Positions 1-64,000 of a stretch of DNA of 64,000 nucleotides are shown here, in pieces. Source of the stretch: an uncultured Eubacteriales bacterium (GTDB lineage Bacteria; Bacillota; Clostridia; Peptostreptococcales; Anaerovoracaceae). The notes under the pieces are model-generated. The model worked only from the letters and a program-made list of their open reading frames with translations, did not search any database and was not told the DNA's origin. The DNA lies in NCBI GenBank assembly GCA_902786855.1, contig CADAEH010000010.1, forward strand, positions 1 to 64,000. Reading direction: 5' to 3'. Both the position numbers and the translations under genes were made by a program. Numbering within the stretch: the first letter of the stretch is position 1; every line of letters starts with the position of its first letter.

Positions 1-504
1 GCAGATCATGTATACATCGTATACAGAAGATCGATGGAAGAGCTTCCTGCAAGGAAAGAGGAAGTGGAGCACGCGATCGAGGAAGGCATCGACTTCAGAC
101 TGCTGAACAATCCTGTGGAGATCCTGGGATACAACAATCCAGATGATCCGAGAGATCCTAAGAACGGATTCGTGACAGGCATAAGATGCATCAAGATGGA
201 GCTCGGAGAGCCTGATGCATCGGGCAGAAGGAGACCGATCCCTGTAGAGGGCAGTGAGTTCGAGCTCGATGTAGATGCAGTCATCATGGCACTCGGTACC
301 AGACCGAACCCGCTGATCAAGAACACGACAAAGGGACTTGAAGTCAACCGCAAGGGCGGCTTCGTAGTCGACGAAGACGGACTGACCAGCCGCGAAGCAG
401 TCTATGCCGGCGGCGACGCAGTCACAGGAGCTGCTACAGTCATCTCGGCAATGGGCGCAGGCAAACTCGCCGCAGCTTCCATAGACAAGTACCTTTCAAA
501 GTAG
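1..504 (+). CDS. gltA: NADPH-dependent glutamate synthase, GltA/small-subunit type (3' part)
   Basis: The frame is open from base 1, so only the last 167 residues of a larger gene are present. It is the C-terminal part of the glutamate synthase small-subunit family, a cytosolic FAD/NADPH-binding oxidoreductase that passes electrons for glutamate formation from glutamine and 2-oxoglutarate. Family markers seen are VYIVYRRSMEELPAR at the start, VIMALGTRPNP in the nucleotide-binding domain, and the FAD-binding YAGGDAVTGAATVISAMG near the C-terminus, ending in a short ASIDKYLSK tail. The extra residues in the YNNPDDPRDPKNG loop are typical of the stand-alone GltA form found in anaerobes. A strong terminator follows. 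The N-terminal Fe-S region lies outside the window, so the exact subtype is inferred. Confidence 0.9.
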   Translation, partial: ADHVYIVYRRSMEELPARKEEVEHAIEEGIDFRLLNNPVEILGYNNPDDPRDPKNGFVTGIRCIKMELGEPDASGRRRPIPVEGSEFELDVDAVIMALGTRPNPLIKNTTKGLEVNRKGGFVVDEDGLTSREAVYAGGDAVTGAATVISAMGAGKLAAASIDKYLSK

Positions 505-534
505 AATATTTATATCAAATAAAAACTTAGCAAT

Positions 535-580
535 ACTATTTGTCACATGAAATTTTGGAGTAGTGTGACGAATAGTTTTT
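535..580 (+). terminator. Rho-independent terminator after gltA
   Basis: Arms ACTATTTGTCACA (535-547) and TGTGACGAATAGT (564-576) pair with one mismatch and run into TTTTT. Confidence 0.85.
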
Positions 581-615
581 GCTCATAAAAACACATTATC
601 AGAAGGAGGCGCTGG

Positions 616-906
616 ATGAAAGTCAAAGATATCGTCAACAATATTGAGCTGGAGCTTGACAGAGATGCTCTTATCCAGAAAATGAAAGATGGACGTCAGG
701 TCGATCTTATATTAAAAGAAAAAAAGACCGATGACATCGGTTACCTTACATGGGACATGGAACAGTGGAGCACTGTAGACGGTAAAAGATATATCAGAAC
801 ATATCAGCTGGAAGGCAGAGTGTTGAGCGAATACACATCGCATAACATACACGATCTGAAAGCATATTTCCTTCCTGATGAAGCTCTAAGCGTACAGCTT
901 AGCTGA
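616..906 (+). CDS. Hypothetical protein, 96 aa
   Basis: A short soluble protein of unknown function. The start is fixed by a strong AAGGAGG at 603-609, and the gene stands alone between two terminators. The composition is mixed and charged, with a likely N-terminal helix (KVKDIVNNIELELDRDALIQ), a central part rich in aromatic residues (YLTWDMEQWSTVDGKRYIRTYQ), and no signal peptide or membrane segment. I recognise no domain. It sits at the left edge of an accessory patch with a VirD4-like gene, so it may be cargo of a decayed mobile element; that is inference only. Confidence 0.7.
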   Translation: MKVKDIVNNIELELDRDALIQKMKDGRQVDLILKEKKTDDIGYLTWDMEQWSTVDGKRYIRTYQLEGRVLSEYTSHNIHDLKAYFLPDEALSVQLS

Positions 907-919
907 TCAAAAAATACAG

Positions 920-945
920 CCCTTGGAGATCCAAGGGTTATTATT
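920..945 (+). terminator. Terminator after the 96-aa gene
   Basis: Perfect 7-bp arms CCCTTGG (920-926) and CCAAGGG (931-937) around AGAT, then TTATTATTTT. Confidence 0.8.
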
Positions 946-1157
946 TTGCATCAAAAATTATTTAAAGCATAAACTTTCGCAGATCATTAACCGGTACAGC
1001 GTTGTTGTCGAGGTTAAGGTAATAAAAAAATACAGAAAAAAACACATAAATAAGACAAAAAAATATTCCAAAATTTGAAAAAACACTTGACTGGTACCTG
1101 ACCATCGATTATACTCTGGATTGAAATTACAGATGCTGATGATGTGGAGACAAGATC

Positions 1158-1394
1158 ATGTTTTTTTATTTCATGATGGATGATATAGATACAAAACATC
1201 TTGATGAAATCAGAAGCACGATAAAACGAAAAGGCTTAAAGAAAAGCTACATCGCTGAACAGATGGGCATAACACCGACCACATTCTGGAAGAAGCTCTC
1301 TGGACAAGCGAAGTTCACAAGGGCGGAGCTGTACATGCTGAGCGACATACTTAACGGTCGCTATGAGCAGCAGCTGCAAGAGATCGAACGATAA
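1158..1394 (+). CDS. Small helix-turn-helix protein, 78 aa
   Basis: Probable DNA-binding regulator of the Cro/XRE kind. The HTH is visible at about residues 27-60: SYIAEQMGITPTTFWKKLSG followed by FTRAELYMLSDILNG, the usual pattern of helix 2, recognition helix and stabilising helices. GGAG at 1146-1149 sits 8 bases before this ATG; two further ATGs a few codons in (MM at residues 6-7) are possible starts. It lies alone upstream of a VirD4-like ATPase and is followed by a terminator, as expected for a regulator of a mobile element. What it binds cannot be seen. Confidence 0.75.
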   Translation: MFFYFMMDDIDTKHLDEIRSTIKRKGLKKSYIAEQMGITPTTFWKKLSGQAKFTRAELYMLSDILNGRYEQQLQEIER

Positions 1395-1448
1395 CAAACA
1401 ATAACAACTGAATAGATAATAACAACGGCTGACGACAATTCAACCTTT

Positions 1449-1498
1449 ATGGTTTCCGGTTATTAAGTTTTTAACTTATGCTGGAAACCATTTTTTTT
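1449..1498 (+). terminator. Terminator after the small HTH gene
   Basis: Arms ATGGTTTCC (1449-1457) and GGAAACCAT (1483-1491) are perfectly complementary and run into eight T residues. Confidence 0.85.
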
Positions 1499-1592
1499 AA
1501 CAACAGATGTATAGGCATGAATTGCAGAGATTACTTTAAGTCAATCAATCACAGCAAGCACAGGCTTGCAGCAACATATAAGGAGGCAGACT

Positions 1593-2945
1593 ATGAGCAA
1601 AATCGAAAAGAAAAAATACTCATCACTGAGGAATGACTCGAAACGCATTCTCGCCCAAGGTGAGTACGTCTCGAACGATACATTCGAGACAGGGAATAAC
1701 AACAACGATCTCATCATCGGACCGACGGGAGCGGGCAAGACCCGCTATTACGTCAAGCCTAATCTGCTCAGTGCCAGCGAGAGCCTCGTTGTCACCGACA
1801 CCAAGGGTAACCTCTGTAAAGAGCTGGGGCCGGTCCTGAGAGATGCAGGATATGAGATCCTTCATCTCGATCTGGCCGATCCCAGGAATTCCATCGGATA
1901 CAATCCATTCGACTACATCCCTTACGATGAAGCCACAGATAAATACGACGAGAAAGAGATAATGGCATTCTCCAACATACTGTACGGGGAGAAGGGTCAC
2001 AGCAAAGATCCATACTGGGATGAAGCAGGCAGAGCATTGCTCACAAGCATCGTTTCCTATGTGATGGAAAAGCTGCCAAAAGAAGACCATAACATCTACA
2101 GCGTCAGAAAACTCTTCGCGCTGATACATGCCAACGGAAAGCAAGGAGACAAATCTCCATACTACAACCTGATGAAAGCTCTCCGGGAAACGGATCCCGA
2201 CAGCTTCGCCGCTGAACAGTATGACTATGTCATCACTGAAAGCGTTGAGACTACATCGAACTGCATCCGCATGATGACAGGAAACAGACTGTCACTCCTG
2301 AGAGCGAAGGAGATCGATGAGCTGCTGCGTCGTGAGGACCGCATTGACATACTGCAGCTTGCACAGAAGAAGACAGCTCTTTTTGTGACCATCAGCGACA
2401 TGGACCGCTCACAGGATATGCTTGCCAATCTGTTCTATAAACAGGCTATGCAGACCTTGTGCCGCTACGCGGACGGGGTCTGTGAAGACAGTTGCCTGCC
2501 AGTGCCGGTCAGGTTCATCCTGGATGACTTCGCGACAAATGCATGCATCCCGGATTTTGACAACATGATCTCAGTCATCAGGTCAAGAGGCATCTCTGTC
2601 AGCATAATACTCCAGAGCCTGACGCAGCTGGAAAAGATGTACGGAAAGGCCGCTGCGACAACGATCCTGAACGGATGCGACACAGTCCTGTACCTGGGAG
2701 GTCAGGACCTGAGCACAGCCCATTATATTGGGACCAGAGTCAACCACTCTGATTTCAGCGTGCTGACCTTGCCGCTCTCTCAGGCATGGCTGCTGCAGCG
2801 CGGACAGAAGCCGAGACTGGTCAGACGCTACGAACTGACAGACCACCCGAGATATGGTCTCCTGCCGGAGGCGGGAGCAGCAAAGGCGAAATCAGCAAAG
2901 ACGGCAAGAGAAGGAGGTGACTGCTATGAGAACGAAGTCTGCTGA
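1593..2945 (+). CDS. VirD4/TraG-like type IV coupling ATPase, no membrane anchor
   Basis: 450-residue P-loop ATPase of the VirD4/TraG family, which links a relaxase-DNA complex to a type IV secretion channel. Walker A is GPTGAGKT (residues 43-50); the Walker B region is VRFILDDFATNACIPDFDNM; the following ISVSIILQSLTQLEKMYG is the usual TraG segment with its Gln, and DTVLYLGGQD is also family-typical. The ATG at 1593 is chosen because AAGGAGG (1580-1586) precedes it; an in-frame TTG at 1566 falls inside a small perfect hairpin (GCAAGC/GCTTGC, 1554-1569). Most members carry two N-terminal membrane helices; none is present here, so the product is likely soluble or truncated. No relaxase or other secretion gene is nearby. 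Confidence 0.85.
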   Translation: MSKIEKKKYSSLRNDSKRILAQGEYVSNDTFETGNNNNDLIIGPTGAGKTRYYVKPNLLSASESLVVTDTKGNLCKELGPVLRDAGYEILHLDLADPRNSIGYNPFDYIPYDEATDKYDEKEIMAFSNILYGEKGHSKDPYWDEAGRALLTSIVSYVMEKLPKEDHNIYSVRKLFALIHANGKQGDKSPYYNLMKALRETDPDSFAAEQYDYVITESVETTSNCIRMMTGNRLSLLRAKEIDELLRREDRIDILQLAQKKTALFVTISDMDRSQDMLANLFYKQAMQTLCRYADGVCEDSCLPVPVRFILDDFATNACIPDFDNMISVIRSRGISVSIILQSLTQLEKMYGKAAATTILNGCDTVLYLGGQDLSTAHYIGTRVNHSDFSVLTLPLSQAWLLQRGQKPRLVRRYELTDHPRYGLLPEAGAAKAKSAKTAREGGDCYENEVC

Positions 2946-3990
2946 TGTAACAAAGGGCCGCGTCCCTCTCGAGACGCTGCTGAAATACGCTGAAGACATG
3001 GCGAAATACAATGCCGAGAGCGGTAAGACGATGAAGGATCTCAAAAGTGGCCTGGGTATACGGGAGTGTTCCGTGAATCGATTCTACAGCGGTTTCCTTA
3101 GACTGCATTCCTCGGATAAGGATGAGGCTTGCAGGAAGCAGAGATGGGTCGCCGACTGCATCGAAGTCATGCTGGGTGAAACAGATACCGGATCTCTGAC
3201 GATGGGAGAGCTTGCAGACAAGATAGCCATCGCGCTCAATACACCGAAGCTCAGCAGTGAAGACCGCTGGGCGCTGTATGAGCTCTGCTTCATGCTCACG
3301 GCGCAGATGCGTATAGGACTGGATGACAGCTTCAGGATAATAGAGCAGACAACCCGCCTCGGGACACCGGATGAGAAAGAACCGTGGTCACTTTACAACA
3401 GAGTGATCGCTCTGCGCCACAGCGGCAGGACAGACCTGGTAAAGAAGCCGGAGATTGATCTTGGATCAGGAACAAGGGTCAGTCTGAAACAGATCCTCGG
3501 GAGCGTAGAGGTGAAAGACAACTGTCTCACAGAGAAGGAGATACTGTCACTTCCATTCCTGAAAGCAGAGCAATTTGTACGTTCCTGCCAGCTGGCGAAG
3601 CATCACAGTGGTCTCTCGCCGGATGGACAGTCACTGGAGCTCTATCTGGCACAGAGCCGTTTCGAAGAGATGGTCAGACAGTACAACGGGAACGATTGGA
3701 ATAAGAAGAACACGATCTCAGAATTTGCTGAAAGTCTCACAAGCCAGTTCAGAGAGAGGACAGAGATGTGGGGACTCAGCCGGAATGAGGTCATTCAGGC
3801 ATATGAACTCTGCTATGAGTTCATCACACTGATGGCTGACGAAGCAAGCTGCGAAGGTCACGAATCACTGATGATGATCGAAGGGCTTGACAGTTGCTGC
3901 GACGTGGATGCGAAAGTGAGAGCAGGCAGAAGTACCCGATCAAGACAGCGAAGAAGCCTGCAAGGTGAAGGAACGCCATCAGAACAGTAA
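2926..3990 (+). CDS. Hypothetical protein, 354 aa, translationally coupled to the VirD4-like gene
   Basis: I do not recognise this protein. It overlaps the end of the coupling-ATPase gene by 20 bases and has a perfect AAGGAGGTGA (2911-2920) six bases before its ATG, so it is co-expressed with it. The sequence is largely helical, without signal peptide or membrane helix, and contains four Cys in the last third plus a basic tail (RAGRSTRSRQRR). An N-terminal stretch (TMKDLKSGLGIRECSVNRFYSGFLRL) could be a helix-turn-helix. The downstream neighbour is a ClpP-like protease 39 bases on. A role as an accessory or adaptor of that patch is a guess. Confidence 0.7.
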   Translation: MRTKSADVTKGRVPLETLLKYAEDMAKYNAESGKTMKDLKSGLGIRECSVNRFYSGFLRLHSSDKDEACRKQRWVADCIEVMLGETDTGSLTMGELADKIAIALNTPKLSSEDRWALYELCFMLTAQMRIGLDDSFRIIEQTTRLGTPDEKEPWSLYNRVIALRHSGRTDLVKKPEIDLGSGTRVSLKQILGSVEVKDNCLTEKEILSLPFLKAEQFVRSCQLAKHHSGLSPDGQSLELYLAQSRFEEMVRQYNGNDWNKKNTISEFAESLTSQFRERTEMWGLSRNEVIQAYELCYEFITLMADEASCEGHESLMMIEGLDSCCDVDAKVRAGRSTRSRQRRSLQGEGTPSEQ

Positions 3991-4035
3991 CAGTAAGAAT
4001 TTTCATAACAAGAGACAAAAGAAGGAGACATGTCT

Positions 4036-4611
4036 ATGATCAGCACACCAAACATCATTGAAGAATCCAGAGAAAAACTGACGACAATCAGCATCATAGA
4101 TGCTATGCTGCGCGACCGCCAGATCTCACTGCTGGGTCCAGTTGACGAAGATTCCGTCAATTCCCTTGTCACACAGCTGCTATATCTGGAGAAGACTGCC
4201 CCGGGAGAAGAGATCACTTTCTACATCAACAGTGATGGTGGAGAAGTTGGGAACGGACTGGCACTGTACGATATCATGCAGCACATCTCAAGCCCTGTCC
4301 GTACGATCTGCCTTGGCCGTGCCTGCAGTATGGCCGCGGTACTGTTTGCAGCCGGCGACATAAGAGAGATATACACTCACAGCAAGGTCATGATACATGA
4401 TCCGTCCATATCGGGAAGAATGACCATGAAGGCGCTGGAACTGCAAACGATGAGTCAGGATCTGATGGGTACACGTCAGGCACTGGCAGAGATACTTGCC
4501 AGGCATACAGGACAGCCACTGGAGAGAATCCTTGAGAAGACTGTGACCGACAGCTTTTTCGATGCTAAGGAAGCCATTGAGTTCGGGCTTGCTGACCGCA
4601 TCATCGCATAG
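4036..4611 (+). CDS. ClpP-like serine protease (accessory copy)
   Basis: About 191 residues, the normal ClpP length. ClpP is the proteolytic chamber of Clp AAA+ proteases. From the ATG at 4030 the catalytic triad reads Ser100 (GRACSMAAVLF), His123 (MIHDPSISG) and Asp174 (TVTDSFFDAKEA), all in the correct context, and INSDGGEVGNGLALYD matches the family. GGAG at 4024-4027 is only 2 bases from the ATG at 4030 but 8 from the ATG at 4036, so 4036 is preferred. Deviations such as GRACSM for the usual GQAASM and HDPSIS for HQPLGG mark it as a divergent accessory copy and not the housekeeping clpP. No Clp ATPase is adjacent. It may process a product of the neighbouring mobile genes. Confidence 0.88.
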   Translation: MISTPNIIEESREKLTTISIIDAMLRDRQISLLGPVDEDSVNSLVTQLLYLEKTAPGEEITFYINSDGGEVGNGLALYDIMQHISSPVRTICLGRACSMAAVLFAAGDIREIYTHSKVMIHDPSISGRMTMKALELQTMSQDLMGTRQALAEILARHTGQPLERILEKTVTDSFFDAKEAIEFGLADRIIA

Positions 4612-4630
4612 GAAGGACCTTTTGAAACAG

Positions 4631-4655
4631 CTGCCGGCATGTTGAATGCCGGCAG
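4631..4655 (+). terminator. Perfect hairpin after the clpP-like gene
   Basis: Ten-base arms CTGCCGGCAT / ATGCCGGCAG around GTTGA. There is no T tract, so it may be a weak terminator or an RNA-stabilising hairpin. Confidence 0.55.
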
Positions 4656-4701
4656 CATATTAGCTATATTGCTCTGAAGAAATGATATAAGGAGTATCGC
4701 T

Positions 4702-5208
4702 ATGACAGACAACAAAATTATTGCAAAGTTCGTTGATGAGTATTCTGGCAGCTCGATCGTACCTTCTAATGATGAACCGATAGCAGAAAAGGAAAGCCAT
4801 GATGAGGAATGGGATAAGTACTTCGATGACTATGTCGATGAATTTTACGAATATGTAGAAAAGGAAGTGGATTGTAGGATCCCTACATATTTCTATTTTG
4901 CCATGGCTTCTGAATTGGGTGAGGATACTTTCGAGGATAAATACCGATTCGTTCATGATGCAGATGGAAACATCGTGCGTGATGAAAACGGTAAATATAT
5001 AAAGGCGATGGATTACGGCAATTTTGGATCATCGACCGGAGGCTGGAGTGCGGCTTTCTATAGAACATGTGATAAGCTGGGTATGCAGTGGCTCGAGGAC
5101 TACCTGAAGACTCTGGACTGGTACTGTCTGGAACTTTTCGATGGGATCATAGAAGAAAGGATAGCTGCTATGTGTGAAGCACTGGATACTGAAATCGGGA
5201 AACTATAG
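4702..5208 (+). CDS. Hypothetical acidic protein, 168 aa
   Basis: Unknown function. The sequence is strongly acidic, especially residues 20-60 (for example DEEWDKYFDDYVDEFYEYVE), rich in Tyr and Trp, with no signal peptide or membrane segment. AAGGAG at 4689-4694 precedes the ATG by 7 bases. It follows the ClpP-like gene after a hairpin, so it may be a separate transcript. Strong acidity and small size would suit a DNA mimic or anti-defence protein on a mobile element, but nothing in the sequence proves that. Confidence 0.65.
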   Translation: MTDNKIIAKFVDEYSGSSIVPSNDEPIAEKESHDEEWDKYFDDYVDEFYEYVEKEVDCRIPTYFYFAMASELGEDTFEDKYRFVHDADGNIVRDENGKYIKAMDYGNFGSSTGGWSAAFYRTCDKLGMQWLEDYLKTLDWYCLELFDGIIEERIAAMCEALDTEIGKL

Positions 5209-5308
5209 TTTTGTCTGTCGAAAAAGTCTGAAAAGATCTGCCTCACTGTAAACAACAAGTCCTTACCGGTGACACTGCAGTATTGTCGGTGAGGCTTGTT
5301 CTAAAAGT

Positions 5309-5336
5309 TTGACAACTATTTGTTTGAACATATAAT
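5309..5336 (+). promoter_or_regulatory. Sigma-A type promoter for larBC
   Basis: TTGACA (5309-5314), a 16-base spacer and TATAAT (5331-5336). Transcription from here would begin near 5343, which rules out the ATG at 5339 as the larB start. Confidence 0.8.
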
Positions 5337-5389
5337 TAATGGAGACGATTATTCCACCCAATAATTCGGGCGCCAGAGGAGAAAACGGA

Positions 5390-6136
5390 ATGAGCGATAC
5401 AAGAACAGTTCTTGAAAAAATAGCATCAGGAGAAATGAGTGTAGATGAAGCATTTGTCAGGCTCAAGACCGAACCTTTTGATGATATAGGGTATGCAAAA
5501 GTCGATCTGCACCGCAGTATCAGGCAGGGAGCTTCTGAAGTCATATACGGTGAGGGAAAGACAGCTGACCAGATAATCGGTATCCTGAGCTCTTTGAAAC
5601 AGCACGGACAGGATAGGGTCCTGATAACACGCCTCAATAAAGAAAAAGCGGCAGCTGTTTCAACTGTACACGAACTGGAATACAACGAGACGGCCGGACT
5701 AGGAATTACAGGCGGCAATGCAGAACCAGACGGAGTAGGAAAGATCGTCATTGCTACCGGCGGTACGAGTGACATCCCTGTTGCTGAGGAAGCTGCCTTG
5801 ACGGCGGAATTCCTCGGAAATGAGGTAGTGAGACTCTACGATGTGGGAGTAGCAGGAATACACAGACTTCTGGCTAATAAAGAACTCATAATGGACGCTG
5901 CTGTGATCATTGCCGTTGCCGGAATGGAAGGCGCTCTTGCCAGCGTAGTAGGTGGCCTTGCTGATTGCCCGGTGATAGCTGTACCTACAAGTGTAGGCTA
6001 CGGAGCATCTTTTGGAGGGCTGTCCGCACTGCTTTCGATGCTGAATTCATGTGCCAGCGGTGTATCCGTGGTGAATATTGATAACGGATTTGGTGCAGGC
6101 TACATGGCCGCGATGATCAATCACGTAGGAAAGTAA
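5390..6136 (+). CDS. larB: LarB, nickel-pincer cofactor biosynthesis (pyridinium carboxylase/hydrolase)
   Basis: LarB carboxylates and hydrolyses nicotinic acid adenine dinucleotide, the first step to the nickel-pincer nucleotide cofactor of lactate racemase and related enzymes. The PurE-like C-terminal half is clear: VIATGGTSDIPVAEEAA, then GVAGIHRLL, VAGMEGALASVVGGL, and PVIAVPTSVGYGASFGGL. The ATG at 5390 has AGAGGAGA 8 bases upstream and leaves 248 residues, normal for the family; the in-frame ATG at 5339 lies in the promoter. The gene is followed 14 bases later by larC, so the two form an operon. LarE and LarA are not in the window. Confidence 0.93.
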   Translation: MSDTRTVLEKIASGEMSVDEAFVRLKTEPFDDIGYAKVDLHRSIRQGASEVIYGEGKTADQIIGILSSLKQHGQDRVLITRLNKEKAAAVSTVHELEYNETAGLGITGGNAEPDGVGKIVIATGGTSDIPVAEEAALTAEFLGNEVVRLYDVGVAGIHRLLANKELIMDAAVIIAVAGMEGALASVVGGLADCPVIAVPTSVGYGASFGGLSALLSMLNSCASGVSVVNIDNGFGAGYMAAMINHVGK

Positions 6137-6150
6137 AAAGGGAAAAAGAG

Positions 6151-7056
6151 ATGAAGAGGTTATACCTGGACTGCGGTATGGGAGCTGCGGGGGACATGCT
6201 TGCCGCAGCACTCTATGAGCTGCTTGATGATGCTGACAGAAAGAAATTCCTGGATATCATGAATGATGCTGTACCTGACGGTATCAGCATAGAAGTAAGG
6301 CCTGAGACAAAATGCGGGGTATCAGGGTCACATTTTGATGTCCTGATAAACGGCGAAAGAGAACAGAGTATAGATACTCATGGTGGATCTCATGAACATA
6401 CCCATACTCACTCTCATAGCCATGCACACACGCATGAATATGTACATGGTCATGAATACACGCATACCCATGAACACATACATGACCATGATTACTCGCA
6501 TACCCACTCACACATCCATGGCGATCACTTACATGAAGCTGGTCACCATGCACATCACAGCATGGCAGATGTAGAAAATATCATCAAAGGTTTTAACAGC
6601 ATAAACAGTGATGTCAGAAACGACATTCTGGAAGTGTACAAGGTGATCGCTGCAGCAGAGAGCAGGGCACACGGAGTAGATGTAAGCGAGATACATTTCC
6701 ACGAAGTAGGCATGATGGATGCCATAATCGATGTGACATCGGTGTGCCTGTTGATGCACATGCTGAAAGCGGATGAAGTGTATGCTTCACCGGTCAGAGT
6801 AGGAAAAGGATTCGTGAAATGTGCTCACGGTATTCTTCCGGTTCCAGCACCGGCTACAGCCTATATCCTTATGGGCATCCCGACATATGCGGGCGATATC
6901 GAAGCAGAGCTCTGCACACCTACAGGCGCAGCACTGCTCCGGCATTTCGTTAAAAGCTTTGGCGAGCAGCCACTCATGTCAGTGGAGAAGATCGGTTACG
7001 GCATGGGAACAAAAGACTTCGAGGTCTGCAACTGTGTAAGATCACTTTTAGGGTAA
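6151..7056 (+). CDS. larC: LarC N-terminal domain (LarC1), nickel insertion for the pincer cofactor
   Basis: LarC inserts nickel into the pincer nucleotide in a CTP-dependent reaction. The family start MKRLYLDCGMGAAGDM is present, followed by a His-rich region (residues 77-136, about 26 His, mostly alternating HxH) expected to bind or store metal, then EIHFHEVGMMDAIIDV and GILPVPAPATAYIL. The protein ends at 301 residues with GYGMGTKDFEVCNCVRSLLG, exactly where LarC1 ends. In lactobacilli a programmed frameshift joins LarC1 to LarC2; here no LarC2-like reading is seen in any frame before a terminator 38 bases on. The gene is therefore a LarC1-only form, or LarC2 is elsewhere. AAAAAGAG precedes the start. 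Confidence 0.88.
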   Translation: MKRLYLDCGMGAAGDMLAAALYELLDDADRKKFLDIMNDAVPDGISIEVRPETKCGVSGSHFDVLINGEREQSIDTHGGSHEHTHTHSHSHAHTHEYVHGHEYTHTHEHIHDHDYSHTHSHIHGDHLHEAGHHAHHSMADVENIIKGFNSINSDVRNDILEVYKVIAAAESRAHGVDVSEIHFHEVGMMDAIIDVTSVCLLMHMLKADEVYASPVRVGKGFVKCAHGILPVPAPATAYILMGIPTYAGDIEAELCTPTGAALLRHFVKSFGEQPLMSVEKIGYGMGTKDFEVCNCVRSLLG

Positions 7057-7093
7057 CAGAAATCTGATACCTGGTTATTAATGTAAGATATTT

Positions 7094-7129
7094 AAAACTC
7101 CCGGTACGAGTAATCGCGCCGGGAGTTTT
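7094..7129. terminator. Bidirectional terminator between larC and the convergent propeller gene
   Basis: AAAACTCCCGG (7094-7104) pairs perfectly with CCGGGAGTTTT (7119-7129). The A and T flanks let it work in both directions. Confidence 0.85.
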
Positions 7130-7165
7130 CCATAAGGTCATTTGATATATCTGTCCTTAAACTGA

Positions 7166-9298
7166 TCATTTCTTGAATTTGAAGCTCTTAACATTTCCTT
7201 CTCTGTCGAGTGCGTAGATGTAATCTCCGATGTATACGCTCCTCAGCAGCTCTTCATGTCCGAGCTTGTGCTGGTCATAGACTTTGAGCTTGTCATCGGT
7301 ACCGAATACCAGAACGCCTGCTTCATAATCCGATTCATCTTCTTCATCCGCCATAGAGTCTTCAGCTTCTTCGGTATCAGCAGCTTCAGTTTCTTCTGTT
7401 TCAGACACCTCTGCATCTTCAATGATGACATCATCCTCTATGATCACGTCATCTTCAATGACTGGTTCGCTATCTTCTTCAGGATAACTCCAGATGCCGT
7501 AAGGGACAGCATACCAGCCTTCTTTTGTGTTGACTGTCAATGCCTTGTGCTCATACTGGGCAGGTGAGTCCATGTCCTTGAATTCCTTGCTGTCAAGCAC
7601 TTTCGGCTCAGAAGGATCACTTATATCGAAGAGCACGAGCTTGAGTCCTGCAGCATATTCTCCTCCGTATCCATTATCGCCGGTAGCGTGACCGATACCG
7701 AGCAGTCTGCCTTCGCCTGCAGGAACGAGAAGGGTGGAGAATCCATCGATCTTGACCTCACCGTCTATCTTAGGACTTGCAGGATCAGAGAGATCGATGA
7801 TGAACAGCGGATCTATGGCCTCGTAGGTGATGACATATGCTTTTTCGCCGAAATATCTGACAGCTTTAATGCTCTCGTTTCTGGCAAAACCGGTGAGTTT
7901 GCCGACTTCTTTGAATTTGCTGTCAAGGACGAAGAGGTTGTTGACATCCATACCGTCTCTCTGCGCTGTAGTGGCTATGCGGAAATATCCGTCTTTCTCA
8001 TCCATCGAGAACTGGTCTTTTATGCTGCCTCTGACCCTTGCCGTAGCATTGAACTTAACCTTGAGACCGTCAAGGCTCGCTCTTACCAGCCTTGTGTATG
8101 CGGTCTGCTTGTCAGGATCCCATTCATATGCAGCTGTGTAGAGGTTGTGGTCATTGCAGTAGATATCCTCAGTTGCTCCAAAGATAGCTGTATGCTTACA
8201 TTTTGCCTGCTTGCCGGAAGTGATATCCATAGCTCCGAGCACTATGTACGATGAGCGCTCAGGCTCAGGCACACAGCATATGCTGTCAGCTGACATCTCT
8301 TTGAATTCTCCGTCAGTCAGAACTTTAGGAACTGTGCGTCCGCCTTTATATACGTAGTCGCTTGTTACGAGATAGACATAATCTCCGACCATACGGCTGG
8401 ATATGATGTTGCCTGTCTGCTTGAACTGGCTTACGAGCTTAGGATCCTTGCGGTCTGAGATATCATACGTAACGACACCTGTGTAGCCGTCTTCATCATC
8501 ATCGGCATAGACATATCCTACGGTCACAAGTGTGTTACCTTTAAGGAAAATGTCATGCACATAGTTTTCGATCCCTGATGAACTGATCTTAGAAAGCTGC
8601 TTTGTCTTGCCATCCTTAGCCGACAGGATCACGACTTCTCTGTCGTCATTGACGTAGTAGATGTATTTACCGTCAGTTTTGACGATATCCGCTTCATCTA
8701 CATCTTTGACCTGGAGATAAGTATCCGAGTGGTCTTCCGATGAACCGGTAGCTGAAGAGGATTTTGCCTGTGATCTGACAAGTCCGCTGCTTCCGTTAGC
8801 CATCTCTGATGGAGCTGCAGCATCAGATACTTCTTCTGTTGCCATCTCACTATCTTCATATAGAATATCGCCGCCATCCCATAATTTGTAGTCACCATTG
8901 CTGTCGAGGCTGTCTACAAGTCTGTCGATCTCAGTCTTGTTTTTAAAAGTATAGAGTTCACCGTTTACAAGCGCTGTGTCAGGAGGAGCTGTTACGGCTT
9001 TATATACCTGAGAAACACCTAAAAGGGCGACGAGGGTACATGCAGCGACTGCCATCCATTTTCTGACAGCGGGATGCTTTTTGGCCTTGACCTGAGTAAA
9101 AGCATCAGACGGATCTTTTGACTTGTCCGCATCCTGATGCTGACCATCAGCATCAGGATGCTTCTGAACTTCGGCAAGGTCGGGAAGCATTGCGAATATG
9201 TTTTCTTCGCTGAGACTTTCCGGAGCCTTTATACCGTCATTTTCAAATTTCTCCCTGATATATTCAAGATCTGTGTAATGATCTGTTTTCTTGCTCAT
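7166..9298 (-). CDS. Membrane-anchored beta-propeller protein, probable partner of the ECF sigma factor
   Basis: 710 residues: a cytosolic N-terminal 80 residues with a pattern like that of anti-sigma tails (YTDLEYIREKFENDGI), one membrane helix (about 81-98, WMAVAACTLVALLGVS), a low-complexity Ser/acidic linker, and then a long extracellular region of repeated blades such as KTDGKYIYYVNDDREVVIL, VGDYVYLVTSDYVYK and GEKAYVITYEAIDPLFIIDLSDP. This fits the 'beta propeller domain' family of secreted proteins in Clostridia. An acidic insert (about 615-670) contains a tandem repeat of VIIEDD. It lies 51 bases downstream of an ECF sigma gene on the same strand, so it may hold the sigma factor at the membrane and respond to a surface signal. 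That role is inferred from order and topology. Confidence 0.8.
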   Translation of the reverse strand: MSKKTDHYTDLEYIREKFENDGIKAPESLSEENIFAMLPDLAEVQKHPDADGQHQDADKSKDPSDAFTQVKAKKHPAVRKWMAVAACTLVALLGVSQVYKAVTAPPDTALVNGELYTFKNKTEIDRLVDSLDSNGDYKLWDGGDILYEDSEMATEEVSDAAAPSEMANGSSGLVRSQAKSSSATGSSEDHSDTYLQVKDVDEADIVKTDGKYIYYVNDDREVVILSAKDGKTKQLSKISSSGIENYVHDIFLKGNTLVTVGYVYADDDEDGYTGVVTYDISDRKDPKLVSQFKQTGNIISSRMVGDYVYLVTSDYVYKGGRTVPKVLTDGEFKEMSADSICCVPEPERSSYIVLGAMDITSGKQAKCKHTAIFGATEDIYCNDHNLYTAAYEWDPDKQTAYTRLVRASLDGLKVKFNATARVRGSIKDQFSMDEKDGYFRIATTAQRDGMDVNNLFVLDSKFKEVGKLTGFARNESIKAVRYFGEKAYVITYEAIDPLFIIDLSDPASPKIDGEVKIDGFSTLLVPAGEGRLLGIGHATGDNGYGGEYAAGLKLVLFDISDPSEPKVLDSKEFKDMDSPAQYEHKALTVNTKEGWYAVPYGIWSYPEEDSEPVIEDDVIIEDDVIIEDAEVSETEETEAADTEEAEDSMADEEDESDYEAGVLVFGTDDKLKVYDQHKLGHEELLRSVYIGDYIYALDREGNVKSFKFKK

Positions 9299-9349
9299 TT
9301 CTGACTCTCCATTCCGAAAAGATGTAAAGCATTCTTTACATTATGACTA

Positions 9350-9952
9350 TTATGAAAGGAAATCCCGCATCTTGGACAGGCTTCTCGACAGTTTGGATCT
9401 GACTGAGCCTGAAGTCAAACCTGTTAAGTTCGATATCTCACTGCTCGTGAGCCCGCCGACGGCTGAAAGAAGTACGATCTCACGTTCTTCATCAGACAGC
9501 CGGGACAGTGCCTCAGCAAGCTCGATCAGAACAGACGGATCAGTGCCGCCTGATGCGTGACCCTCGATATCATTCTCATATAAGCGATCCATGTTTTCTC
9601 TTAGCGCGATTTTCCCTTTGATATTCTTCATGCAGCAGTTCCTGAGGATACGGAATATCCATGCTCCGAAAGCCGAAGTGCTGCGAAGGGTCGCGATGCT
9701 CTGCCAGGCTGCGAGCACACATTCTGAAACCGCATCTTCGGCATCTTCAGGATTTCCGAGCAGATACAGGGCATAGCGGTAAAGCTTGTCCTTGTATATG
9801 CCGTACAGTTTGCAGAAAGCCTCCTTGCTGCCGCTGCGCGCCTGTTCGGCGAGTTTTATTTCATATGTAAGATCTGTATTGTTAGCCACTTCCGGTACCT
9901 CTTCCTTAAGGTTACTGAGTGAGGATATATCCTTATTCATAATAATGATCAT
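9350..9952 (-). CDS. ECF-type RNA polymerase sigma factor
   Basis: 200 residues with the two domains of an extracytoplasmic-function sigma factor. Region 2 is FCKLYGIYKDKLYRYALYLL followed by NPEDAEDAVSECVLAAW; region 4 is LSDEEREIVLLSAVGGLTSS followed by EISNLTGLTSGSVRSKLSRS, the -35 binding HTH. The linker between them is short and acidic. A second ATG at 9940 (MNKD) is an equally possible start; neither has a strong Shine-Dalgarno. The gene is cotranscribed with the membrane propeller protein downstream, the usual sigma/anti-sigma layout. A possible autoregulated promoter is noted at 9971-10003. Confidence 0.88.
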   Translation of the reverse strand: MIIIMNKDISSLSNLKEEVPEVANNTDLTYEIKLAEQARSGSKEAFCKLYGIYKDKLYRYALYLLGNPEDAEDAVSECVLAAWQSIATLRSTSAFGAWIFRILRNCCMKNIKGKIALRENMDRLYENDIEGHASGGTDPSVLIELAEALSRLSDEEREIVLLSAVGGLTSSEISNLTGLTSGSVRSKLSRSLSKMRDFLS

Positions 9953-9970
9953 GATCGGGAGCTCTCATTA

Positions 9971-10003
9971 ATATAGTATCGCAGAACGCACAAAGTGTTG
10001 CAA
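9971..10003 (-). promoter_or_regulatory. Possible ECF-type promoter upstream of the sigma gene
   Basis: Read on the minus strand: TTGCAACACTT, a spacer, then GATACTATAT about 20 bases before the coding start. The AAC-containing -35 is like those of ECF sigma factors, but the match is loose. Confidence 0.35.
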
Positions 10004-10024
10004 AAAAAATAATAATCATTGTGC

Positions 10025-10030
10025 TATAAT
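10025..10030 (+). promoter_or_regulatory. Extended -10 promoter for the C_GCAxxG_C_C/rarD pair
   Basis: TGCTATAAT (TG-N-TATAAT) lies about 70 bases before the start codon. No good -35 stands at the right distance, as is common for extended -10 promoters. Confidence 0.5.
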
Positions 10031-10099
10031 ATGGAAACATGCAGCTGATGAACTGATCGGCTGAAATAATGAAAACAATGAATCGAAAGGAATAGTGAT

Positions 10100-10507
10100 A
10101 TGGACAGAGCTGAAAGAGCTGCAAAGCTCCATAGAGAAGGATATAACTGCTGCCAGGCTGTAGCATGTGTTTTTGCTGATGCTGTCGGCGTCGATGAGTC
10201 GATGCTGTACAGGGTAGGAGAAGGCTTCGGGGCAGGCATGGGCACGGGAAAGGGCGTGTGCGGAGCGGTCTCGGGTGCTGCAATGATCGCAGGACTCGTA
10301 CACAGTGACGGCAACACCGCGGATCCGGGAAACACCAAAAAGTTTTCCACCAGAGCTGCTGGTAATATACAGAGGAAGTTTGTCGAGCAGGCCAAGAGAC
10401 TCTACTGCCTGGATATCAAAACAGGTAACAACGGACAGATGTTCACATCGTGCGACGACTGCATCAAGATAGCTGTAAGACTGACAGAAGAAGAACTCGG
10501 ATTATGA
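10100..10507 (+). CDS. C_GCAxxG_C_C family protein (putative redox-active)
   Basis: 135 residues of the C_GCAxxG_C_C family, small cysteine-rich proteins of anaerobes named for their conserved pattern and thought to be redox-active; the biochemical function is not settled. Visible signature: GYNCCQAVACVFA near the N-terminus, GVCGAVSGAAMIAGL in the middle, then Cys in LYCLDI and a SCDDCIKIA motif at the C-terminus. It overlaps the transporter gene that follows by four bases (ATGA), so the two are translationally coupled. GAAAGGAA precedes the start. Confidence 0.9.
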   Translation: MDRAERAAKLHREGYNCCQAVACVFADAVGVDESMLYRVGEGFGAGMGTGKGVCGAVSGAAMIAGLVHSDGNTADPGNTKKFSTRAAGNIQRKFVEQAKRLYCLDIKTGNNGQMFTSCDDCIKIAVRLTEEELGL

Positions 10508-11403
10508 GCGAATATAAAAAAGGGGTACTCTGCGTTTTAGCCTGTCAGCTGATATGGGGATTCTGTCCCATATACTGGGAAGCGCTCGTTCCTATACCTT
10601 CATGGATCATCATCCTGTACAGGATAGTTACGATGTTCGTTTATTCATATATAGGTGCGAGACTGAAATACAGCAGAGAAGAGATATTCGGTCCGCTCGG
10701 GGACAGGGCAATAAGGCGGAAATATTTCGCCGCAGGACTGATACTCACGGTGAACTGGAGCATTTATATATGGGCCATGACAACAGAGCATGTCATACAG
10801 GCTTCAATAGGTTACTATATTGAGCCGATTGTCATATGCGCTGTCGGCATTGTTGTATTCAAGGAACGTCTGACAAGATACAATATTACCGCGATGATAT
10901 TTGCATTGATCGCAATAGCAGTTATACTGATACATTTCAGACAGATCCCGGGCGTAGCTCTCGGACTTGCAGGTACCTGGGCGGTTTACTCGGCTATCAA
11001 GAAAACATCGGAGCTGCCGCCGATCATAGCACTTGTATATGAGACCATGGTATATGCGGTGATCGCATTATTTGCGATACTGTACATAGAGACAAAAGGG
11101 ATCGGTGCGATCAGCATGAACATACCGGGCAAATACGCCATGATGTTCCTGAGCGGTCTTGTTACACTCATCCCTGTAGCACTCTTCGCAGTAGCAGCGA
11201 AAAAGGTCTCGCTGTTTGTGATAGGCCTGGCTCAGTATATAAGCCCGACTATATCACTGCTCCTCGGCATCTTCATGTTCAAAGAACCTATAGATGCTAC
11301 GCAGATCATAGCATTTATCATCATCTGGGCGGGACTCTGCATCTTTACTTACGGAGAGTTCAAAACGGTCAAGGACACTGACCCGGTTGTTTCCGAAGCA
11401 TAA
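10504..11403 (+). CDS. rarD: RarD-type EamA family transporter
   Basis: 299-residue integral membrane protein with about ten hydrophobic helices, in the RarD branch of the drug/metabolite transporter superfamily. Family hallmarks are the N-terminal GVLCVLACQLIWGFCPIYWE, NWSIYIWAMTTEHVIQASIG in the first repeat, and QYISPTISLLLGIFMFKEP in the second. The start at 10504 overlaps the stop of the upstream gene; the longer frame from 10450 is only read-through of the previous gene. Substrates of RarD proteins are poorly defined and none can be assigned here. A strong terminator follows. Confidence 0.9.
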   Translation: MSEYKKGVLCVLACQLIWGFCPIYWEALVPIPSWIIILYRIVTMFVYSYIGARLKYSREEIFGPLGDRAIRRKYFAAGLILTVNWSIYIWAMTTEHVIQASIGYYIEPIVICAVGIVVFKERLTRYNITAMIFALIAIAVILIHFRQIPGVALGLAGTWAVYSAIKKTSELPPIIALVYETMVYAVIALFAILYIETKGIGAISMNIPGKYAMMFLSGLVTLIPVALFAVAAKKVSLFVIGLAQYISPTISLLLGIFMFKEPIDATQIIAFIIIWAGLCIFTYGEFKTVKDTDPVVSEA

Positions 11404-11407
11404 CAAT

Positions 11408-11452
11408 AGCCGGCTGAAAGAAAGTTTTCATCTTTCGATCAGCCGGCTTTTT
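11408..11452. terminator. Terminator between rarD and the convergent glycosyltransferase gene
   Basis: AGCCGGCTGA (11408-11417) pairs with TCAGCCGGCT (11439-11448), extended by an inner GAAAG/CTTTC pairing, and ends in TTTTT. Confidence 0.9.
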
Positions 11453-11459
11453 GCGTATG

Positions 11460-12767
11460 TTATATACTCAGTATCCTGGAAGCTACTGCATCCCATGTGA
11501 CAGAAGAGGTATCCGGTAATGTATCTGCCAGTTCGCCGCTGCTGATACTGTTGATCAGGTCTTTCAGGATGCAGAACAGATCTGCGACGAAAGCTTCACG
11601 CCCGGTTTCTGTAGGCTGATCGATCCCTGCCATCTCCGGCATAGGGACGAATCGGATGTTGTGATCCGGAACGTTAGCGGAGATCCATGGTCTGACGCCC
11701 GGCAGATCAGTGCAGACAGGAACAGCACCGGAGGCCATTGCTTCTATGAGCACGAGCGGTAACCCTTCAAAATATGAAGGGAGCACAAATATATCATTGG
11801 ATCTTAATACTTCCGCCAGGGCGGGCTGCGGTATCTGACCGAGCCAGGATATGTTGGATTGCAGTTCATCAAGAGCACTGCGTACTGCTTCATCCTGACA
11901 TCCGCCGGCAAGAGTCACTTCAAATGGAGCTGTTTCCGGGTCCTCTTTCAGCATAGATAAAACGCGAAGAAGTTCAGGCACGCCCTTTGGTCTGCTTATC
12001 TTTCCGGCATAGCAGATCCTGACTGGTGTGACTGTGTCTGCAGATGTAATGGCTGCATTTCCGGATGCCCTCAGATCTGCTCTGAACAGTCTTGCATTAT
12101 AACCGCTGCCGATGACATGTACACGGCTCTCATCAATCCCGAAGATTTCAATGATTTTCTGTTTTTGCTCTGCATGCAGGGCGAGAGCACGATCGATCCC
12201 GGCTATCTCAGGACGCACAAATTCACGCAGATTATCACAGTTTATCATCTGCCTTAAGTCGGTACCATGTGAAATACCATATATCTTCCTGCCCGGGAAA
12301 TGTTTCCGGACAAGCGCTGTCAACAGGAACAGATGATGGCATACGATGAGATCAGGATCAAGGTCAGCAACGGCACGATCTACTGTACTGATGAAAGCCT
12401 CCTCGAACTGAGAAATCATATGAGGCGTCAGATCACGGTATCTTGTGGATGTGTACGGCATTATATCCGACATGCCTACAATAGGAAACGGCAGGGCGTT
12501 GACCCCGCTTTTTCCGACCTTGCAGCTGCAGAACATATTGGATCGCGATGCAGCAGTACCGGATGGCTGCTTCACACATGCAGTATCAGTAAAGAAAACA
12601 GGATAGCAGCCGACGCCTGCAGGAAAATCAACGGCGTCATCAGGGTAGATCCCGCATACTACAGCCTGAGTATGACCGGCTTTGGACCAAGATCTGACCA
12701 GCTCTGTCAGATATGTCCCACTTCCTGTGGAATGAGGTTTCTGTGCAGTTATACTTAATATCTTCAT
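11460..12767 (-). CDS. Family-4 glycosyltransferase (GT-B fold)
   Basis: 435 residues with two Rossmann halves. The N-terminal acceptor domain starts MKILSITAQKPHSTGSGTYL with the glycine-rich loop. The C-terminal donor domain has ICYAGKISRPKGVPELLRVL, LAGGCQDEAV, and the catalytic EX7E signature EGLPLVLIEAMASG followed by VPVCTDLPGV. Such enzymes transfer sugars from nucleotide donors to lipids or polysaccharides at the inner face of the membrane. An N-terminal Cys-rich stretch (NMFCSCKVG) is unusual. It stands alone, facing the rarD terminator, with no other envelope-sugar gene nearby, so donor and acceptor are unknown. Confidence 0.88.
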   Translation of the reverse strand: MKILSITAQKPHSTGSGTYLTELVRSWSKAGHTQAVVCGIYPDDAVDFPAGVGCYPVFFTDTACVKQPSGTAASRSNMFCSCKVGKSGVNALPFPIVGMSDIMPYTSTRYRDLTPHMISQFEEAFISTVDRAVADLDPDLIVCHHLFLLTALVRKHFPGRKIYGISHGTDLRQMINCDNLREFVRPEIAGIDRALALHAEQKQKIIEIFGIDESRVHVIGSGYNARLFRADLRASGNAAITSADTVTPVRICYAGKISRPKGVPELLRVLSMLKEDPETAPFEVTLAGGCQDEAVRSALDELQSNISWLGQIPQPALAEVLRSNDIFVLPSYFEGLPLVLIEAMASGAVPVCTDLPGVRPWISANVPDHNIRFVPMPEMAGIDQPTETGREAFVADLFCILKDLINSISSGELADTLPDTSSVTWDAVASRILSI

Positions 12768-12856
12768 AATAGATTCATAACAAAATGGTTATATATATTG
12801 ATGCGATAAGATATGGTCACTTCACAATAAAAACACATTGCAGACCCCGTAAACTC

Positions 12857-12885
12857 TTGAATTCGGAGTATAAATAGTGTATAAA
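12857..12885 (+). promoter_or_regulatory. Sigma-A promoter of the ATPase/ferredoxin-oxidoreductase operon
   Basis: TTGAAT (12857-12862), a 17-base spacer and TATAAA (12880-12885), giving a start near 12892. Confidence 0.7.
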
Positions 12886-12888
12886 AAT

Positions 12889-13020
12889 AAAAGACCGAAA
12901 AAGTGTTGTATATGAATCGTACAAGCCTTAGACAGTTAAATCAAGTAAAAATTATGGAATCAGAGCTGACTCTTAACAGGAGACAGCTTTTTTTGTAAAA
13001 ACAGACCACTTCGGTCTTTT
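12889..13020 (+). promoter_or_regulatory. Structured 5' leader with attenuator-like elements
   Basis: The predicted leader starts with AAAAGACCGAAAAAGTG (12889-12905), nearly complementary to CACTTCGGTCTTTT (13007-13020). Between them stands a hairpin AGCTG-A-CTC/GAG-A-CAGCT (12964-12988) followed by seven T. A second short hairpin AGACC/GGTCT (13003-13017) also ends in T. The two arrangements are mutually exclusive, as in attenuators. No known riboswitch class was recognised. Confidence 0.5.
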
Positions 13021-13046
13021 GTCCTGTATCGTGAGGGGTAGATCTA

Positions 13047-13748
13047 ATGAGCTTATTTTATGAGGCTGACAAGACATTTGAAGAACTGATGAAGGAAAAG
13101 AAGAACTTTGTCTTCATCGGAGAAGCCGGAAGCGGCAAGAGTGAGATCGTTCTTAATGTTGCCAATAAACTGGCTCAGGCGACAGGTAAGAAGGTGGATC
13201 TTTTCGACCTTGACCAGACCAAGCCGCTTTACAGATCCAGAGACATGAAAGAAGACTTCGCAAGCCGCGGAGTGACCATACACTATCAGGATCAGTATCT
13301 CGATGCACCTGTAATGGTTGGCGGTGTAAGGGTCTCTCTGATCAGTGATAACTATACTCTTCTGGATATAGGAGGCGGACACCAGGCAGCAAAGTTTGCC
13401 GGCGCATATGCTGATCTTCTCAGCAAGGATGACTCCGCTCCTGTTTACATCATCAATCCGTACAGGCCATGGACCAAGAGTGTTGAAGCCATCGATGGCA
13501 CCATGCAGCACATACTCGGATCGATGAGACTCGATCATATCTATATCCTGGCTAATCCTAACCTGGGATATGCAACTACCGTTAATGAATTCATGGAAGG
13601 ACTGGAGAAAACAGATTCTCTGCTGGGCGAGTTCACAACTGTAAACAGCGCATGTGTCCGCAGGGATATCTACGAAGAAGCTCAGGCGCTGACCGATAAA
13701 AGTCTGGTGCCTATCGATCTGTTTCTGACCTATTCATGGGTTGATTAA
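13047..13748 (+). CDS. P-loop ATP-binding protein heading the 2-oxoacid:ferredoxin oxidoreductase operon
   Basis: 233-residue cytosolic P-loop protein of unknown role. Walker A is GEAGSGKSE (about residues 26-34); KKVDLFDLDQTKPLYRSRD resembles the switch region of SIMIBI-class NTPases (the MinD/CobB-like group), and YTLLDIGGGHQAA sits where Walker B is expected. No HTH or membrane helix. GAGGGGT precedes the ATG. It lies 73 bases upstream of the ferredoxin-like subunit of the oxidoreductase, on the same strand with no terminator between, so it may help assemble or regulate that Fe-S/TPP enzyme. The function is inferred from context alone. Confidence 0.75.
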   Translation: MSLFYEADKTFEELMKEKKNFVFIGEAGSGKSEIVLNVANKLAQATGKKVDLFDLDQTKPLYRSRDMKEDFASRGVTIHYQDQYLDAPVMVGGVRVSLISDNYTLLDIGGGHQAAKFAGAYADLLSKDDSAPVYIINPYRPWTKSVEAIDGTMQHILGSMRLDHIYILANPNLGYATTVNEFMEGLEKTDSLLGEFTTVNSACVRRDIYEEAQALTDKSLVPIDLFLTYSWVD

Positions 13749-13821
13749 AGCCTGCCGGTCCATATGACCATGCCGGGCATATCAATAGATATTGTTACTT
13801 ATAACTTAAGGAGGGAAATTA

Positions 13822-14025
13822 ATGGCAAGAATCGAAATCACAACTGAAGCTTGCAAATCATGCTCCTACTGCGTTATCTCATGCCCTAAGAAGTGTCTTG
13901 AGATAGGCGAAGCCGTTAACTCCAAGGGATACCTCTATGCGATCTCTGCAAGACCTGAAGACTGCATCGGATGTGCAATGTGCGCTCAGATCTGTCCGGA
14001 GTCCGCGATCGAGGTGTGGAGATAG
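13822..14025 (+). CDS. 2-oxoacid:ferredoxin oxidoreductase, ferredoxin-like delta subunit
   Basis: 67 residues carrying two [4Fe-4S] motifs: CKSCSYCVISCP (CxxCxxCxxxCP) and CIGCAMCAQICP. It passes electrons from the TPP-bearing catalytic subunits to free ferredoxin. Very small size and position directly before the alpha gene match the D subunit of the VorDABC or KorDABC arrangement. GGAGGG stands at the right distance before the ATG, and only 14 bases separate it from the next gene. Confidence 0.92.
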   Translation: MARIEITTEACKSCSYCVISCPKKCLEIGEAVNSKGYLYAISARPEDCIGCAMCAQICPESAIEVWR

Positions 14026-14039
14026 GAAAGGAGAATGAT

Positions 14040-15119
14040 ATGGCAGATCGTGTATTTATGAAAGGCACCGAGGCTATCGCTGAGGCAGCCGTAAGAGCAG
14101 GATGCCGCTTCTTCGCAGGCTATCCTATCACACCGCAGAATGAGATCCCTGAGTATATGGCAAGAAGACTTCCTGAGGTAGGCGGAACATTCGTACAGGG
14201 CGAGAGCGAGGTCGCTTCCGTCAACATGCTGTACGGCGCTGCTTCCACAGGAATCAGAGCAATGAGCTCGTCCTCATCATGCGGAATCTCGCTTTACAGT
14301 GAAGGCGTTTCCTACTGTGCTTCCGCACGTATCCCGATGGTTTACGTAAACGTTCAGAGAGGCGGCCCTGGAATCGGAGCTATCCAGCCGGCACAGCAGG
14401 ATTACCTGCAGGCAACCAAGGCTTCCGGAAACGGCGGATTCAGAATGATCGTACTTGCACCGGATTCAGTTCAGGAGTGCGTTGACATGGTCTATGAGGC
14501 ATATGACCTCGCTGAGAGAGACCAGAACCCGGTACTCGTCCTCACAGACGGAGTTATGGGAACCATGATGGAGCCGGTAGTACTCCCTCCTATGAAAACT
14601 GACGAAGAGCTCGCTGAGTGCAGAGCTAAGTTCATGCCTAGAGCTATCGTTGGTCATCCGCTCGGACAGCAGGCATACTGCAGACCTGGTTCGGTAGGCG
14701 ACGGACAGGAGCAGGCTAATATCGAAGCCGCAGCTCTGTATGAGACATGGGACAAGGACATCAGAGTTGAAGAATTCATGATGGACGATGCTGAGATCGT
14801 ATTCGCAGCATATGGTATCTCCGCACGTATCTCAAGAGCTGTTATCAGAGAGCTCAGAGCTCAGGGAATCAAGGCAGGAATGATCAGACCGATCACTATT
14901 TCTCCATTCCCATACGATTCTTTCAGAAATCTCGACTTTGACAGAGTCAAGGGTATCATCGATGTAGAGATGTCTATCCCTGCACAGATGAGATGGGACA
15001 TCGACTTTGCAGTCCAGGGAAGATGCCCGATCAAGGAAGTCCTCAGATCCGGCGGTCAGCTGCTGACCAATGATCAGGTAATGAAGGGCGCAATGGAATT
15101 CATTAAGGAGGTGCTGTAA
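14040..15119 (+). CDS. vorB: 2-oxoacid:ferredoxin oxidoreductase, alpha subunit (VorB/KorA type)
   Basis: 359 residues. The alpha subunit carries the pyrimidine-binding side of the TPP site. Seen are GTEAIAEAAVRAGCRFFAGY, then PITPQNEIPEYM, the conserved QGESEVASVNMLYGA, and VNVQRGGPGIGAIQPAQQDY. Together these identify the enzymes that convert branched 2-oxoacids or 2-oxoglutarate to acyl-CoA with reduction of ferredoxin in anaerobes. The start is set by AAAGGAG (14027-14033) 6 bases before ATG; a longer frame from 13971 is read-through of the ferredoxin gene. It overlaps the beta gene by one base (TAATG). The choice of 3-methyl-2-oxobutanoate as substrate is likely but not proven. Confidence 0.9.
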   Translation: MADRVFMKGTEAIAEAAVRAGCRFFAGYPITPQNEIPEYMARRLPEVGGTFVQGESEVASVNMLYGAASTGIRAMSSSSSCGISLYSEGVSYCASARIPMVYVNVQRGGPGIGAIQPAQQDYLQATKASGNGGFRMIVLAPDSVQECVDMVYEAYDLAERDQNPVLVLTDGVMGTMMEPVVLPPMKTDEELAECRAKFMPRAIVGHPLGQQAYCRPGSVGDGQEQANIEAAALYETWDKDIRVEEFMMDDAEIVFAAYGISARISRAVIRELRAQGIKAGMIRPITISPFPYDSFRNLDFDRVKGIIDVEMSIPAQMRWDIDFAVQGRCPIKEVLRSGGQLLTNDQVMKGAMEFIKEVL

Positions 15120-15880
15120 TGGCTGAAGAGAAGAAAGTCTATTCAAGAACCAAAGGCATCATCGAAGGCGCAGTCTCCGGATTCTGCCCTGGATGCATGC
15201 ACAGCACAGTACATAAGCTGATCGGAGAAGCTGCTGAGGAACTCGGCAAGCTCGATAAACTCGTAAGAGTTGAGGGCGTAGGATGCTGCGGACTCGGACA
15301 GTTCTATGTAACATGTGACGAAACGATCGCTGCTCACGGAAGAGCAGGCGCTGTAGCTACAGGTATCAAGAGATCTTCCCCTGATTCACTGGTTTATACA
15401 TATCAGGGCGATGGTGACCTCGCTGCTATCGGACTTGCTGAGACACTGTCTGCGGCAAACAGAGGCGAGAACTTCACAGTTATCTTCGTTAATAACGGTA
15501 TTTACGGAATGACGGGCGGACAGATGGCTCCTACCACACTCGTGGGCATGAAGTCAACAACAACACCTGGCGGACGTAATCCTGAAGAACACGGATATCC
15601 GATGCACATGTCAGAGATCATCAACCAGCTGACAGCTCCATACTACATCGAGAGAGTCAGCTGCGATACACCTCAGCATGTCATCGCTGCCCGCAAGGCT
15701 ATCAAGAAGGCATTCCAGTATCAGCTGGAAGGCAAGGGATATTCGATCGTTGAGATCGTTACATCATGCCCGACCAACTGGGGCCTTGACACACTGAAGT
15801 CACTTGACTTCCTCAGAGAGAAGATGTTTGCTGAGTATCCACTCGGAGTATTCAGAGACGAAGGCAAAAAGCTTAAATAG
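15119..15880 (+). CDS. 2-oxoacid:ferredoxin oxidoreductase, beta subunit (TPP-binding)
   Basis: 253 residues. This subunit binds thiamine diphosphate through YQGDGDLAAIG followed about 30 residues later by VNNGIYGMTGGQMAPTT, the GDG...NN motif. The N-terminal GFCPGCMHSTVHKLIGE has the CPGC pattern of the family, and VEGVGCCGLGQFY is also typical. It is joined to alpha (one-base overlap) and gamma (9 bases), so the four subunits are made together in roughly equal amounts. Confidence 0.93.
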   Translation: MAEEKKVYSRTKGIIEGAVSGFCPGCMHSTVHKLIGEAAEELGKLDKLVRVEGVGCCGLGQFYVTCDETIAAHGRAGAVATGIKRSSPDSLVYTYQGDGDLAAIGLAETLSAANRGENFTVIFVNNGIYGMTGGQMAPTTLVGMKSTTTPGGRNPEEHGYPMHMSEIINQLTAPYYIERVSCDTPQHVIAARKAIKKAFQYQLEGKGYSIVEIVTSCPTNWGLDTLKSLDFLREKMFAEYPLGVFRDEGKKLK

Positions 15881-15889
15881 GAGGTAACC

Positions 15890-16435
15890 ATGGAAAGAAA
15901 TCTTATGATCGCCGGTTTTGGCGGACAGGGAGTTATGACAATGGGTAAGCTCCTTGCTGAAGCTACATCACAGGCTACAGACCTGAATGTAACATTTTTC
16001 CCTTCATACGGCGCTGCCATGAGAGGCGGCACAGCTAACTGCTATGTAGTTATTTCTGACGAGGAGATCGGAGCTCCTGTCAGCTACAGCCTTGAAGACC
16101 TCGTAGTCATGAACGGGCCGTCGCTGCACAAGTTCATCGACAACCTCAAGCCTGGCGGGACACTTTTCGTCAACAGCACGATCGTTACAGACCCGATCGA
16201 GAGAGATGACATCAAGGTCATCAAAGCTCCTGTCACTCAGATGGCTATCGATATCAAGAACGAGAGAGCTCTCAATGTCATCATGCTGGGTGTATATGTG
16301 GGCGCAACAGATGCTGTTCCTGAAGAAGTAATCGTAAAGGGCATTGAGCACAAGTTTGCCAAGAAGCCAAAACTGATCGAGCCTAACGTTGAAGCATTCA
16401 AGATGGGGCTTGAGATCGGCAGAAAGCAGAAGTAA
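15890..16435 (+). CDS. 2-oxoacid:ferredoxin oxidoreductase, gamma subunit
   Basis: 181 residues; starts MERNLMIAGFGGQGVMTMGK, the glycine-rich signature of the gamma domain (KorC/VorC/PorC), followed by FFPSYGAAMRGGTANCYVVI. This subunit completes the catalytic core and contacts CoA. AGGAGG is 6 bases before the ATG. Last gene of the operon, followed by a strong terminator. Confidence 0.93.
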   Translation: MERNLMIAGFGGQGVMTMGKLLAEATSQATDLNVTFFPSYGAAMRGGTANCYVVISDEEIGAPVSYSLEDLVVMNGPSLHKFIDNLKPGGTLFVNSTIVTDPIERDDIKVIKAPVTQMAIDIKNERALNVIMLGVYVGATDAVPEEVIVKGIEHKFAKKPKLIEPNVEAFKMGLEIGRKQK

Positions 16436-16459
16436 GCTGAAGATCTTACAGTAAAAACA

Positions 16460-16512
16460 GTGACCGGATACTGACGCATATAATATTATGTGCCGGCGCC
16501 GGTCACTTTTTT
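16460..16512 (+). terminator. Terminator of the 2-oxoacid:ferredoxin oxidoreductase operon
   Basis: GTGACCGG (16460-16467) pairs with CCGGTCAC (16499-16506), then TTTTTT. The loop is long (31 bases) and has an inner GCCGGC. Confidence 0.85.
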
Positions 16513-16597
16513 GCGCTCAGAAAGGAATCTTTTAATAACAGAGAAGTGCAGACATCTTAATGACTAATTAATTAACCAATATTGCCGTGTGCGTAAA

Positions 16598-16626
16598 TTG
16601 ACTACATTTTTAGCTTGTTTTACAAT
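16598..16626 (+). promoter_or_regulatory. Promoter of the kinase/LRR locus
   Basis: TTGACT (16598-16603), a 17-base spacer and TACAAT (16621-16626). A GAGT/ACTC hairpin with a long T run (16627-16655) lies just downstream and could attenuate. Confidence 0.65.
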
Positions 16627-16725
16627 GAGTACAAGAAATAACTCGTGTTTTTTTTGATAGTTGCTGATTCGTGTGGCTATAAAATCTAAATATGTCAAAC
16701 AAAATGGCAGTTTAGAAGGAGCCGA

Positions 16726-17799
16726 ATGAGCATGATAAGCAGGGTGAAAAAGATGGTGGACGGCCGCAAACTCAAACAATGGCAGAAAGAACTCAAGCAG
16801 CTATCAGAAGAGACGGGGATTTCTTTCGAAGATGTATGCAGATATCTGGATGTTTCATATGCACGCGATGTGGGATTCTATGTCAAGCTTCCGATGAAGA
16901 GAAGGACGATCATAGGCATCGGGATGGCATATAAGCGCCCGCTTGAGACAATCAACAGGTGGATCACTTATTATGGCATGAAACGCAGGCTATACAGCAA
17001 AGATGTCAGTGAAGATATGATCTGGATCTATCTGATCAGGCGCAATTTTAATGATCCGGAGACAGATACCAATTATTTTGCCTTATACGATGAATGCCAG
17101 CAGGCTGCTTTTGAGACCTATGTCACGCTGTGGAATGAGATCACATCAGGCAGCCTGAATACGGATGATGTAGACCGAAGACTGGAAGAGATCACTGTAA
17201 GTCCGGAAGCGGGCAATATCAAAGATTTTGTCGTTAATAATCTTGATTCCTTCAAAACAGCATATGCCAAGCCGCGCAAATACCTTGCTCAGTATCTTGA
17301 CTGTATTCGCAGTACCAATGTCGTTGCAGGAAACAAGGGCAGAAGTGACTCTCTTATCTCACTCAGAGGGTGGCTCGATGATTCCATGATCAATTACCTC
17401 AGCGGTTCGCCTGAGACCATTCATGTTACTGATCGCGTGACCAGAAAAAGAACAGCTGATATGAAGAAAATCCCTAAGAGCAGGAAGTCCCATATTGCAA
17501 CAGCTCTTGCTCTGGGTATGACACGCGGTGAGATAGATCATTATCTTGAACTGATGGGATATCTGCCGCTTAATGAGGATGATCCGGAAGAAGAAATACT
17601 GATCAAGGCACTGAATAAATGGGACGAAGAGCATCCACTGCAAAGGCTGTTCAAGGAGAAATATATAAACGGTGATGACAGCATACAGATGGAAGAAGAG
17701 GAAGAGCATCAGGCAGTAAGCGATATGCTGATGCTAAGACAGGAACTCAGAGATCAATATAAGAGAAGAAAGCTGAAGTTCGATTATATGAAGTTATGA
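16726..17799 (+). CDS. Unknown cytosolic helical protein with an internal duplication, partner of a Ser/Thr kinase
   Basis: 357 residues, no signal peptide or membrane helix; not recognised with certainty. Residues 25-55 (LSEETGISFEDVCRYLDVSY) look like an XRE-type HTH. Two segments resemble each other: 57-104 (KRRTIIGIGMAYKRPLETIN...) and about 249-297 (RKSHIATALALGMTRGEIDH...), each a run of short helices with a Gly turn and then an acidic step and an aliphatic helix. Acidic and basic tails close the protein. AAGGAG (16716-16721) precedes the start; the ATG at 16732 is an alternative. Its stop is only 30 bases before a secreted LRR protein, and a receptor kinase follows, so it may be the intracellular regulator or substrate of that kinase. 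Confidence 0.75.
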   Translation: MSMISRVKKMVDGRKLKQWQKELKQLSEETGISFEDVCRYLDVSYARDVGFYVKLPMKRRTIIGIGMAYKRPLETINRWITYYGMKRRLYSKDVSEDMIWIYLIRRNFNDPETDTNYFALYDECQQAAFETYVTLWNEITSGSLNTDDVDRRLEEITVSPEAGNIKDFVVNNLDSFKTAYAKPRKYLAQYLDCIRSTNVVAGNKGRSDSLISLRGWLDDSMINYLSGSPETIHVTDRVTRKRTADMKKIPKSRKSHIATALALGMTRGEIDHYLELMGYLPLNEDDPEEEILIKALNKWDEEHPLQRLFKEKYINGDDSIQMEEEEEHQAVSDMLMLRQELRDQYKRRKLKFDYMKL

Positions 17800-17828
17800 T
17801 CCAGAATGATCAAGTGGGAGAAATCAAT

Positions 17829-19706
17829 ATGGCGTTTATGGCGGAGACTATGAAAAGAGTGATGAAAGCGTGTCTGCTGCTGGCAGTTACAATGATTTTG
17901 CTTTTTGCTTTTCATCTGAATGCATTTGCAGATTCCTATACATTCACAGACAGCAATGGAATATCCTGGTCATACACGACAGGAAATTATGAAGGATCCT
18001 CCTGTGCTGTGATAAATGGCTGCGGAGAGATACCGGAATCCGGCGAGATCACTGTACCGGGATATATCAATGGATTGCCGGTCATCATCGGGGATAATGC
18101 GTTTAAGGGGAATCTCGGCTTCAAAAGCGCAACCCTGTCTGAAGGAATCATTGGTATTGGATCTTCATTTAACGGCTGTGCCAATCTGCAATCGGTAGAA
18201 ATGCCGTCTACGCTTGTCTATGTAGGCGAGGTTGCATTTAATAATTGCCGCAACCTTACCGATGTGAGGCTGAACGAGGGCCTGAGAATGATTCGCGGCT
18301 ACGCTTTCAGTAAGTGCAGCTCACTGGCATCAATAAATATTCCATCAACCGTTGAGGCCATTTACACTATGGCTTTCGATCAGTGTTCGTCGCTTGATTC
18401 TATTAATGTAGATGATTCCAATAACGCATATAAGGATATTGACGGGGTGCTGATCAGCAGGAATATAGATGCGGCAGTTGGGGATAAATTGTTTTATTAT
18501 CCTCTTGGAAAAACAGATGAATCATATACGATCCCTGATGGAGTCAAGGTTATAGGTAATATGGCGTTCTATAGATCACAGCTAAAGGAAGTTACGATAC
18601 CTGCTTCTGTCAGAGAGCTGGAAAACAACGCTTTTCAAAAAGCCGAGAACCTGCAGAATGTAAACATAGCAGAGGGCGGAATGAAAACATTGGGCAGCAA
18701 TGCTTTTTCTTACTGTTCTTCTCTGCAGTCCATAGATATCCCGCAGACTGTTAATTACATAGGGAGTGATTGCTTTTCCTATTGTTCTTCTCTGAGAAGC
18801 GTAACACTTCCGGATGGACTTACTGATATCAAATCAGGTACTTTCAGGAACACGATCATAGACCAGTCTTTTGTGATTCCGGCAAGTGTAAAGAACATAG
18901 AATGGCAGGCCTTTAACCACTGCACGAATCTGCAGCATTTGATCATCCCTGAAAATGTAGAAAGGATCAATGAAGAGGCATTTAAAGAATGCATGAGTCT
19001 TAAGGACGTATATATTGCTAATGAAAACATAATAATAGATAACAATGCGTTCCTGACATGCGGACCTTTTGACCCTGATCAGGGAAAACGTTTATTTACG
19101 ATCACCGGCGATCCGGAATCGGCAGCAGCTGAATATGCCGGGACTGCTGGCATCGATTATGCACCGACTACAGCGGCTGAATACATGGAAGCAATGGCTG
19201 CGGACGGCCCGCTGCCGGCGTATGATTTCGGTAACAATCAGACAGGGGATGATCCGGGAACCGGGGGAAACAATACTTCCGGATCCGGCAGCAATGGGAC
19301 CGGAACAGAAAACGGCCAGAACGGAACAAGTGGAAATAGTACTTTCCCTGCAGTAAATAAAACTAACATGACCGGGACTGCTACAGTAGCTCCGTCACAG
19401 AAGATCGTTAATACAAATGAGCTGAAGAGACCGAAATTCAAAGCTAAGAGCAAAAAAGGCAAAAAGGTCAAACTGTCATGGAGCAAAGTAAGTAATGCTG
19501 ACGGATATCTCATATATGTAAAGGGACCAAAGGACAAGAAATTTAAATGCAGAGTTACCAAGAGCGCCAGGGTCAAGTCTATAACACATAAAGGTCTGAA
19601 AAAAGGCAAGAAGTATAAATACAAGATAGCTGCTTACAAGGTAGTTAATGGAGTGATGCAGAGAGGTCCTTTCTCTAAGACCATAACAGTTAAAATAAAG
19701 AAGTAG
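17829..19706 (+). CDS. Secreted BspA-type leucine-rich-repeat protein with C-terminal fibronectin-like domain
   Basis: About 625 residues. A signal peptide ends at LNAFADS. Residues ~50-440 are BspA-type (LRR_5) repeats of about 23 residues, with the typical LNEGLRMIRGYAFSKCSSL, IPASVRELENNAFQKAENL and VNYIGSDCFSYCSSLRSV. A Gly/Asn/Ser/Thr linker follows (~480-525), then a basic fibronectin III-like domain (VKLSWSKVSNADGYLIYVKG, YKYKIAAYKV). The start is put at 17829 because GGGAGA stands 8 bases upstream and it begins the signal peptide; the ATG at 17796 overlaps the previous stop but has no good site. Such proteins bind host or bacterial surfaces. It sits between the unknown regulator and the receptor kinase. 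No sortase signal is seen. Confidence 0.88.
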   Translation: MAFMAETMKRVMKACLLLAVTMILLFAFHLNAFADSYTFTDSNGISWSYTTGNYEGSSCAVINGCGEIPESGEITVPGYINGLPVIIGDNAFKGNLGFKSATLSEGIIGIGSSFNGCANLQSVEMPSTLVYVGEVAFNNCRNLTDVRLNEGLRMIRGYAFSKCSSLASINIPSTVEAIYTMAFDQCSSLDSINVDDSNNAYKDIDGVLISRNIDAAVGDKLFYYPLGKTDESYTIPDGVKVIGNMAFYRSQLKEVTIPASVRELENNAFQKAENLQNVNIAEGGMKTLGSNAFSYCSSLQSIDIPQTVNYIGSDCFSYCSSLRSVTLPDGLTDIKSGTFRNTIIDQSFVIPASVKNIEWQAFNHCTNLQHLIIPENVERINEEAFKECMSLKDVYIANENIIIDNNAFLTCGPFDPDQGKRLFTITGDPESAAAEYAGTAGIDYAPTTAAEYMEAMAADGPLPAYDFGNNQTGDDPGTGGNNTSGSGSNGTGTENGQNGTSGNSTFPAVNKTNMTGTATVAPSQKIVNTNELKRPKFKAKSKKGKKVKLSWSKVSNADGYLIYVKGPKDKKFKCRVTKSARVKSITHKGLKKGKKYKYKIAAYKVVNGVMQRGPFSKTITVKIKK

Positions 19707-19731
19707 CAGACAACCGGCAGAGCAGGTCAAC

Positions 19732-21504
19732 ATGAGTGAAGCAAATCGTTACAGCAGATACGAACCGCTTTTCGGATCGTGGTATATAAAGAAAAAAATC
19801 GGCCAGGGTGCAATTGGTCAGGTGTTTGAGATAGAAAGAACAGATCTCGGCACAACATACAAGGCTGCACTCAAGGCGATCACTATACCTGAAGGACCGG
19901 AAGACATAAAGCGAGTCCTGTCAAGCGGTGTAGCTCGGGAAGATCTTGCAGACTATTATCGCAATCTGATCCGCAACATAGCGAGTGAATTCCAGTATCT
20001 TGCCAAGCTCAAGGGCAATAGTTACATCGTTAATTATGAAGACCATCAGATAATAGAAAATGAAGATGAGCTGAACTGGGATGTTCTGATCAAGACAGAA
20101 TTGCTGACACCGCTTGTAGAGCATGTTATTGAACACCCGCTGACAGAAAAAGATGTTCTGCAGCTTGGTATAGACATGTGCCGTGCTTTGCAGTTCTGCG
20201 GACAGTACAACATCCTGCACAGAGACATAAAACCGGAAAATATTTTTATAGCGCCGAGCGGAGATTACAAGCTGGGGGATTTTGGCATAGCGCGTATGGT
20301 TGAGGATACTTACATCAACCTGTCACGCAAAGGTACTTATACATACATGGCTCCTGAAGTGTTCCATGGCCAGAAGTACGATCAGTCAGCAGATCTGTAT
20401 TCGCTCGGTCTTGTTATGTATAAATACCTCAATCACGGCCGCATCCCTTTCATGCCATCATATCCTGAAAAGATAGCTTTTGATGATTCTGAAAAGGCTT
20501 TCTCCGAGAGGATGTCAGGAAAATCGCTTCCGCCGCCGGCACAGGGGTCAGCGAAGCTCCGAAAAATCATCCAGAAAGCCTGTGCATATAACCCATCTGA
20601 CCGCTATCAGTCAGCAGATGAAATGCTGACTGACCTTGAGAAGCTGCGCCTTCGCAGTAGAAAGAAACCTTTTGACGCAAAAGTGACGGAAAGGTCGCAA
20701 AATAAAACCATAAATAACGGGCAAGAAGAGGTTGCTTCACTTGGTACAGCTCAAACCGTTTCTTCAGATACAAAAGGGACTGAAAGTATAAAAGGTGCAG
20801 CAGAAAATGCTCCTGCACCACGGTCTAAAAGCATAGCTAAGGCTGTTGCAGCAGTTCTCATGCTTCTACTTATACTGGGAGCCTGTGCTTATGCTGCAAT
20901 ACCTAAGGCGGTAACAGATATAACAGGGATAGATCCTGCCGTAAGTCTGTATTATGACGGAGAACTAAGACCGGAATACAAAATAGAACCTGACTGGTTC
21001 AAAGACGAGACGATCCATTTTGCCTCCGGAGACGATTCTGTATTCACTGTAACTGAACAAGGAGAGATAAAGGCGGTCTCTATAGGCGAGGCTGATCTTA
21101 CAATTAAAGCAAAAGAATACACTGAAACCGTACATGTCAGTGTAGTGCCTAAAGTAACAGCGATCACAGGACTTGAAAAAACTTATGATCTGTATACCGG
21201 TAATACAGCACAGCTGACACCTGTACTGGAACCGGAAGAGTTCTCACAAGAACCGGTTACTTATACCTCATCGGATGCAGATGTTGCGACCGTCGATGAA
21301 AATGGCCTTGTAACTGCGGTCAGCACAGGAACAGCGAACATAACTATCACATCCGGGGGAACAAGCACCGAAACAGCGATAGAAGTATCGGCACCTGTGG
21401 TCTATAAACCGAAATCATCAGGCAGTTCATCCAAATCCGGCAAGTCATCAGGCAAGAAGAAAAAGAGCAAAAAGGAAAGTTTCGGAGACGAAGAATACTT
21501 TTGA
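19732..21504 (+). CDS. Transmembrane Ser/Thr protein kinase with two Ig-like (Big_2) ectodomains
   Basis: 590 residues. A complete Hanks-type kinase domain spans ~15-310: Gly loop GQGAIGQV (24-31), Lys48 in AALKAI, HRDIKPEN (163-170), DFG (183-185) and APE (207-209), so it should be active. After a ~55-residue linker, a single membrane helix (~369-390, VAAVLMLLLILGACAYAA) leads to two extracellular bacterial Ig-like repeats (~393-475 and 476-555; second one with SSDADVATVDENGLVTAVST) and a Ser/Lys-rich tail. Typical PknB kinases carry PASTA domains; this one does not, so its ligand is unlikely to be bare muropeptide. It ends the three-gene run with the unknown regulator and the LRR protein. 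No phosphatase is adjacent. Confidence 0.92.
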   Translation: MSEANRYSRYEPLFGSWYIKKKIGQGAIGQVFEIERTDLGTTYKAALKAITIPEGPEDIKRVLSSGVAREDLADYYRNLIRNIASEFQYLAKLKGNSYIVNYEDHQIIENEDELNWDVLIKTELLTPLVEHVIEHPLTEKDVLQLGIDMCRALQFCGQYNILHRDIKPENIFIAPSGDYKLGDFGIARMVEDTYINLSRKGTYTYMAPEVFHGQKYDQSADLYSLGLVMYKYLNHGRIPFMPSYPEKIAFDDSEKAFSERMSGKSLPPPAQGSAKLRKIIQKACAYNPSDRYQSADEMLTDLEKLRLRSRKKPFDAKVTERSQNKTINNGQEEVASLGTAQTVSSDTKGTESIKGAAENAPAPRSKSIAKAVAAVLMLLLILGACAYAAIPKAVTDITGIDPAVSLYYDGELRPEYKIEPDWFKDETIHFASGDDSVFTVTEQGEIKAVSIGEADLTIKAKEYTETVHVSVVPKVTAITGLEKTYDLYTGNTAQLTPVLEPEEFSQEPVTYTSSDADVATVDENGLVTAVSTGTANITITSGGTSTETAIEVSAPVVYKPKSSGSSSKSGKSSGKKKKSKKESFGDEEYF

Positions 21505-21586
21505 TACTTTGAATCTTTGTCGAACGGAGGAGAACAGAAAACCAAAGCAACAGAAATACCAGCCGATCAATAACTGCAATATCGCA

Positions 21587-21620
21587 TGGCAGAGGGATTT
21601 TGGACCTCTGCCATTATTTT
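21587..21620 (+). terminator. Terminator after the receptor kinase gene
   Basis: TGGCAGAGG (21587-21595) pairs with CCTCTGCCA (21605-21613), followed by TTATTTTTG. Confidence 0.85.
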
Positions 21621-21752
21621 TGACATTCTTTTTTCCTGGGGAAATATACTTTTAGAGTCGGGGAACAGTAGGAAGTCCTTACGAAAAACGGGATGAAAAT
21701 AAGAATCAAGTCAGATAAAGACATTAAAAACCAAAACAGGAGTGATAGTGGA

Positions 21753-23120
21753 ATGAATAAGCAGACGAAGATCGGAAATGGCATCAGGAGTATAGCCGGC
21801 AGTGTGTTAGCAATAATGATGTTAAGTATGCTTCTTATGGATTCTGTATCATTAAATGCATTTGCGGATGGTACAGATAATACTCCGTTTGAAGTTACAC
21901 AAAGCGTATACGAGAGGATATATAAGAATGATCCGAATTACGTGGTAGTCGGGACAGTGCCATACTATCAGTATGCAACCAGAACAAAAGCTACCAAGAC
22001 TGACGGGCATGATACTCTGAGCGGATGGACAAAATATGATACTAAAACCAGTTCATCCACATCGGGGTATAAATTCGGCACCCCTGTAAGCACAAGCACA
22101 TCTTATGCAAATGGCAGAAAAACCGTGACCACTGCGGTTAATAAAGGTTATTACTACTACGCTTACGCAGTAGCAAATCCAAACAAAACCAGTGACTGGA
22201 CTTACTATGTAGATAAGACAAGAGCAGCTGTTATCAATCATATGAAAGCCAGCTTTTCATCATCTGCCACCTGGGATGAAGCACGGTTAAGGTATTTCTG
22301 GTACATCAGCTCAAAGGATCTGGGGTCATTGTCGGGTAAGTTCAATAAGTCGATCCCGTATTGTGCAGATTCAACAGTCAGCAAAGGTGTAACAACAAAA
22401 TCCGGTGACCACTTATACGATCTTAAATTATGGAAATACAAACAGTGTTATAAGGTCAAAACCGATATTACCATCAACTATTACTATCAATGGTCAGCCT
22501 GGTCGGCATGGTCAGCATGGTCGCAGGTCAGGAAAACCCTTCCGAGTGATGGTTCAATGAAAGAAAACAGTGAGACAAGGTACCTGATCAGATTGTCGGA
22601 CAGTGCCGCAAGTTGTGTACATCAATGGAACAGCACTTATACTGCAGACGTTCCTTCAACGATCAATCATACGGGAATTGAAAGCATCCACTGTAAAAAA
22701 TGCGGTGCGGTCAAGCCTGGGACAGCGCGAGAGACACCTGTGATCGTACTCAACTCCGGCTCCGGCTCCTGGATCGATCTTGCTGTAGACACGTATTATG
22801 AAGTAAGATCAACAGCTATACCTGTGGTCAGGATCACCAAGATAAAGGCCAAGAAGGGCAGCATGGTTGCAAAGTGGAAGAAATCAAGCAAAAAGCAGCA
22901 GGCGAAATTCAGCGGATATCAGATCCAGTACAGCACCAAAAGAAACTTTACCGGTAAGACAATAACAAAAGGAACGGCGAAAACGGGTTCTAAGCAAGTA
23001 GTGATAAGAAGACTGAAAAGGAAAACCACTTACTATGTCCGCATGAGAAGGTTCAGGAAAGAAGGAGATAACGTGATATTCTCCAACTGGTCAAAGGTCA
23101 GGAAGGTCAAGATCAAATAA
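21753..23120 (+). CDS. Secreted protein with WSAW repeats and C-terminal fibronectin-like domain, unknown function
   Basis: About 455 residues. The chosen ATG has AGGAGTGA 7 bases upstream; an earlier ATG at 21693 adds 20 charged residues before the signal peptide and has a poor site. The signal peptide ends at SVSLNAFADG, nearly the same cleavage region as the LRR protein upstream. The mature part is rich in Tyr, Ser and Thr; residues ~245-265 hold a YYYQWSAWSAWSAWSQV repeat, and a CVHQW...HCKKCGAVKPG motif (two CxxC-like elements, zinc-ribbon-like) follows. The last ~95 residues are a basic fibronectin-like domain ending FSNWSKVRKVKIK, like the LRR protein's tail. Probably a surface or wall-bound protein of the same locus. 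I know no family name for it. Confidence 0.78.
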   Translation: MNKQTKIGNGIRSIAGSVLAIMMLSMLLMDSVSLNAFADGTDNTPFEVTQSVYERIYKNDPNYVVVGTVPYYQYATRTKATKTDGHDTLSGWTKYDTKTSSSTSGYKFGTPVSTSTSYANGRKTVTTAVNKGYYYYAYAVANPNKTSDWTYYVDKTRAAVINHMKASFSSSATWDEARLRYFWYISSKDLGSLSGKFNKSIPYCADSTVSKGVTTKSGDHLYDLKLWKYKQCYKVKTDITINYYYQWSAWSAWSAWSQVRKTLPSDGSMKENSETRYLIRLSDSAASCVHQWNSTYTADVPSTINHTGIESIHCKKCGAVKPGTARETPVIVLNSGSGSWIDLAVDTYYEVRSTAIPVVRITKIKAKKGSMVAKWKKSSKKQQAKFSGYQIQYSTKRNFTGKTITKGTAKTGSKQVVIRRLKRKTTYYVRMRRFRKEGDNVIFSNWSKVRKVKIK

Positions 23121-23125
23121 TATAC

Positions 23126-23155
23126 AGCCTGTTTAATGACTGACACAGGCTTTTG
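23126..23155 (+). terminator. Terminator after the WSAW-repeat protein gene
   Basis: AGCCTGT (23126-23132) pairs with ACAGGCT (23145-23151), then TTTT. Confidence 0.7.
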
Positions 23156-23184
23156 ACAGCGATATGCTGTTGCATTTGGGAAAA

Positions 23185-23221
23185 AACACAAAATCGGGGG
23201 ATTATCTCCCGGTTTTGTGTT
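23185..23221. terminator. Long inverted repeat, likely bidirectional terminator
   Basis: AACACAAAATCGGG pairs with CCCGGTTTTGTGTT with one wobble or mismatch. Its right arm abuts the -35 of the trpB2 promoter. Confidence 0.65.
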
Positions 23222-23248
23222 GACTATCAACAAATCAGATGGTATATT
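23220..23248 (+). promoter_or_regulatory. Promoter of the T-box/trpB2 unit
   Basis: TTGACT (23220-23225), a 17-base spacer and TATATT (23243-23248); predicted start near 23255. Confidence 0.7.
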
Positions 23249-23254
23249 ATCGAT

Positions 23255-23558
23255 AACTTAATACCAGCAAACCTACGAGGGAGAGTGAGTAGGTCATGAT
23301 GCTTGCATATGAGCGAGCTGCCGATGGTGAGAGGGCAGCATGTGGAGGCGTGACTGAATGGACTCCTGAGGGCGACAGGAAAGGGACGATGTCCTGAGTA
23401 TGGGAGACGGAGAGAAAACTTCGTTAACAAATGATGCATATGATGGTATGCAGTGAGTGGGCAGGGGCGACCCTGTCAAGCCGGGTGGCACCGCAGAAGT
23501 TTTGTATTACTATGCTTCTGTCCCAGCATGTATTATGCCGGGACGGGAGCGTTTTTGT
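23255..23558 (+). promoter_or_regulatory. T-box leader, tryptophan-specific
   Basis: The T-box core GGGTGGCACCGC (23483-23494) is present, followed by a terminator (GTCCC-GCAT/ATGC-GGGAC, 23520-23544, then TTTTT at 23552-23556). Upstream is a long stem I with the GATGGTGAGAG apical element and, on its 3' side, GAATGGACTCC with the specifier TGG (23359-23361), the Trp codon followed by a purine. Uncharged tRNA-Trp should pair here and at the T-box bulge to let transcription read into trpB2. Regions 23262-23340 and 23361-23480 supply the remaining stems. The rest of the 534-base gap up to 23654 holds no gene. Confidence 0.9.
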
Positions 23559-23654
23559 TTCTCCCCTTCAGGCAGCAGGCAGACCTGTAAGAGACTGTCT
23601 GTATACATTTACTCACATTTTTACTACTTGAGACTGGAGAAAAGGAGAACAAAA

Positions 23655-25022
23655 ATGGAAAATTACCGCATCTATCTGACAGAAGAAGAGATCCCTACAC
23701 ACTATTACAACCTGAGAGCAGACATGAAGAAAAAGCCTGCACCACTGCTCAATCCGGGTACGATGCAGCCGATGACAGCTGAGGAACTCGGCGGAGTGTT
23801 CTGCGAGGAGCTCGTGGCACAGGAACTCGATAATGACACAAGATACATCGAGATCCCTGAAGAGATCAGAGAATACTACAAGATCTACAGACCTTCGCCT
23901 GTGATCCGTGCTTACAACCTTGAGAAGCAGCTGGGAACTCCTGCAGCGATCTACTTCAAATTCGAGGGTAATAATACATCCGGCTCACACAAGCTCAACT
24001 CTGCTGCTGCTCAGGCATACTATGCCAAGAAGCAGGGCCTCAAGGGAGTCACTACCGAGACCGGAGCGGGCCAGTGGGGGACGGCCATGTCGATGGCGTG
24101 TGCGCACTTCGGACTCGACTGCAAGGTGTTCATGGTAAAAGGCTCATATGAACAGAAACCTTTCCGCCGTGAGGTCATGCGCACATATGGCGCAGAAGTT
24201 TATGCTTCGCCATCAGATTCTACGCAGGTGGGACGCGCTCTGCTGGAGCAGTTCCCTGGAACGACAGGAAGTCTGGGGTGCGCTATCTCTGAAGCGGTAG
24301 AGGCAGCAGTAACGAGGGAAGGATACAGATATGTGCTGGGCAGTGTGCTCAATCAGGTGCTGCTGCATCAGAGTGTTATAGGTCTGGAAGCGCATACGGC
24401 GCTTAAAAAGATAGGTGTAAAGCCGGATATAATCATAGGATGTACCGGAGGAGGCTCTAATCTCGGCGGGCTCATCGCTCCGTTCATGGGAGAGAAGCTC
24501 AGAGGGGAAGAGGATTATAGATTCATAGGTGCTGAGCCTGCATCCTGTCCGAGCCTGACAAGAGGAAAGTATCTGTATGACTTCTGCGATACCGGAAATG
24601 TCTGTCCACTTGCCAAGATGTACACTCTCGGCAATAAATTCATCCCTTCACCTATTCACGCAGGAGGACTCAGATTCCATGGAATGAGCACAATAATATC
24701 CGAGCTGTACGATCAGGGAATGATGGAAGCAGTTGCATATGAACAGACAGAAGTATTCGAGGCGGCAGAGACCTTTGCGAGGGCAGAGGGCATCCTTCCA
24801 GCACCTGAGAGCAGCCATGCGATAAAGGCAGCTATAGACGTTGCGCTGGAATGCAAAGAGAGCGGCGAGGCAAAAACGATACTCGTCGGGCTTTCGGGCA
24901 CAGGCTATTTCGACTTGGTCGCTTATCAGCAATACAATGATGGCACTATGACAGACTATATCCCGTCTGATGAAGATCTGGCAGAAGCGATTAAGTGTGT
25001 TCCTTCTCAGCCGGAAGAATAG
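23655..25022 (+). CDS. trpB: Tryptophan synthase beta chain, TrpB2 type
   Basis: 455 residues. The PLP-dependent enzyme joins indole and serine to give tryptophan. Length and the N-terminal YNLRADMKKKPAPLLNPGTM mark the TrpB2 (TrpB-like) branch, which is longer than TrpB1 and often not paired with TrpA. The PLP lysine is in NNTSGSHKLNSAAAQAYY; the substrate loop is TTETGAGQWGTAMSMAC; the phosphate loop is GCTGGGSNLGG. AAAGGAG (23641-23647) fixes the start; the longer frame from 23457 is leader. No trpA or other trp gene is next to it, so it is a single-gene unit under Trp T-box control, perhaps salvaging indole. Confidence 0.93.
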   Translation: MENYRIYLTEEEIPTHYYNLRADMKKKPAPLLNPGTMQPMTAEELGGVFCEELVAQELDNDTRYIEIPEEIREYYKIYRPSPVIRAYNLEKQLGTPAAIYFKFEGNNTSGSHKLNSAAAQAYYAKKQGLKGVTTETGAGQWGTAMSMACAHFGLDCKVFMVKGSYEQKPFRREVMRTYGAEVYASPSDSTQVGRALLEQFPGTTGSLGCAISEAVEAAVTREGYRYVLGSVLNQVLLHQSVIGLEAHTALKKIGVKPDIIIGCTGGGSNLGGLIAPFMGEKLRGEEDYRFIGAEPASCPSLTRGKYLYDFCDTGNVCPLAKMYTLGNKFIPSPIHAGGLRFHGMSTIISELYDQGMMEAVAYEQTEVFEAAETFARAEGILPAPESSHAIKAAIDVALECKESGEAKTILVGLSGTGYFDLVAYQQYNDGTMTDYIPSDEDLAEAIKCVPSQPEE

Positions 25023-25114
25023 AAGTGAATATGGATTTAATATTCCTGAGAAAGAAGCCCCTGCTTCTACAAGTGGTGGGGGCATGTCACCAATCAAATA
25101 TATATATGTTCATG

Positions 25115-25147
25115 AGCGGCAATCCGGAAACTGGGTTGCCGCTTTTG
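25115..25147 (+). terminator. Terminator of trpB2
   Basis: AGCGGCAATCC (25115-25125) pairs with GGGTTGCCGCT (25133-25143), then TTTTG. The remaining gap (25023-25328) holds a GCCCC/GGGGC hairpin near 25057-25083 and the metG promoter, and no gene that I can support. Confidence 0.8.
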
Positions 25148-25210
25148 TATGGTTGTGTTTTTGTACTAATTAACTCATAAGAATTTAATGAAATACAGCT
25201 GTGTTTTTGT

Positions 25211-25216
25211 TATAAT
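25211..25216 (+). promoter_or_regulatory. Extended -10 promoter of metG
   Basis: TGTTATAAT (TG-N-TATAAT) lies about 113 bases before the metG start; no clear -35. Confidence 0.5.
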
Positions 25217-25328
25217 AAACAAGTTGATGTACAAAAGGCTGTTAATACAGTTTCCTGTGCACACATCAGAAGATAAAACTTTATAAGACAATACTTTATA
25301 AGCTCTCATTTGAGCGGAAAGGTTAAAA

Positions 25329-26918
25329 ATGAACAATAAGGGTACATATTACATTTCAACACCGATCTATTATCCGAGTTCCAATCTGCATATCGGACAC
25401 ACTTACTGCACTGTAATGGCAGACGCAATGGCAAGATTCAAGAGACTGCAGGGCTATGATGTCATGTTCCTGACAGGAACAGATGAACACGGCCAGAAGA
25501 TCCAGACCAAAGCGATCGAGAAGGGCGTGACACCTCAGGAATATGTCGACGAGGTCGTAGCCGGTATCAAGGATCTGTGGGCTACCATGGAGATCTCATA
25601 TGATGACTTCATCAGGACAACAGAGCCAAGACACATGGAGAGAGTCCAGAAGATCTGGCAGAGGATGTATGATAAGGGTGATATATATAAAGGAGCCTAT
25701 GAAGGACTTTACTGCAAAGAATGTGAAGCCTTCTGGACAGAGTCACAGCTGGTGAACGGCTGCTGCCCTGACTGCGGAAGACCTGTTGAGAAAGCAAGCG
25801 AAGAGGCATATTTCTTCAGAATGAGCAAGTACGCTGATAAGCTGCTCGCACTGTTCAGGGAAAATCCTGATTTCCTCGTTCCGGAATCGAGACGTAACGA
25901 GATGGTCTCATTCGTTGAGCAGGGTCTTGAAGACCTCTGCGTATCAAGATGCACCTTCGACTGGGGTATCCCTGTGCCGAACGACCCTAAGCACGTTATG
26001 TATGTATGGGTCGACGCACTTTCGAACTATGTTACAGCACTTGGCGGACCTGATGAATGTGAGAAGTTCAATAAGTTCTGGCCTTGTGACTGCCACCTGG
26101 TAGGCAAGGAGATCGTAAGATTCCACTCGCTGATATGGCCTGCAATGCTGATGAGCGCAGATATACCTATTCCTAAGCAGGTCCGCGGTCATGGCTGGCT
26201 GCTCCTCGGCGGAGAGAAGGTATCGAAGTCCAAGGCGGCAAAGGGACAGGATGTTATTGATCCTGTGATCCTGATCGACCGCTATGGTATCGATGCACTC
26301 AAGTATTTCCTGCTCAGAGAGTACACATTCGGACAGGACGGCATCTTCACTAATGAGGTGATGCTCAGAAGGATGAACTTCGACCTTGCCAATGACCTCG
26401 GAAATCTCCTCTCAAGGACAGTATCCATGATCCAGAAATACTGCGGAGGAACAGTTCCGGCAGCTGAGACCAGGGATGAGATCGATGATGACCTGATCTC
26501 ACTTGCTGTTTCCACAGCTGACAAGGTATCTGAAAAGATGGATGAATTCCAGTTCAACCTTGCACTTGAAGACATATGGGTGCTGATCAGAAGAGCCAAT
26601 AAGTACATTGACGAGAAGACCCCATGGGTCCTGGCCAAAGACCCTGAGAAGAAGGCTGAACTCGATACAGTCATGAGGAATCTGGCAGAGGTACTGAGAA
26701 TAGTATCGATCCTGATCGTTCCATTCATGCATACCACATCGGACCGCATGAGGGATCAGCTTGGACTGTCCGGCGTTCCTGCTGTATGGGAAGACGCATA
26801 CGAGTTCTATAAAATGGAAGGCTGCGAAGCCCACAAGGGCGACCAGCTCTTCCCGAGACTGGATATCGACAAAGAGCTCGAAGCACTTTATGCGATCAGC
26901 GAAGCTAACAGAAAATAG
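25329..26918 (+). CDS. metG: Methionyl-tRNA synthetase, short form
   Basis: 529 residues; class I aminoacyl-tRNA synthetase that charges tRNA-Met. The HIGH motif is HIGH at residues 21-24 (SNLHIGHTYC), the zinc knuckle is CKEC...CPDC (around residues 128-146), and the second signature reads EKVSKSKAAKG, that is KVSKS where KMSKS is usual. The anticodon-binding helical domain is complete (NDLGNLLSRTVSMIQKY, NKYIDEKTPWVLAK). It ends without the C-terminal tRNA-binding (EMAP-II/Trbp111) dimerisation domain carried by many Firmicute MetRS, so it is either monomeric or paired with a free Trbp111 protein. Weak GCGGAAAGG site before the ATG. Confidence 0.95.
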   Translation: MNNKGTYYISTPIYYPSSNLHIGHTYCTVMADAMARFKRLQGYDVMFLTGTDEHGQKIQTKAIEKGVTPQEYVDEVVAGIKDLWATMEISYDDFIRTTEPRHMERVQKIWQRMYDKGDIYKGAYEGLYCKECEAFWTESQLVNGCCPDCGRPVEKASEEAYFFRMSKYADKLLALFRENPDFLVPESRRNEMVSFVEQGLEDLCVSRCTFDWGIPVPNDPKHVMYVWVDALSNYVTALGGPDECEKFNKFWPCDCHLVGKEIVRFHSLIWPAMLMSADIPIPKQVRGHGWLLLGGEKVSKSKAAKGQDVIDPVILIDRYGIDALKYFLLREYTFGQDGIFTNEVMLRRMNFDLANDLGNLLSRTVSMIQKYCGGTVPAAETRDEIDDDLISLAVSTADKVSEKMDEFQFNLALEDIWVLIRRANKYIDEKTPWVLAKDPEKKAELDTVMRNLAEVLRIVSILIVPFMHTTSDRMRDQLGLSGVPAVWEDAYEFYKMEGCEAHKGDQLFPRLDIDKELEALYAISEANRK

Positions 26919-26971
26919 AAGCGCAGCTCACAAAGCATAGGGTGACTCATTACTGAGAAGTTAAAGGAGAT

Positions 26972-27010
26972 AGTGTACAGAATTTTCACAATAGAGATAT
27001 TTTGTACACT
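26972..27010. repeat. Inverted repeat upstream of tatD
   Basis: Perfect 8-bp arms AGTGTACA (26972-26979) and TGTACACT (27003-27010), 23 bases apart, about 45 bases before the tatD start. It could be an operator or an RNA hairpin; no T tract follows. Confidence 0.5.
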
Positions 27011-27052
27011 ACCTCCCGTTGTTTTATCAGAACTTTTTTGGAGATGACATAG

Positions 27053-27964
27053 ATGCTGTTTGATGCACATACACATCTGAATTTTGAGAAATACACTGAT
27101 GAAGAGAGAATGACTCTTGCACAGGAAATAGAGTCGTCCGAGCTGGGTTATATAATCGACGTTGCCGACTGTGTCAGAGGTGCTGAGCAGGCACTTAAGG
27201 ACGCAGAGGACTACGAATGGTGCTGGGCCGCAGTCGGGATCCACCCTGATCATGCATCGGTATACACTGATGCCGACATAGAGGAGATACGCCGTCTTGC
27301 AGCTCATCCCAGAGCAGTCGCGATCGGAGAGATCGGGCTTGATTTCTATTACGGAACTGACGACAGAGAAGAGCAGCAGGAACTCTTACGCAAGCAGATC
27401 AGGCTGGCCAATGAGCTCAGGATGCCGATCATGATCCATACTAGGGATGCTAATCAGCTGACGATGGATATCCTCATCGAGGAAGGTGCATTCAGTGAAG
27501 AGAGAAAGAGCTGGTTCCCGGGAAGACCTGCACCGGGAATGATGTCTTCTGCGGCATATGCTTCAGACATGAAGGTCCCGGGTGAATATCCTGACAGGAT
27601 CTCTGGAGTACGCTTAGTACCTGACGCCCGTGTGCAGATGCATTGTTATTCAGGCTCTCCTGAACAGGCAGAGGAGTACGTCAGACTCGGAGCTACTATT
27701 TCGCTCGGCGGTCCCGTTACTTTCAAAAATGGCAAAAAGGCGGCTGAGACTGTCAGACGGATCCCTATAGAATTTCTTCTCTCTGAGACTGATGCTCCGT
27801 ATATGGCGCCTGAACCGCTGAGAGGCAGACCTAACAAGCCGCATTACGTGGAACATGTTGTGCGCCGCATGGCAATGATAAAAGGCATCAGCTATGCGGA
27901 AGCTGCGAGGATACTGACCGAGAACGGTAAGAGATTTTTCTCCATCGGATCTGAACAGCAATAA
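27053..27964 (+). CDS. tatD: TatD family metal-dependent hydrolase (DNase) with an insertion
   Basis: 303 residues; TIM-barrel metallohydrolase of the TatD/YcfH family, linked to 3'-5' exonuclease activity and DNA repair. Metal ligands are seen at H6 and H8 (DAHTHLNF), E93 (IGEIGLDFYY), H129 (MIHTRDA), H197 (MHCYSGS) and the Asp in LLSETDAPYM. The usual length is ~255; here an extra ~45 residues (about 147-192, Pro/Gly-rich with no conserved residue) lies between the fourth and fifth metal ligands. The gene starts a run with tilS 12 bases downstream. Confidence 0.9.
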   Translation: MLFDAHTHLNFEKYTDEERMTLAQEIESSELGYIIDVADCVRGAEQALKDAEDYEWCWAAVGIHPDHASVYTDADIEEIRRLAAHPRAVAIGEIGLDFYYGTDDREEQQELLRKQIRLANELRMPIMIHTRDANQLTMDILIEEGAFSEERKSWFPGRPAPGMMSSAAYASDMKVPGEYPDRISGVRLVPDARVQMHCYSGSPEQAEEYVRLGATISLGGPVTFKNGKKAAETVRRIPIEFLLSETDAPYMAPEPLRGRPNKPHYVEHVVRRMAMIKGISYAEAARILTENGKRFFSIGSEQQ

Positions 27965-27976
27965 AGGATACTATTT

Positions 27977-29410
27977 ATGAAGAGAAATCACATAATAGAC
28001 TCTATAATCGACAGCGGCCTTATAACTGAAGGTGCGTATATAATCGCAGGCGTCTCGGGCGGACCTGATTCTCTTTGCATGCTGCATGCACTTGCCCAGC
28101 TTGCTGATTCATATGACCTGAATATCGTACCTGTGCATGTCAATCACAAGCTCAGAGCAGAGGCTGATGCAGAGGAAGACAATGTGGTCAGGATAACAGA
28201 CCGTATGGGTCTTGACTGCATAACATTCGAAGCAGACTGTAAAGGTCTTGCAGAAGAGCTTAAGATCTCTACAGAAGAAGCCGGCCGCCAGATAAGATAC
28301 GAGATATTTGATGAAGTCGCTTCTCAGATAGAGGCTGACAATATCCCGAGGAACAATATACTCATAGCTGTTGCGCATAATGCTGATGATCAGGCTGAGA
28401 CTGTGCTGTTCCGCCTGCTGAGAGGGACAGGGATACATGGCCTTTCCGGTATACCGGCCGTCAGAAATTCAGAAGCCGGATATATGATCGTCAGACCTCT
28501 TATTGACATCGAGAGGTCTGAGATAGAGCAATATATAAAGGACAACAAGCTGCATCCGAATATTGATGCGTCAAACATGACAAATGACTATACGAGGAAC
28601 AGGATAAGAAACGATCTTATCCCGCATCTTGAGAAGAACTACAATCCGAATATCCGTCAGGCACTGAGACGGTTTGCCCAGCTGGCTGATATGGATGATA
28701 CACTTCTTAACGAGATAGCGATCACCTCGATGGACGGCAGCATTTCTTTTGATCACGAGCCGGAGCGGATACTCCTTGATCTTAAAAATATAAGGACTAA
28801 TCCTGTGCCGATCAACACCAGGATCGCCGGATTCATCCTTCAGACCATGAGACTTGAAAGGTTCGCGTCTTTTGAGCTTATTACCCAGATAACATCTATG
28901 ATGTACTCGGATAATCCATCGGGACAGGTGGATCTCCCTCTGGGGGGCAGAGCTTACAGGGAATACGATACGATCATATTTACTGATGCAGACGGGGAAG
29001 TGATCATACAGCCGGATACAAGCATCAGGATGGTGCCTCAGGTAATGCTTATAAAGGATTTTCATCCGGATGAGGAGTTTATGTATGCAGCATTTGACTT
29101 CGACAAGTTCAATGAAGCATATCCGGGCAAAGTGGGAGAGCTCAAACTGCGTACCAGGCAGGAAGGCGATTACCTGCCTATGAAGAAGGGCAGCAAAAAG
29201 ATCCAGGATCTGCTTGTAGACTCCAAAGTGATGAAGAGAGCACGTGACAGCATACTGATGGTGGCCATTGAAAACGAGGTGCTGTGGATACTGCCGAGCA
29301 AGTACTTTGCCGGAAGGCAGGAACAGGAAAAGGGAAGGTTTTCACCAAAATATCATATAACTGACAGTACAGAACGTGTACTATTAATTGAAATAGCGGA
29401 CAATATATGA
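27977..29410 (+). CDS. tilS: tRNA(Ile)-lysidine synthetase
   Basis: 477 residues. TilS makes lysidine at C34 of tRNA-Ile(CAU), essential for reading AUA. The PP-loop is SGGPDSLCMLHAL (residues 27-39), followed by VPVHVNHKLRAEADAEED and AVAHNADDQAETVLFRLLRG, all family hallmarks; TRNRIRNDLIPHLEKNYNPN leads into the tRNA-binding C-terminal half with LKLRTRQEGDYLPMKKGSKK. It follows tatD by 12 bases and precedes ftsH, as in many Firmicutes (tilS-ftsH). Confidence 0.95.
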   Translation: MKRNHIIDSIIDSGLITEGAYIIAGVSGGPDSLCMLHALAQLADSYDLNIVPVHVNHKLRAEADAEEDNVVRITDRMGLDCITFEADCKGLAEELKISTEEAGRQIRYEIFDEVASQIEADNIPRNNILIAVAHNADDQAETVLFRLLRGTGIHGLSGIPAVRNSEAGYMIVRPLIDIERSEIEQYIKDNKLHPNIDASNMTNDYTRNRIRNDLIPHLEKNYNPNIRQALRRFAQLADMDDTLLNEIAITSMDGSISFDHEPERILLDLKNIRTNPVPINTRIAGFILQTMRLERFASFELITQITSMMYSDNPSGQVDLPLGGRAYREYDTIIFTDADGEVIIQPDTSIRMVPQVMLIKDFHPDEEFMYAAFDFDKFNEAYPGKVGELKLRTRQEGDYLPMKKGSKKIQDLLVDSKVMKRARDSILMVAIENEVLWILPSKYFAGRQEQEKGRFSPKYHITDSTERVLLIEIADNI

Positions 29411-29412
29411 TA

Positions 29413-29439
29413 AAATTTGTGCTCGGGACACAAATTTTT
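29413..29439 (+). terminator. Possible terminator between tilS and ftsH
   Basis: AAATTTGTG (29413-29421) pairs with CACAAATTT (29429-29437), ending in TTTTT. AT-rich, so it may be leaky. Confidence 0.55.
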
Positions 29440-29483
29440 GTCTAAAAATCCCGTAAATTTTTAATCAGGAAAGGAATTACAGC

Positions 29484-31727
29484 TTGAAAAATATAGGACG
29501 CAGTTTTGGGATCTATATCATAGTCTTCCTTGTCGTTCTGACGCTGTCGATGTTCGTCAGGAATATCGGTACAGGCAACGATTACAAGGAAGTCAAGTTT
29601 TCTCAGTTTGCCAGTCATCTGCAAAACGGAGACTATGAGAAGATCAATATAACGGACCGTCAGCTGACGGGAACCAAGAAGAACGGCGATCAGGAGATCA
29701 CTTATTCTCCGTCAGCACTTGAGATAAACTGGCTTGAGGAGACGATCCTGTATCCGATGATCCAGGACAAAAAGATAGAACTGGAAAGTGACCCGCCTGA
29801 GAGCGAGTACAATCTGTTCAACATGCTGCCGACCATTCTCATGGTGATAGCGATGGGCTTCCTGTTCTACTTCATGATGAGTCAGGGAGGAAACAGACAG
29901 GCATTCCAGTTCGGAAAGAACAAAGCAAGACTTTACAAAGGCGACAGCAAGTCTATCACTTTCAAGGATGTTGCAGGCCTTGAAGAAGAAAAAGAAGAAC
30001 TTTCAGAGATCGTAGATTTTCTGCAGAATCCTGCAAAATATGACAAGCTCGGTGCAAGGATACCTAAGGGCGTTCTCCTTGTAGGTCCTCCGGGAACAGG
30101 AAAGACGTATATTTCCAAGGCAACAGCCGGTGAAGCCGGAGTACCGTTCTTCACGATCTCAGGTTCGGATTTCGTAGAGATGTTCGTCGGCGTCGGTGCT
30201 TCAAGAGTAAGAGACCTGTTCAATGAGGCAAAGAAAAACGCGCCTTGTATCGTCTTTATCGACGAGATCGATGCTGTAGGGCGCCGCAGAGGTGCAGGTC
30301 TCGGCGGCGGAAATGATGAAAGAGAACAGACTCTTAACCAGCTTCTCGTAGAGATGGATGGTTTTGACGGCAACATCGGCATCATCATCCTTGCCGCTAC
30401 CAACAGGCCTGACGTACTCGACCCGGCTCTCTTAAGACCGGGCAGATTCGACAGACAGGTCGTTATCGGCATGCCGGATATCAAGGGCAGAGAAGAACTG
30501 TTCAGGCTCTATACTAAGAATAAACCTCTCGCTGAAGATGTATCTCCTGAGATCCTTGCCAAGAGGACTCCGGGATTCTCGCCTGCAGACATAGAAAACC
30601 TGATCAATGAAGCAGCTCTTCTGACAGCCAGACGCAATGGCACCAAGATCAGGATGGATGAGATAGAAGAGGCAACGACCAAGGTCATGGCAGGGCCTCA
30701 GAAGAAATCCCGAGTGATATCAGATGCTGAAAAGAAACTCACAGCATACCATGAGGCCGGTCATGCTATCGTCATGAGGGCAACGCCGGGTTCTGATCCT
30801 GTACACCAGATAACGATCATACCGAGAGGAATGGCGGGCGGATTCACCATGTGGCTTCCTGAAGAAGACAGATTCTTCGAGACAAGAGGTCATATGATAG
30901 ATATTATCAAGCACTTGCTTGGAGGAAGAGTAGCTGAAGAACTCAAGCTTGACGATATATCGACCGGTGCAAGCAATGACCTTGAAAGAGCTACCGGTAT
31001 AGCCAGGCAGATGATCACCAAGTACGGATTCAGTGAAAAACTCGGTCCGGTATCATTCAGTTCAAGCGATGAAGTCTTCCTCGGAAGAGATTTCTCCACA
31101 AGACAGAATTATTCTGAGCATGTGGCTGCTGAAGTAGATGAAGAGATAAGAAAACTCCTCGAGGAATGTTATTCTGAGACGCGCAGGATACTTAAGGAAA
31201 ACGATGATGCCTTTGAGAGAGTTGCTCAGGCATTGCTGCTTGTTGAGACCATCGATGGTAACCAGTTCGAGAGACTCTTTACCGGAGAAATAACACCTGA
31301 GGATCTCCTTGCTGAGGTGGAAAGCGAGAATAAGGAAATCGCCGAGAAAAACAAGCAGGAGGCTGAAGAAAGCGCCAGGATCGAGGCAGAGAGACTCAGA
31401 CAGCTTGAGGAGCAGAGGAAAAAGGAGCTTGAAGAGCAGTCGATGAATCTGGGTGTGCCTCGCGGCGAGATGGATTGGTCCGAAGATGTCGAAGATAAGT
31501 TCGGCTATGAGGAATACAAGAGAGCTACAGAGAGACGCAGGGCAAAGGTCCAGCCGAAAAAGCTGACAAAAGAAGAAGCTCCTGAAACAAAAGTATCTGT
31601 CGATGAAGCCAAGGCTCCTGAGACAGAAATATCTGCAGTTGAACCGGAGCAGGATGCTGGATCTGCAAAGGAAAAGACTGCGAAAAAGTCAGATTCATCT
31701 GAGAAAGCTGATTCTGACGATAAATAA
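29484..31727 (+). CDS. ftsH: ATP-dependent zinc metalloprotease FtsH
   Basis: 747 residues; membrane AAA+ protease for quality control of membrane and regulatory proteins. Two N-terminal membrane helices (~8-25 and ~113-132) flank a short extracytoplasmic domain. Walker A is GPPGTGKT (201-208), Walker B IVFIDE (256-261), the second region of homology LRPGRFDRQ, and the zinc site HEAGH (423-427). The start is a TTG, supported by AGGAAAGGA 8 bases upstream; no ATG is available before the first helix. The C-terminal ~135 residues form a Glu/Lys/Ala-rich, probably coiled and then disordered tail, longer than in most FtsH. Confidence 0.95.
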
Positions 31728-31762
31728 TAAGCTACTACCCCGGATGAAAAGGAATAGCAGAT

Positions 31763-33334
31763 ATGAAGATAACCGTAAATGATTGTTTGAAACTTGATGC
31801 TTTTGGCGGATGCATGGTACTGGCAGGTCACGCAGGACTTGACAGAAGAGTAAGATCTGTTTCTGTTCTTGACGAAACTGATCTTTTGATGGGGGTCGAG
31901 AGAAATGGTATCAAAGAGCAGATGGTAATAACTCACTTCTGGAGCAGCAGTGATGACACAGATGCTCAGGTCAAGGCAGTCATGGGACTCGGGGGAAAAG
32001 ACATAAGTGCGCTGGTCATATATCTCAATGAAAGAGGTATGACCTCAGTAAACCAGAGAGTCATTGAAGCTGCAGACAGGCAGGACCTTCCTCTTATAAC
32101 GATCAGGGACGAGGGGACTGTCACATATTCAATGCTTATCGAGCAGGTAATGGACAAGATTCTGTATGGAGACAATTACAGTGATAATATCCTGAACAAT
32201 ACCATCTATCATCTGCTCAACTTTGAAAGACACAGCAGTTTTCCGTTTGCACTGAGAGAAGCTGCAGTCAACAACAATTATCAGGTCGTTCTGATGACTG
32301 AGGAATTCAACCCGATCCTGACAGTGGAAACCAGACATATCGTCAGTATAGAGCAGGCTGTTCAGTCTGCCCGTAAGCAGGATGTGTTCTCCCAGAGCAA
32401 TTTCACCCGTGTAGAGATCGAAGGCGTTGTTTCCTATTGGGGCACCATTAATATCGACAATATCAAATACATTCTCATGATAGTTGATAATGAGGATAAT
32501 TATTCGGCTACTGAGATGACCAAGCTTGCAGAGACAATACAGCTTGCCATAGGTATGTGGAAATACACACCTGAAAGAGATTCGAGATCTGAATTCATCA
32601 AGTCAGCGGTCCGTGGTGATCTTTCGTTCTGCCACACGCTTCTCGATGAGGCAGGTCTGCGCAATATGCAGTTTATCAGTGCTTTTCTCGTAAAGGATAT
32701 TCCGTCGGATGAGCTCTTTGACATGCTTGGCGAATACAGGAGCCGCTATGGTTTCAGCACTCTGACAGTTACTGAAGATAATGAAACCTACGGCATGATC
32801 TATGCTGACGAGGGTCAGGAGAGAGGTATCACGGTCAAGAATGCATGCCTCAGGATGTACGATAATTTCAAGAGCGGACGCAAGGATTCAAGGATATTCC
32901 ACATCACGGGTATAGAGTCGCTCGAGGCTATCGTAGAGGGCTTCAAGCTGATCAACAGAACCGACAAGATGATCGAAAAGGTCTTCCCGTACAAGAGGGT
33001 ATTCTCGAAGTATGAGATCGCTATGGTATGTGAGTGCATCTATGTACAGACAGGCTCACCTTCTATCAGAAAGATGTATGTCGATCTGCTGGAGCCTTTC
33101 GAAAGGGAAGTATCCGTCAATAAGGGAAAGATGCTGCTTGAGACTCTTTCCACATTCGTACTGGATGCAGGTATGAACAGCAACAAGACTGCTGAGTTTA
33201 TGAACATCCACAACAACACTGTACAGTACAGACTCAAGAAAGCTAACGATATCCTCGGCGCTGAAATGACAGCCAACAGGATCATACCGGGGCTGACAAT
33301 GGCGCTGGCTATCAAGAGACTGGAGGAAATCTAG
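31763..33334 (+). CDS. PucR-family transcriptional regulator
   Basis: 523 residues. The N-terminal PucR domain (~1-130) begins MKITVNDCLKLDAFGGCMVL and includes LVIYLNERGMTSVNQRVIEA; the C-terminal HTH_30 is LLETLSTFVLDAGMNSNKTA followed by FMNIHNNTVQYRLKKANDIL. Relatives control purine, amino acid or GABA use, but no such genes are adjacent: ftsH lies upstream and coaX one base downstream, so it is embedded in a housekeeping run. The ligand is unknown. A GGAAT site precedes the start. Confidence 0.9.
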   Translation: MKITVNDCLKLDAFGGCMVLAGHAGLDRRVRSVSVLDETDLLMGVERNGIKEQMVITHFWSSSDDTDAQVKAVMGLGGKDISALVIYLNERGMTSVNQRVIEAADRQDLPLITIRDEGTVTYSMLIEQVMDKILYGDNYSDNILNNTIYHLLNFERHSSFPFALREAAVNNNYQVVLMTEEFNPILTVETRHIVSIEQAVQSARKQDVFSQSNFTRVEIEGVVSYWGTINIDNIKYILMIVDNEDNYSATEMTKLAETIQLAIGMWKYTPERDSRSEFIKSAVRGDLSFCHTLLDEAGLRNMQFISAFLVKDIPSDELFDMLGEYRSRYGFSTLTVTEDNETYGMIYADEGQERGITVKNACLRMYDNFKSGRKDSRIFHITGIESLEAIVEGFKLINRTDKMIEKVFPYKRVFSKYEIAMVCECIYVQTGSPSIRKMYVDLLEPFEREVSVNKGKMLLETLSTFVLDAGMNSNKTAEFMNIHNNTVQYRLKKANDILGAEMTANRIIPGLTMALAIKRLEEI

Positions 33335-33335
33335 T

Positions 33336-34151
33336 ATGCTGCTTGCCATAGACGTAGGTAATACCAATGTTGTACTGGGTGTATTCAACGGAGACGAGCT
33401 TGTTGAAAGCTGGAGACTGGCTACTGACAACAAAAGGTCTGCTGACGAGTACGGTACAATAATCGACATGATGCTCAGACATGACGGTATCGATCCTGAC
33501 GAGATTGATGATATCATCATTGCATCCGTAGTTCCGTCTCTGCTGTTCACGCTTGAGCACATGTGTTTCAAGTTTTATGACCGCAGTCCGATAGTGATAG
33601 AAACCGGTATAAAGACAGGTCTCAGAATAAAGTATGATGATCCCCGCCAGGTAGGTGCAGACCGTATCGTCAATTCAGTAGCGGCGCATACAAAGTACGG
33701 CGGCAATCTTATTGTCGTTGATTTCGGGACAGCTACAACATTTTGCTGTGTTTCCGGCGAAGGCAGCTTCCTTGGAGGCGCTATTGCTCCCGGGATCAAG
33801 ACTCAGGCAGCTGCACTTTTCGAACATACAGCCAAGCTGCCTAATGTAGACCTTGAGCTTCCGGGCAAGTTCATATGCAAAAATACATCAGAGGGTATGC
33901 AGGCAGGACTTATATACGGACATATGGGCTTTACAGAGCATATGATCAGAGGCATGAAGGCAGAGATGGCATCTGACCTTGGATGTGATGTTGACGATAT
34001 CAAGGTCATCGCTACCGGAGGTATGGCTACCATGGTGGAAAGCGGTGTCGACTGTATCGATATCATCGACAGGAGGCTTACACTCAACGGATTGCAGATC
34101 CTTTACGAAAAGAATAAAGGACTGCACAAAAAGAGAGTTCTTCAGGACTGA
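33336..34151 (+). CDS. coaX: Type III pantothenate kinase
   Basis: 271 residues; phosphorylates pantothenate in the first step of CoA synthesis, needing a monovalent cation. ASKHA-fold markers: MLLAIDVGNTNVVLGVF at the N-terminus, DDPRQVGADRIVNSVAA, VDFGTATTFCCVS and FLGGAIAPGIKTQA. Type III enzymes are normal for Firmicutes lacking CoaA. It starts one base after the PucR stop, with GGAGGAA in the end of that gene, and overlaps dusB by one base. Confidence 0.95.
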   Translation: MLLAIDVGNTNVVLGVFNGDELVESWRLATDNKRSADEYGTIIDMMLRHDGIDPDEIDDIIIASVVPSLLFTLEHMCFKFYDRSPIVIETGIKTGLRIKYDDPRQVGADRIVNSVAAHTKYGGNLIVVDFGTATTFCCVSGEGSFLGGAIAPGIKTQAAALFEHTAKLPNVDLELPGKFICKNTSEGMQAGLIYGHMGFTEHMIRGMKAEMASDLGCDVDDIKVIATGGMATMVESGVDCIDIIDRRLTLNGLQILYEKNKGLHKKRVLQD

Positions 34152-35113
34152 TGGGTTACAGAATAGGCAATATAGAGCTGGACTCACCTTTTTTGCTGGC
34201 ACCTCTTGCCGGCATAACCGATGCTGTCATGAGGACACTTTGTGAGGAACAGGGGGCTTCACTGACATATACCGAGATGGTAAGTGCAAAAGGGCTCTAC
34301 TACGGTGACCGCAAGACCCCTCAGCTGGTATATATTCCTGAAAACGCCGGACCTACCGCGGTCCAGATATTCGGAAGCGAGCCTGATGTCATAGAGTTTG
34401 CCGCATCCAGACTGGACAGTCTGCCCAATGTGATACTGGATATCAACATGGGATGCCCTGTTCCTAAAGTAGTAAAAAACGGTGACGGATCTGCACTGAT
34501 GCAGAATCCCGACCTCGTACATGACATAGTCAGTGCTGCGGTGAAAGGCTCGTCAAAACCTGTGACAATCAAGATCCGTAAAGGTTTTACGGATGATAAT
34601 ATCAACGCTCCTGAAGTGGCCCGTGCGGCCGAAGCAGGAGGTGCTGCTGCAGTAGCAGTCCACGGCAGGACACGGCCGCAGTACTACAGTGGCAAGGCAG
34701 ACTGGGACATAATAAGAGAAGTAAAAAAAGCTGTAAACATCCCCGTTATAGGAAACGGAGATGTTTTCGATGCTGAAACGGGATTGAGGATGCTTGACGA
34801 GACCGGATGTGATCTGGTCATGATCGGAAGGGGAGCCATTGGAAACCCATGGATCTTCAGAGATCTCAGAAGAGCGCTTGCGGGTGAGGAACCTCTTCCG
34901 CGTCCCGACGGACAAGAGAGAACAGCTATGATGATAAGACACCTTGAGATGCTTACGGATCTCAAGGGAGAGACGACAGGTGTCAGGGAATTCCGTAAAT
35001 TCGTAGTGTACTACACAAAGGGGCTGAGAGGCTCTGCAAGAGTGCGAAGAGAAGTGAATAACGCTGACACTTCTGAAAGGATGAAAGAAATAATTGAAAG
35101 TGAGAACTGGTAA
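34151..35113 (+). CDS. dusB: tRNA-dihydrouridine synthase B
   Basis: 320-residue FMN-dependent TIM-barrel enzyme that reduces uridine in the tRNA D-loop. Seen: LAPLAGITDAVMRTLCEEQG, the catalytic-Cys motif DINMGCPVPKVVKNGDGSAL, KIRKGF, AVHGRTRPQYYSGKADWD, and the phosphate-binding GNGDVFDAETG and MIGRGAIGNPWIFRDL. The start overlaps the coaX stop (TGATG), and the end overlaps the next gene by 20 bases. Confidence 0.95.
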   Translation: MGYRIGNIELDSPFLLAPLAGITDAVMRTLCEEQGASLTYTEMVSAKGLYYGDRKTPQLVYIPENAGPTAVQIFGSEPDVIEFAASRLDSLPNVILDINMGCPVPKVVKNGDGSALMQNPDLVHDIVSAAVKGSSKPVTIKIRKGFTDDNINAPEVARAAEAGGAAAVAVHGRTRPQYYSGKADWDIIREVKKAVNIPVIGNGDVFDAETGLRMLDETGCDLVMIGRGAIGNPWIFRDLRRALAGEEPLPRPDGQERTAMMIRHLEMLTDLKGETTGVREFRKFVVYYTKGLRGSARVRREVNNADTSERMKEIIESENW

Positions 35114-36392
35114 GAGAGCAGCATCATTTATATGCCTGATAATTGCGGTCATAATGGCCGTAATGCTGAGCGGATGCACGACATTCGACAGTTTCAGGCA
35201 TGCTTTTTTTGAAGAGACAGATGAAGACCAGATGCCTGCTATCACTATAGGCGTATTTGAACCTCAGACGGGAAGCAATGCCGAAAGAGGGAAGGACGAG
35301 CTCAAAGGAATAGAACTTGCCCACAGTATATACAATAGTGTCGATGGGTATAAGGTGGTCCTCAGCAAAGTGGACACACAGTCCAAGGTAAGCACAACAA
35401 GAACGGCAGTGCAGGGCCTTATAGCTATGAAACCGGTGGCAATTATAGGCAGCGCCGGTGAAGCGACTTCACTCGCTGCTTCTGAGTATATAGAAGAAGC
35501 AAGGATACCAACCATAACACCTTCTGCGACCAACCCGCTCATAACACAGAGCAATTACTTTTATTTCCGTGCATGCATCACTGAGTCTCAGATGGGTGAG
35601 GGACTTGCAGAATACGCTTATAAGCAGCTGAAAGAAGAAAACATAGTGCTCATAAGTCTGAAAAATGACAGCAGTACAGCGGCTCTGCTGGACGGTTTTG
35701 AGTCGAAAATCAAAAAATACACCAAAAAGACCAAGAAAAAGCCGATCAAGGAGAAGCTCTCCATTTCAATGGATGAAAGCGAGATGAATGATGCACTGAA
35801 CAAGATCAGAGTCAGAGGCAGTAAGGTCTGCTTTGTTTCTCTCGGTACAGAATCCATGGATGCTTTCTTTGCTCTTGCAGAAAAGAAAGGCCTCACGGAT
35901 GTGACCTTCCTCGGACCTAGAAGCTGGGGCCAGAGCGACTTTGTGGAGATGATGAAGAAGCATCCTGATATCAAGGTGGTTTTCCCTTATATATCAGTAA
36001 TAACCGGTACCAGTCAGGCCTCAGATGCCCAGACCGAAGAGGCTGAAAGGTTCCAGATAGAATATGAGTCAAGATACGGTGCAGACGACATTCCAACAGA
36101 TGCTGCGGCTCTGGGATACGACTCATATCTGATCCTGATCAATGCTATACACAACGCAAAGTCATTAGAAGGTTATGATATCAGGACTGCTATGATGGAA
36201 CTCAAGGATCTTAAGGGTACAACAGGTGTGTTCTCGTTCGATGAAATGGGCAATGTTGTCAGAACGGTCAACCTTTCAACGATAAACAATGGAATGGTCA
36301 TTTCAGAATACGTTACCAAGACAGAGGCAGAAGCCAAAGCCCTGGAAGATGTTGAAGAGACTCAGGCTGAAGCAGTGGAGGAAAACAAATAA
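35094..36392 (+). CDS. Lipoprotein solute-binding protein, branched-chain amino acid (LivJ-like) type
   Basis: 432 residues. An N-terminal basic-hydrophobic signal ends in a lipobox (MLSGC, Cys28), so the protein is anchored outside the membrane. The body is a type I periplasmic-binding fold: TIGVFEPQTGSNAERGKDEL, AIIGSAGEATSLAASEYIEE, IPTITPSATNPLI, and DAAALGYDSYLILINAI. The C-terminal tail is acidic. The start is uncertain: TTG 35094 overlaps dusB by 20 bases; GTG 35100 is the next choice. No permease or ATPase gene is nearby, so it is an orphan that either serves a distant ABC transporter or works as a sensor. It runs directly into pepV (TAATG overlap). Confidence 0.85.
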   Translation: MKVRTGKRAASFICLIIAVIMAVMLSGCTTFDSFRHAFFEETDEDQMPAITIGVFEPQTGSNAERGKDELKGIELAHSIYNSVDGYKVVLSKVDTQSKVSTTRTAVQGLIAMKPVAIIGSAGEATSLAASEYIEEARIPTITPSATNPLITQSNYFYFRACITESQMGEGLAEYAYKQLKEENIVLISLKNDSSTAALLDGFESKIKKYTKKTKKKPIKEKLSISMDESEMNDALNKIRVRGSKVCFVSLGTESMDAFFALAEKKGLTDVTFLGPRSWGQSDFVEMMKKHPDIKVVFPYISVITGTSQASDAQTEEAERFQIEYESRYGADDIPTDAAALGYDSYLILINAIHNAKSLEGYDIRTAMMELKDLKGTTGVFSFDEMGNVVRTVNLSTINNGMVISEYVTKTEAEAKALEDVEETQAEAVEENK

Positions 36393-37831
36393 TGGGATAT
36401 CTTGAAAGACTCGATACATACAGAGAAGATATGATCAGGACCCTCGGTGAATCAGTTGCCTTTCCGAGTGTGAATTCAGAGACTGTGAAGACACAGGACG
36501 GAAGTGTTCTTCCTTTTGGAAGAGGCGTGCATGATGCTCTGATACATATGCTGGGTGTCGGTACTGAACTTGGATTTGAATCAAGCAATGTCGATAATTA
36601 TGCCGGTTATATAGACTGTAAAGCAGACGACGGGTATGAAGCAGATGCTAAAACTGTAGGGATCGTCGGTCATCTGGACGTGGTCCCAGTGGGAACTGGC
36701 TGGAGCGGAGATCCTTTCGTTATGACAGAAAAAGACGGATTCCTGTATGGCAGGGGAACTGCAGATGATAAAGGCCCTGTCGTTGCATGTCTGTATGCTT
36801 TGAAAGCGATCAGGGAAGAAGGCATCTCTCTCAAAAATAACCTCAGAGTCATATTGGGACTCGACGAAGAAACAGGTGACATCAGTATCAACCATTACAC
36901 TGAGAAATACGGACATCCCGACCTTGGTTTCACACCTGACGGTGAGTACCCTATCGTAAACGGTGAGATGGGTATCTTTATATTCGACCTCGCACAGAAG
37001 TTCAGCTCCTCTCCTTCAAAAGAGGATCTGAGACTTACGAAGTTCGAGGCGGGTACTGCTCATAATGCAGTTCCGGCAGATGCCAGAGCTGTGATAGCAG
37101 GGAACAGCAAATACTTCGATTCGATCGAAAAAAAAGCGGCCTTATTTGCAGCTGAGACAGGTTACAATATCAGGACACGTAAACAGGGCAGTGCTCTGAG
37201 TATTGAGGTAAAGGGGAAAGCATCTCACGGAGCGCGTCCGGATCAGGGTCTCAATGCAATAAGCATTATGATGGAATTCCTCGGCGGCATTCATTTTGCC
37301 AACGAAGATCTGAACGATTATATACAATTCTACAACGATCATATCGGTTTTGACCTGCACGGCGAGAGATTCGGATGCAAATTCGAGGATAATCAGTCAG
37401 GACCATTGATTTTGAATGTCGGAGTAGCTAATATTAATGAGGAACTGGCATCACTTTCCATCAACATCAGATATCCTGTTACATTTACGGATGCTGATCT
37501 TACAGCCGGAATGGAAGAATGCCTCAGAGATACATCGATAGGCATCATTACAAGAGCGGTACAGACACCTATCTATATGGATCTCAGTACAGACATGGTA
37601 AGTAAACTGCTTGCAGCATACAGAGAGGAGACAGGTGATTATGAGACGCCTGCGATCGTCCAGGCAGGCGGTACATATGCCAAAATGGTCAACAATATCC
37701 TCTGCTTCGGAGGCATGTTCCCGGGCGAAGAGGATACCATGCATCAGGCGGATGAGAGGCTCAGCGTAGAATCATTCATGAAGATGGCGCGCATATACGC
37801 AAGAGCCATATATGCCCTCTGTTGCGAATAA
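36392..37831 (+). CDS. pepV: Dipeptidase PepV, M20 zinc peptidase
   Basis: 479 residues; hydrolyses dipeptides in the cytosol. Metal ligands and catalytic residues are in the family contexts GHLDVVPVGTGW, GRGTADDKGPVVACLYAL, LGLDEETGDISINHY and HGARPDQGLNAI, with a C-terminal zinc His in EDTMHQADERLSVESF. GGAGGAA precedes the ATG, which overlaps the stop of the lipoprotein gene by one base. That coupling suggests uptake of peptides or amino acids and their hydrolysis may be linked. Confidence 0.94.
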   Translation: MGYLERLDTYREDMIRTLGESVAFPSVNSETVKTQDGSVLPFGRGVHDALIHMLGVGTELGFESSNVDNYAGYIDCKADDGYEADAKTVGIVGHLDVVPVGTGWSGDPFVMTEKDGFLYGRGTADDKGPVVACLYALKAIREEGISLKNNLRVILGLDEETGDISINHYTEKYGHPDLGFTPDGEYPIVNGEMGIFIFDLAQKFSSSPSKEDLRLTKFEAGTAHNAVPADARAVIAGNSKYFDSIEKKAALFAAETGYNIRTRKQGSALSIEVKGKASHGARPDQGLNAISIMMEFLGGIHFANEDLNDYIQFYNDHIGFDLHGERFGCKFEDNQSGPLILNVGVANINEELASLSINIRYPVTFTDADLTAGMEECLRDTSIGIITRAVQTPIYMDLSTDMVSKLLAAYREETGDYETPAIVQAGGTYAKMVNNILCFGGMFPGEEDTMHQADERLSVESFMKMARIYARAIYALCCE

Positions 37832-37853
37832 AACTATATTACTTAATAATCTG

Positions 37854-37971
37854 TTTCAGGGCGTGGTGAAAGTCCACACCGGTGGTGAACGCATTATATG
37901 CAAAGTCCACGAGCCTCAGGGCCGAACTGGTGAGATTCCAGTACCGACGGTATAGTCCGGATGAAAGAAAC
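37854..37971 (+). promoter_or_regulatory. FMN riboswitch (RFN element)
   Basis: The conserved RFN core is present: TCAGGGCGTGGTGAAAGTCC, ACACCGGTGGTGAAC, GTCCACGAGCC, ACTGGTGAGATTCCAGT, ACCGACGGTATAGTCCGG and ATGAAAGAAAC. FMN binding should shut down the riboflavin transporter gene that follows. An alternative pairing CATTACA (37976-37982)/TGTAATG (38014-38020) and a hairpin at 38021-38047 form the expression platform. Confidence 0.95.
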
Positions 37972-38020
37972 ACGACATTACAGTCACTTTGAAAAGCATT
38001 TTGAAGAGCTTATTGTAATG

Positions 38021-38047
38021 AATGGCCTTGATCATGATCAAGGTCAT
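38021..38047 (+). terminator. Expression-platform hairpin of the FMN riboswitch
   Basis: A stem built on the perfect palindrome CCTTGATCATGATCAAGG, extended by AATG/CATT, followed by a poor T tract (TATTAA). Confidence 0.5.
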
Positions 38048-38103
38048 TATTAATGCCTGACAGATTCCATCCGTGTACTTTTGTTCAGAAGGAGGAATAT
38101 GTT

Positions 38104-38676
38104 ATGAACAACACAAGTAAATTCACTGCAGCTTCTATTGCTAAGCTTGCTATGATGACAGCAGTATCAGTCGTGCTGCTGCTGATCGTCAGGATCCCGT
38201 TCCCGCCTGCACCGTTCCTGGTGTATGACCCTGCCGATGTACCGATCTATATCACAGCGTTTGCTTTCGGACCGGTCGCCGGACTCATCGTCACCCTTAT
38301 AGTATGCCTCATCCAGGCATTCATGCTCGGAGGTGACGGGCTTTACGGATTCCTTATGCATTTCGTAGCAACAGGTATCGTGGCTGTAGTTATAGGGCTG
38401 ATGTACAGTAATTGCAAGACCAAAAAGAGAGCGATCATCTCTCTCGCAGTAGCCGTCGTAGTTGCTACAGCTGTGATGTGCATTATGAATATCCTGGTCA
38501 CACCTGCATATATGGGAGCTCCAAGGGAAGCAGTTGTGGCTATGATTCCTACAGTGATAATCCCGTTCAACCTGCTCAAAGCCGGACTCAATGCGGTACT
38601 TACTTTCATTCTCTACAAGAGAGTAAGCGGCTTCCTCCACGGAGGTCAGCAGGTCATAGCAGAAAATGCTGAATAA
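38104..38676 (+). CDS. ribU: Riboflavin ECF transporter substrate-binding subunit RibU
   Basis: 190-residue membrane protein with about six helices, the S component of an energy-coupling-factor transporter. YDPADVPIYITAFAFGPVAG and the following GDGLYGFLMHFVATG are the known RibU pattern, and the FMN riboswitch upstream confirms the substrate. The start is set by AAGGAGGAATATGTT before the ATG at 38104; an earlier ATG at 38053 lies in the leader. The shared ECF ATPases and T subunit are not in this window. Confidence 0.94.
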   Translation: MNNTSKFTAASIAKLAMMTAVSVVLLLIVRIPFPPAPFLVYDPADVPIYITAFAFGPVAGLIVTLIVCLIQAFMLGGDGLYGFLMHFVATGIVAVVIGLMYSNCKTKKRAIISLAVAVVVATAVMCIMNILVTPAYMGAPREAVVAMIPTVIIPFNLLKAGLNAVLTFILYKRVSGFLHGGQQVIAENAE

Positions 38677-38689
38677 TACAGAATAATAG

Positions 38690-39118
38690 ATGAAAGATAT
38701 CGAAAAAGGAAACTTCATAATAGATACAGAGGCCGGGACGCGCGCACTCGGCCTCTCTATTGCTGATGCAGCAGAACCGGGTGATATCATCGCTCTGATC
38801 GGGGATCTCGGGACAGGAAAGACAGCTCTGACCAAGTACATAGCAGAAGGCCTCGGGATAAAAGAGGAGGTCATAAGCCCTACTTTTACGATCGTAAGGG
38901 AATACAGGAGCGGACGTCTTCCGCTGTTTCATTTTGACGTCTACAGACTGTCCGGCCCGGAAGAGTTTATCGATGCCGGAGCGGAAGATTATCTTGAAGA
39001 CAGCGGCCTTTCTGTGATAGAGTGGGCTGACATAGTTGCAGATGCTCTTCCTGCTGATGCGCTCCTTGTAAACATAGAATATGCTGAAGATGACAAAAGG
39101 CGTATAATGATAATATGA
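38690..39118 (+). CDS. tsaE: tRNA t6A biosynthesis ATPase TsaE
   Basis: 142 residues. TsaE is the P-loop ATPase of the bacterial TsaBDE complex that puts threonylcarbamoyl on A37 of ANN-decoding tRNAs. Walker A is GDLGTGKTALTKYIAEGLG; SPTFTIVREYRSGRLPLFHF followed by DVYRL is the second signature. It begins 14 bases after ribU without a clear Shine-Dalgarno, and overlaps tsaB by four bases, starting a run of four overlapped genes. Confidence 0.94.
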   Translation: MKDIEKGNFIIDTEAGTRALGLSIADAAEPGDIIALIGDLGTGKTALTKYIAEGLGIKEEVISPTFTIVREYRSGRLPLFHFDVYRLSGPEEFIDAGAEDYLEDSGLSVIEWADIVADALPADALLVNIEYAEDDKRRIMII

Positions 39119-39906
39119 TCAACATTCTGACACTGGAAACTACAGGAAAATACGGATCTGCAGCGGTCATCAGAGAAGATGGCCGTGTTTTCTGTGCTTC
39201 ATCTGAGACTGAGATGAATCATCTCAAGGATATCATCACCATCAGCGATGAAGCGATCAGGATGGCAGGTATAACTAAGAAAGATCTGACACATGTGGCT
39301 GCATCTGCCGGACCCGGATCATTCACCGGGATCAGGATCGGTGTCACGACTGCCAGAACACTCGGGCAGATGCTCAGCATCCCTTGCATAGGAGTATCAT
39401 CACTTGAAGCAATGGCTGAAAGAGTCCTTGACGCAGCTATTGCTGCAGGTGCTGTGTATATAGTCCCTGTGATAAACGCCAGAAGGCACCAGACATATGC
39501 AGGTGCATGGGAAGCTGTCTTCACGACCGATCATGAACACAGATCAGCTATTGCTGTGCTTGATGAAAAGCAGTACATGATAGAAGATCTGCTCTCAGAT
39601 ATCACAGCCAGATCAGCGGAAACGGGCAAGGTGCTTTTCACGGGTGACGGAATAGACGCTTACGAAGAGATCATTACAGATGCTTTTGCATCCGCAGACA
39701 TATCAGACAGACTTATACTTGCGGATACAGATATCAGGTATCAGAGAGCGGATGCAGCAGCACGCATTGCCTTGAGGCATGCAATGGCAGGAAAGACAGT
39801 AGGGTATGATGAGCTGATGCCGGAATACATGAGGCTCGCGGAAGCTGAGCAGAGACTCAGGGCAGGTACCCTCAGCGAAAAGATCAGAAAGGTTGGGCAG
39901 ATATGA
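39115..39906 (+). CDS. tsaB: tRNA t6A biosynthesis protein TsaB
   Basis: 263 residues; the ASKHA-fold partner that supports TsaD. Seen: NILTLETTGKYGSAAVIRED, HVAASAGPGSFTGIRIGVTT followed by ARTLGQMLSIPCIGVSSLEA, and VPVINARRHQTYAG. Overlaps tsaE (ATGA) and rimI (four bases), so the complex partners are made from one message. Confidence 0.94.
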   Translation: MINILTLETTGKYGSAAVIREDGRVFCASSETEMNHLKDIITISDEAIRMAGITKKDLTHVAASAGPGSFTGIRIGVTTARTLGQMLSIPCIGVSSLEAMAERVLDAAIAAGAVYIVPVINARRHQTYAGAWEAVFTTDHEHRSAIAVLDEKQYMIEDLLSDITARSAETGKVLFTGDGIDAYEEIITDAFASADISDRLILADTDIRYQRADAAARIALRHAMAGKTVGYDELMPEYMRLAEAEQRLRAGTLSEKIRKVGQI

Positions 39907-40406
39907 GCACATTGACGATCAGACAGGCAAAACTATATGACGTACCGGCGCTCGCAAGGATAGAGAGAGAATCTTTTGCCCGCCCGTGGAGTGCTGAGGA
40001 GATAACCCGCGAAATAGTGAAGAACGATAAAGCTTTCGTAGCCGTTGCTGAACTCGGCGGAGAGACAGCGGGCTATGCTGACATGTGGATCGTTGCAGGT
40101 GAAGCACAGCTCTTCAATATAGTCGTTGCCCCGGAATACAGAGGTCTGGGAATAGGCAGTATACTACTGAGATACATGGCTGAGGCAGCAGCCAGATCCG
40201 GATGCAGAAATATGACGCTTGAAGTCAGAAGAAGCAATGAGCCGGCTATTTCAATGTACCGTAAAGGTGGCTTTCATGATTCCGGGCTCAGAAAAGGATA
40301 TTACTCCGATAACCATGAGGATGCGGTACTTATGGACAGGGAGATAACACCGGAAGATGCTGTTGAAGGATCCGGAGATCTTGAGGTAGAGATAGAGACA
40401 GTATGA
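39903..40406 (+). CDS. rimI: GNAT N-acetyltransferase RimI
   Basis: 167 residues; acetylates the N-terminus of ribosomal protein S18 in well-studied bacteria. The acetyl-CoA site is VAPEYRGLGIGSILLRYMAE (R/Q-x-x-G-x-G/A), followed by MTLEVRRSNEPAISMYRKGG, typical RimI. The position between tsaB and tsaD is the common bacterial order. A short acidic tail ends the protein. Confidence 0.92.
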   Translation: MSTLTIRQAKLYDVPALARIERESFARPWSAEEITREIVKNDKAFVAVAELGGETAGYADMWIVAGEAQLFNIVVAPEYRGLGIGSILLRYMAEAAARSGCRNMTLEVRRSNEPAISMYRKGGFHDSGLRKGYYSDNHEDAVLMDREITPEDAVEGSGDLEVEIETV

Positions 40407-41419
40407 AGAACGGAAAGCATCTGACACTTGGAATAGAGACGAGTTGCGATGAGACAGCTGTGAGCGTTGTAGCTGACGGCCGTTTTGTTCTGAGCAATGT
40501 CATAAATACCCAGATAGGGATCCATACACAGTTCGGAGGTGTCGTTCCCGAGATAGCATCACGCAGACACCTTGAGAAGATAAATGATGTGATCGAGGGT
40601 GCACTCAGTGAGGCAGACGTCAGCATACAGGATATCGATCTTGTCGGCGTAACTTACGGCCCGGGGCTTGTAGGGGCTCTCCTTATCGGGGTGGCTGCGG
40701 CAAAGAGCATAGCTTACGCGTGCGATATCCCGCTTGTAGGCGTCAATCACATGCATGGACACATAGCGGCTAACTATCTTGAACATCACGAGCTGGAACC
40801 TCCTTTTATGGCTCTTGTAGTGTCCGGCGGACATACTAATATCGTCAATGTGCCTGATTACAACAGATGTGAGAAGATAGGCGGCACCAGGGATGATGCT
40901 GCCGGTGAGGCATTTGATAAGGTAGCACGAGTCATAGGGCTGGGCTATCCGGGCGGTCCTAAGGTAGATAAGGCAGCGCGTGAAGGAGACCGTGATGCAG
41001 TGGCATTCAAGAGAGTATGGCTCGAGCCGGGAAGCTATGATTTCAGCTTCTCAGGGCTCAAGACACAGGCTCTCAATTACCTTAATACCGAGAGGCAGGC
41101 CGGAAGAGAGATCAGAGTAAATGATGTTGCGGCAAGCTTTCAGGAAGCTGTAGTAGAAGTCCTTGCCGAAAAAGCGGTGAGCGCTGCACTTGAGTTCGGC
41201 CAGAAAAGGATAGTCATGGCGGGCGGTGTCGCATCCAATACGAGGCTCAGAGAACTGATCTCAGAAAAAGCAGGAGCACACGGTATAGAAGTACTCAGGC
41301 CGAGTCCGGCACTTTGCACTGACAACGGAGCAATGATAGCATCTGCAGCATATTACGCATATAGATCAGGTGAACGGTCCGGCTACGATCTGGACGCTGT
41401 GCCTGCACTGGAGTTTTAA
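40403..41419 (+). CDS. tsaD: tRNA N6-threonylcarbamoyladenosine synthase TsaD
   Basis: 338 residues, the catalytic subunit for t6A. Markers: LGIETSCDETAVSVV at the N-terminus, the metal-binding GVNHMHGHIAANYLEHH (HxxxH), VVSGGHTNIV, GYPGGPKVDKAAREGD, and MAGGVASNTRLRELI. Overlaps rimI by four bases and the ABC-F gene by one base. Confidence 0.96.
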   Translation: MKNGKHLTLGIETSCDETAVSVVADGRFVLSNVINTQIGIHTQFGGVVPEIASRRHLEKINDVIEGALSEADVSIQDIDLVGVTYGPGLVGALLIGVAAAKSIAYACDIPLVGVNHMHGHIAANYLEHHELEPPFMALVVSGGHTNIVNVPDYNRCEKIGGTRDDAAGEAFDKVARVIGLGYPGGPKVDKAAREGDRDAVAFKRVWLEPGSYDFSFSGLKTQALNYLNTERQAGREIRVNDVAASFQEAVVEVLAEKAVSAALEFGQKRIVMAGGVASNTRLRELISEKAGAHGIEVLRPSPALCTDNGAMIASAAYYAYRSGERSGYDLDAVPALEF

Positions 41420-43356
41420 TGATAGTTTTATCAGCGAGAGACATCAGCAAATCTTATGGAACTGACATCATAACAGAGGATGTCAGTTTTGGCGTGGAGA
41501 AAGGCGACAGGATCGGTATAGTCGGTCCTAACGGATGCGGTAAGTCCACACTCCTGAACATCATCGCCGGAGATCTCGAGCCATCATCGGGCAATATTTA
41601 TATCAGAAGCGATCAGACACTGGGCTACCTGCGCCAGAGGAACCACTTCTTCGGCGGCGGTACTGTAATAGGGGAAGCCCAGAAGACCTTTGAACACTTT
41701 TTCCGCATGGAGAGGGAGATCGAAGAACTGCAGGCTAAGATATCTGATCATACAAGGCCGGATTTTGAACGATGCCTGACTGAATATACCGCTCTCATAG
41801 AGGAATATGAAAAGCAGGGCGGATATACATATAAAAGTGAACTCTCGGCAGTTCTGAGGGCAATGGGCTTCTCTGATGAAGACCAGCAAAAGAAAGCAGA
41901 TGTTCTTTCAGGAGGCGAGAGGACGAGACTCGCTCTTGCTTGCATGCTGCTACGCAAACCGGATATCCTGATACTCGATGAGCCTACCAATCATCTCGAT
42001 CTCAGGATGCTTGCCTGGCTTGAGAATTATCTCAGAGGATATCAGGGCACATTGCTGGTGGTATCACATGACAGGTATTTTCTCGATCGTATCGTGACGA
42101 GGATCTTTGATATGAGCGGGGGCACGCTCAATGCATACACAGGGAATTACTCTGAGTTCCTGGTAAAAAAAGAAGAGCGGATGGAAGCTCTGAGGCGTGA
42201 GTATGAAAAGCAGCAGGCAGAGATAGCCAGGCAGGAGGACATGATCCGAAGATTCCGCCAGCACGGAACAGAACACCTTGCCAAGCGGGCGAGATCAAGA
42301 GAAAAAAGACTCGCTCATATAGAACTGATAGAAAAGCCTGAAGAGGCACAGAGCCGCATGAAACTCGGATTTGAGCAGAATTTCAAGAGTGGTGGTGAGG
42401 TGCTGATATGCGAAGACCTTTCGAAGAGCTTTGGTGTCAGACAGCTCTTCAGCGGAGTCTCTATGGATGTCAGAAAGGGTGAAAAAGTCTGTATCATCGG
42501 TGATAACGGGACAGGCAAGACGACTCTTCTGCGGATACTGATGGGAGAGGAGATGGCTGACAAGGGCTACCTCAAAGTCGGGTACAATGTTGATTTTGGC
42601 TACTATGATCAGGGGCAGAGGCTGCTCGATGACAACGAAACAGTACTGGGTGAGATGAAGAATACATATCATCTCTACACTGATACAGAAATGAGATCAC
42701 TCCTTGGCAGGTTTCTGTTCAAAGGAGACGATGTATTCAAGCTGGTCGGAGATCTTTCCGGCGGAGAAAAGGCAAAACTCTCATTGCTCAAACTTATGCT
42801 CTCCGGTGCTAATACCCTGGTACTTGATGAACCTACCAACCATCTTGATATAGAATCCAGAGAAGTCGTTGAAGATGCGCTTATGGAATTCGGCGGAACG
42901 CTGATCATCGTATCGCATGACAGATATCTGCTCACCAGGATACCTGACAGGATACTGGAGCTCACAGATTCCGGAATGATAGAATACAAGGGCAATTTTG
43001 AATACTATCTTGAAAAAACATCACCTCAGCAGGAAGGCAGCAGCGAAGTCAGTGAGAGAGGACCTTCCGACAAGGCGTCGGATACAGGCAGGACACTTGA
43101 GCTCGTCCGCGCTTCTGAAGCAGACAGGCAGGCACGCAAGCAGAAAGAGGCTGAGGAAAGACGCAGAGCAAGGCGTTCTGATGAGATCGAAAAGAGAATA
43201 CATGAGTTAGAGGGTCAGATAGCTGATATTGAGGAAGCGATCAGTGACCCGTCAAGGGCAGCAGACTTTGAGTGGATGCATAAGCAGTCGGAGATCATGG
43301 CAAAATGTGAGGAAGAGATAACCGGACTGTATGATGAGTGGTTAGAACTTCAGTGA
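41419..43356 (+). CDS. ABC-F family ATPase (ribosome-associated)
   Basis: 645 residues with two ABC domains on one chain and no membrane helices. First Walker A GPNGCGKST and signature LSGGERTRLALAC; second GDNGTGKTT and LSGGEKAKLSLLK; both followed by LDEPTNHLD. A charged linker (MEALRREYEKQQAEIARQED...) joins them, and a C-terminal basic coiled coil (EIEKRIHELEGQIADIEEAI) resembles the DNA/RNA-binding arm of Uup/YdiF types. ABC-F proteins act on the ribosome in translation; nothing marks this one as an antibiotic-resistance form. Overlaps tsaD (TAATG). Confidence 0.93.
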   Translation: MIVLSARDISKSYGTDIITEDVSFGVEKGDRIGIVGPNGCGKSTLLNIIAGDLEPSSGNIYIRSDQTLGYLRQRNHFFGGGTVIGEAQKTFEHFFRMEREIEELQAKISDHTRPDFERCLTEYTALIEEYEKQGGYTYKSELSAVLRAMGFSDEDQQKKADVLSGGERTRLALACMLLRKPDILILDEPTNHLDLRMLAWLENYLRGYQGTLLVVSHDRYFLDRIVTRIFDMSGGTLNAYTGNYSEFLVKKEERMEALRREYEKQQAEIARQEDMIRRFRQHGTEHLAKRARSREKRLAHIELIEKPEEAQSRMKLGFEQNFKSGGEVLICEDLSKSFGVRQLFSGVSMDVRKGEKVCIIGDNGTGKTTLLRILMGEEMADKGYLKVGYNVDFGYYDQGQRLLDDNETVLGEMKNTYHLYTDTEMRSLLGRFLFKGDDVFKLVGDLSGGEKAKLSLLKLMLSGANTLVLDEPTNHLDIESREVVEDALMEFGGTLIIVSHDRYLLTRIPDRILELTDSGMIEYKGNFEYYLEKTSPQQEGSSEVSERGPSDKASDTGRTLELVRASEADRQARKQKEAEERRRARRSDEIEKRIHELEGQIADIEEAISDPSRAADFEWMHKQSEIMAKCEEEITGLYDEWLELQ

Positions 43357-43401
43357 TGCCGGTGAAGAGCGTATACTTTGTGAAAAATTCTACTTAAAAT
43401 A

Positions 43402-43430
43402 TTGATATAGTCTGGAATTGCCTTTATAAT
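43402..43430 (+). promoter_or_regulatory. Promoter of acpP
   Basis: TTGATA (43402-43407), a 17-base spacer, TATAAT (43425-43430). Confidence 0.7.
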
Positions 43431-43481
43431 TACTACAAGGAAAAAAAGGGACACACTATACGAATAAAAGGAGTGGGGAAT

Positions 43482-43709
43482 ATGGTATTTGATAAAGTAA
43501 AAGACCTGATAGTAGAGCAGCTGGATGTAGATCCTTCGATCGTAACAATGGATACTGACTTCATGAAAGACCTTGAAGCAGATTCGCTTGATGCTGTTGA
43601 GATCATACTTGGTGTAGAGGATGAGTATGGGATCGAGATCCCTGACGAAGTCGCTGAGAACTTTACAAAAGTTTCCGACATCGTTGAGTATATCGAAGCT
43701 AATATATAG
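43482..43709 (+). CDS. acpP: Acyl carrier protein
   Basis: 75 residues, acidic. The phosphopantetheine site is Ser35 in EADSLDAVEIILGVEDEYG. The start is ATG 43482, with AAAGGAGTGG upstream (43467-43476); a GTG at 43473 is part of that site. It stands alone, not beside fab genes, with its own promoter; rex follows 39 bases later. Confidence 0.93.
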   Translation: MVFDKVKDLIVEQLDVDPSIVTMDTDFMKDLEADSLDAVEIILGVEDEYGIEIPDEVAENFTKVSDIVEYIEANI

Positions 43710-43748
43710 CCCCCTATAGAAAGATACGGAATATAAGAGGGTATAATT

Positions 43749-44405
43749 ATGGCAAGTAAACCAAAGGTATCGAATGCCATCATAAGAAGGCTGCCTAGAT
43801 ACAGACGATATCTCGGACAGCTTCAGACCAAAGGTATCAGAAAGATCTCTTCGAATGAGCTGAGTGAGATGATCGGATATACAGCATCTCAGATCAGACA
43901 GGATCTGAACACTTTTGGTGAGTTTGGGCAGCAAGGTTACGGATACGAAGTAGACAAGCTATATAAAGAGATCAACAGAATACTGGGGCTTGACCGTGAA
44001 TATAAGACTGTTGTAGTCGGTGTTGGTAATCTGGGGCAGGCGATCACCAACTACACTTATTACTATAAGATAGGCTTTAACATCATGGGGTTGTTTGATG
44101 TCAATCCTAAGATTATAGGCAACTGGATCAACGATGTTGAGGTAATGGATTACAACAAGCTCAGGGACTATGTAACCAGAGAGCATATAGACATTGGTAT
44201 TATCTGTGTCAACAGAGAAAACGCACAGAGTGTTGCGGATGATCTTATTGCCGGTGGAGTAAAAGGCATCTGGAACTTTGCACCAATAGATCTTGTTGTG
44301 CCTGAGAATGTCGCACTTGAGTCAGTTCATCTTTCTGACAGCCTGCATGCTCTGTCCTTTATGATCAAGAGCATGGCAGAAAAGGAAGCCGACAATAAGA
44401 AATAA
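43749..44405 (+). CDS. rex: Redox-sensing transcriptional repressor Rex
   Basis: 218 residues. Rex senses the NADH/NAD+ ratio and represses fermentation genes. The N-terminal winged helix is AIIRRLPRYRRYLGQLQTKG followed by ISSNELSEMIGYTASQIRQD; the Rossmann NAD(H) site is VVVGVGNLGQAITN; the C-terminal swapped helix is SLHALSFMIKSMAEKEADN. A position between acpP and a ferredoxin gene suits a redox regulator. Its operator sites were not identified with confidence here. Confidence 0.96.
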   Translation: MASKPKVSNAIIRRLPRYRRYLGQLQTKGIRKISSNELSEMIGYTASQIRQDLNTFGEFGQQGYGYEVDKLYKEINRILGLDREYKTVVVGVGNLGQAITNYTYYYKIGFNIMGLFDVNPKIIGNWINDVEVMDYNKLRDYVTREHIDIGIICVNRENAQSVADDLIAGGVKGIWNFAPIDLVVPENVALESVHLSDSLHALSFMIKSMAEKEADNKK

Positions 44406-44456
44406 GGCATTTGCTTTAAGGTTTGGAATTTTCAGCCTCACAAGATGCGGAAAACA

Positions 44457-44491
44457 AAAATCCCGTAGCCTGTTGCTACGGGATTTTCGGT
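44457..44491. terminator. Bidirectional terminator between rex and the ferredoxin gene
   Basis: AAAAATCCCGTAGC pairs with GCTACGGGATTTT with perfect 11-bp GC-rich core arms. Confidence 0.9.
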
Positions 44492-44527
44492 AATAATCGG
44501 TAATAATATGCCGGGTATAATTACTAA

Positions 44528-44695
44528 TTATGCCTCAGCAGGTGCGCCGACAGGGCAGTTAGCTGCGCAAGCACCGCAATCGATGCAAGCACTCTCGTCG
44601 ATAACATAAGGTGTACCCTCAGAAATAGCTTCTACTGGGCAGCCAGATGCACATACGCCGCAACCGATGCAATCTTCAGAAATCTTGTAAGCCAT
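44528..44695 (-). CDS. 2[4Fe-4S] ferredoxin, clostridial type
   Basis: 55 residues. Two CxxCxxCxxxCP motifs, CIGCGVCASGCP and CIDCGACAANCP, hold both clusters; the rest (MAYKISEDC..., YVIDESAC) is the standard clostridial ferredoxin. AAGGAGG lies before the ATG at 44695 on the minus strand; the longer frame starting at 44791 includes promoter sequence. It is the likely electron carrier for enzymes such as the 2-oxoacid:ferredoxin oxidoreductase at 13822-16435. Confidence 0.95.
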   Translation of the reverse strand: MAYKISEDCIGCGVCASGCPVEAISEGTPYVIDESACIDCGACAANCPVGAPAEA

Positions 44696-44727
44696 GATAT
44701 TCCTCCTTCTTAAAAAATAATATCTAC

Positions 44728-45651
44728 ATGCGTAGTATAGCACGAGCGAATCATTTTGTAAACACTCTGAAACCATTGAAAATAGTATCATTTACGGGAA
44801 AAAGCGGAACGGGAAAAAGTTATCAGGCGACTGCTCTGGCACAGAGCAGAGGTTTTGATGCGATCATTGATGACGGCCTTCTCATATATAAAGGGCAGAT
44901 AGTAGCCGGGACTTCAGCCAAAAAGTGTGCGTCAAAAGCAGCTGCAATGAGGACCGCGCTCTTCAATTATGAGGACCACCGGAATGAGGTCATGAACGCA
45001 CTTGAACGATATCAGCCGGATACTCTTATGATCATAGGTACGTCAGACAAGATGACAAATATCATTGCCAATCAACTTGGTCTGCATGAGCCTGAAGAAA
45101 GGATATACATAGAAGATATCACCACTGAAGAGGAGCGAGCCCTCGCAGCCCATCATCGAATCGACGAAGGGCAGCATGTAATACCGGCTCCTGTCGGGCA
45201 GCTGAGAAGAGACTTCGCAGGGTACTTTATGAACCCGCTCAAGTTATTCAGGGACAGGGCGCTGGGAAATGCAGTGAGCAGCAAATCAGGTAAGGAAGAA
45301 GATGACGGACCGACTGACAGGACAGTTGTGAGACCTCAGTTCAGTTATTTCGGCACATTCACGATCAGTGAGCAGGTCATAAGAGATATTATCCGCATCT
45401 GCGCATCAAAATATGAGGACACCATTGTTGTTGCAGACAGGATGAGCAATGGCAGGCAGAACAATATGTCCGTAACCATTGATGTAAGGGCAGTAAGAGA
45501 TCCGAGATCGGTAGATAAGTGCATAGAGTTCCAGAAGGATGTATATGATGCTGTCTCCAATATGACAGCCTTTACAGTCGACAGTGTCAATGTAAGGATC
45601 CGTGATGTCGTGCAGGATTACGAAGATCTGCACTTAAAGAAGCTGCACTAG
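44728..45651 (+). CDS. P-loop ATP-binding protein with an Asp23/Gls24-like C-terminal domain
   Basis: Up to 307 residues. Walker A is GKSGTGKS, right after a beta strand (KIVSF). The middle (YQPDTLMIIGTSDKMTNIIA) is a second nucleotide-fold strand. The last ~110 residues (ISEQVIRDIIRICASKYEDT, VSVTID-like strands, VDKCIEFQKDVYDAVSNMTA, VDSVNVRIRDVV) resemble Asp23/Gls24 envelope-stress proteins. The start is uncertain: ATG 44728 lies inside the divergent ferredoxin promoter; TTG 44776 gives MKIVSFTGKSG, a more natural opening, but neither has a Shine-Dalgarno. The gene ends one base before an OGG glycosylase gene. Function unknown. Confidence 0.75.
   Translation: MRSIARANHFVNTLKPLKIVSFTGKSGTGKSYQATALAQSRGFDAIIDDGLLIYKGQIVAGTSAKKCASKAAAMRTALFNYEDHRNEVMNALERYQPDTLMIIGTSDKMTNIIANQLGLHEPEERIYIEDITTEEERALAAHHRIDEGQHVIPAPVGQLRRDFAGYFMNPLKLFRDRALGNAVSSKSGKEEDDGPTDRTVVRPQFSYFGTFTISEQVIRDIIRICASKYEDTIVVADRMSNGRQNNMSVTIDVRAVRDPRSVDKCIEFQKDVYDAVSNMTAFTVDSVNVRIRDVVQDYEDLHLKKLH
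44734..44762 (-). promoter_or_regulatory. Promoter of the ferredoxin gene
   Basis: On the minus strand: TTTACA (44762-44757), a 17-base spacer, TATACT (44739-44734), some 40 bases before the start. It overlaps the 5' end of the longest frame of the divergent ATPase gene. Confidence 0.75.
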
Positions 45652-45652
45652 T

Positions 45653-46492
45653 ATGAGAACTATCACATTTGAAAACGTAAGGGATTTTGACCTGACACAT
45701 ATATTTGAATGTGGACAATGCTTCAGATGGGTCCCGGCAGATGACGGAACGGACGATTACATAGGTGCTGCCGGGAGAAATGCTGCCAGGATATCATATG
45801 ATCCGGCTGTGAACGAGCTGAAAATAACCTCGACAGACGGCGACGAAGCATTCTGGAGACAGTATTTTGACCTTGAGACTGATTACAGCTTTCTCAAGGC
45901 AGAACTTGTCAACAGTGATCCTAAGCTAGCAGATGCAGTCAATTACGGCTGCGGTATAAGGATACTCAATCAGGACCTGTTCGAGACAGTGATATCTTTC
46001 ATTGTATCCCAGAATAACAATATTCCGCGTATAAGGAAGAACATTGAGTCTCTCTGCTGCAAATACGGGGATCTTATAGGTGATGCTTTCGGTAGAGAAT
46101 GGTATGCTTTCCCGAGGCCTGAAGTGCTTGCGGCAGCTGATGAAGACGATCTGGCTGCTCTGAAGCTGGGATACAGGGCAGGGTATATAAAAGCAGCGTC
46201 AGAACGTTTTGTTCATGACTGCAGATGCGGGAGCCTGCCGGAGACAAGAGATGATATACTTTCGTATCGGGGAGTCGGCCCGAAAGTGGCTGACTGCATC
46301 ATGCTCTTCGGACTCAGATGTACCGAGGCCTTTCCTGTAGATACATGGGTGAGACATATCATGAATGACATGTACGGATTCGACGAGGGTGACAGGAAAG
46401 AGATGGAACTTTTTGCTAAGAAGAGATTCGGCGTACTGGCAGGATATGCCCAGCAGTATCTGTTTTATTACTATCGGGACAAAGGGAGATGA
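45653..46492 (+). CDS. 8-oxoguanine DNA glycosylase/AP lyase (OGG1 type)
   Basis: 279 residues of the HhH-GPD base-excision repair superfamily. The N-terminal part (FECGQCFRWVP) and IVSQNNNIPRIRKNIESLC match bacterial OGG. The HhH is SYRGVGPKVADCIMLFGL, with catalytic Lys at about 211, and the essential Asp at about 230 in EAFPVDTWVRHIM. It removes 8-oxoG opposite C. Its start is next to the stop of the Asp23-like ATPase gene (TAG-T-ATG), so the two are cotranscribed. Confidence 0.92.
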   Translation: MRTITFENVRDFDLTHIFECGQCFRWVPADDGTDDYIGAAGRNAARISYDPAVNELKITSTDGDEAFWRQYFDLETDYSFLKAELVNSDPKLADAVNYGCGIRILNQDLFETVISFIVSQNNNIPRIRKNIESLCCKYGDLIGDAFGREWYAFPRPEVLAAADEDDLAALKLGYRAGYIKAASERFVHDCRCGSLPETRDDILSYRGVGPKVADCIMLFGLRCTEAFPVDTWVRHIMNDMYGFDEGDRKEMELFAKKRFGVLAGYAQQYLFYYYRDKGR

Positions 46493-46610
46493 TCCGCATA
46501 TTTCAGCAATATCGCATCTGGATCATGTGCCTGATGAGTACACGTTTTCCCGTCGGAAAGCGTGTTTTTTGTTTTGGCGGAAATATGGCTTTTTCTTCAC
46601 ATTTTTGGTG

Positions 46611-46639
46611 TTGACAAGTACCTTAGGTGTGAGTAGAAT
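46611..46639 (+). promoter_or_regulatory. Sigma-A promoter of groESL
   Basis: TTGACA (46611-46616), a 17-base spacer and TAGAAT (46634-46639), directly followed by the CIRCE operator. Confidence 0.85.
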
Positions 46640-46650
46640 AGTAGAGGTGA

Positions 46651-46677
46651 TTGGCACTCAGACGTTAAGAGTGCTAA
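46651..46677. promoter_or_regulatory. CIRCE operator (HrcA site)
   Basis: TTGGCACTC-N9-GAGTGCTAA, one base off the consensus TTAGCACTC-N9-GAGTGCTAA, overlapping the transcription start. HrcA should repress groESL here; hrcA itself is not in the window. Confidence 0.95.
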
Positions 46678-46735
46678 CAAGAAAGCGGCAGCAGACAGTG
46701 CCGCGTATACGAAAACAACAGCAGGAGGCATAAAA

Positions 46736-47014
46736 ATGAGTATCGGAATCAAACCACTCGGAGCAAGAGTTGTAATAAAGAAGATGGAAGCTGAAGAAAG
46801 AACAGAAGCAGGTCTGCTTCTTTCCGGAAGCGCTAAGGAAAAGCCACAGCAGGCTGAGGTCCTGGCAGTTGGTCCCGGAACAAGTGAAGAGCCGATGGAA
46901 CTTGCAGTAGGTGATATCGTCATCTTCTCAAAATACGGCGGGACTGATCTTAAGCATAAGGGTGAGGAATACACCATCATCAACCAGAAGGACATCCTTG
47001 CTATAGTTGAATAA
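46736..47014 (+). CDS. groES: Co-chaperonin GroES
   Basis: 92 residues; seven-subunit lid of the GroEL chamber. The start IKPLGARVVIKKMEAEERTE and the mobile loop (AGLLLSGSAKEKPQQAEVLA) are recognisable, with IVIFSKYGGTDLKHKGEEYT towards the end. AGGAGG precedes the ATG. Under CIRCE control with groEL 79 bases downstream. Confidence 0.96.
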   Translation: MSIGIKPLGARVVIKKMEAEERTEAGLLLSGSAKEKPQQAEVLAVGPGTSEEPMELAVGDIVIFSKYGGTDLKHKGEEYTIINQKDILAIVE

Positions 47015-47069
47015 CTCAGCGGGTGCCGCTGCGGCAGGATCATGCCGTGCATCAATACATCAATAATGA

Positions 47070-48713
<1,644 letters not shown>

Positions 48714-48762
48714 TCTGCCGGTAAGAAACACCTTTGTTCTTTAAAATCAAATATCAATAACG

Positions 48763-48804
48763 ATCCCGGAAGGCAGTCAAATGCTTTCCGGGATTTTCTT
48801 TTTT
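48763..48804 (+). terminator. Terminator of groESL
   Basis: ATCCCGGAAGGCA pairs with TGCTTTCCGGGAT (48763-48794), then TTTTCTTTTTT. Confidence 0.9.
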
Positions 48805-48863
48805 CCTGTGATTAGGTAAAATGGGTATCGAAGATACCGTCAATACAGAAGCGGAGTATTCAG

Positions 48864-50120
48864 GTGAAAATAAAAGCAATAAATAATTTAAGATTATATA
48901 TTCTTGTGATCCTGCTTGGTGCGGTGACCGGTGCGATCCTGTGGGTGTTTATGAAAGCGGTCGGGATCTGTACTGAATTTCTATGGGAAGTACTTCCCGA
49001 AGCTGCCGGAGTAAACTGGCTGCCTGTGATCTTTTGTACAGCAGGAGGTCTTGCTGCCGGCCTGATTCGCAGAAAATACGGGGATTTTCCTGAGGAACTA
49101 CCCATAGTTCTCGGCAAAATAAAGCGTGATAAGCATTATGACTACAAGCCTATGCCGGTGATGCTGATCTGCGCGTTCCTGCCTCTCATACTTGGAGCGA
49201 GCGTAGGACCTGAGGCGGGTCTGACAGGGATAATTGCGGGATTGTGCTACTGGGTCGGTGATAACGTGAAATATGCCAGAGAACATACCGCGGAATACTC
49301 AGAGATCGGAGCAGCAGTTACACTTGCAGGTCTCTTTCATATACCGCTTTTCGGGATATTCGCTGTTGAAGAAAGTGAAGCAGGAGATGATGACATATCA
49401 TCTGTTATGCCTAAGGCAACAAAGCTGCTTCTTTACGGTCTCTCGATCGCAGCGGCTTTTCTGGTGATGAAAGGTCTTGGCGGTCTCTTCGGACCGGCAG
49501 GTGAAGGTTTTCCCAGCTTCGAAGCAGCAGACGCTGGCGGCAAAGATCTCGCACTTATGCTGCTATATATTCCTGCAGGTCTTATGCTTTTTTCTGTATT
49601 CTCATTTTCCGAAAAGCTGACCAAGGTTGTAGCAGATAAGCTGCCTCCTGTTGCGAGAGAAACCATATGCGGTCTCGTGATAGGACTGGCTGCGCTTGCC
49701 GTACCGGCAGTACTGTTTTCCGGGGAGGAAAATATGGGACAGCTCCCGGAAACATTTATATCCGGCATCCCATCCGTTTTGATAGGTGTGTGTATCTTAA
49801 AGATACTCATGACCGCATTTTGTATAGAATTCGGTCTTAAAGGCGGACACTTCTTTCCGCTGATATATGCATGTTCCTGTATGGGCTTTGGCCTTGCTCT
49901 GCTCTTGTTCAGCGGTGGTGATCCTGCTGTCCTGACAGATCACGCTGTTTTCGCTGCTGCAGTAATTACTGCAGCAACGCTGGGAGCACAGATCAGGAAG
50001 CCGATCGCTGTCTCGATGCTTCTCATGATATGTTTCCCTCTGAAACTTCTACTGTGGATATTCGTATCCGCAGCATTGGGCAGCAAAGCTACAGCACTTT
50101 ATTATGGCAGCAGGACGTAG
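48864..50120 (+). CDS. ClC family chloride channel/transporter
   Basis: 418 residues with about ten hydrophobic helices. ClC signatures: GASVGPEAGLTGIIAGLCYW (the GxxGPE region) and GLKGGHFFPLIYACSCMGFG (the GxFxP selectivity segment). The GTG start has GCGGAG 7 bases upstream. The family moves chloride or fluoride with or without protons; the GREGP to GPEAG change makes the class uncertain. Stand-alone gene, 67 bases before the deacetylase gene. Confidence 0.88.
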   Translation: MKIKAINNLRLYILVILLGAVTGAILWVFMKAVGICTEFLWEVLPEAAGVNWLPVIFCTAGGLAAGLIRRKYGDFPEELPIVLGKIKRDKHYDYKPMPVMLICAFLPLILGASVGPEAGLTGIIAGLCYWVGDNVKYAREHTAEYSEIGAAVTLAGLFHIPLFGIFAVEESEAGDDDISSVMPKATKLLLYGLSIAAAFLVMKGLGGLFGPAGEGFPSFEAADAGGKDLALMLLYIPAGLMLFSVFSFSEKLTKVVADKLPPVARETICGLVIGLAALAVPAVLFSGEENMGQLPETFISGIPSVLIGVCILKILMTAFCIEFGLKGGHFFPLIYACSCMGFGLALLLFSGGDPAVLTDHAVFAAAVITAATLGAQIRKPIAVSMLLMICFPLKLLLWIFVSAALGSKATALYYGSRT

Positions 50121-50187
50121 ATACCTGATCAATGCAAATCATGGTATAATAGTGATAATTTGGGACAGTTGCTGCGGAGGTGCATAA

Positions 50188-51354
50188 TTGAGCGAACAGA
50201 GAATGACGGAAGAACAGCGTCGTATAGCTGCAGAGAACCTTGCCAGAAGAAAACAGGCGCTGCGCAGGAAAAAGGCAAAAAAAAGAAAGGCCATGATCAG
50301 GCTTGTAGTGATTGGACTGATTCTGCTGTTGCTGTTGACCGGCCTTGTAGTTCATCTGGTCAAAGGACGCAAAACAGAACAAGATAAGGAAAGCAAATCT
50401 AAAGCTGCATCTGAAGAGAACATGCAGCCGGATATTGTTATCGGCCTCAAGGGGTCATCACCTCAGATGGTTCTCGAAGGCGAGACATACATAGAGAACG
50501 GGGCTTTCGCGATCGATAAAAACAACGGTGCTATCCCTGAAAGTGATATCAAAATCAAGGGCAAAGTAGATACAACAAAGCCCGGAGATTATGAGATCAC
50601 TTACACTGCGGGTAAGGGCAAAACTGCTCAGTCGGTGACAAGGATTGTCAGGGTGGCAACAGAAGAAGAGTTCGGTCAGAAAGCCGTGAATGTCCCGGTC
50701 ATGATGTATCATTGGGTATATACGGCAGATGATGTGCCGGAAGATCTTGACGGGAACTGGATCCTTGATACGACACTTGATGAGCATCTCTCATACCTTG
50801 AGTCAGAGGGATATTATTATCCGGGATGGAAGGAACTCTATGCATGGATAAACGATGAGATATCCATACCGGCCATGTGTGCTGTTCTGACATTTGATGA
50901 TGGCAAGGAAGCATTCCTTAAATATGGTGTTCCTCTGCTCGAAAAGCATCGGATCCCGGCGACTTCATTCATGATCTGCTGGGAGAAAAATAAAGGCGCG
51001 GAGAAGTTAAAAATGTATGCGTCGCCATATGTCGACTTTGAGAGTCATACATATGCAATGCATCAGAAAAACGATGATCCTCAGTATAAAGGAATAGATG
51101 TGCTGATGTCGAAAGATGAGATCGCTGCAGATCTCAAACAGGCATCCCTATTACTCGGAAACAATGATGCTATAGCATACCCTTATGGGGAGTGTACAGA
51201 TGATTTCCTTGCCGCTGTTAAAGAGCAAGGTATCCTGTGCGGATTTACTGTTGAGTATGACAGGGTAAGAAAGGGGATGGACCCTCTCAAACTGCCGAGG
51301 ATAAGAGTGCTCGGTGATGAGAGCTTCCAGATATGGAAGGACTCAGTAGGATAA
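50188..51354 (+). CDS. Membrane-anchored polysaccharide deacetylase
   Basis: 388 residues. A basic N-terminus (RRKQALRRKKAKKRKAMIR) and one membrane helix (~38-57) place the rest outside. Then a small Ig-like/DUF5011-type domain (~75-155: GSSPQMVLEGETYIENGAFA, DTTKPGDYEITYTA), then the NodB-like carbohydrate esterase domain (~165-380) with VPVMMYHWV, the metal/catalytic TFDDGKEAFLKYGVPLLEKH and ESHTYAMH. It probably removes acetyl groups from peptidoglycan or wall sugars. The TTG start is supported by GCGGAGGTG 6 bases upstream. Confidence 0.9.
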   Translation: MSEQRMTEEQRRIAAENLARRKQALRRKKAKKRKAMIRLVVIGLILLLLLTGLVVHLVKGRKTEQDKESKSKAASEENMQPDIVIGLKGSSPQMVLEGETYIENGAFAIDKNNGAIPESDIKIKGKVDTTKPGDYEITYTAGKGKTAQSVTRIVRVATEEEFGQKAVNVPVMMYHWVYTADDVPEDLDGNWILDTTLDEHLSYLESEGYYYPGWKELYAWINDEISIPAMCAVLTFDDGKEAFLKYGVPLLEKHRIPATSFMICWEKNKGAEKLKMYASPYVDFESHTYAMHQKNDDPQYKGIDVLMSKDEIAADLKQASLLLGNNDAIAYPYGECTDDFLAAVKEQGILCGFTVEYDRVRKGMDPLKLPRIRVLGDESFQIWKDSVG

Positions 51355-51388
51355 CATTCAGGAATAGTTATAATAGATAGTCAGATTC

Positions 51389-51429
51389 ACGTCATTGCTC
51401 CTGATCAGGGAGCAGTGGCGTGAGTTTTT
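51389..51429 (+). terminator. Terminator of the deacetylase gene
   Basis: CACGTCATTGCTCC pairs with GGGAGCAGTGGCGTG (two wobbles), loop TGATCA, then TTTTT. Confidence 0.85.
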
Positions 51430-51455
51430 GATTTGCAAGAGGAAAGAAGAGAAAA

Positions 51456-51558
51456 GTTAGATAATACTAACATCGCAAAAATGCTTTATTTAGTGCAAAA
51501 ATAGTGTTATATTAGGAAAAACGCACGAAAAAGCAAGAAAAGTTAATTAATTCTAACT
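51456..51558 (+). promoter_or_regulatory. Promoter region of guaB with two palindromes
   Basis: An extended -10 (TGTTATATT, 51506-51513) is flanked by GTTAG-ATAATA-CTAAC (51456-51471) and AGTTA-N8-TAACT (51541-51558). The palindromes may be operator sites. No purine riboswitch core was found. Confidence 0.35.
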
Positions 51559-51626
51559 CGATAATAGAGTAAATAATACACCAATTTCACATTATTATTA
51601 CCCAGAAAAACAGAAAGAGGTGCACA

Positions 51627-53147
51627 ATGGCAACCATCCTTAAGGAACCTTCAAGAACTTTCAACGAATATCTCCTCATCCCGGGTTATTCCAGCGCGGA
51701 AGCAAGACCGGAGAATGTGTCGCTCAAGACACCGGTAGTAAAATACAGGAAAGGCGAGGAGCCGGCTCTCAGCATGAACATTCCGCTGACCTCTGCTGTA
51801 ATGCAGGCTGTGTCGGATGATGGAATGGCTGTAGCACTTGCTAAGGAAGGCGGGATCGCTTTTATATTCGGATCACAGTCCATTGAGAGCCAGGCGGCTA
51901 TGGTCAAGAGAGCCAAGAGCTATAAGGCCGGGTTCGTTCCGAGCGATTCCAATCTGAAGCCTGATGCAACGCTGCAGGATGTTCTTGATCTTAAGAAGGC
52001 CAAAGGACATTCAACTATTGCTATTACTGAGGACGGCACAGCTGACGGCAGACTGCTCGGCATCGTAACCAGCAAGGACTACCGTGTATCGAGAATGGAT
52101 CCTCAGACACCTGTCACCGACTTCATGACACCATTTGACAAGATGATATACGGCAAAGAGGGAATTACACTTTCTGAAGCTAACGACCTTATCTGGGACA
52201 ACAAGGTCAACCAGCTGCCGATAATTGATGATAACCAGAAACTGACAGCTTTCGTATTCCGCAAAGACTATGATTCTCACAAAGAGAACCCTAATGAACT
52301 GCTCGACAAGGACAAGAGATTCATTGTCGGTGCAGGTATCAACACAAGAGATTTCAAGGAAAGAGTACCTGCACTTCTTGATGCCGGGGTAGATATCATG
52401 ACAATCGATTCGTCTGAGGGTTATTCTGAGTGGCAGGCTATAACGCTTAAGTGGATCAGAGACAATTACGGCGACAGCGTCAAAGTCGGTGCCGGAAATG
52501 TCGTAGATGCTGACGGATTCAATTTCCTTGCTGACTGCGGAGCTGACTTTGTCAAGATAGGTATAGGCGGCGGTTCCATCTGCATCACAAGAGAGCAGAA
52601 GGGCATAGGACGAGGACAGGCTTCGGCAGTCATTGAAGTAGCTCAGGCAAGAGACGAGTATTACAAAAAGACCGGAGTTTATATCCCGATCTGTTCGGAC
52701 GGTGGTATTGTCTATGATTATCACATGACACTGGCACTTGCGATGGGCGCAGACTTCATCATGCTTGGCAGGTATTTTGCAAGATTTGACGAGTCTCCTT
52801 CTGCAAAACTTATGCTTAACGGAAATTATGTCAAAGAATACTGGGGCGAGGGCTCTGCAAGAGCGCGCAACTGGCAGAGATATGATCTCGGTGGCGATGC
52901 GAAGCTGAAATTCGAGGAAGGCGTTGACTCATATGTGCCATACGCAGGATCGCTGCATGACAATGTACAGATGTCGCTCAACAAGGTAAAATCAACGATG
53001 TGCAACTGCGGAGTGCTTTCCATTCCTGAACTCCATAAGAATGCAAAGCTGACACTTGTATCTGCTGTCAGTATCGTTGAGGGCGGTGCACACGATGTCA
53101 TTCTCAAGGAAGTATCATCACACTCGAACAACAGTAACAGGAACTGA
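51627..53147 (+). CDS. guaB: IMP dehydrogenase
   Basis: 506 residues; oxidises IMP to XMP, the committed step to GMP. The barrel is interrupted by a CBS pair (~95-215: [39 protein letters not shown]). The catalytic loop is [20 protein letters not shown] with the active Cys, preceded by the substrate Asp in [10 protein letters not shown] and [14 protein letters not shown]. The mobile flap carries [13 protein letters not shown] (RY replaced). The N-terminus ([20 protein letters not shown]) belongs to the longer IMPDH variant. The GMP synthetase subunit follows 42 bases later. Confidence 0.94.
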
Positions 53148-53189
53148 TAAAACGGTAATTATTGCTCTTAATTTACAGGAGGTATTTTC

Positions 53190-54158
53190 ATGGACAAGAG
53201 ACCGGAAACAATGAAACGTATCACAACCCGTGTACTCGCTGACAAGTTCATCGAGGAACAGCTCGCTGCGATCAAGGCACAGGTCGGAGACAAAAAGGTG
53301 TTGCTCGCACTCTCCGGCGGTGTTGATTCAAGCGTAGTAGCTGCACTGCTGATCAAGGCGATCGGTGATAATCTGGTCTGTGTACATGTCAATCACGGAC
53401 TGCTCCGCAAGGGCGAGCCTGAGATGGTCATCAAGGTATTCAGAGAAGAGCTCGGAGCTAACCTCATATATGTTGATGCTGTTGACAGATTCCTTGACAA
53501 GCTTGCGGGCGTTGATGATCCTGAAACAAAGCGCAAGATCATCGGCAAGGAGTTCATAGATGTTTTTGCAGAGGAGGCTGCTAAGCTCGATGGCATAGCT
53601 TTCCTCGGACAGGGAACTATCTATCCTGATATTCTCGAGTCAGACGGCGTAAAAGCTCATCATAATGTGGGTGGACTCCCTGAAGATCTGCAGTTTGAGC
53701 TCGTAGAGCCTGTAAAGCTCCTCTATAAGGACGAAGTAAGAGTAGTCGGATCAGCACTCGGACTTCCTGACAGCATGGTATACAGACAGCCGTTCCCGGG
53801 CCCGGGTCTTGGCGTAAGATGCACAGGAGCTATCACAAGAGACAGACTCGAAGCGCTTCGCGAAGCTGATGCCATAGTAAGAGAAGAGATCGGCAAAATG
53901 GAAAAGACCCCATGGCAGTATTTCGCAGTCATCCCTGACATGAAATCCACAGGCATAAAAGACGGTAAGAGATACATGGGCTGGCCGGTGATCATCAGAG
54001 CGATCAACACAGTCGACGCAGTAACAGCAGAGTCCGTGGAGATCCCATGGAGCATGCTCACAACTATCAGGGACCGCATAATCGATACAGTACCTGGAGT
54101 TAACAGAGTAATGTGGGATATCTCAGATAAGCCTGTTTCTACTATAGAATTTGAATAA
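53190..54158 (+). CDS. guaA: GMP synthetase, ATP-pyrophosphatase subunit only
   Basis: 322 residues. The PP-loop LLALSGGVDSSVVAALL, VHVNHGLLRKGEPEMVIKVF, and the C-terminal dimer/XMP part (RQPFPGPGLGVRCTGAITRD, MTTIRDRIID-like LTTIRDRIIDTVPGVNRVMW, ISDKPVSTIEFE) are intact. The ~190-residue glutamine amidotransferase domain found in fused GuaA is absent: the protein starts 40 residues before the PP-loop with its own AGGAGG site. It must use ammonia or a separate GATase subunit, as in archaea. The gene ends at the left border of an integrated element. Confidence 0.93.
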   Translation: MDKRPETMKRITTRVLADKFIEEQLAAIKAQVGDKKVLLALSGGVDSSVVAALLIKAIGDNLVCVHVNHGLLRKGEPEMVIKVFREELGANLIYVDAVDRFLDKLAGVDDPETKRKIIGKEFIDVFAEEAAKLDGIAFLGQGTIYPDILESDGVKAHHNVGGLPEDLQFELVEPVKLLYKDEVRVVGSALGLPDSMVYRQPFPGPGLGVRCTGAITRDRLEALREADAIVREEIGKMEKTPWQYFAVIPDMKSTGIKDGKRYMGWPVIIRAINTVDAVTAESVEIPWSMLTTIRDRIIDTVPGVNRVMWDISDKPVSTIEFE

Positions 54159-54166
54159 ATGCCAAA

Positions 54167-54209
54167 AACCCCGAATGCTTGAAATTTCAAGCCCTTCGGG
54201 GTTCTTTTT
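54167..54209 (+). terminator. Terminator of guaBA
   Basis: AACCCCGAA (54167-54175) pairs with TTCGGGGTT (54195-54203), enclosing a perfect inner palindrome GCTTGAAATTTCAAGC, then CTTTTT. Confidence 0.9.
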
Positions 54210-54215
54210 ATGTCT

Positions 54216-54237
54216 AATGACAACCAAATGACAACCA
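54216..54237 (+). repeat. Tandem 11-bp repeats, probable integrase arm-type sites near attL
   Basis: AATGACAACCA occurs twice head to tail with no gap, 7 bases after the guaA terminator T tract. Short tandem TGACAACC-like repeats beside an attachment core are typical arm sites of tyrosine integrases. The core itself, probably in or near the guaA terminator, cannot be set without the right junction. Confidence 0.55.
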
Positions 54238-54267
54238 AACTAAGAAAAAGATGATTCAGAACAATTC

Positions 54268-54903
54268 TTAGTTGCTTCTGGCAGCGAATTCCTCATAGCT
54301 TAGGATATCTGTCTCTCCGGCCCATTCTTTTGCGGATACATACATTTTGTACTTGAATTCCATATCTTCGTCACGAGCAGCTTCTTCTTTTTTTCGAACT
54401 GACGGGATGTATGGGGTACCGTTTTCATCTATTGCAGAGTATCCCGGATATTTTTCTTTCCATGTCATATAAGTATCTTCATCTACTTTACCGTCAAGAA
54501 GGCTTATCCTTGCTTTGTACCATGACAGAAGTGCTGTGTTGAACTCAGATATTTCAGTATCAGTTCTATCTGGGTATGCGCTGCTGTCTGCCTGATCCAG
54601 TACAAGGCAGATATTATCACCGATCTTATCCGGGACCAGCCCGTATCTGTCTTCAATATCGAATAGAGCATGAACTGCACTGTCGACCGAATTGACCTCG
54701 GTCGATTTTAGTGTGTAGAAATCGATCTCGAGAGCCTCAGCGATTTTTGCCATTGTATTGGCATCGGGTGTTCTGTTGCCAAGCTCATAGTTCCTTATGG
54801 TTGAATCATTGACTCCAATAGCTTCACCAAGCTCCTTCTGGGTAAAGCCTTTTTTCTTTCTGAAATATCTGATGCGAACTCCAAGAGATTGATTAGCGAT
54901 CAT
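54268..54903 (-). CDS. cI-like XRE repressor of the integrated element
   Basis: 211 residues. N-terminal XRE HTH: VRIRYFRKKKGFTQKELGEA followed by IGVNDSTIRNYELGNRTPDA and NTMAKIAEALEIDFYTL. The C-terminal ~130 residues are charged and hold no peptidase Ser-Lys pair that I can see, so it does not look like a LexA-type self-cleaving repressor. Start at 54903 (MIANQS) because AGGAGG lies before it; an upstream ATG at 54921 includes that site. It is divergent from the xis/int operon with five operator-like palindromes between, the layout of a lysogeny-type switch. Confidence 0.88.
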   Translation of the reverse strand: MIANQSLGVRIRYFRKKKGFTQKELGEAIGVNDSTIRNYELGNRTPDANTMAKIAEALEIDFYTLKSTEVNSVDSAVHALFDIEDRYGLVPDKIGDNICLVLDQADSSAYPDRTDTEISEFNTALLSWYKARISLLDGKVDEDTYMTWKEKYPGYSAIDENGTPYIPSVRKKEEAARDEDMEFKYKMYVSAKEWAGETDILSYEEFAARSN

Positions 54904-54951
54904 TGTGTTCCTCCTGTACATTTCTTTATTTAAAGAAAGTATATCATAAAT

Positions 54952-55110
54952 AGTTCAGAAATGCACTATTAAAAATACAAATAATAAGTTCAAAAATGAA
55001 CTATAAAACTGTTGACAGCACAGAAACGAACTATTATAATACAATCAAACAGCACAGAAAAGTGCTGTAATATGCAAAATGATCAAACTTATACAGTTCA
55101 TATCAGAACT
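54952..55110. promoter_or_regulatory. Operator array of five 16-bp palindromes in the divergent control region
   Basis: Five sites of the form AGTTCA-N4-TGAACT: 54952 (AGTTCA-GAAA-TGCACT), 54987 (AGTTCA-AAAA-TGAACT, perfect), 55017 (AGCACA-GAAA-CGAACT), 55051 (AGCACA-GAAA-AGTGCT, perfect variant) and 55095 (AGTTCA-TATC-AGAACT). All have a 4-base spacer; centres are 30-44 bases apart. The third lies inside the spacer of the rightward promoter. Confidence 0.8.
55012..55040 (+). promoter_or_regulatory. Rightward promoter of the xis/int operon
   Basis: TTGACA (55012-55017), a 17-base spacer, TATAAT (55035-55040): a full consensus promoter, covered by operator 3. Confidence 0.85.
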
Positions 55111-55135
55111 GAGGTTATTCAGGAAAGGAGTTTTT

Positions 55136-55327
55136 ATGACGAATTATGTGAAGGCAAAAGAGATCGTAGAGCTTATGGGTGTGTCTGAAGGCAAAGCATA
55201 CAAGATCATCAGACAGCTCAATGATGAGCTCAAGGCAGCGGGTTATCTTACCGTTGCCGGCAGGGTTAGCCGCAAATACTTCGAAGAGAGGATCTACGGC
55301 TATGACACAGGAAGGAGAGGAGCATGA
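55136..55327 (+). CDS. Excisionase-like small HTH protein
   Basis: 63 residues. VKAKEIVELMGVSEGKAYKI followed by IRQLNDELKAAGY is the MerR-like/helix_turn_helix_17 pattern of excisionase-family proteins that bind att DNA and favour excision. AGGAAAGGAG precedes the ATG at 55136; an earlier ATG at 55079 lies in the operator region. It overlaps the integrase gene by four bases. The pairing with int is strong support. Confidence 0.85.
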   Translation: MTNYVKAKEIVELMGVSEGKAYKIIRQLNDELKAAGYLTVAGRVSRKYFEERIYGYDTGRRGA

Positions 55328-56409
55328 GTGTAAGCAAAAACGAGAAGACAGGCAAATGGGATGTGAGGGTATGGTACAGGGACATCACCGGAGAACGCAG
55401 ACAGACTACAAAGAGAGGGTTCCGCACCAAGAGAGAAGCGCAGACCTATGAAACTGACTTTCTGCTGAAGCAACAGGGGCAGCTTGATATGAAGTTCGGA
55501 GACTTTGTTGATCTGTATCTTGATGAGATAGGTTCTCATATTCGCAGCAGCACTATGGAGACCAAGGAAAACATCGTCAATACCAAGATACTGCCATACT
55601 TTGCAGATAGAAAGATCCAGGATATCCGCGCCGTAGATATCAAAAGATGGCAGGCAAAGATCGGCAAACTGAAGAATAAACAGGGAGCTCCGTATTCCCA
55701 GGACTATCTCAGGACGATCAATAACACACTTAGTGCGATATTCAATTATGCGGTAAACGTATATGGCCTCTCAGGCAATCCTGTAAGGAGAGCCGGCGGA
55801 ATGGGCAAGCAGATCAATAAAGTCGATGACTACTGGACCAAGGATGAATATCTGAAGTTCTCCGAGCAGATCGCTCAGCATACGGAGTATTTCTACGCTT
55901 TTGAGGTGCTGTACTGGACCGGTATCAGGAAAAGTGAGCTTCTTGCATTGACCCCGGCGGACTTTGACCTCGAGCACAATACGCTGAGGATCAATAAGCA
56001 GCGCATCTATGACCATAAGGAATGGCGCATCACAGAGCCGAAGACGGCAAAAAGTTACAGGACGATTGTTATCCCGAGATTTCTGGCTGATGAAATACGT
56101 CAGTACCTTGAGTTGCTGTATGAGCCATCTCAGGACGAACTGATATTCAATTTCGGCAGAAGTGATCTGAATGGGATGATCAAACGCGGTGCTGCGGCAG
56201 CCGGACTCAAGCGTATAGATGTTCACGGACTCAGGCACTCTCATGTATCACTGCTGATCAATAATGGGTTCAATGCTCTTGCGATCGGCGACAGAGTGGG
56301 TCATGAGGCGCAGGAGATTACCTACAGATATGCCCATCTTTTCAATGAAGCACAGAAGAAGATGGCATCAGCACTCGATCAGGAAATGGAGGAGATGATC
56401 AATGGGTAG
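55324..56409 (+). CDS. int: Site-specific tyrosine integrase
   Basis: 361 residues with three parts: N-terminal arm-binding domain (~1-50: WDVRVWYRDITGERRQTTKR), SAM-like core-binding domain (~58-150), and the catalytic domain. Catalytic residues are visible: Arg in YWTGIRKSELLALTPADF, Lys in the following hairpin region, HGLRHSHVSLLINNG (HxxR), VGHEAQEIT (GH) and the nucleophilic Tyr in TYRYAHLF. The arm domain fits the tandem repeats at 54216. Overlaps xis (ATGA) and the next gene by 8 bases. Intact, so the element may still be able to move. Confidence 0.95.
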   Translation: MSVSKNEKTGKWDVRVWYRDITGERRQTTKRGFRTKREAQTYETDFLLKQQGQLDMKFGDFVDLYLDEIGSHIRSSTMETKENIVNTKILPYFADRKIQDIRAVDIKRWQAKIGKLKNKQGAPYSQDYLRTINNTLSAIFNYAVNVYGLSGNPVRRAGGMGKQINKVDDYWTKDEYLKFSEQIAQHTEYFYAFEVLYWTGIRKSELLALTPADFDLEHNTLRINKQRIYDHKEWRITEPKTAKSYRTIVIPRFLADEIRQYLELLYEPSQDELIFNFGRSDLNGMIKRGAAAAGLKRIDVHGLRHSHVSLLINNGFNALAIGDRVGHEAQEITYRYAHLFNEAQKKMASALDQEMEEMING

Positions 56410-56767
56410 AAGCCCTAAGGATTCCCGCAGCAAGGTAGACAAATACGACAGGATCCGTAACAGGACGATAGCATTCAGACTGTCAGAAGCTGAATATACA
56501 GCTGTAGAACTGAAAGCCGGTCTGTGCGGGTACAGATGGAAACAGGATTATATCCTTGACGCGATCCTGAACAACTCTGTGACTGCAACAGCAAATCCGA
56601 TGATGCTGGTGCAGTTCAGAAGACAGCTAAGACAGATATCTGAACAGTTGGAGCATAGCTCTCTCACAGATGAAGAACGTGATGAGCTGCACATCTCAAT
56701 CAATATCATGAGGGAGATACTGGAAGCTTTTGCTTATGAAAGAGACCTTAATGGAGAAGGGAGGTGA
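56402..56767 (+). CDS. Ribbon-helix-helix, MobC-like mobilization accessory protein
   Basis: 121 residues. NRTIAFRLSEAEYTAVELKA is the ribbon-helix-helix start seen in relaxosome accessory (MobC-like) proteins, followed by a helical region with RRQLRQISEQLEHSSLTDEE. A basic N-terminus (GRSPKDSRSKVDKYDR) suits DNA binding. GGAGGAGA lies before the start inside the int gene. Its order between int and the replication protein suggests that it binds element DNA; a copy-control or transcription role is also possible. Confidence 0.7.
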   Translation: MGRSPKDSRSKVDKYDRIRNRTIAFRLSEAEYTAVELKAGLCGYRWKQDYILDAILNNSVTATANPMMLVQFRRQLRQISEQLEHSSLTDEERDELHISINIMREILEAFAYERDLNGEGR

Positions 56768-56772
56768 AAAGT

Positions 56773-57744
56773 ATGGAGATAAGATACACAGGTAACGAGA
56801 CTGTAGACAAATTATACGGTGTGGAAATTACGGGCAGCGTGATCCCTTCGATCTGGTACAGCAAGATCCTTAATGAGAGCGGCAAGCCGGATACGGTGGC
56901 TATCAACTTGCTTGCGGATATCGTGTACTGGTACAGACCGACTGAAGAGCATAACGAGTTTGATCCTGACGTGATCACCCTGAAAAAGAAGTTCAGTGTA
57001 GACAAGCTTCAGCTCGGGTATGAACAGATTCGTAAGAAATACGGGTTTACAAAATACCAAAGCAGAAGAGCACTTGAAACACTTGAGAGGCTTGATCTGA
57101 TAGAACGCGAATACAGGACTGTGACGACCAAAGGCAGCAAGCTAGGCAACGTCATGTTCATAGGACTTAATGCTGATAAGGTGATCGAGATAACATACCC
57201 AGACAGAGGGCCGCACCCTTGTCATAATAAACCGACAAGGGTATCAGAAAAAAGCAACGAGGTCATTGAAAAAAAACAAGCAGGTAGTAACAAAAAACCA
57301 ACGACAAATACAAAGATACTAACAAAAAATACTACAGAAAATCATACTCATATCTATCAATCTGCTGTTGACGGTGTAAGAGAACAGCTGGAATATGATG
57401 CACTCATTACGGACAAAAGATATGACAGGGGAATGATAGATGGGATGATAGAGCTGATGGCAGAGATAATGACTTCAAGGAAAAGAAATCAGATGGTCAA
57501 TGGCGAATTAAAGCCAACGAAGCATGTTGCAGACAGGCTTAAGGAGATCGATGCAGATATGCTCAAGTATGTTATAGACAGCATCAAGGTATCACCTAAC
57601 CCTGTCAGCAATACCAGATCGTATATGCTCACGGCGCTATACAATGCGCCGGTGACGTATCAGACACATCTTGATATGACTGTAAGGCATGATATGCATG
57701 CCAGAGAATTTGGAAGCTGGGACAATTCATTCCCGGCAGTATAG
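56773..57744 (+). CDS. Plasmid-type replication initiator-like protein
   Basis: 323 residues. The N-terminal ~120 residues (ISVIPSIWYSKILN-like, INLLADIVYWYRPTE, YEQIRKKYGFTKYQSRRALE followed by TLERLDLIEREYRTV) are a winged-helix RepA-like domain of Firmicute plasmids and integrative elements. A Lys/Thr/Asn-rich linker (~170-195) joins a C-terminal domain (ITDKRYDRGMIDGMIELMAE, TRSYMLTALYNAP) of the kind seen in many such replication proteins. The start is put at ATG 56773, with GGGAGGTG 6 bases upstream; GTG 56764 is within that site. Suggests the excised circle can replicate. Confidence 0.78.
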   Translation: MEIRYTGNETVDKLYGVEITGSVIPSIWYSKILNESGKPDTVAINLLADIVYWYRPTEEHNEFDPDVITLKKKFSVDKLQLGYEQIRKKYGFTKYQSRRALETLERLDLIEREYRTVTTKGSKLGNVMFIGLNADKVIEITYPDRGPHPCHNKPTRVSEKSNEVIEKKQAGSNKKPTTNTKILTKNTTENHTHIYQSAVDGVREQLEYDALITDKRYDRGMIDGMIELMAEIMTSRKRNQMVNGELKPTKHVADRLKEIDADMLKYVIDSIKVSPNPVSNTRSYMLTALYNAPVTYQTHLDMTVRHDMHAREFGSWDNSFPAV

Positions 57745-57756
57745 AGAGGAGATTAT

Positions 57757-58674
57757 ATGACTGAGATAAACAACACGAAGATCATTGCTGTAGATCACGG
57801 ATACGGCAATATCAAAACCGCACACACTGTAACACCGGCCGGAATAACTGAATATGACAGCGAGCCGGCCTTCAAGGGCAATATCCTTGAATACGATGGC
57901 AAGTGGTACAAGATAGGCGAAACACACAAGGAGTTTGTCGCTGATAAATCAAGTGACGACGAATACTATCTACTTACGCTTATGGCGATTGCCAGGGAGC
58001 TGAACCAAGAGAAGATAACTGATGCAGATGTCTATATTGCCTGTGGACTTCCTCTCAAGTGGGTCAGAACACAGCGTGAGAATTTCAAGTCGTACCTGAC
58101 GCGCAAAAAGAAGGTGTCTTTCAAGTATAACGGTACTGAATACCGTATCAGGATAGTTGGATGCACAGTGCTTCCGCAGGGATATCCTGCAGTGGCATGG
58201 GCAGTGAAAAACTATCAGGGGACGCATATGGTCGCAGATATCGGCAACGGCACAATGAACATCATGTATATCATCGATAAGAAGGTCAAAGAGGAAAGAT
58301 GCTGGACTGAAAAGCTCGGTGCCAATGAGTGCATGATCAAGGCAAGAAATGCAGTAATGGATGAGACCGGAGCTAATATCGAAGAAGCAACTGTAGAGCG
58401 TGTGCTGAGATTTGGCACGGCTGACATCCCGGAAAGATACCTTTCGATCATCAGAAAAGTGGCTGAGGACTATGTCGCAGATATATTTGCAGCACTCAGA
58501 AAGTATGATTACAATCCTGATCTTGTGAAGCTCCATGTAGTCGGAGGCGGTGCATCCCTTGTCAAGAACTTCGGCAAGTACGATCCTGATCGAGTCGAGA
58601 TCATTGAGGATATTTGCGCGAATGCAAAAGGCTACGAATATATCACTGAACTTATACTGAGGAGGAAACTGTAA
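57757..58674 (+). CDS. parM: ParM/StbA-like actin-type plasmid segregation ATPase
   Basis: 305 residues of the actin-like ParM family, which forms filaments that push plasmid copies apart. Phosphate 1 motif IIAVDHGYGNIKTAH, phosphate 2 MVADIGNGTMNIMYI and the adenosine motif VVGGGASLVKNFGKY are all in order. It is preceded by GAGGAG and overlaps the small downstream gene by one base, as parM and parR usually do. On an integrated element it would act after excision. Confidence 0.88.
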   Translation: MTEINNTKIIAVDHGYGNIKTAHTVTPAGITEYDSEPAFKGNILEYDGKWYKIGETHKEFVADKSSDDEYYLLTLMAIARELNQEKITDADVYIACGLPLKWVRTQRENFKSYLTRKKKVSFKYNGTEYRIRIVGCTVLPQGYPAVAWAVKNYQGTHMVADIGNGTMNIMYIIDKKVKEERCWTEKLGANECMIKARNAVMDETGANIEEATVERVLRFGTADIPERYLSIIRKVAEDYVADIFAALRKYDYNPDLVKLHVVGGGASLVKNFGKYDPDRVEIIEDICANAKGYEYITELILRRKL

Positions 58675-59087
58675 TGGCTAAGCATAGCGGGATAAGTGTC
58701 AGATTCTATCCTGACCGGGAAGACCATCAAAGGGCCTGGCAGTATCTGCAGGAAATGGATACTGAAGAATACCCATCGAAGAACCAAGTCATTATAGAAG
58801 CGATTCTTGATTACTTTGATAACTCAAATGAGGAAGCCAAAGCAAATCTGTATTATTCTGATCAGTTGATGCCAATCATTACGGATGCTGTGGATCAAGC
58901 TGTTGAAAATGCAGTCGAACGAGTTCTGCCGGCATTTCTGTCAGGATGTATCGCAGGATTATCTGTAAGTACTGGCCGAAAGGGATATGAAACACCTCAA
59001 TTGATTGCTGTATCATCAAGCAGCACAGCTATATCTGATGATGAGATCGAAGAGTCCGGTCTTGATATGGCTTTTCTGGCGGAATAG
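58674..59087 (+). CDS. Small ParR-like partner of the ParM ATPase
   Basis: 137 residues. ISVRFYPDREDHQRAWQYLQ followed by PSKNQVIIEAILDYF looks like a ribbon-helix-helix DNA-binding start. The middle is helical (IITDAVDQAVENAVERVLPA), and the acidic Ser-rich tail ends DDEIEESGLDMAFLAE, a likely filament-binding peptide. Size, order and one-base overlap match the DNA-binding adaptor ParR. The phased repeats immediately downstream would be its target. Sequence identity to a known ParR was not established. Confidence 0.68.
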   Translation: MAKHSGISVRFYPDREDHQRAWQYLQEMDTEEYPSKNQVIIEAILDYFDNSNEEAKANLYYSDQLMPIITDAVDQAVENAVERVLPAFLSGCIAGLSVSTGRKGYETPQLIAVSSSSTAISDDEIEESGLDMAFLAE

Positions 59088-59110
59088 AGATCATAGTATG
59101 AAATAAAGGA

Positions 59111-59216
59111 TGGTATCAATTTCGGGGTAAACAATATCAGTCTGGTATCAAAAACACGTGTGCACGATACCAATAAAAGATGCGGGAGAATTGATGATAT
59201 TCAGGCTGGTATCAAA
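59111..59216 (+). repeat. Phased direct repeats, candidate partition centromere (parC)
   Basis: TGGTATCAA occurs at 59111, 59143 and 59207, that is at intervals of 32 and 64 bases (about 3 and 6 helical turns). The last two are part of a 19-base imperfect repeat (59134-59152 and 59198-59216) of the form ATATCAG-N-CTGGTATCAAA. An inverted copy GATACCA is at 59166 and a weaker one at 59229. Confidence 0.55.
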
Positions 59217-59250
59217 TGATCCTGAAATGATATCAGAGATGGTAGCAGGC

Positions 59251-59298
59251 AAAAGCTGTTTCTGATGACTGAGTGAGCAGCAAGGAGACAGCTTTTCC
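59251..59298 (+). terminator. Terminator-like hairpin after the partition genes
   Basis: AAAAGCTGT (59251-59259) pairs with ACAGCTTTT (59288-59296); the loop is 28 bases. Confidence 0.5.
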
Positions 59299-59340
59299 AT
59301 TGGTTAAATCATAATAATAGAGGGGATAATATCATCTGCA

Positions 59341-59440
59341 TAAGCGTAGCAAGCAGAGCAAAGTAGCGCTCACGCACTCCTTCGCGACTCAGGGGACTCC
59401 CCTGAAACCCCGGGTGAATAGCTTGCGTAGACGGTTAATT
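59341..59440 (+). other. oriT-like region upstream of the MobC-like gene
   Basis: A GC-rich stretch unlike its AT-rich surroundings. It has CAGGGG-ACT-CCCCTG (59390-59404), a run GCGACTCAGGGGACTCCCCT followed by GAAACCCCGGGT, and GTAGCAAGC/GCTTGCGTAG at its two sides. Similar 'actcaggggactccc...' strings stand upstream of mobC in clostridial mobilizable elements. Together with the parC-like repeats it fills the 398-base gap 59088-59485, in which no gene is supported. Confidence 0.5.
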
Positions 59441-59485
59441 GGATGCACCAAGCTGGTGTAGAGAAAATAGAGGAGGTTTTGTTAT

Positions 59486-59809
59486 ATGAGAGAAAGAAGA
59501 TTCAGAGTACCATTATACTTTACTGCAGAGGAAAAAGCGGATCTGCACTCAAAAGCAGAGGCGGCGTGTATGAACTATAATCGCTTCATCAGGATGCTTA
59601 TTGCAGGATATGATCCTGTTGTAATACCTGATGACATATTCTACGAATCAATGGAAATGATAAGACAGTTCGCTGATAAGATCGATGAAGTAGCTATAAA
59701 GGCAGATAATTCTGCAGATGTGGTCGCTATCATGGCAGAAGCTCGCAAGTGGAGATCTTTTCAGAATGAAATAGAGAAGGAATTATTACGACCGAAAAAG
59801 AGACGTTGA
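59486..59809 (+). CDS. mobC: MobC-like relaxosome accessory protein
   Basis: 107 residues. RERRFRVPLYFTAEEKADLH followed by SKAEAACMNYNRFIRMLIAG is the ribbon-helix-helix head of MobC-type proteins; the rest is an amphipathic helix region ending in a basic tail (LLRPKKRR). AGAGGAGG precedes the ATG. In intact elements a relaxase (MobA) gene follows and overlaps; here the next genes are regulators and membrane proteins, so the relaxase is lost, elsewhere, or supplied in trans. Confidence 0.82.
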   Translation: MRERRFRVPLYFTAEEKADLHSKAEAACMNYNRFIRMLIAGYDPVVIPDDIFYESMEMIRQFADKIDEVAIKADNSADVVAIMAEARKWRSFQNEIEKELLRPKKRR

Positions 59810-59918
59810 ATATATGTGTCAAATATGACTTGATAATGGCAATGTCAAATGATTCTTGCTTTATTATCTGAGATACCACCTCTATCATAAGAGCAAGAAT
59901 CACTTCGGGAGGCTGGAT

Positions 59919-60818
59919 ATGGATATAGGAAACAAGATTCAAAAGATAAGAGCTGATCATAATATGACACAAGCTGAGTTTGCTGATAAGTTTCATGTTT
60001 CAAGGCAAACGGTTTCTAACTGGGAGAACAACAAAAATTACCCGGATCTGAGCATCCTGCGAAGCATAAGTGACGAGTATAATATCTCGTTTGATACTCT
60101 TCTTAAGGAGGATGTAGAGTATATCGCTCAAATCGATAGAACCGGCGATCAGGCGATACGAGCCACAAAGTGGCTTAAGGTAATGATACCTATAGTGGTC
60201 ATCATGATAACTGTTTCTGCTGCAATAACCATTCATCAGCACAAACTTGGTTCATATGAAAGCGGTCCCTTGCCTGGAATCGATGATAAGAACTATGTGT
60301 ATCCAGTCAATGAAAACGGTCAGACATATGGACTTGACTGGATGGGAGATGATTATGAGGAGCATGCTCCTGATCTTATTGCTGCACAAGGAGTAAATGG
60401 CAAACAGGGTTATGTAAAACGTATAGACCTTGACGATTCAGATGGCTCCCTTGTCAGCACTCCTGAGGAAGCCACCCAGTATATGGATAGAAAGAACCAG
60501 CGAAATGGAAAAAACTATTATATCGTTATCCCTGTGTTTGCTGAGGATGGTGTGACTGAAATAGACCAGTTCTGGATATACAATGGTTCGGGCCAATTCA
60601 GCGTAGAAAGTAGTAGTAAGGCGGTAACGGTCCCTGATTTAACTGGAATGAAAAAGGATGACGCAGCGGAAGTATTAGAGAAATCAGGGCTTGAATTAGG
60701 GAACATCGCTATTGTAATAACTGATGGTGATAAAGGTACTGTAGTAAATCAGGATCCGCCTGCCGGAAGCAATCTCGGGGCAGGCTCCAGAGTGGATATT
60801 ACAGTAAATGGTGAATGA
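59919..60818 (+). CDS. HTH-transmembrane-PASTA protein, possible one-component surface sensor
   Basis: 299 residues. XRE HTH (3-62: IGNKIQKIRADHNMTQAEFA, DKFHVSRQTVSNWENNKNYP), one membrane helix (~86-106, VMIPIVVIMITVSAAITIHQ), an extracellular middle domain (~110-235), and one C-terminal PASTA domain (~236-299: VTVPDLTGMKKDDAAEVLEK, VVNQDPPAGSNLGAGSRVDI). PASTA domains bind peptidoglycan fragments or beta-lactams and normally sit on PknB kinases or PBPs. Joining one to a cytosolic DNA-binding domain across the membrane is unusual. Start at 59919 (GGGAGG upstream). A paralogous HTH starts at 63420. Confidence 0.85.
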   Translation: MDIGNKIQKIRADHNMTQAEFADKFHVSRQTVSNWENNKNYPDLSILRSISDEYNISFDTLLKEDVEYIAQIDRTGDQAIRATKWLKVMIPIVVIMITVSAAITIHQHKLGSYESGPLPGIDDKNYVYPVNENGQTYGLDWMGDDYEEHAPDLIAAQGVNGKQGYVKRIDLDDSDGSLVSTPEEATQYMDRKNQRNGKNYYIVIPVFAEDGVTEIDQFWIYNGSGQFSVESSSKAVTVPDLTGMKKDDAAEVLEKSGLELGNIAIVITDGDKGTVVNQDPPAGSNLGAGSRVDITVNGE

Positions 60819-60850
60819 CAAAGCGAAGGATCATAACGATCATAGGAGCG

Positions 60851-60876
60851 GTACAAATCTGTGCCGCTTCATTTCG
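60851..60876 (+). terminator. Hairpin after the HTH-PASTA gene
   Basis: AGCGGTACA and TGTGCCGCT pair around AATC with one wobble, followed by TCATTT. Confidence 0.55.
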
Positions 60877-60977
60877 TTTACATACTGAATTCCGCTGAGG
60901 GCCTCTAGATTTTGCGAGCGTGTACTCTCCCTCTATATATGATTTCAGCATATTTATTGTAAAACAATAAATTTTTA

Positions 60978-61006
60978 TTGACTTTTTGAGATAACCGATC
61001 TATAGT
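60978..61006 (+). promoter_or_regulatory. Promoter of the DUF2975/small membrane protein operon
   Basis: TTGACT (60978-60983), a 17-base spacer, TATAGT (61001-61006). Confidence 0.7.
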
Positions 61007-61043
61007 CACTAAGGGAAAGATCATCACACGGAGGTGCTAAAGT

Positions 61044-61523
61044 ATGAAGCAGGATAAACTCGCCAGCTGGCTCAAATTCATTATCATAGGTGTAGGGCTG
61101 TGCGGCCTGATAGTTTATGCTCTGATCGTGCCGATGTTTGGGCAGGCACAAGTCTTGGAGGCTCCTGAATTCGCTTACTGTTATATGCCGTGGCTTATAT
61201 TCATCAGTCTTACTGCTATCCCTGTATATATTGCGCTATTCTTCTGCTGGAAGGTTGCTTCTAACATTGGTAACGACAGGTCGTTTTCAATGGATAACGC
61301 CAGACTGCTCAAATGGATTTCCTGGCTTGCGGCAGCTGATTCGGCATATTTCTTTATCGGCAATATTGTGCTGCTCTTCATGAACATGAGCCATCCGGGC
61401 GTTACGCTTATGTCGCTAATTGTAGTGTTCGGCGGAGTAGCAATTACAATAGCTTCAGCGGCTCTATCGCACTTAATAGTTAAGGCTGCAGACCTTCAGG
61501 AAGAGAGCGATCTTACTATTTAA
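61044..61523 (+). CDS. DUF2975 family membrane protein
   Basis: 159 residues with four membrane helices (~9-30, 45-68, 88-112, 118-142) and the GNDRSFSMDNARLLKWISWL loop typical of DUF2975. These proteins are regularly encoded next to a small YozG-like HTH regulator, as here, and are presumed to control it from the membrane; the signal is not known. GGAGGTG precedes the ATG. Confidence 0.85.
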   Translation: MKQDKLASWLKFIIIGVGLCGLIVYALIVPMFGQAQVLEAPEFAYCYMPWLIFISLTAIPVYIALFFCWKVASNIGNDRSFSMDNARLLKWISWLAAADSAYFFIGNIVLLFMNMSHPGVTLMSLIVVFGGVAITIASAALSHLIVKAADLQEESDLTI

Positions 61524-61532
61524 GGGGGCATC

Positions 61533-61778
61533 ATGGGAGACAGAGACGAAATCAGACTCGAAGGCGAGATAATCTTCAACATAGATGTCATGCTGGCAAA
61601 ACGCAAAATGAAGGTATCTGAGCTTGCGGACAAGGTTGGTATTACACTCGCTAATATGTCGATACTAAAGACCGGCAAAGCAAAGGCCATCAAAGTTACT
61701 ACTCTCGCAAAGCTGTGTGAGGCGCTAGACTGTCAGCCGGGAGACATACTCGAATACAGGAGGAAAAAGGATGAGTAG
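61533..61778 (+). CDS. YozG-like XRE regulator
   Basis: 81 residues. INIDVMLAKRKMKVSELADK-type opening (FNIDVMLAKRKMKVSELADK), then VGITLANMSILKTGKAKAIK and LAKLCEALDCQPGDILEYR: the compact HTH_26/YozG family. It follows the DUF2975 gene by 9 bases and overlaps the next gene by 8. Together they form the common two-gene membrane/regulator pair. Confidence 0.9.
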   Translation: MGDRDEIRLEGEIIFNIDVMLAKRKMKVSELADKVGITLANMSILKTGKAKAIKVTTLAKLCEALDCQPGDILEYRRKKDE

Positions 61779-61989
61779 ACTATCAAAGATCTTTCTATTC
61801 GCTGTATCGCTCCTGACACTCCTTATATCACTCAAGCTGTTCTGGAATATGGGTGTATATGTTGATGAAGCAGGCACTTCACCTGACAAGGTCTGCGGAG
61901 GCGAATTCTGGCTGTATATGGACTGGCTCAGACTTCTGCTGCTGATAGGAGCATCGGCCTTAACCTTCAGGAATATCTTCGAGAAGTAG
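61771..61989 (+). CDS. Small membrane protein, 72 aa, unknown
   Basis: Two hydrophobic segments (~6-24 FLFAVSLLTLLISLKLFW and ~50-66 WLRLLLLIGASALTF) joined by a short outside loop (YVDEAGTSPDKVCGGEF). AGGAGG precedes the ATG, which overlaps the YozG-like gene by 8 bases, so it belongs to that operon. No family recognised. Confidence 0.7.
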   Translation: MSRLSKIFLFAVSLLTLLISLKLFWNMGVYVDEAGTSPDKVCGGEFWLYMDWLRLLLLIGASALTFRNIFEK

Positions 61990-62022
61990 AGTTCTAACAG
62001 TATATCCAAAGGAAATGATTTT

Positions 62023-62559
62023 ATGAATAATAAAAAATTGAAGATCGCAGTTTGCGGACTGCTGATCGTGATTAGTGCGGGCTTAATTCTATACTGCATA
62101 CATTTTTTAACTGATCAGAATACATATGAGGCGGATACAATTGGCATCAATGTGGCGGTTGATCAGAAAACTAATAAAGACGCAGTAAGGGAGTATTATC
62201 ATGTCAGCCCGCCGGGCAGGGTTTTATATATGGGCAATACGGATGCGTTCGATTTTGATGAAGCAGTAGTGTATTTTGACAATACAGATGATGAAACGGC
62301 ACTTGCCCTTATGACTGCAGTAAAGCAAAAGGAGGAGCATGAGGTCTTTGACATCAGTGTATGGAGGGTAGGAGACGATTATTTTGTGTTTGACAAACTT
62401 AATGTCAATCTATGGACACCATGCAGGCTATATCTCTATACACCGACTTCCGGGAGTGGAAACTCTGGTGAGCAAGTAAAACAAGAAGAACTTGAGCTTT
62501 GGGGAGAATGGGATGACGTTGATCTTGTAGGGATCCAGGTCAGGGAGCCATTGCAATGA
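62023..62559 (+). CDS. Membrane-anchored hypothetical protein, 178 aa
   Basis: An N-terminal membrane helix (~7-29, IAVCGLLIVISAGLILYCI) anchors an extracellular acidic domain of about 145 residues with many Asp/Glu and aromatic residues (EAVVYFDNTDDETALALMTA; VWRVGDDYFVFDKLNVNLW). No lipobox or known domain. AAAGGAA precedes the ATG, and the stop overlaps the next gene (ATGA). Part of a run of small surface proteins that could be immunity or sensing factors. Confidence 0.68.
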   Translation: MNNKKLKIAVCGLLIVISAGLILYCIHFLTDQNTYEADTIGINVAVDQKTNKDAVREYYHVSPPGRVLYMGNTDAFDFDEAVVYFDNTDDETALALMTAVKQKEEHEVFDISVWRVGDDYFVFDKLNVNLWTPCRLYLYTPTSGSGNSGEQVKQEELELWGEWDDVDLVGIQVREPLQ

Positions 62560-63011
62560 AGGAGAAAATTATTACTGGAGCCGTCGTTATTGCTGCAATC
62601 ATAGCGCTATTCTATACAGCAATACATTTCTGGAGAAACACTTACTATCTGCAGATGTTGGATCAAATGGACTGCGGCGTTTCTTTGAGCGATGTAAAGA
62701 TCGAGATGATAAGCGAAGAACGTGGCGGGATAACCATGGATGGCGTGACAGTTTACAAATTGTCTATTAAGGAAAAATATGATACAGGCATGATAGAAGT
62801 TTCCGAGTGGAATGATCTGCCTATAAGCGACAGTATTGTGAACTATTACATGATAAATGCACAAAAGACAGGTAATTATCTTTGTAATCTTGAGAACGGA
62901 AGCTGGAAGATTGTTGGTAAGAATAAAGAAGAAGGCATTTACAGAAACATAGAACTGTATGTTTATGATGAAGACGGACGATGCTTCTACATATACAAAT
63001 GGGATTCTTAG
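62556..63011 (+). CDS. Membrane-anchored hypothetical protein, 151 aa
   Basis: N-terminal membrane helix (~5-26, ITGAVVIAAIIALFYTAIHF) followed by an extracellular domain of ~120 residues (VSLSDVKIEMISEERGGITM; ISDSIVNYYMINAQ; ENGSWKIVGKNKEEGIYRN). Same topology as its upstream neighbour, but no clear sequence similarity. Starts on the stop codon of that gene, so both are translated together. Function unknown. Confidence 0.68.
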   Translation: MKEKIITGAVVIAAIIALFYTAIHFWRNTYYLQMLDQMDCGVSLSDVKIEMISEERGGITMDGVTVYKLSIKEKYDTGMIEVSEWNDLPISDSIVNYYMINAQKTGNYLCNLENGSWKIVGKNKEEGIYRNIELYVYDEDGRCFYIYKWDS

Positions 63012-63050
63012 TACTGCAGAAGTTGACATAAGATGGATAAGGAGCACATT

Positions 63051-63224
63051 ATGACTTTGTTAGTAGCTTTTACGGCAGGTGTAATAACGCAAATTGCTGG
63101 AGTTAATATTATCAGAAACATAAAAAAGAAAAACTATATTAGAGCTTTGGCCATAGTGGCAGGCTTAGCCATATTGTATCTGAGCGGATTCTATTTATTC
63201 CTCTTTTTTATAACTAGCATGTAA
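63051..63224 (+). CDS. Small membrane protein, 57 aa, unknown
   Basis: Two hydrophobic helices (~1-17 and ~34-55) with a basic inside loop (RNIKKKNYIR). ATG 63051 is preferred because AAGGAGC stands 7 bases upstream; ATG 63033 would add MDKEHI. Last gene of the small membrane protein run. Confidence 0.6.
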   Translation: MTLLVAFTAGVITQIAGVNIIRNIKKKNYIRALAIVAGLAILYLSGFYLFLFFITSM

Positions 63225-63288
63225 AACGCTCGGATCCGTAACATCATATAAAAAACACATTGCCAGTAGTATAAGTGCTACAATGAAC

Positions 63289-63331
63289 CAAGGGGAAGCA
63301 GCGCATAGCTGTTGCTCCCCTTGTTGCTTTA
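63289..63331 (+). terminator. Terminator of the small membrane protein operon
   Basis: AAGGGGAAGCAGC pairs with GTTGCTCCCCTT (one bulge and one wobble), followed by GTTGCTTT. Confidence 0.65.
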
Positions 63332-63419
63332 CAGGCTTTCTGCCAATATGTAAAACGCATGTAAAATGCTGCTTGCGTGACTGACGCAGGTTTGAGATAT
63401 ACAATCAGCATGGGAAGTA

Positions 63420-64000
63420 ATGGCTGAGCAGGAAAAGAAAACTGTGGATATAGGGCAGAAGATATACGAAATACGAAAATCAGAGGGGCTGAGCCAGACT
63501 GAATTCGCTGATAAGTTCCATGTCACAAGGCAGACAGTCTCAAACTGGGAGCATGGCAAAAACTACCCGGATATGGAGACCTTGATGCGCATCAGCGATG
63601 AGTACGGCATCACTTTTGATGAACTTATCAAGAGCGACAGGGAGCTGATCAGATCTATCGATCGCAGCCGTAAGGTCGCGTCTAAAAGCATAATGATCTT
63701 CGCGCTGCTTGGTGTGATCGTGATCGCTGCTGTCCTCGTGAAACTGATGCCTGGGATAGTGTCAAAACTTTACTATGATCCCACGAAGATAGTTGCGAAG
63801 GCTGTGGATGAGGACGGAGGATATTATGAAACTACCAGGCTGGAACTTGACGCCAGAGTATACAGCGAGCTCTATCTTCCGCAATTCAAATATGAGTTTG
63901 CAGAGAGCACTCCGCAGGGATACGGGAAGTATGACTTCTCGCTTGAAGAATCTATCCGTATAGAGCCTGCAAAGGAACATCAGGTATTCGGACATATAGC
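63420..64000 (+). CDS. XRE-HTH transmembrane protein (5' part, runs off the window)
   Basis: Open to the last base: 193 codons present. XRE HTH at about residues 10-70 (IGQKIYEIRKSEGLSQTEFA, DKFHVTRQTVSNWEHGKNYP), then a membrane helix (~98-118, IMIFALLGVIVIAAVLVKLM-like) and an extracellular domain. The HTH is about 60% identical to that of the HTH-PASTA protein at 59919, so the two are paralogues; whether this one also ends in a PASTA domain is outside the window. Only a weak GGGAAG is close before the ATG. Confidence 0.82.
   Translation, partial: MAEQEKKTVDIGQKIYEIRKSEGLSQTEFADKFHVTRQTVSNWEHGKNYPDMETLMRISDEYGITFDELIKSDRELIRSIDRSRKVASKSIMIFALLGVIVIAAVLVKLMPGIVSKLYYDPTKIVAKAVDEDGGYYETTRLELDARVYSELYLPQFKYEFAESTPQGYGKYDFSLEESIRIEPAKEHQVFGHI

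Follow-up and report, generated by a model that had tools for sequence, protein, structure and literature searches.

Organization of the locus

Within the window (the whole stretch of 64,000 nucleotides that was analysed, from a gut bacterium) three genes lie together on the plus strand and are set off by strong terminator hairpins on either side (Table 1), the left one accompanied by a T-run at 16507-16512. The gaps between the genes are taken as 29 and 25 nt because the start of gene 2 at 17829 is preceded by a Shine-Dalgarno-like GGGAG, which, by reading, the first ATG at 17796 is not. No hairpin with a T-run was seen by eye in either of these two short gaps, in line with the preliminary description of three genes spaced by 24-30 bases and not separated by a terminator. 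A terminator scan restricted to loops of 3-8, whose list includes neither flanking hairpin, returned four sites on both strands of 16000-22500 versus 5.1 in shuffles; its sole plus-strand site within the unit (18213-18230, a 7-pair stem) lies inside gene 2.

The promoter at 16598-16626, which the preliminary description placed at the head of the unit, scores best among the sigma-70 matches, of which there are 12 versus 13.7 in shuffles, and it is probably not the main promoter. The conserved promoter-like element instead lies closer to gene 1: with a gap of 21-23 it occurs in 14/20 gene-1 upstream regions (locus L069 excluded), compared with a mean of 0.07 in Markov resamples, and its gap-22 TA[AT]nnT form has two matches in 332 kb of own-genome sequence on both strands, the copy ahead of gene 1 included. 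A regulon built on this element was considered and rejected, as the unlinked and orphan FN3 genes are devoid of it.

Table 1. Features of the three-gene unit and its borders (positions in the window)
Feature	Position	Strand	Remarks
Left terminator hairpin	16459..16507	+	closes the oxidoreductase operon upstream and borders the unit on the left; -24.8 kcal/mol, z -5.2
Possible sigma-70-like promoter	16598..16626	+	10/12 matches
Conserved promoter-like element	16650..16685	+	TTTnTTGA-N22-TAnnnT; recurs ahead of gene 1 in relatives
Gene 1	16726..17799	+	cytosolic 357-aa protein, two XRE-like HTH units
HTH unit 1 of gene 1	16765..17055	+	about residues 14-110
HTH unit 2 of gene 1	17458..17625	+	about residues 245-300
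Gene 2	17829..19706	+	probably exported BspA-type LRR protein; open frame reaches back to 17796
C-terminal basic FN3 domain	19419..19703	+	cassette subfamily, VKS[VI]THKGL motif
Gene 3	19732..21504	+	transmembrane Ser/Thr kinase, two Big_2 domains outside
Kinase catalytic domain	19786..20625	+	PF00069 match
Extracellular Big_2 pair	20899..21390	+	modelled as two beta domains with pLDDT over 90 in most places
Extracellular C-terminal tail of kinase	21466..21501	+	family consensus GYFDSxDDEYF; in the window ESFGDEEYF
Right terminator hairpin	21586..21614	+	follows the kinase gene and borders the unit on the right; -17.6 kcal/mol, z -4.9

Conservation of the set

The preliminary description asked whether the gene-1 family also lies next to Big_2 kinases elsewhere. 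It does, and the missing neighbourhood that would have spoken against the idea was not encountered: in 20 of the 21 close gene-1 loci the adjoining gene encodes a kinase whose Big_2 ectodomain is that of the window kinase, the remaining locus being cut short by the end of its contig. Next to gene 1 there is likewise, in 20/21, a gene for an exported protein whose C-terminal domain is an FN3; the operon of G289 has no exported gene, and one with LRR, Big_2 and FN3 is encoded elsewhere in that genome. The cassettes span five genera in a sample of 297 genomes and are present as paralogues within single genomes (two in G000, four in G008 and two in G013). That three unrelated genes simply happen to share one promoter is barely conceivable in the face of a neighbourhood conserved across these loci, genera and paralogous copies.

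At the level of whole genomes, gene 1 (>250 bits), the kinase ectodomain (at least 178 bits, the next score being 127) and the FN3 subfamily (at least 101 bits, the next being 76) occur in an identical 14 of 297 family genomes, a presence that is partly given by construction because the A5 and A6 profiles were built from these operons. The distances of gene 1 and the kinase are correlated (r 0.86, while none of 5000 permutations exceeded 0.49), whereas between the FN3 and the ectodomain the correlation is weak (r 0.46, with permutations reaching 0.48), shared descent also inflating both correlations; the nearest neighbours of gene 1 and the kinase agree in 12/20.

Gene 1 is not always paired with this kinase, given that two copies lack the cassette partners. 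In G311 the copy, which if whole might exceed 250 bits, is cut by the end of its contig (42% identity over 207 residues, 156 bits). The kinase next to it has neither a predicted TM nor Big_2, and nowhere in that genome does a match to the ectodomain or the FN3 exceed the score gaps. In G169 a short broken copy (L071; 130 and 101 bits) has no kinase within 14 kb, and neither the ectodomain nor the FN3 subfamily was found at the score gaps.

The putatively exported protein

Gene 2 matches LRR_5 (Pfam, E 2e-87) with repeats of the BspA type, and fn3 (E 5e-5) slightly below the curated cut-off; its N-terminus carries a hydrophobic segment near residue 26 (Kyte-Doolittle scan) and, by eye, an AFA-DS site. 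The preliminary description had suggested that the LRR protein may be the ligand-binding or adhesion part. This assignment has to be shifted, for LRRs are optional: phmmer finds them in 12/20 linked exported proteins, one of which (L069) is doubtful, having no LRR match in Pfam. The N-terminal halves vary, being either LRR or Big_2-rich, and what stays constant is the C-terminal FN3 subfamily, the ends of which bear a net charge of +23 to +33 in 20/21 (+8 in L069).

Is this protein the input of the system, or what the system is there to deploy? BspA-type LRRs are adhesin-like and FN3-like domains, many of them basic, are encoded at 15 places in the own genome, so the FN3 may simply retain proteins in the wall; together with the variable N-terminal halves, this speaks for an exported protein that is itself the output: an adhesin, or a receptor for surfaces of food or host, that is bound to the wall and that the kinase and gene 1 would cause to be expressed or deployed. 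The cassette FN3s, however, make up a separate subfamily, scoring 121-150 bits on their own profile, on which 12 of 13 other loci examined in the own genome reach 19.5-56, and they occur in the same 14/297 genomes as the kinase ectodomain, a restriction that would not be needed for a wall anchor. We regard such an output role as a real, if unfavoured, possibility.

The kinase

Pfam scans detect Pkinase (E 9e-38) and Big_2 (E 8e-15) in gene 3, and the motifs of catalytic Hanks kinases are all present (GxGxxG, HRDIKPEN, DFG and APE), so that both domain matches and motif reading agree with the earlier account of a complete kinase carrying Big_2 domains instead of PASTA. With a catalytic domain, a single predicted TM at about 372 and Big_2 domains outside, the protein also has the shape of the receptor it was suggested to be. 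PASTA was not found at E 1 (Pfam), and the NCBIfam model PknB_PASTA_kin gave 146 bits versus a cut-off of 450. The operon kinases form no supported single clade, though they may still share one origin.

The extracellular tail is conserved, with D586 and F590 invariant in 19/19 aligned kinases, even though the last 28 residues have a pLDDT below 50, i.e. they are predicted to be disordered. It is acidic, whereas the FN3 ends are mostly strongly basic. Docking of the tail within its own molecule was considered as well and not seen, the model showing it disordered. When the own genome was searched for the pattern D-[DE]-E-[YH]-F-stop, the window kinase was the sole match; kinase 2 ends in DDESF and so escapes.

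Matches of the kinase domain to the PADLOC kinase models mad6, PD-T4-6 and Stk2, along with the patchy distribution, could point to an anti-phage or other conflict module built around a kinase. These matches, for which PADLOC gives no cut-off, are nonetheless confined to the shared kinase domain; the antiphage_MADS6 kinase model scores 115 bits versus a curated cut-off of 460, no PADLOC model picks up gene 1 or gene 2 at E 0.01, and an exported LRR protein fits such a module poorly, all of which renders it highly improbable.

The tandem HTH protein

The product of gene 1 has no predicted TM and was rightly described as cytosolic with an HTH-like start and a duplicated unit, the duplication being that of the HTH-like units themselves: hhalign links unit 2 to a single-unit family at 96% over 48 columns and to unit 1 at 89%, compared with 2% for a spacer control. 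Via the single-unit family the units are XRE-like by profile, with homology to XRE/Cro-C1 regulators; by fold they are so only weakly. Foldseek against the PDB gave nothing below E 0.001 for gene 1, and unrelated chains score at the same Z as the XRE-type matches. No PDB sequence matched the gene-1 profile A1 (25 members, with L069 and L040 excluded) up to E 1, and the window protein itself (P0001) has no significant Pfam or NCBIfam match and no Pfam HTH match. By reading, the first HTH looks degenerate.

Gene 1 is related to a Clostridia-wide, often kinase-linked HTH family. A kinase lies at most 4 kb from the two-unit relatives, distant or incomplete, in 8/9 loci, and no more than about 1.5 kb from single-unit relatives in 12/22 loci and in 7/9 further ones. 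None is that near in the 17 larger or weaker HTH relatives used as a control (L151-L167), four of which by reading start like what we take to be macro-domain proteins. This recurrence near kinases makes it likely that gene 1 is a cytosolic effector. Candidate phosphosites are Thr146, a Thr in 19/19 aligned close relatives, and Ser220, kept in 18/19. Three further candidate relatives were dropped: L011, a weak match in the own genome whose host gene was read as a relaxase, the similar match L043 1-1019, and L078 (G115), which has no gene-1 ORF.

Would such an effector have to bind DNA? It is conceivable that its HTH-like units have turned into protein-binding modules and that gene 1 is an adaptor or inhibitor of the kinase and no transcription factor. 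Its frequent kinase partners, its co-divergence with the kinase domain, the look of its first HTH and the missing Pfam HTH match are all compatible with this. Yet the profile and the weak fold link tie gene 1 to DNA-binding XRE proteins, and gene-1 loci have an upstream DNA element in common, which leaves the adaptor role a possible but less likely reading.

A proposed signalling pathway

Because the three families usually occur together in relatives, they probably constitute one outside-to-inside signalling pathway. What the sequences themselves support is the gene order, the domains, the conservation and co-occurrence of the set, the shared element and the conserved tail. In the reading that we prefer, and to which we would give even odds (about 0.5), the exported protein would act as an extracellular sensor or ligand carrier, sensing with its variable N-terminal half and docking through its constant basic FN3 on the kinase ectodomain, probably at the conserved acidic-aromatic tail. 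Docking would alter the activity of the membrane kinase, which would phosphorylate gene 1 in the cytosol; the tandem XRE-like HTH protein would then alter transcription, plausibly that of its own operon included, which it might control through the element at 16650-16685. Docking, kinase action on gene 1, DNA binding and the signal itself are the steps that we infer.

Taken one step further, and only tentatively, the cassette may represent a receptor-kinase architecture not met in the open-access PMC literature, in which a Ser/Thr kinase has both a dedicated exported co-receptor family, with a swappable sensor half and a constant FN3 that binds the free tail outside the cell, and a dedicated tandem-HTH factor as its direct substrate. 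If this reading is true, duplication of cassettes with new sensor halves would supply surface sensors as a plug-in repertoire, a little reminiscent of the receptor kinases and co-receptors of plants and animals.

Bacterial Ser/Thr kinases are usually viewed as pleiotropic, PASTA-based sensors of wall fragments with many scattered substrates. Here one operon encodes a kinase together with a single candidate for its ligand or co-receptor and a single candidate for its transcription-factor target, so that three proteins and one promoter would suffice to test the whole path from outside to expression; since kinases are also found near the HTH relatives that gene 1 has in other Clostridia, a result obtained here would help to annotate many kinase-HTH pairs.

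Relation to known systems

Open-access PMC literature, as judged by titles and the beginnings of abstracts, yielded no description of the three-part set. The cassette kinase resembles the PASTA kinases PrkC, PknB and Stk1 in combining a cytosolic Hanks kinase, one TM and extracellular beta domains, and differs from them in that Big_2 domains and the conserved acidic-aromatic tail replace PASTA and an exported partner is added. No PP2C phosphatase is found among the four proteins of 16726-23120, in contrast to the kinase/phosphatase pair that is the usual arrangement (PMC6213207). By reading, an ordinary PrkC/PrpC-like pair is encoded elsewhere in the own genome.

The relation proposed for the cassette has a counterpart in PknH-EmbR of Mycobacterium tuberculosis, where a transcription factor is the substrate of a Ser/Thr kinase (PMC4601284). 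EmbR, however, is a SARP/FHA protein, and gene 1 matches neither, no FHA or SARP match being found in P0001 or in the family listings of the 25 A1 members. We know of no exported partner of PknH-EmbR. With the XRE (Cro/C1) regulators DdrOC, C.AhdI and PrgX, gene 1 shares the HTH unit, but it has two units and a helical spacer and is devoid of a peptide-binding TPR domain like that of PrgX. Gene 2, in turn, has LRR_5 repeats in common with BspA-type surface proteins, from which it differs in that it joins them to an FN3 of the cassette subfamily and is encoded alongside a kinase. The proposed plan of an external protein, a membrane kinase and a cytosolic DNA-binding output is also that of three-component histidine-kinase systems, which comprise an external binding protein, a membrane kinase and a cytosolic DNA-binding output; the cassette departs from them in its Ser/Thr kinase chemistry and in having no receiver domain.

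Closer at hand, in the same family of bacteria, are pairs of a Lectin_C kinase and a two-unit HTH protein (L074 and L077), where a distant gene-1 homologue adjoins a transmembrane kinase as in the cassette. There, unlike in the cassette, the ectodomain is Lectin_C, the kinase gene comes first, and the place of the FN3 protein is taken by a DUF2334 gene (L074) or a polysaccharide-deacetylase gene (L077). Two other loci, L075 and L076, resemble these pairs, the Pfam scan having covered L074 and L077.

Layout and conservation of the cassette

The three genes of the cassette, encoding a protein with two XRE-like HTH units (gene 1), a predicted exported protein and a kinase, lie close together on one strand, as the preliminary description had claimed; with gene 2 starting at 17829, just 3' of a Shine-Dalgarno-like stretch, the gaps measure 29 and 25 nt. 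All catalytic motifs were found in the kinase.

Features of the cassette and its surroundings in the window
Feature	Coordinates	Description
Left border hairpin	16459-16507	strong, with T-run
Promoter of the preliminary description	16598-16626	sigma-70-like site
Conserved element	16650-16685	
P0001 (gene 1)		357 aa; same strand as P0002 and P0003
P0002 (gene 2)		exported LRR_5/fn3 protein; same strand as P0001 and P0003
P0003 (gene 3)		590-aa membrane kinase with Big_2 domains; same strand as P0001 and P0002
Right border hairpin	21586-21614	strong, with T-run
P0004	21693-23120	past the right border hairpin, outside the unit

P0004, a further exported protein with an FN3-like C-terminus, is encoded directly after the cassette yet past its terminator, and has phmmer relatives near some other cassettes (L031, L034, L041, L042 and L070).

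Searches with P0001 returned 14 loci in 9 of 48 genomes of the genus and, among 297 genomes of the family, scores above 250 bits in 14; seven of these 14 belong to other genera and hold a single such locus apiece. Every one of the resulting 21 close loci (14 + 7) was examined. The nine named relatives are all MAGs, five of which come from goat or cattle gut judging by their titles; the labels given are Mogibacterium, Eubacterium, uncultured Clostridiales or uncultured Firmicutes. The conserved neighbourhood for which the preliminary description proposed to search was indeed found: a kinase matching P0003, including its Big_2 ectodomain, adjoins gene 1 at 20/21 loci, the sole exception (L066) reaching its contig end before any kinase; a separate contig of the same genome opens on an FN3 tail, after which comes a P0003-type kinase. 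An FN3-tailed exported gene likewise adjoins gene 1 at 20/21 loci, in the gene 1-kinase interval at 17, right after gene 1 in L066 and upstream of it in L031 and L032; none occurs at L070 (genome G289). LRR matches were obtained by phmmer in 12 of these 20 exported proteins (in L069 without Pfam confirmation), and L040 carries two exported genes. The second cassette of the window's own genome (2.9 Mb in 62 contigs), on contig C11, has gene 1 at 44% and an exported protein without an LRR match.

Genome-wide, a profile of the kinase ectodomain scored at least 178 bits in 14/297 genomes (next match 127; at most 10 candidates scored per genome) and one of the cassette FN3 at least 101 bits in 14/297 (next 76; at most 17 per genome); both sets are identical to that of gene 1 above 250 bits and span five genera. 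Because the two profiles were derived from these operons, what is informative is that the other 283 genomes fall below these scores, together with the case of G289, whose exported protein is encoded away from the operon and combines LRR, Big_2 and cassette FN3. Two genomes with damaged gene-1 copies, G311 (L079; truncated where the contig ends, with 42% identity and 156 bits across 207 residues) and G169 (broken, 130 and 101 bits), do not reach the ectodomain and FN3 scores of the 14; counting G311 as a gene-1 holder, the match is 14/15 genomes. The cut gene in L079 lies beside a 436-aa kinase that lacks Big_2 and any predicted TM, an instance of the HTH family paired with a kinase of different design. 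A 328-aa protein with no Pfam match above the cut-off also adjoins the cut gene.

The own genome also encodes an orphan exported protein (L195 7825-9384; contig C11 ~37.8-39.4 kb) with Big_2 and an FN3 of the cassette subfamily (133.6 bits), whereas 12/13 other FN3-like loci fetched from this genome score 19.5-55.8 bits. It lies ~13.5 kb from the second cassette, and might be an extra ligand.

A proposed pathway

What could such a conserved set do? The comparisons above show the set and its conservation. The best-supported reading is a pathway, each arrow of which we infer: the exported FN3 protein would act as a sensor on the Big_2 kinase, the kinase would act on the tandem-HTH protein, and the latter would act on transcription. 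Two less likely alternatives are that the exported protein is the output of the system and that gene 1 serves as an adaptor; both partly overlap the sensor-to-transcription reading. Distances between loci were correlated across 18 loci, with permutation maxima as control. Gene 1 and the kinase domain gave 0.88 (permutation maximum 0.51); over 20 loci gene 1 and the kinase gave 0.86, and there the nearest neighbour agrees in 12/20. The FN3 correlated with gene 1 (0.54; maximum 0.39) and the kinase domain (0.43; maximum 0.39), but with the ectodomain not above chance (0.46; maximum 0.48).

At the end of the ectodomain, a variable linker rich in Ser, Lys and Gly leads into a conserved tail (consensus GYFDSxDDEYF; ESFGDEEYF in the window), in which one Asp and one Phe are invariant across 19 aligned kinases, the cut L067 being excluded. 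The structural model (pLDDT 85) contains two confident beta domains, and its final 28 residues fall below 50. Being conserved yet disordered in the model, the tail may be a docking motif. The best candidate for its partner is the co-occurring basic FN3, the last 100 residues of the FN3 proteins carrying a net charge of +23 to +33 in 20/21 (+8 in L069).

Ser/Thr kinases that phosphorylate transcription factors, such as PknH with EmbR (PMC4601284), and PASTA kinases paired with phosphatases (PMC6213207) are known. Among the open-access PMC papers listed, none dealt with a kinase that has both an exported FN3 protein and a tandem-HTH protein as dedicated partners.

Promoter element and leader

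The gapped word TTTT-N-TTGA occurs in 15/20 upstream regions of gene 1 (L069 excluded), any such word reaching at most six regions in six Markov resamples. Together with a -10-like hexamer 21-23 nt downstream it occurs in 14/20, against a mean of 0.07 and a maximum of 1 in 500 resamples, a figure that flatters since the motif was chosen on the same 20 sequences. In its stricter form (gap 22, TA[AT]nnT), outside which the element of the second cassette (TAGACT) falls, it has two matches in 332 kb of own-genome sequence (both strands), one being the window cassette. The other (L195 3688, minus strand) precedes a gene for a zinc-ribbon-like protein (2726-3601). Spacing between TTGAnn and TATAAT is ~20, the usual value for the two hexamers being 17; the longer spacing would be as expected for an activator-dependent promoter.

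In 4/15 loci examined (L037, L040, L043 and L044), the leader shortly 5' of gene 1 holds a strong hairpin (-14 to -19 kcal/mol) that, with its T-run, looks like a terminator, in an arrangement resembling transcription attenuation. The only hairpin of the window after the sigma-70-like site is weak (-4.1).

The wider kinase-linked HTH family

Among the relatives of gene 1, nine two-unit ones that are distant, cut or broken were examined, and all except L071 have a kinase no more than 4 kb away. The kinases include Lectin_C kinases by Pfam (L074, L077), two outside the Pfam scan (L075, L076), further kinases (L073, L079) and a WG-repeat kinase preceded by a PP2C gene (L072). In L197, PP2C adjoins the HTH gene; farther along come genes for vWA, PP2C and the kinase (3.7 kb off), a set that brings to mind the TerY-P triad. 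A kinase is found within ~1.5 kb of single-unit relatives (ORFs of 141-173 aa) in 12/22 loci, 17 of which, 11 kinase-linked, were used to build their profile, and in 7/9 further loci (L141-L150 minus L144, a repeat of L113), and of weaker or larger relatives (L151-L167) in 0/17. These counts cover loci returned by searches, some of which end at contig ends, and the chance rate is roughly estimated at ~2%, given the 11 kinases counted in the 2.9-Mb genome.

The ~150-aa XRE-like family (L138-L150, L098-L136) occurs in many Clostridia, with a Ser/Thr kinase gene nearby more often than not and often divergent from it. In a large cluster on own-genome contig C1 (~228-288 kb; L012-L014), kinase domains that resemble one another closely stand in an array but differ in their ectodomains (three Lectin_C, one YARHG, one without assignment); the cluster further encodes a PASTA kinase, an EssC-like FHA-FtsK/SpoIIIE protein and, judged by reading, FHA- and PP2C-like proteins. 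In L151-L167 the HTH unit is mostly C-terminal in larger proteins; in the four of these that were read (L153, L154, L155 and L157), the N-terminal start presumably resembles macro domains.
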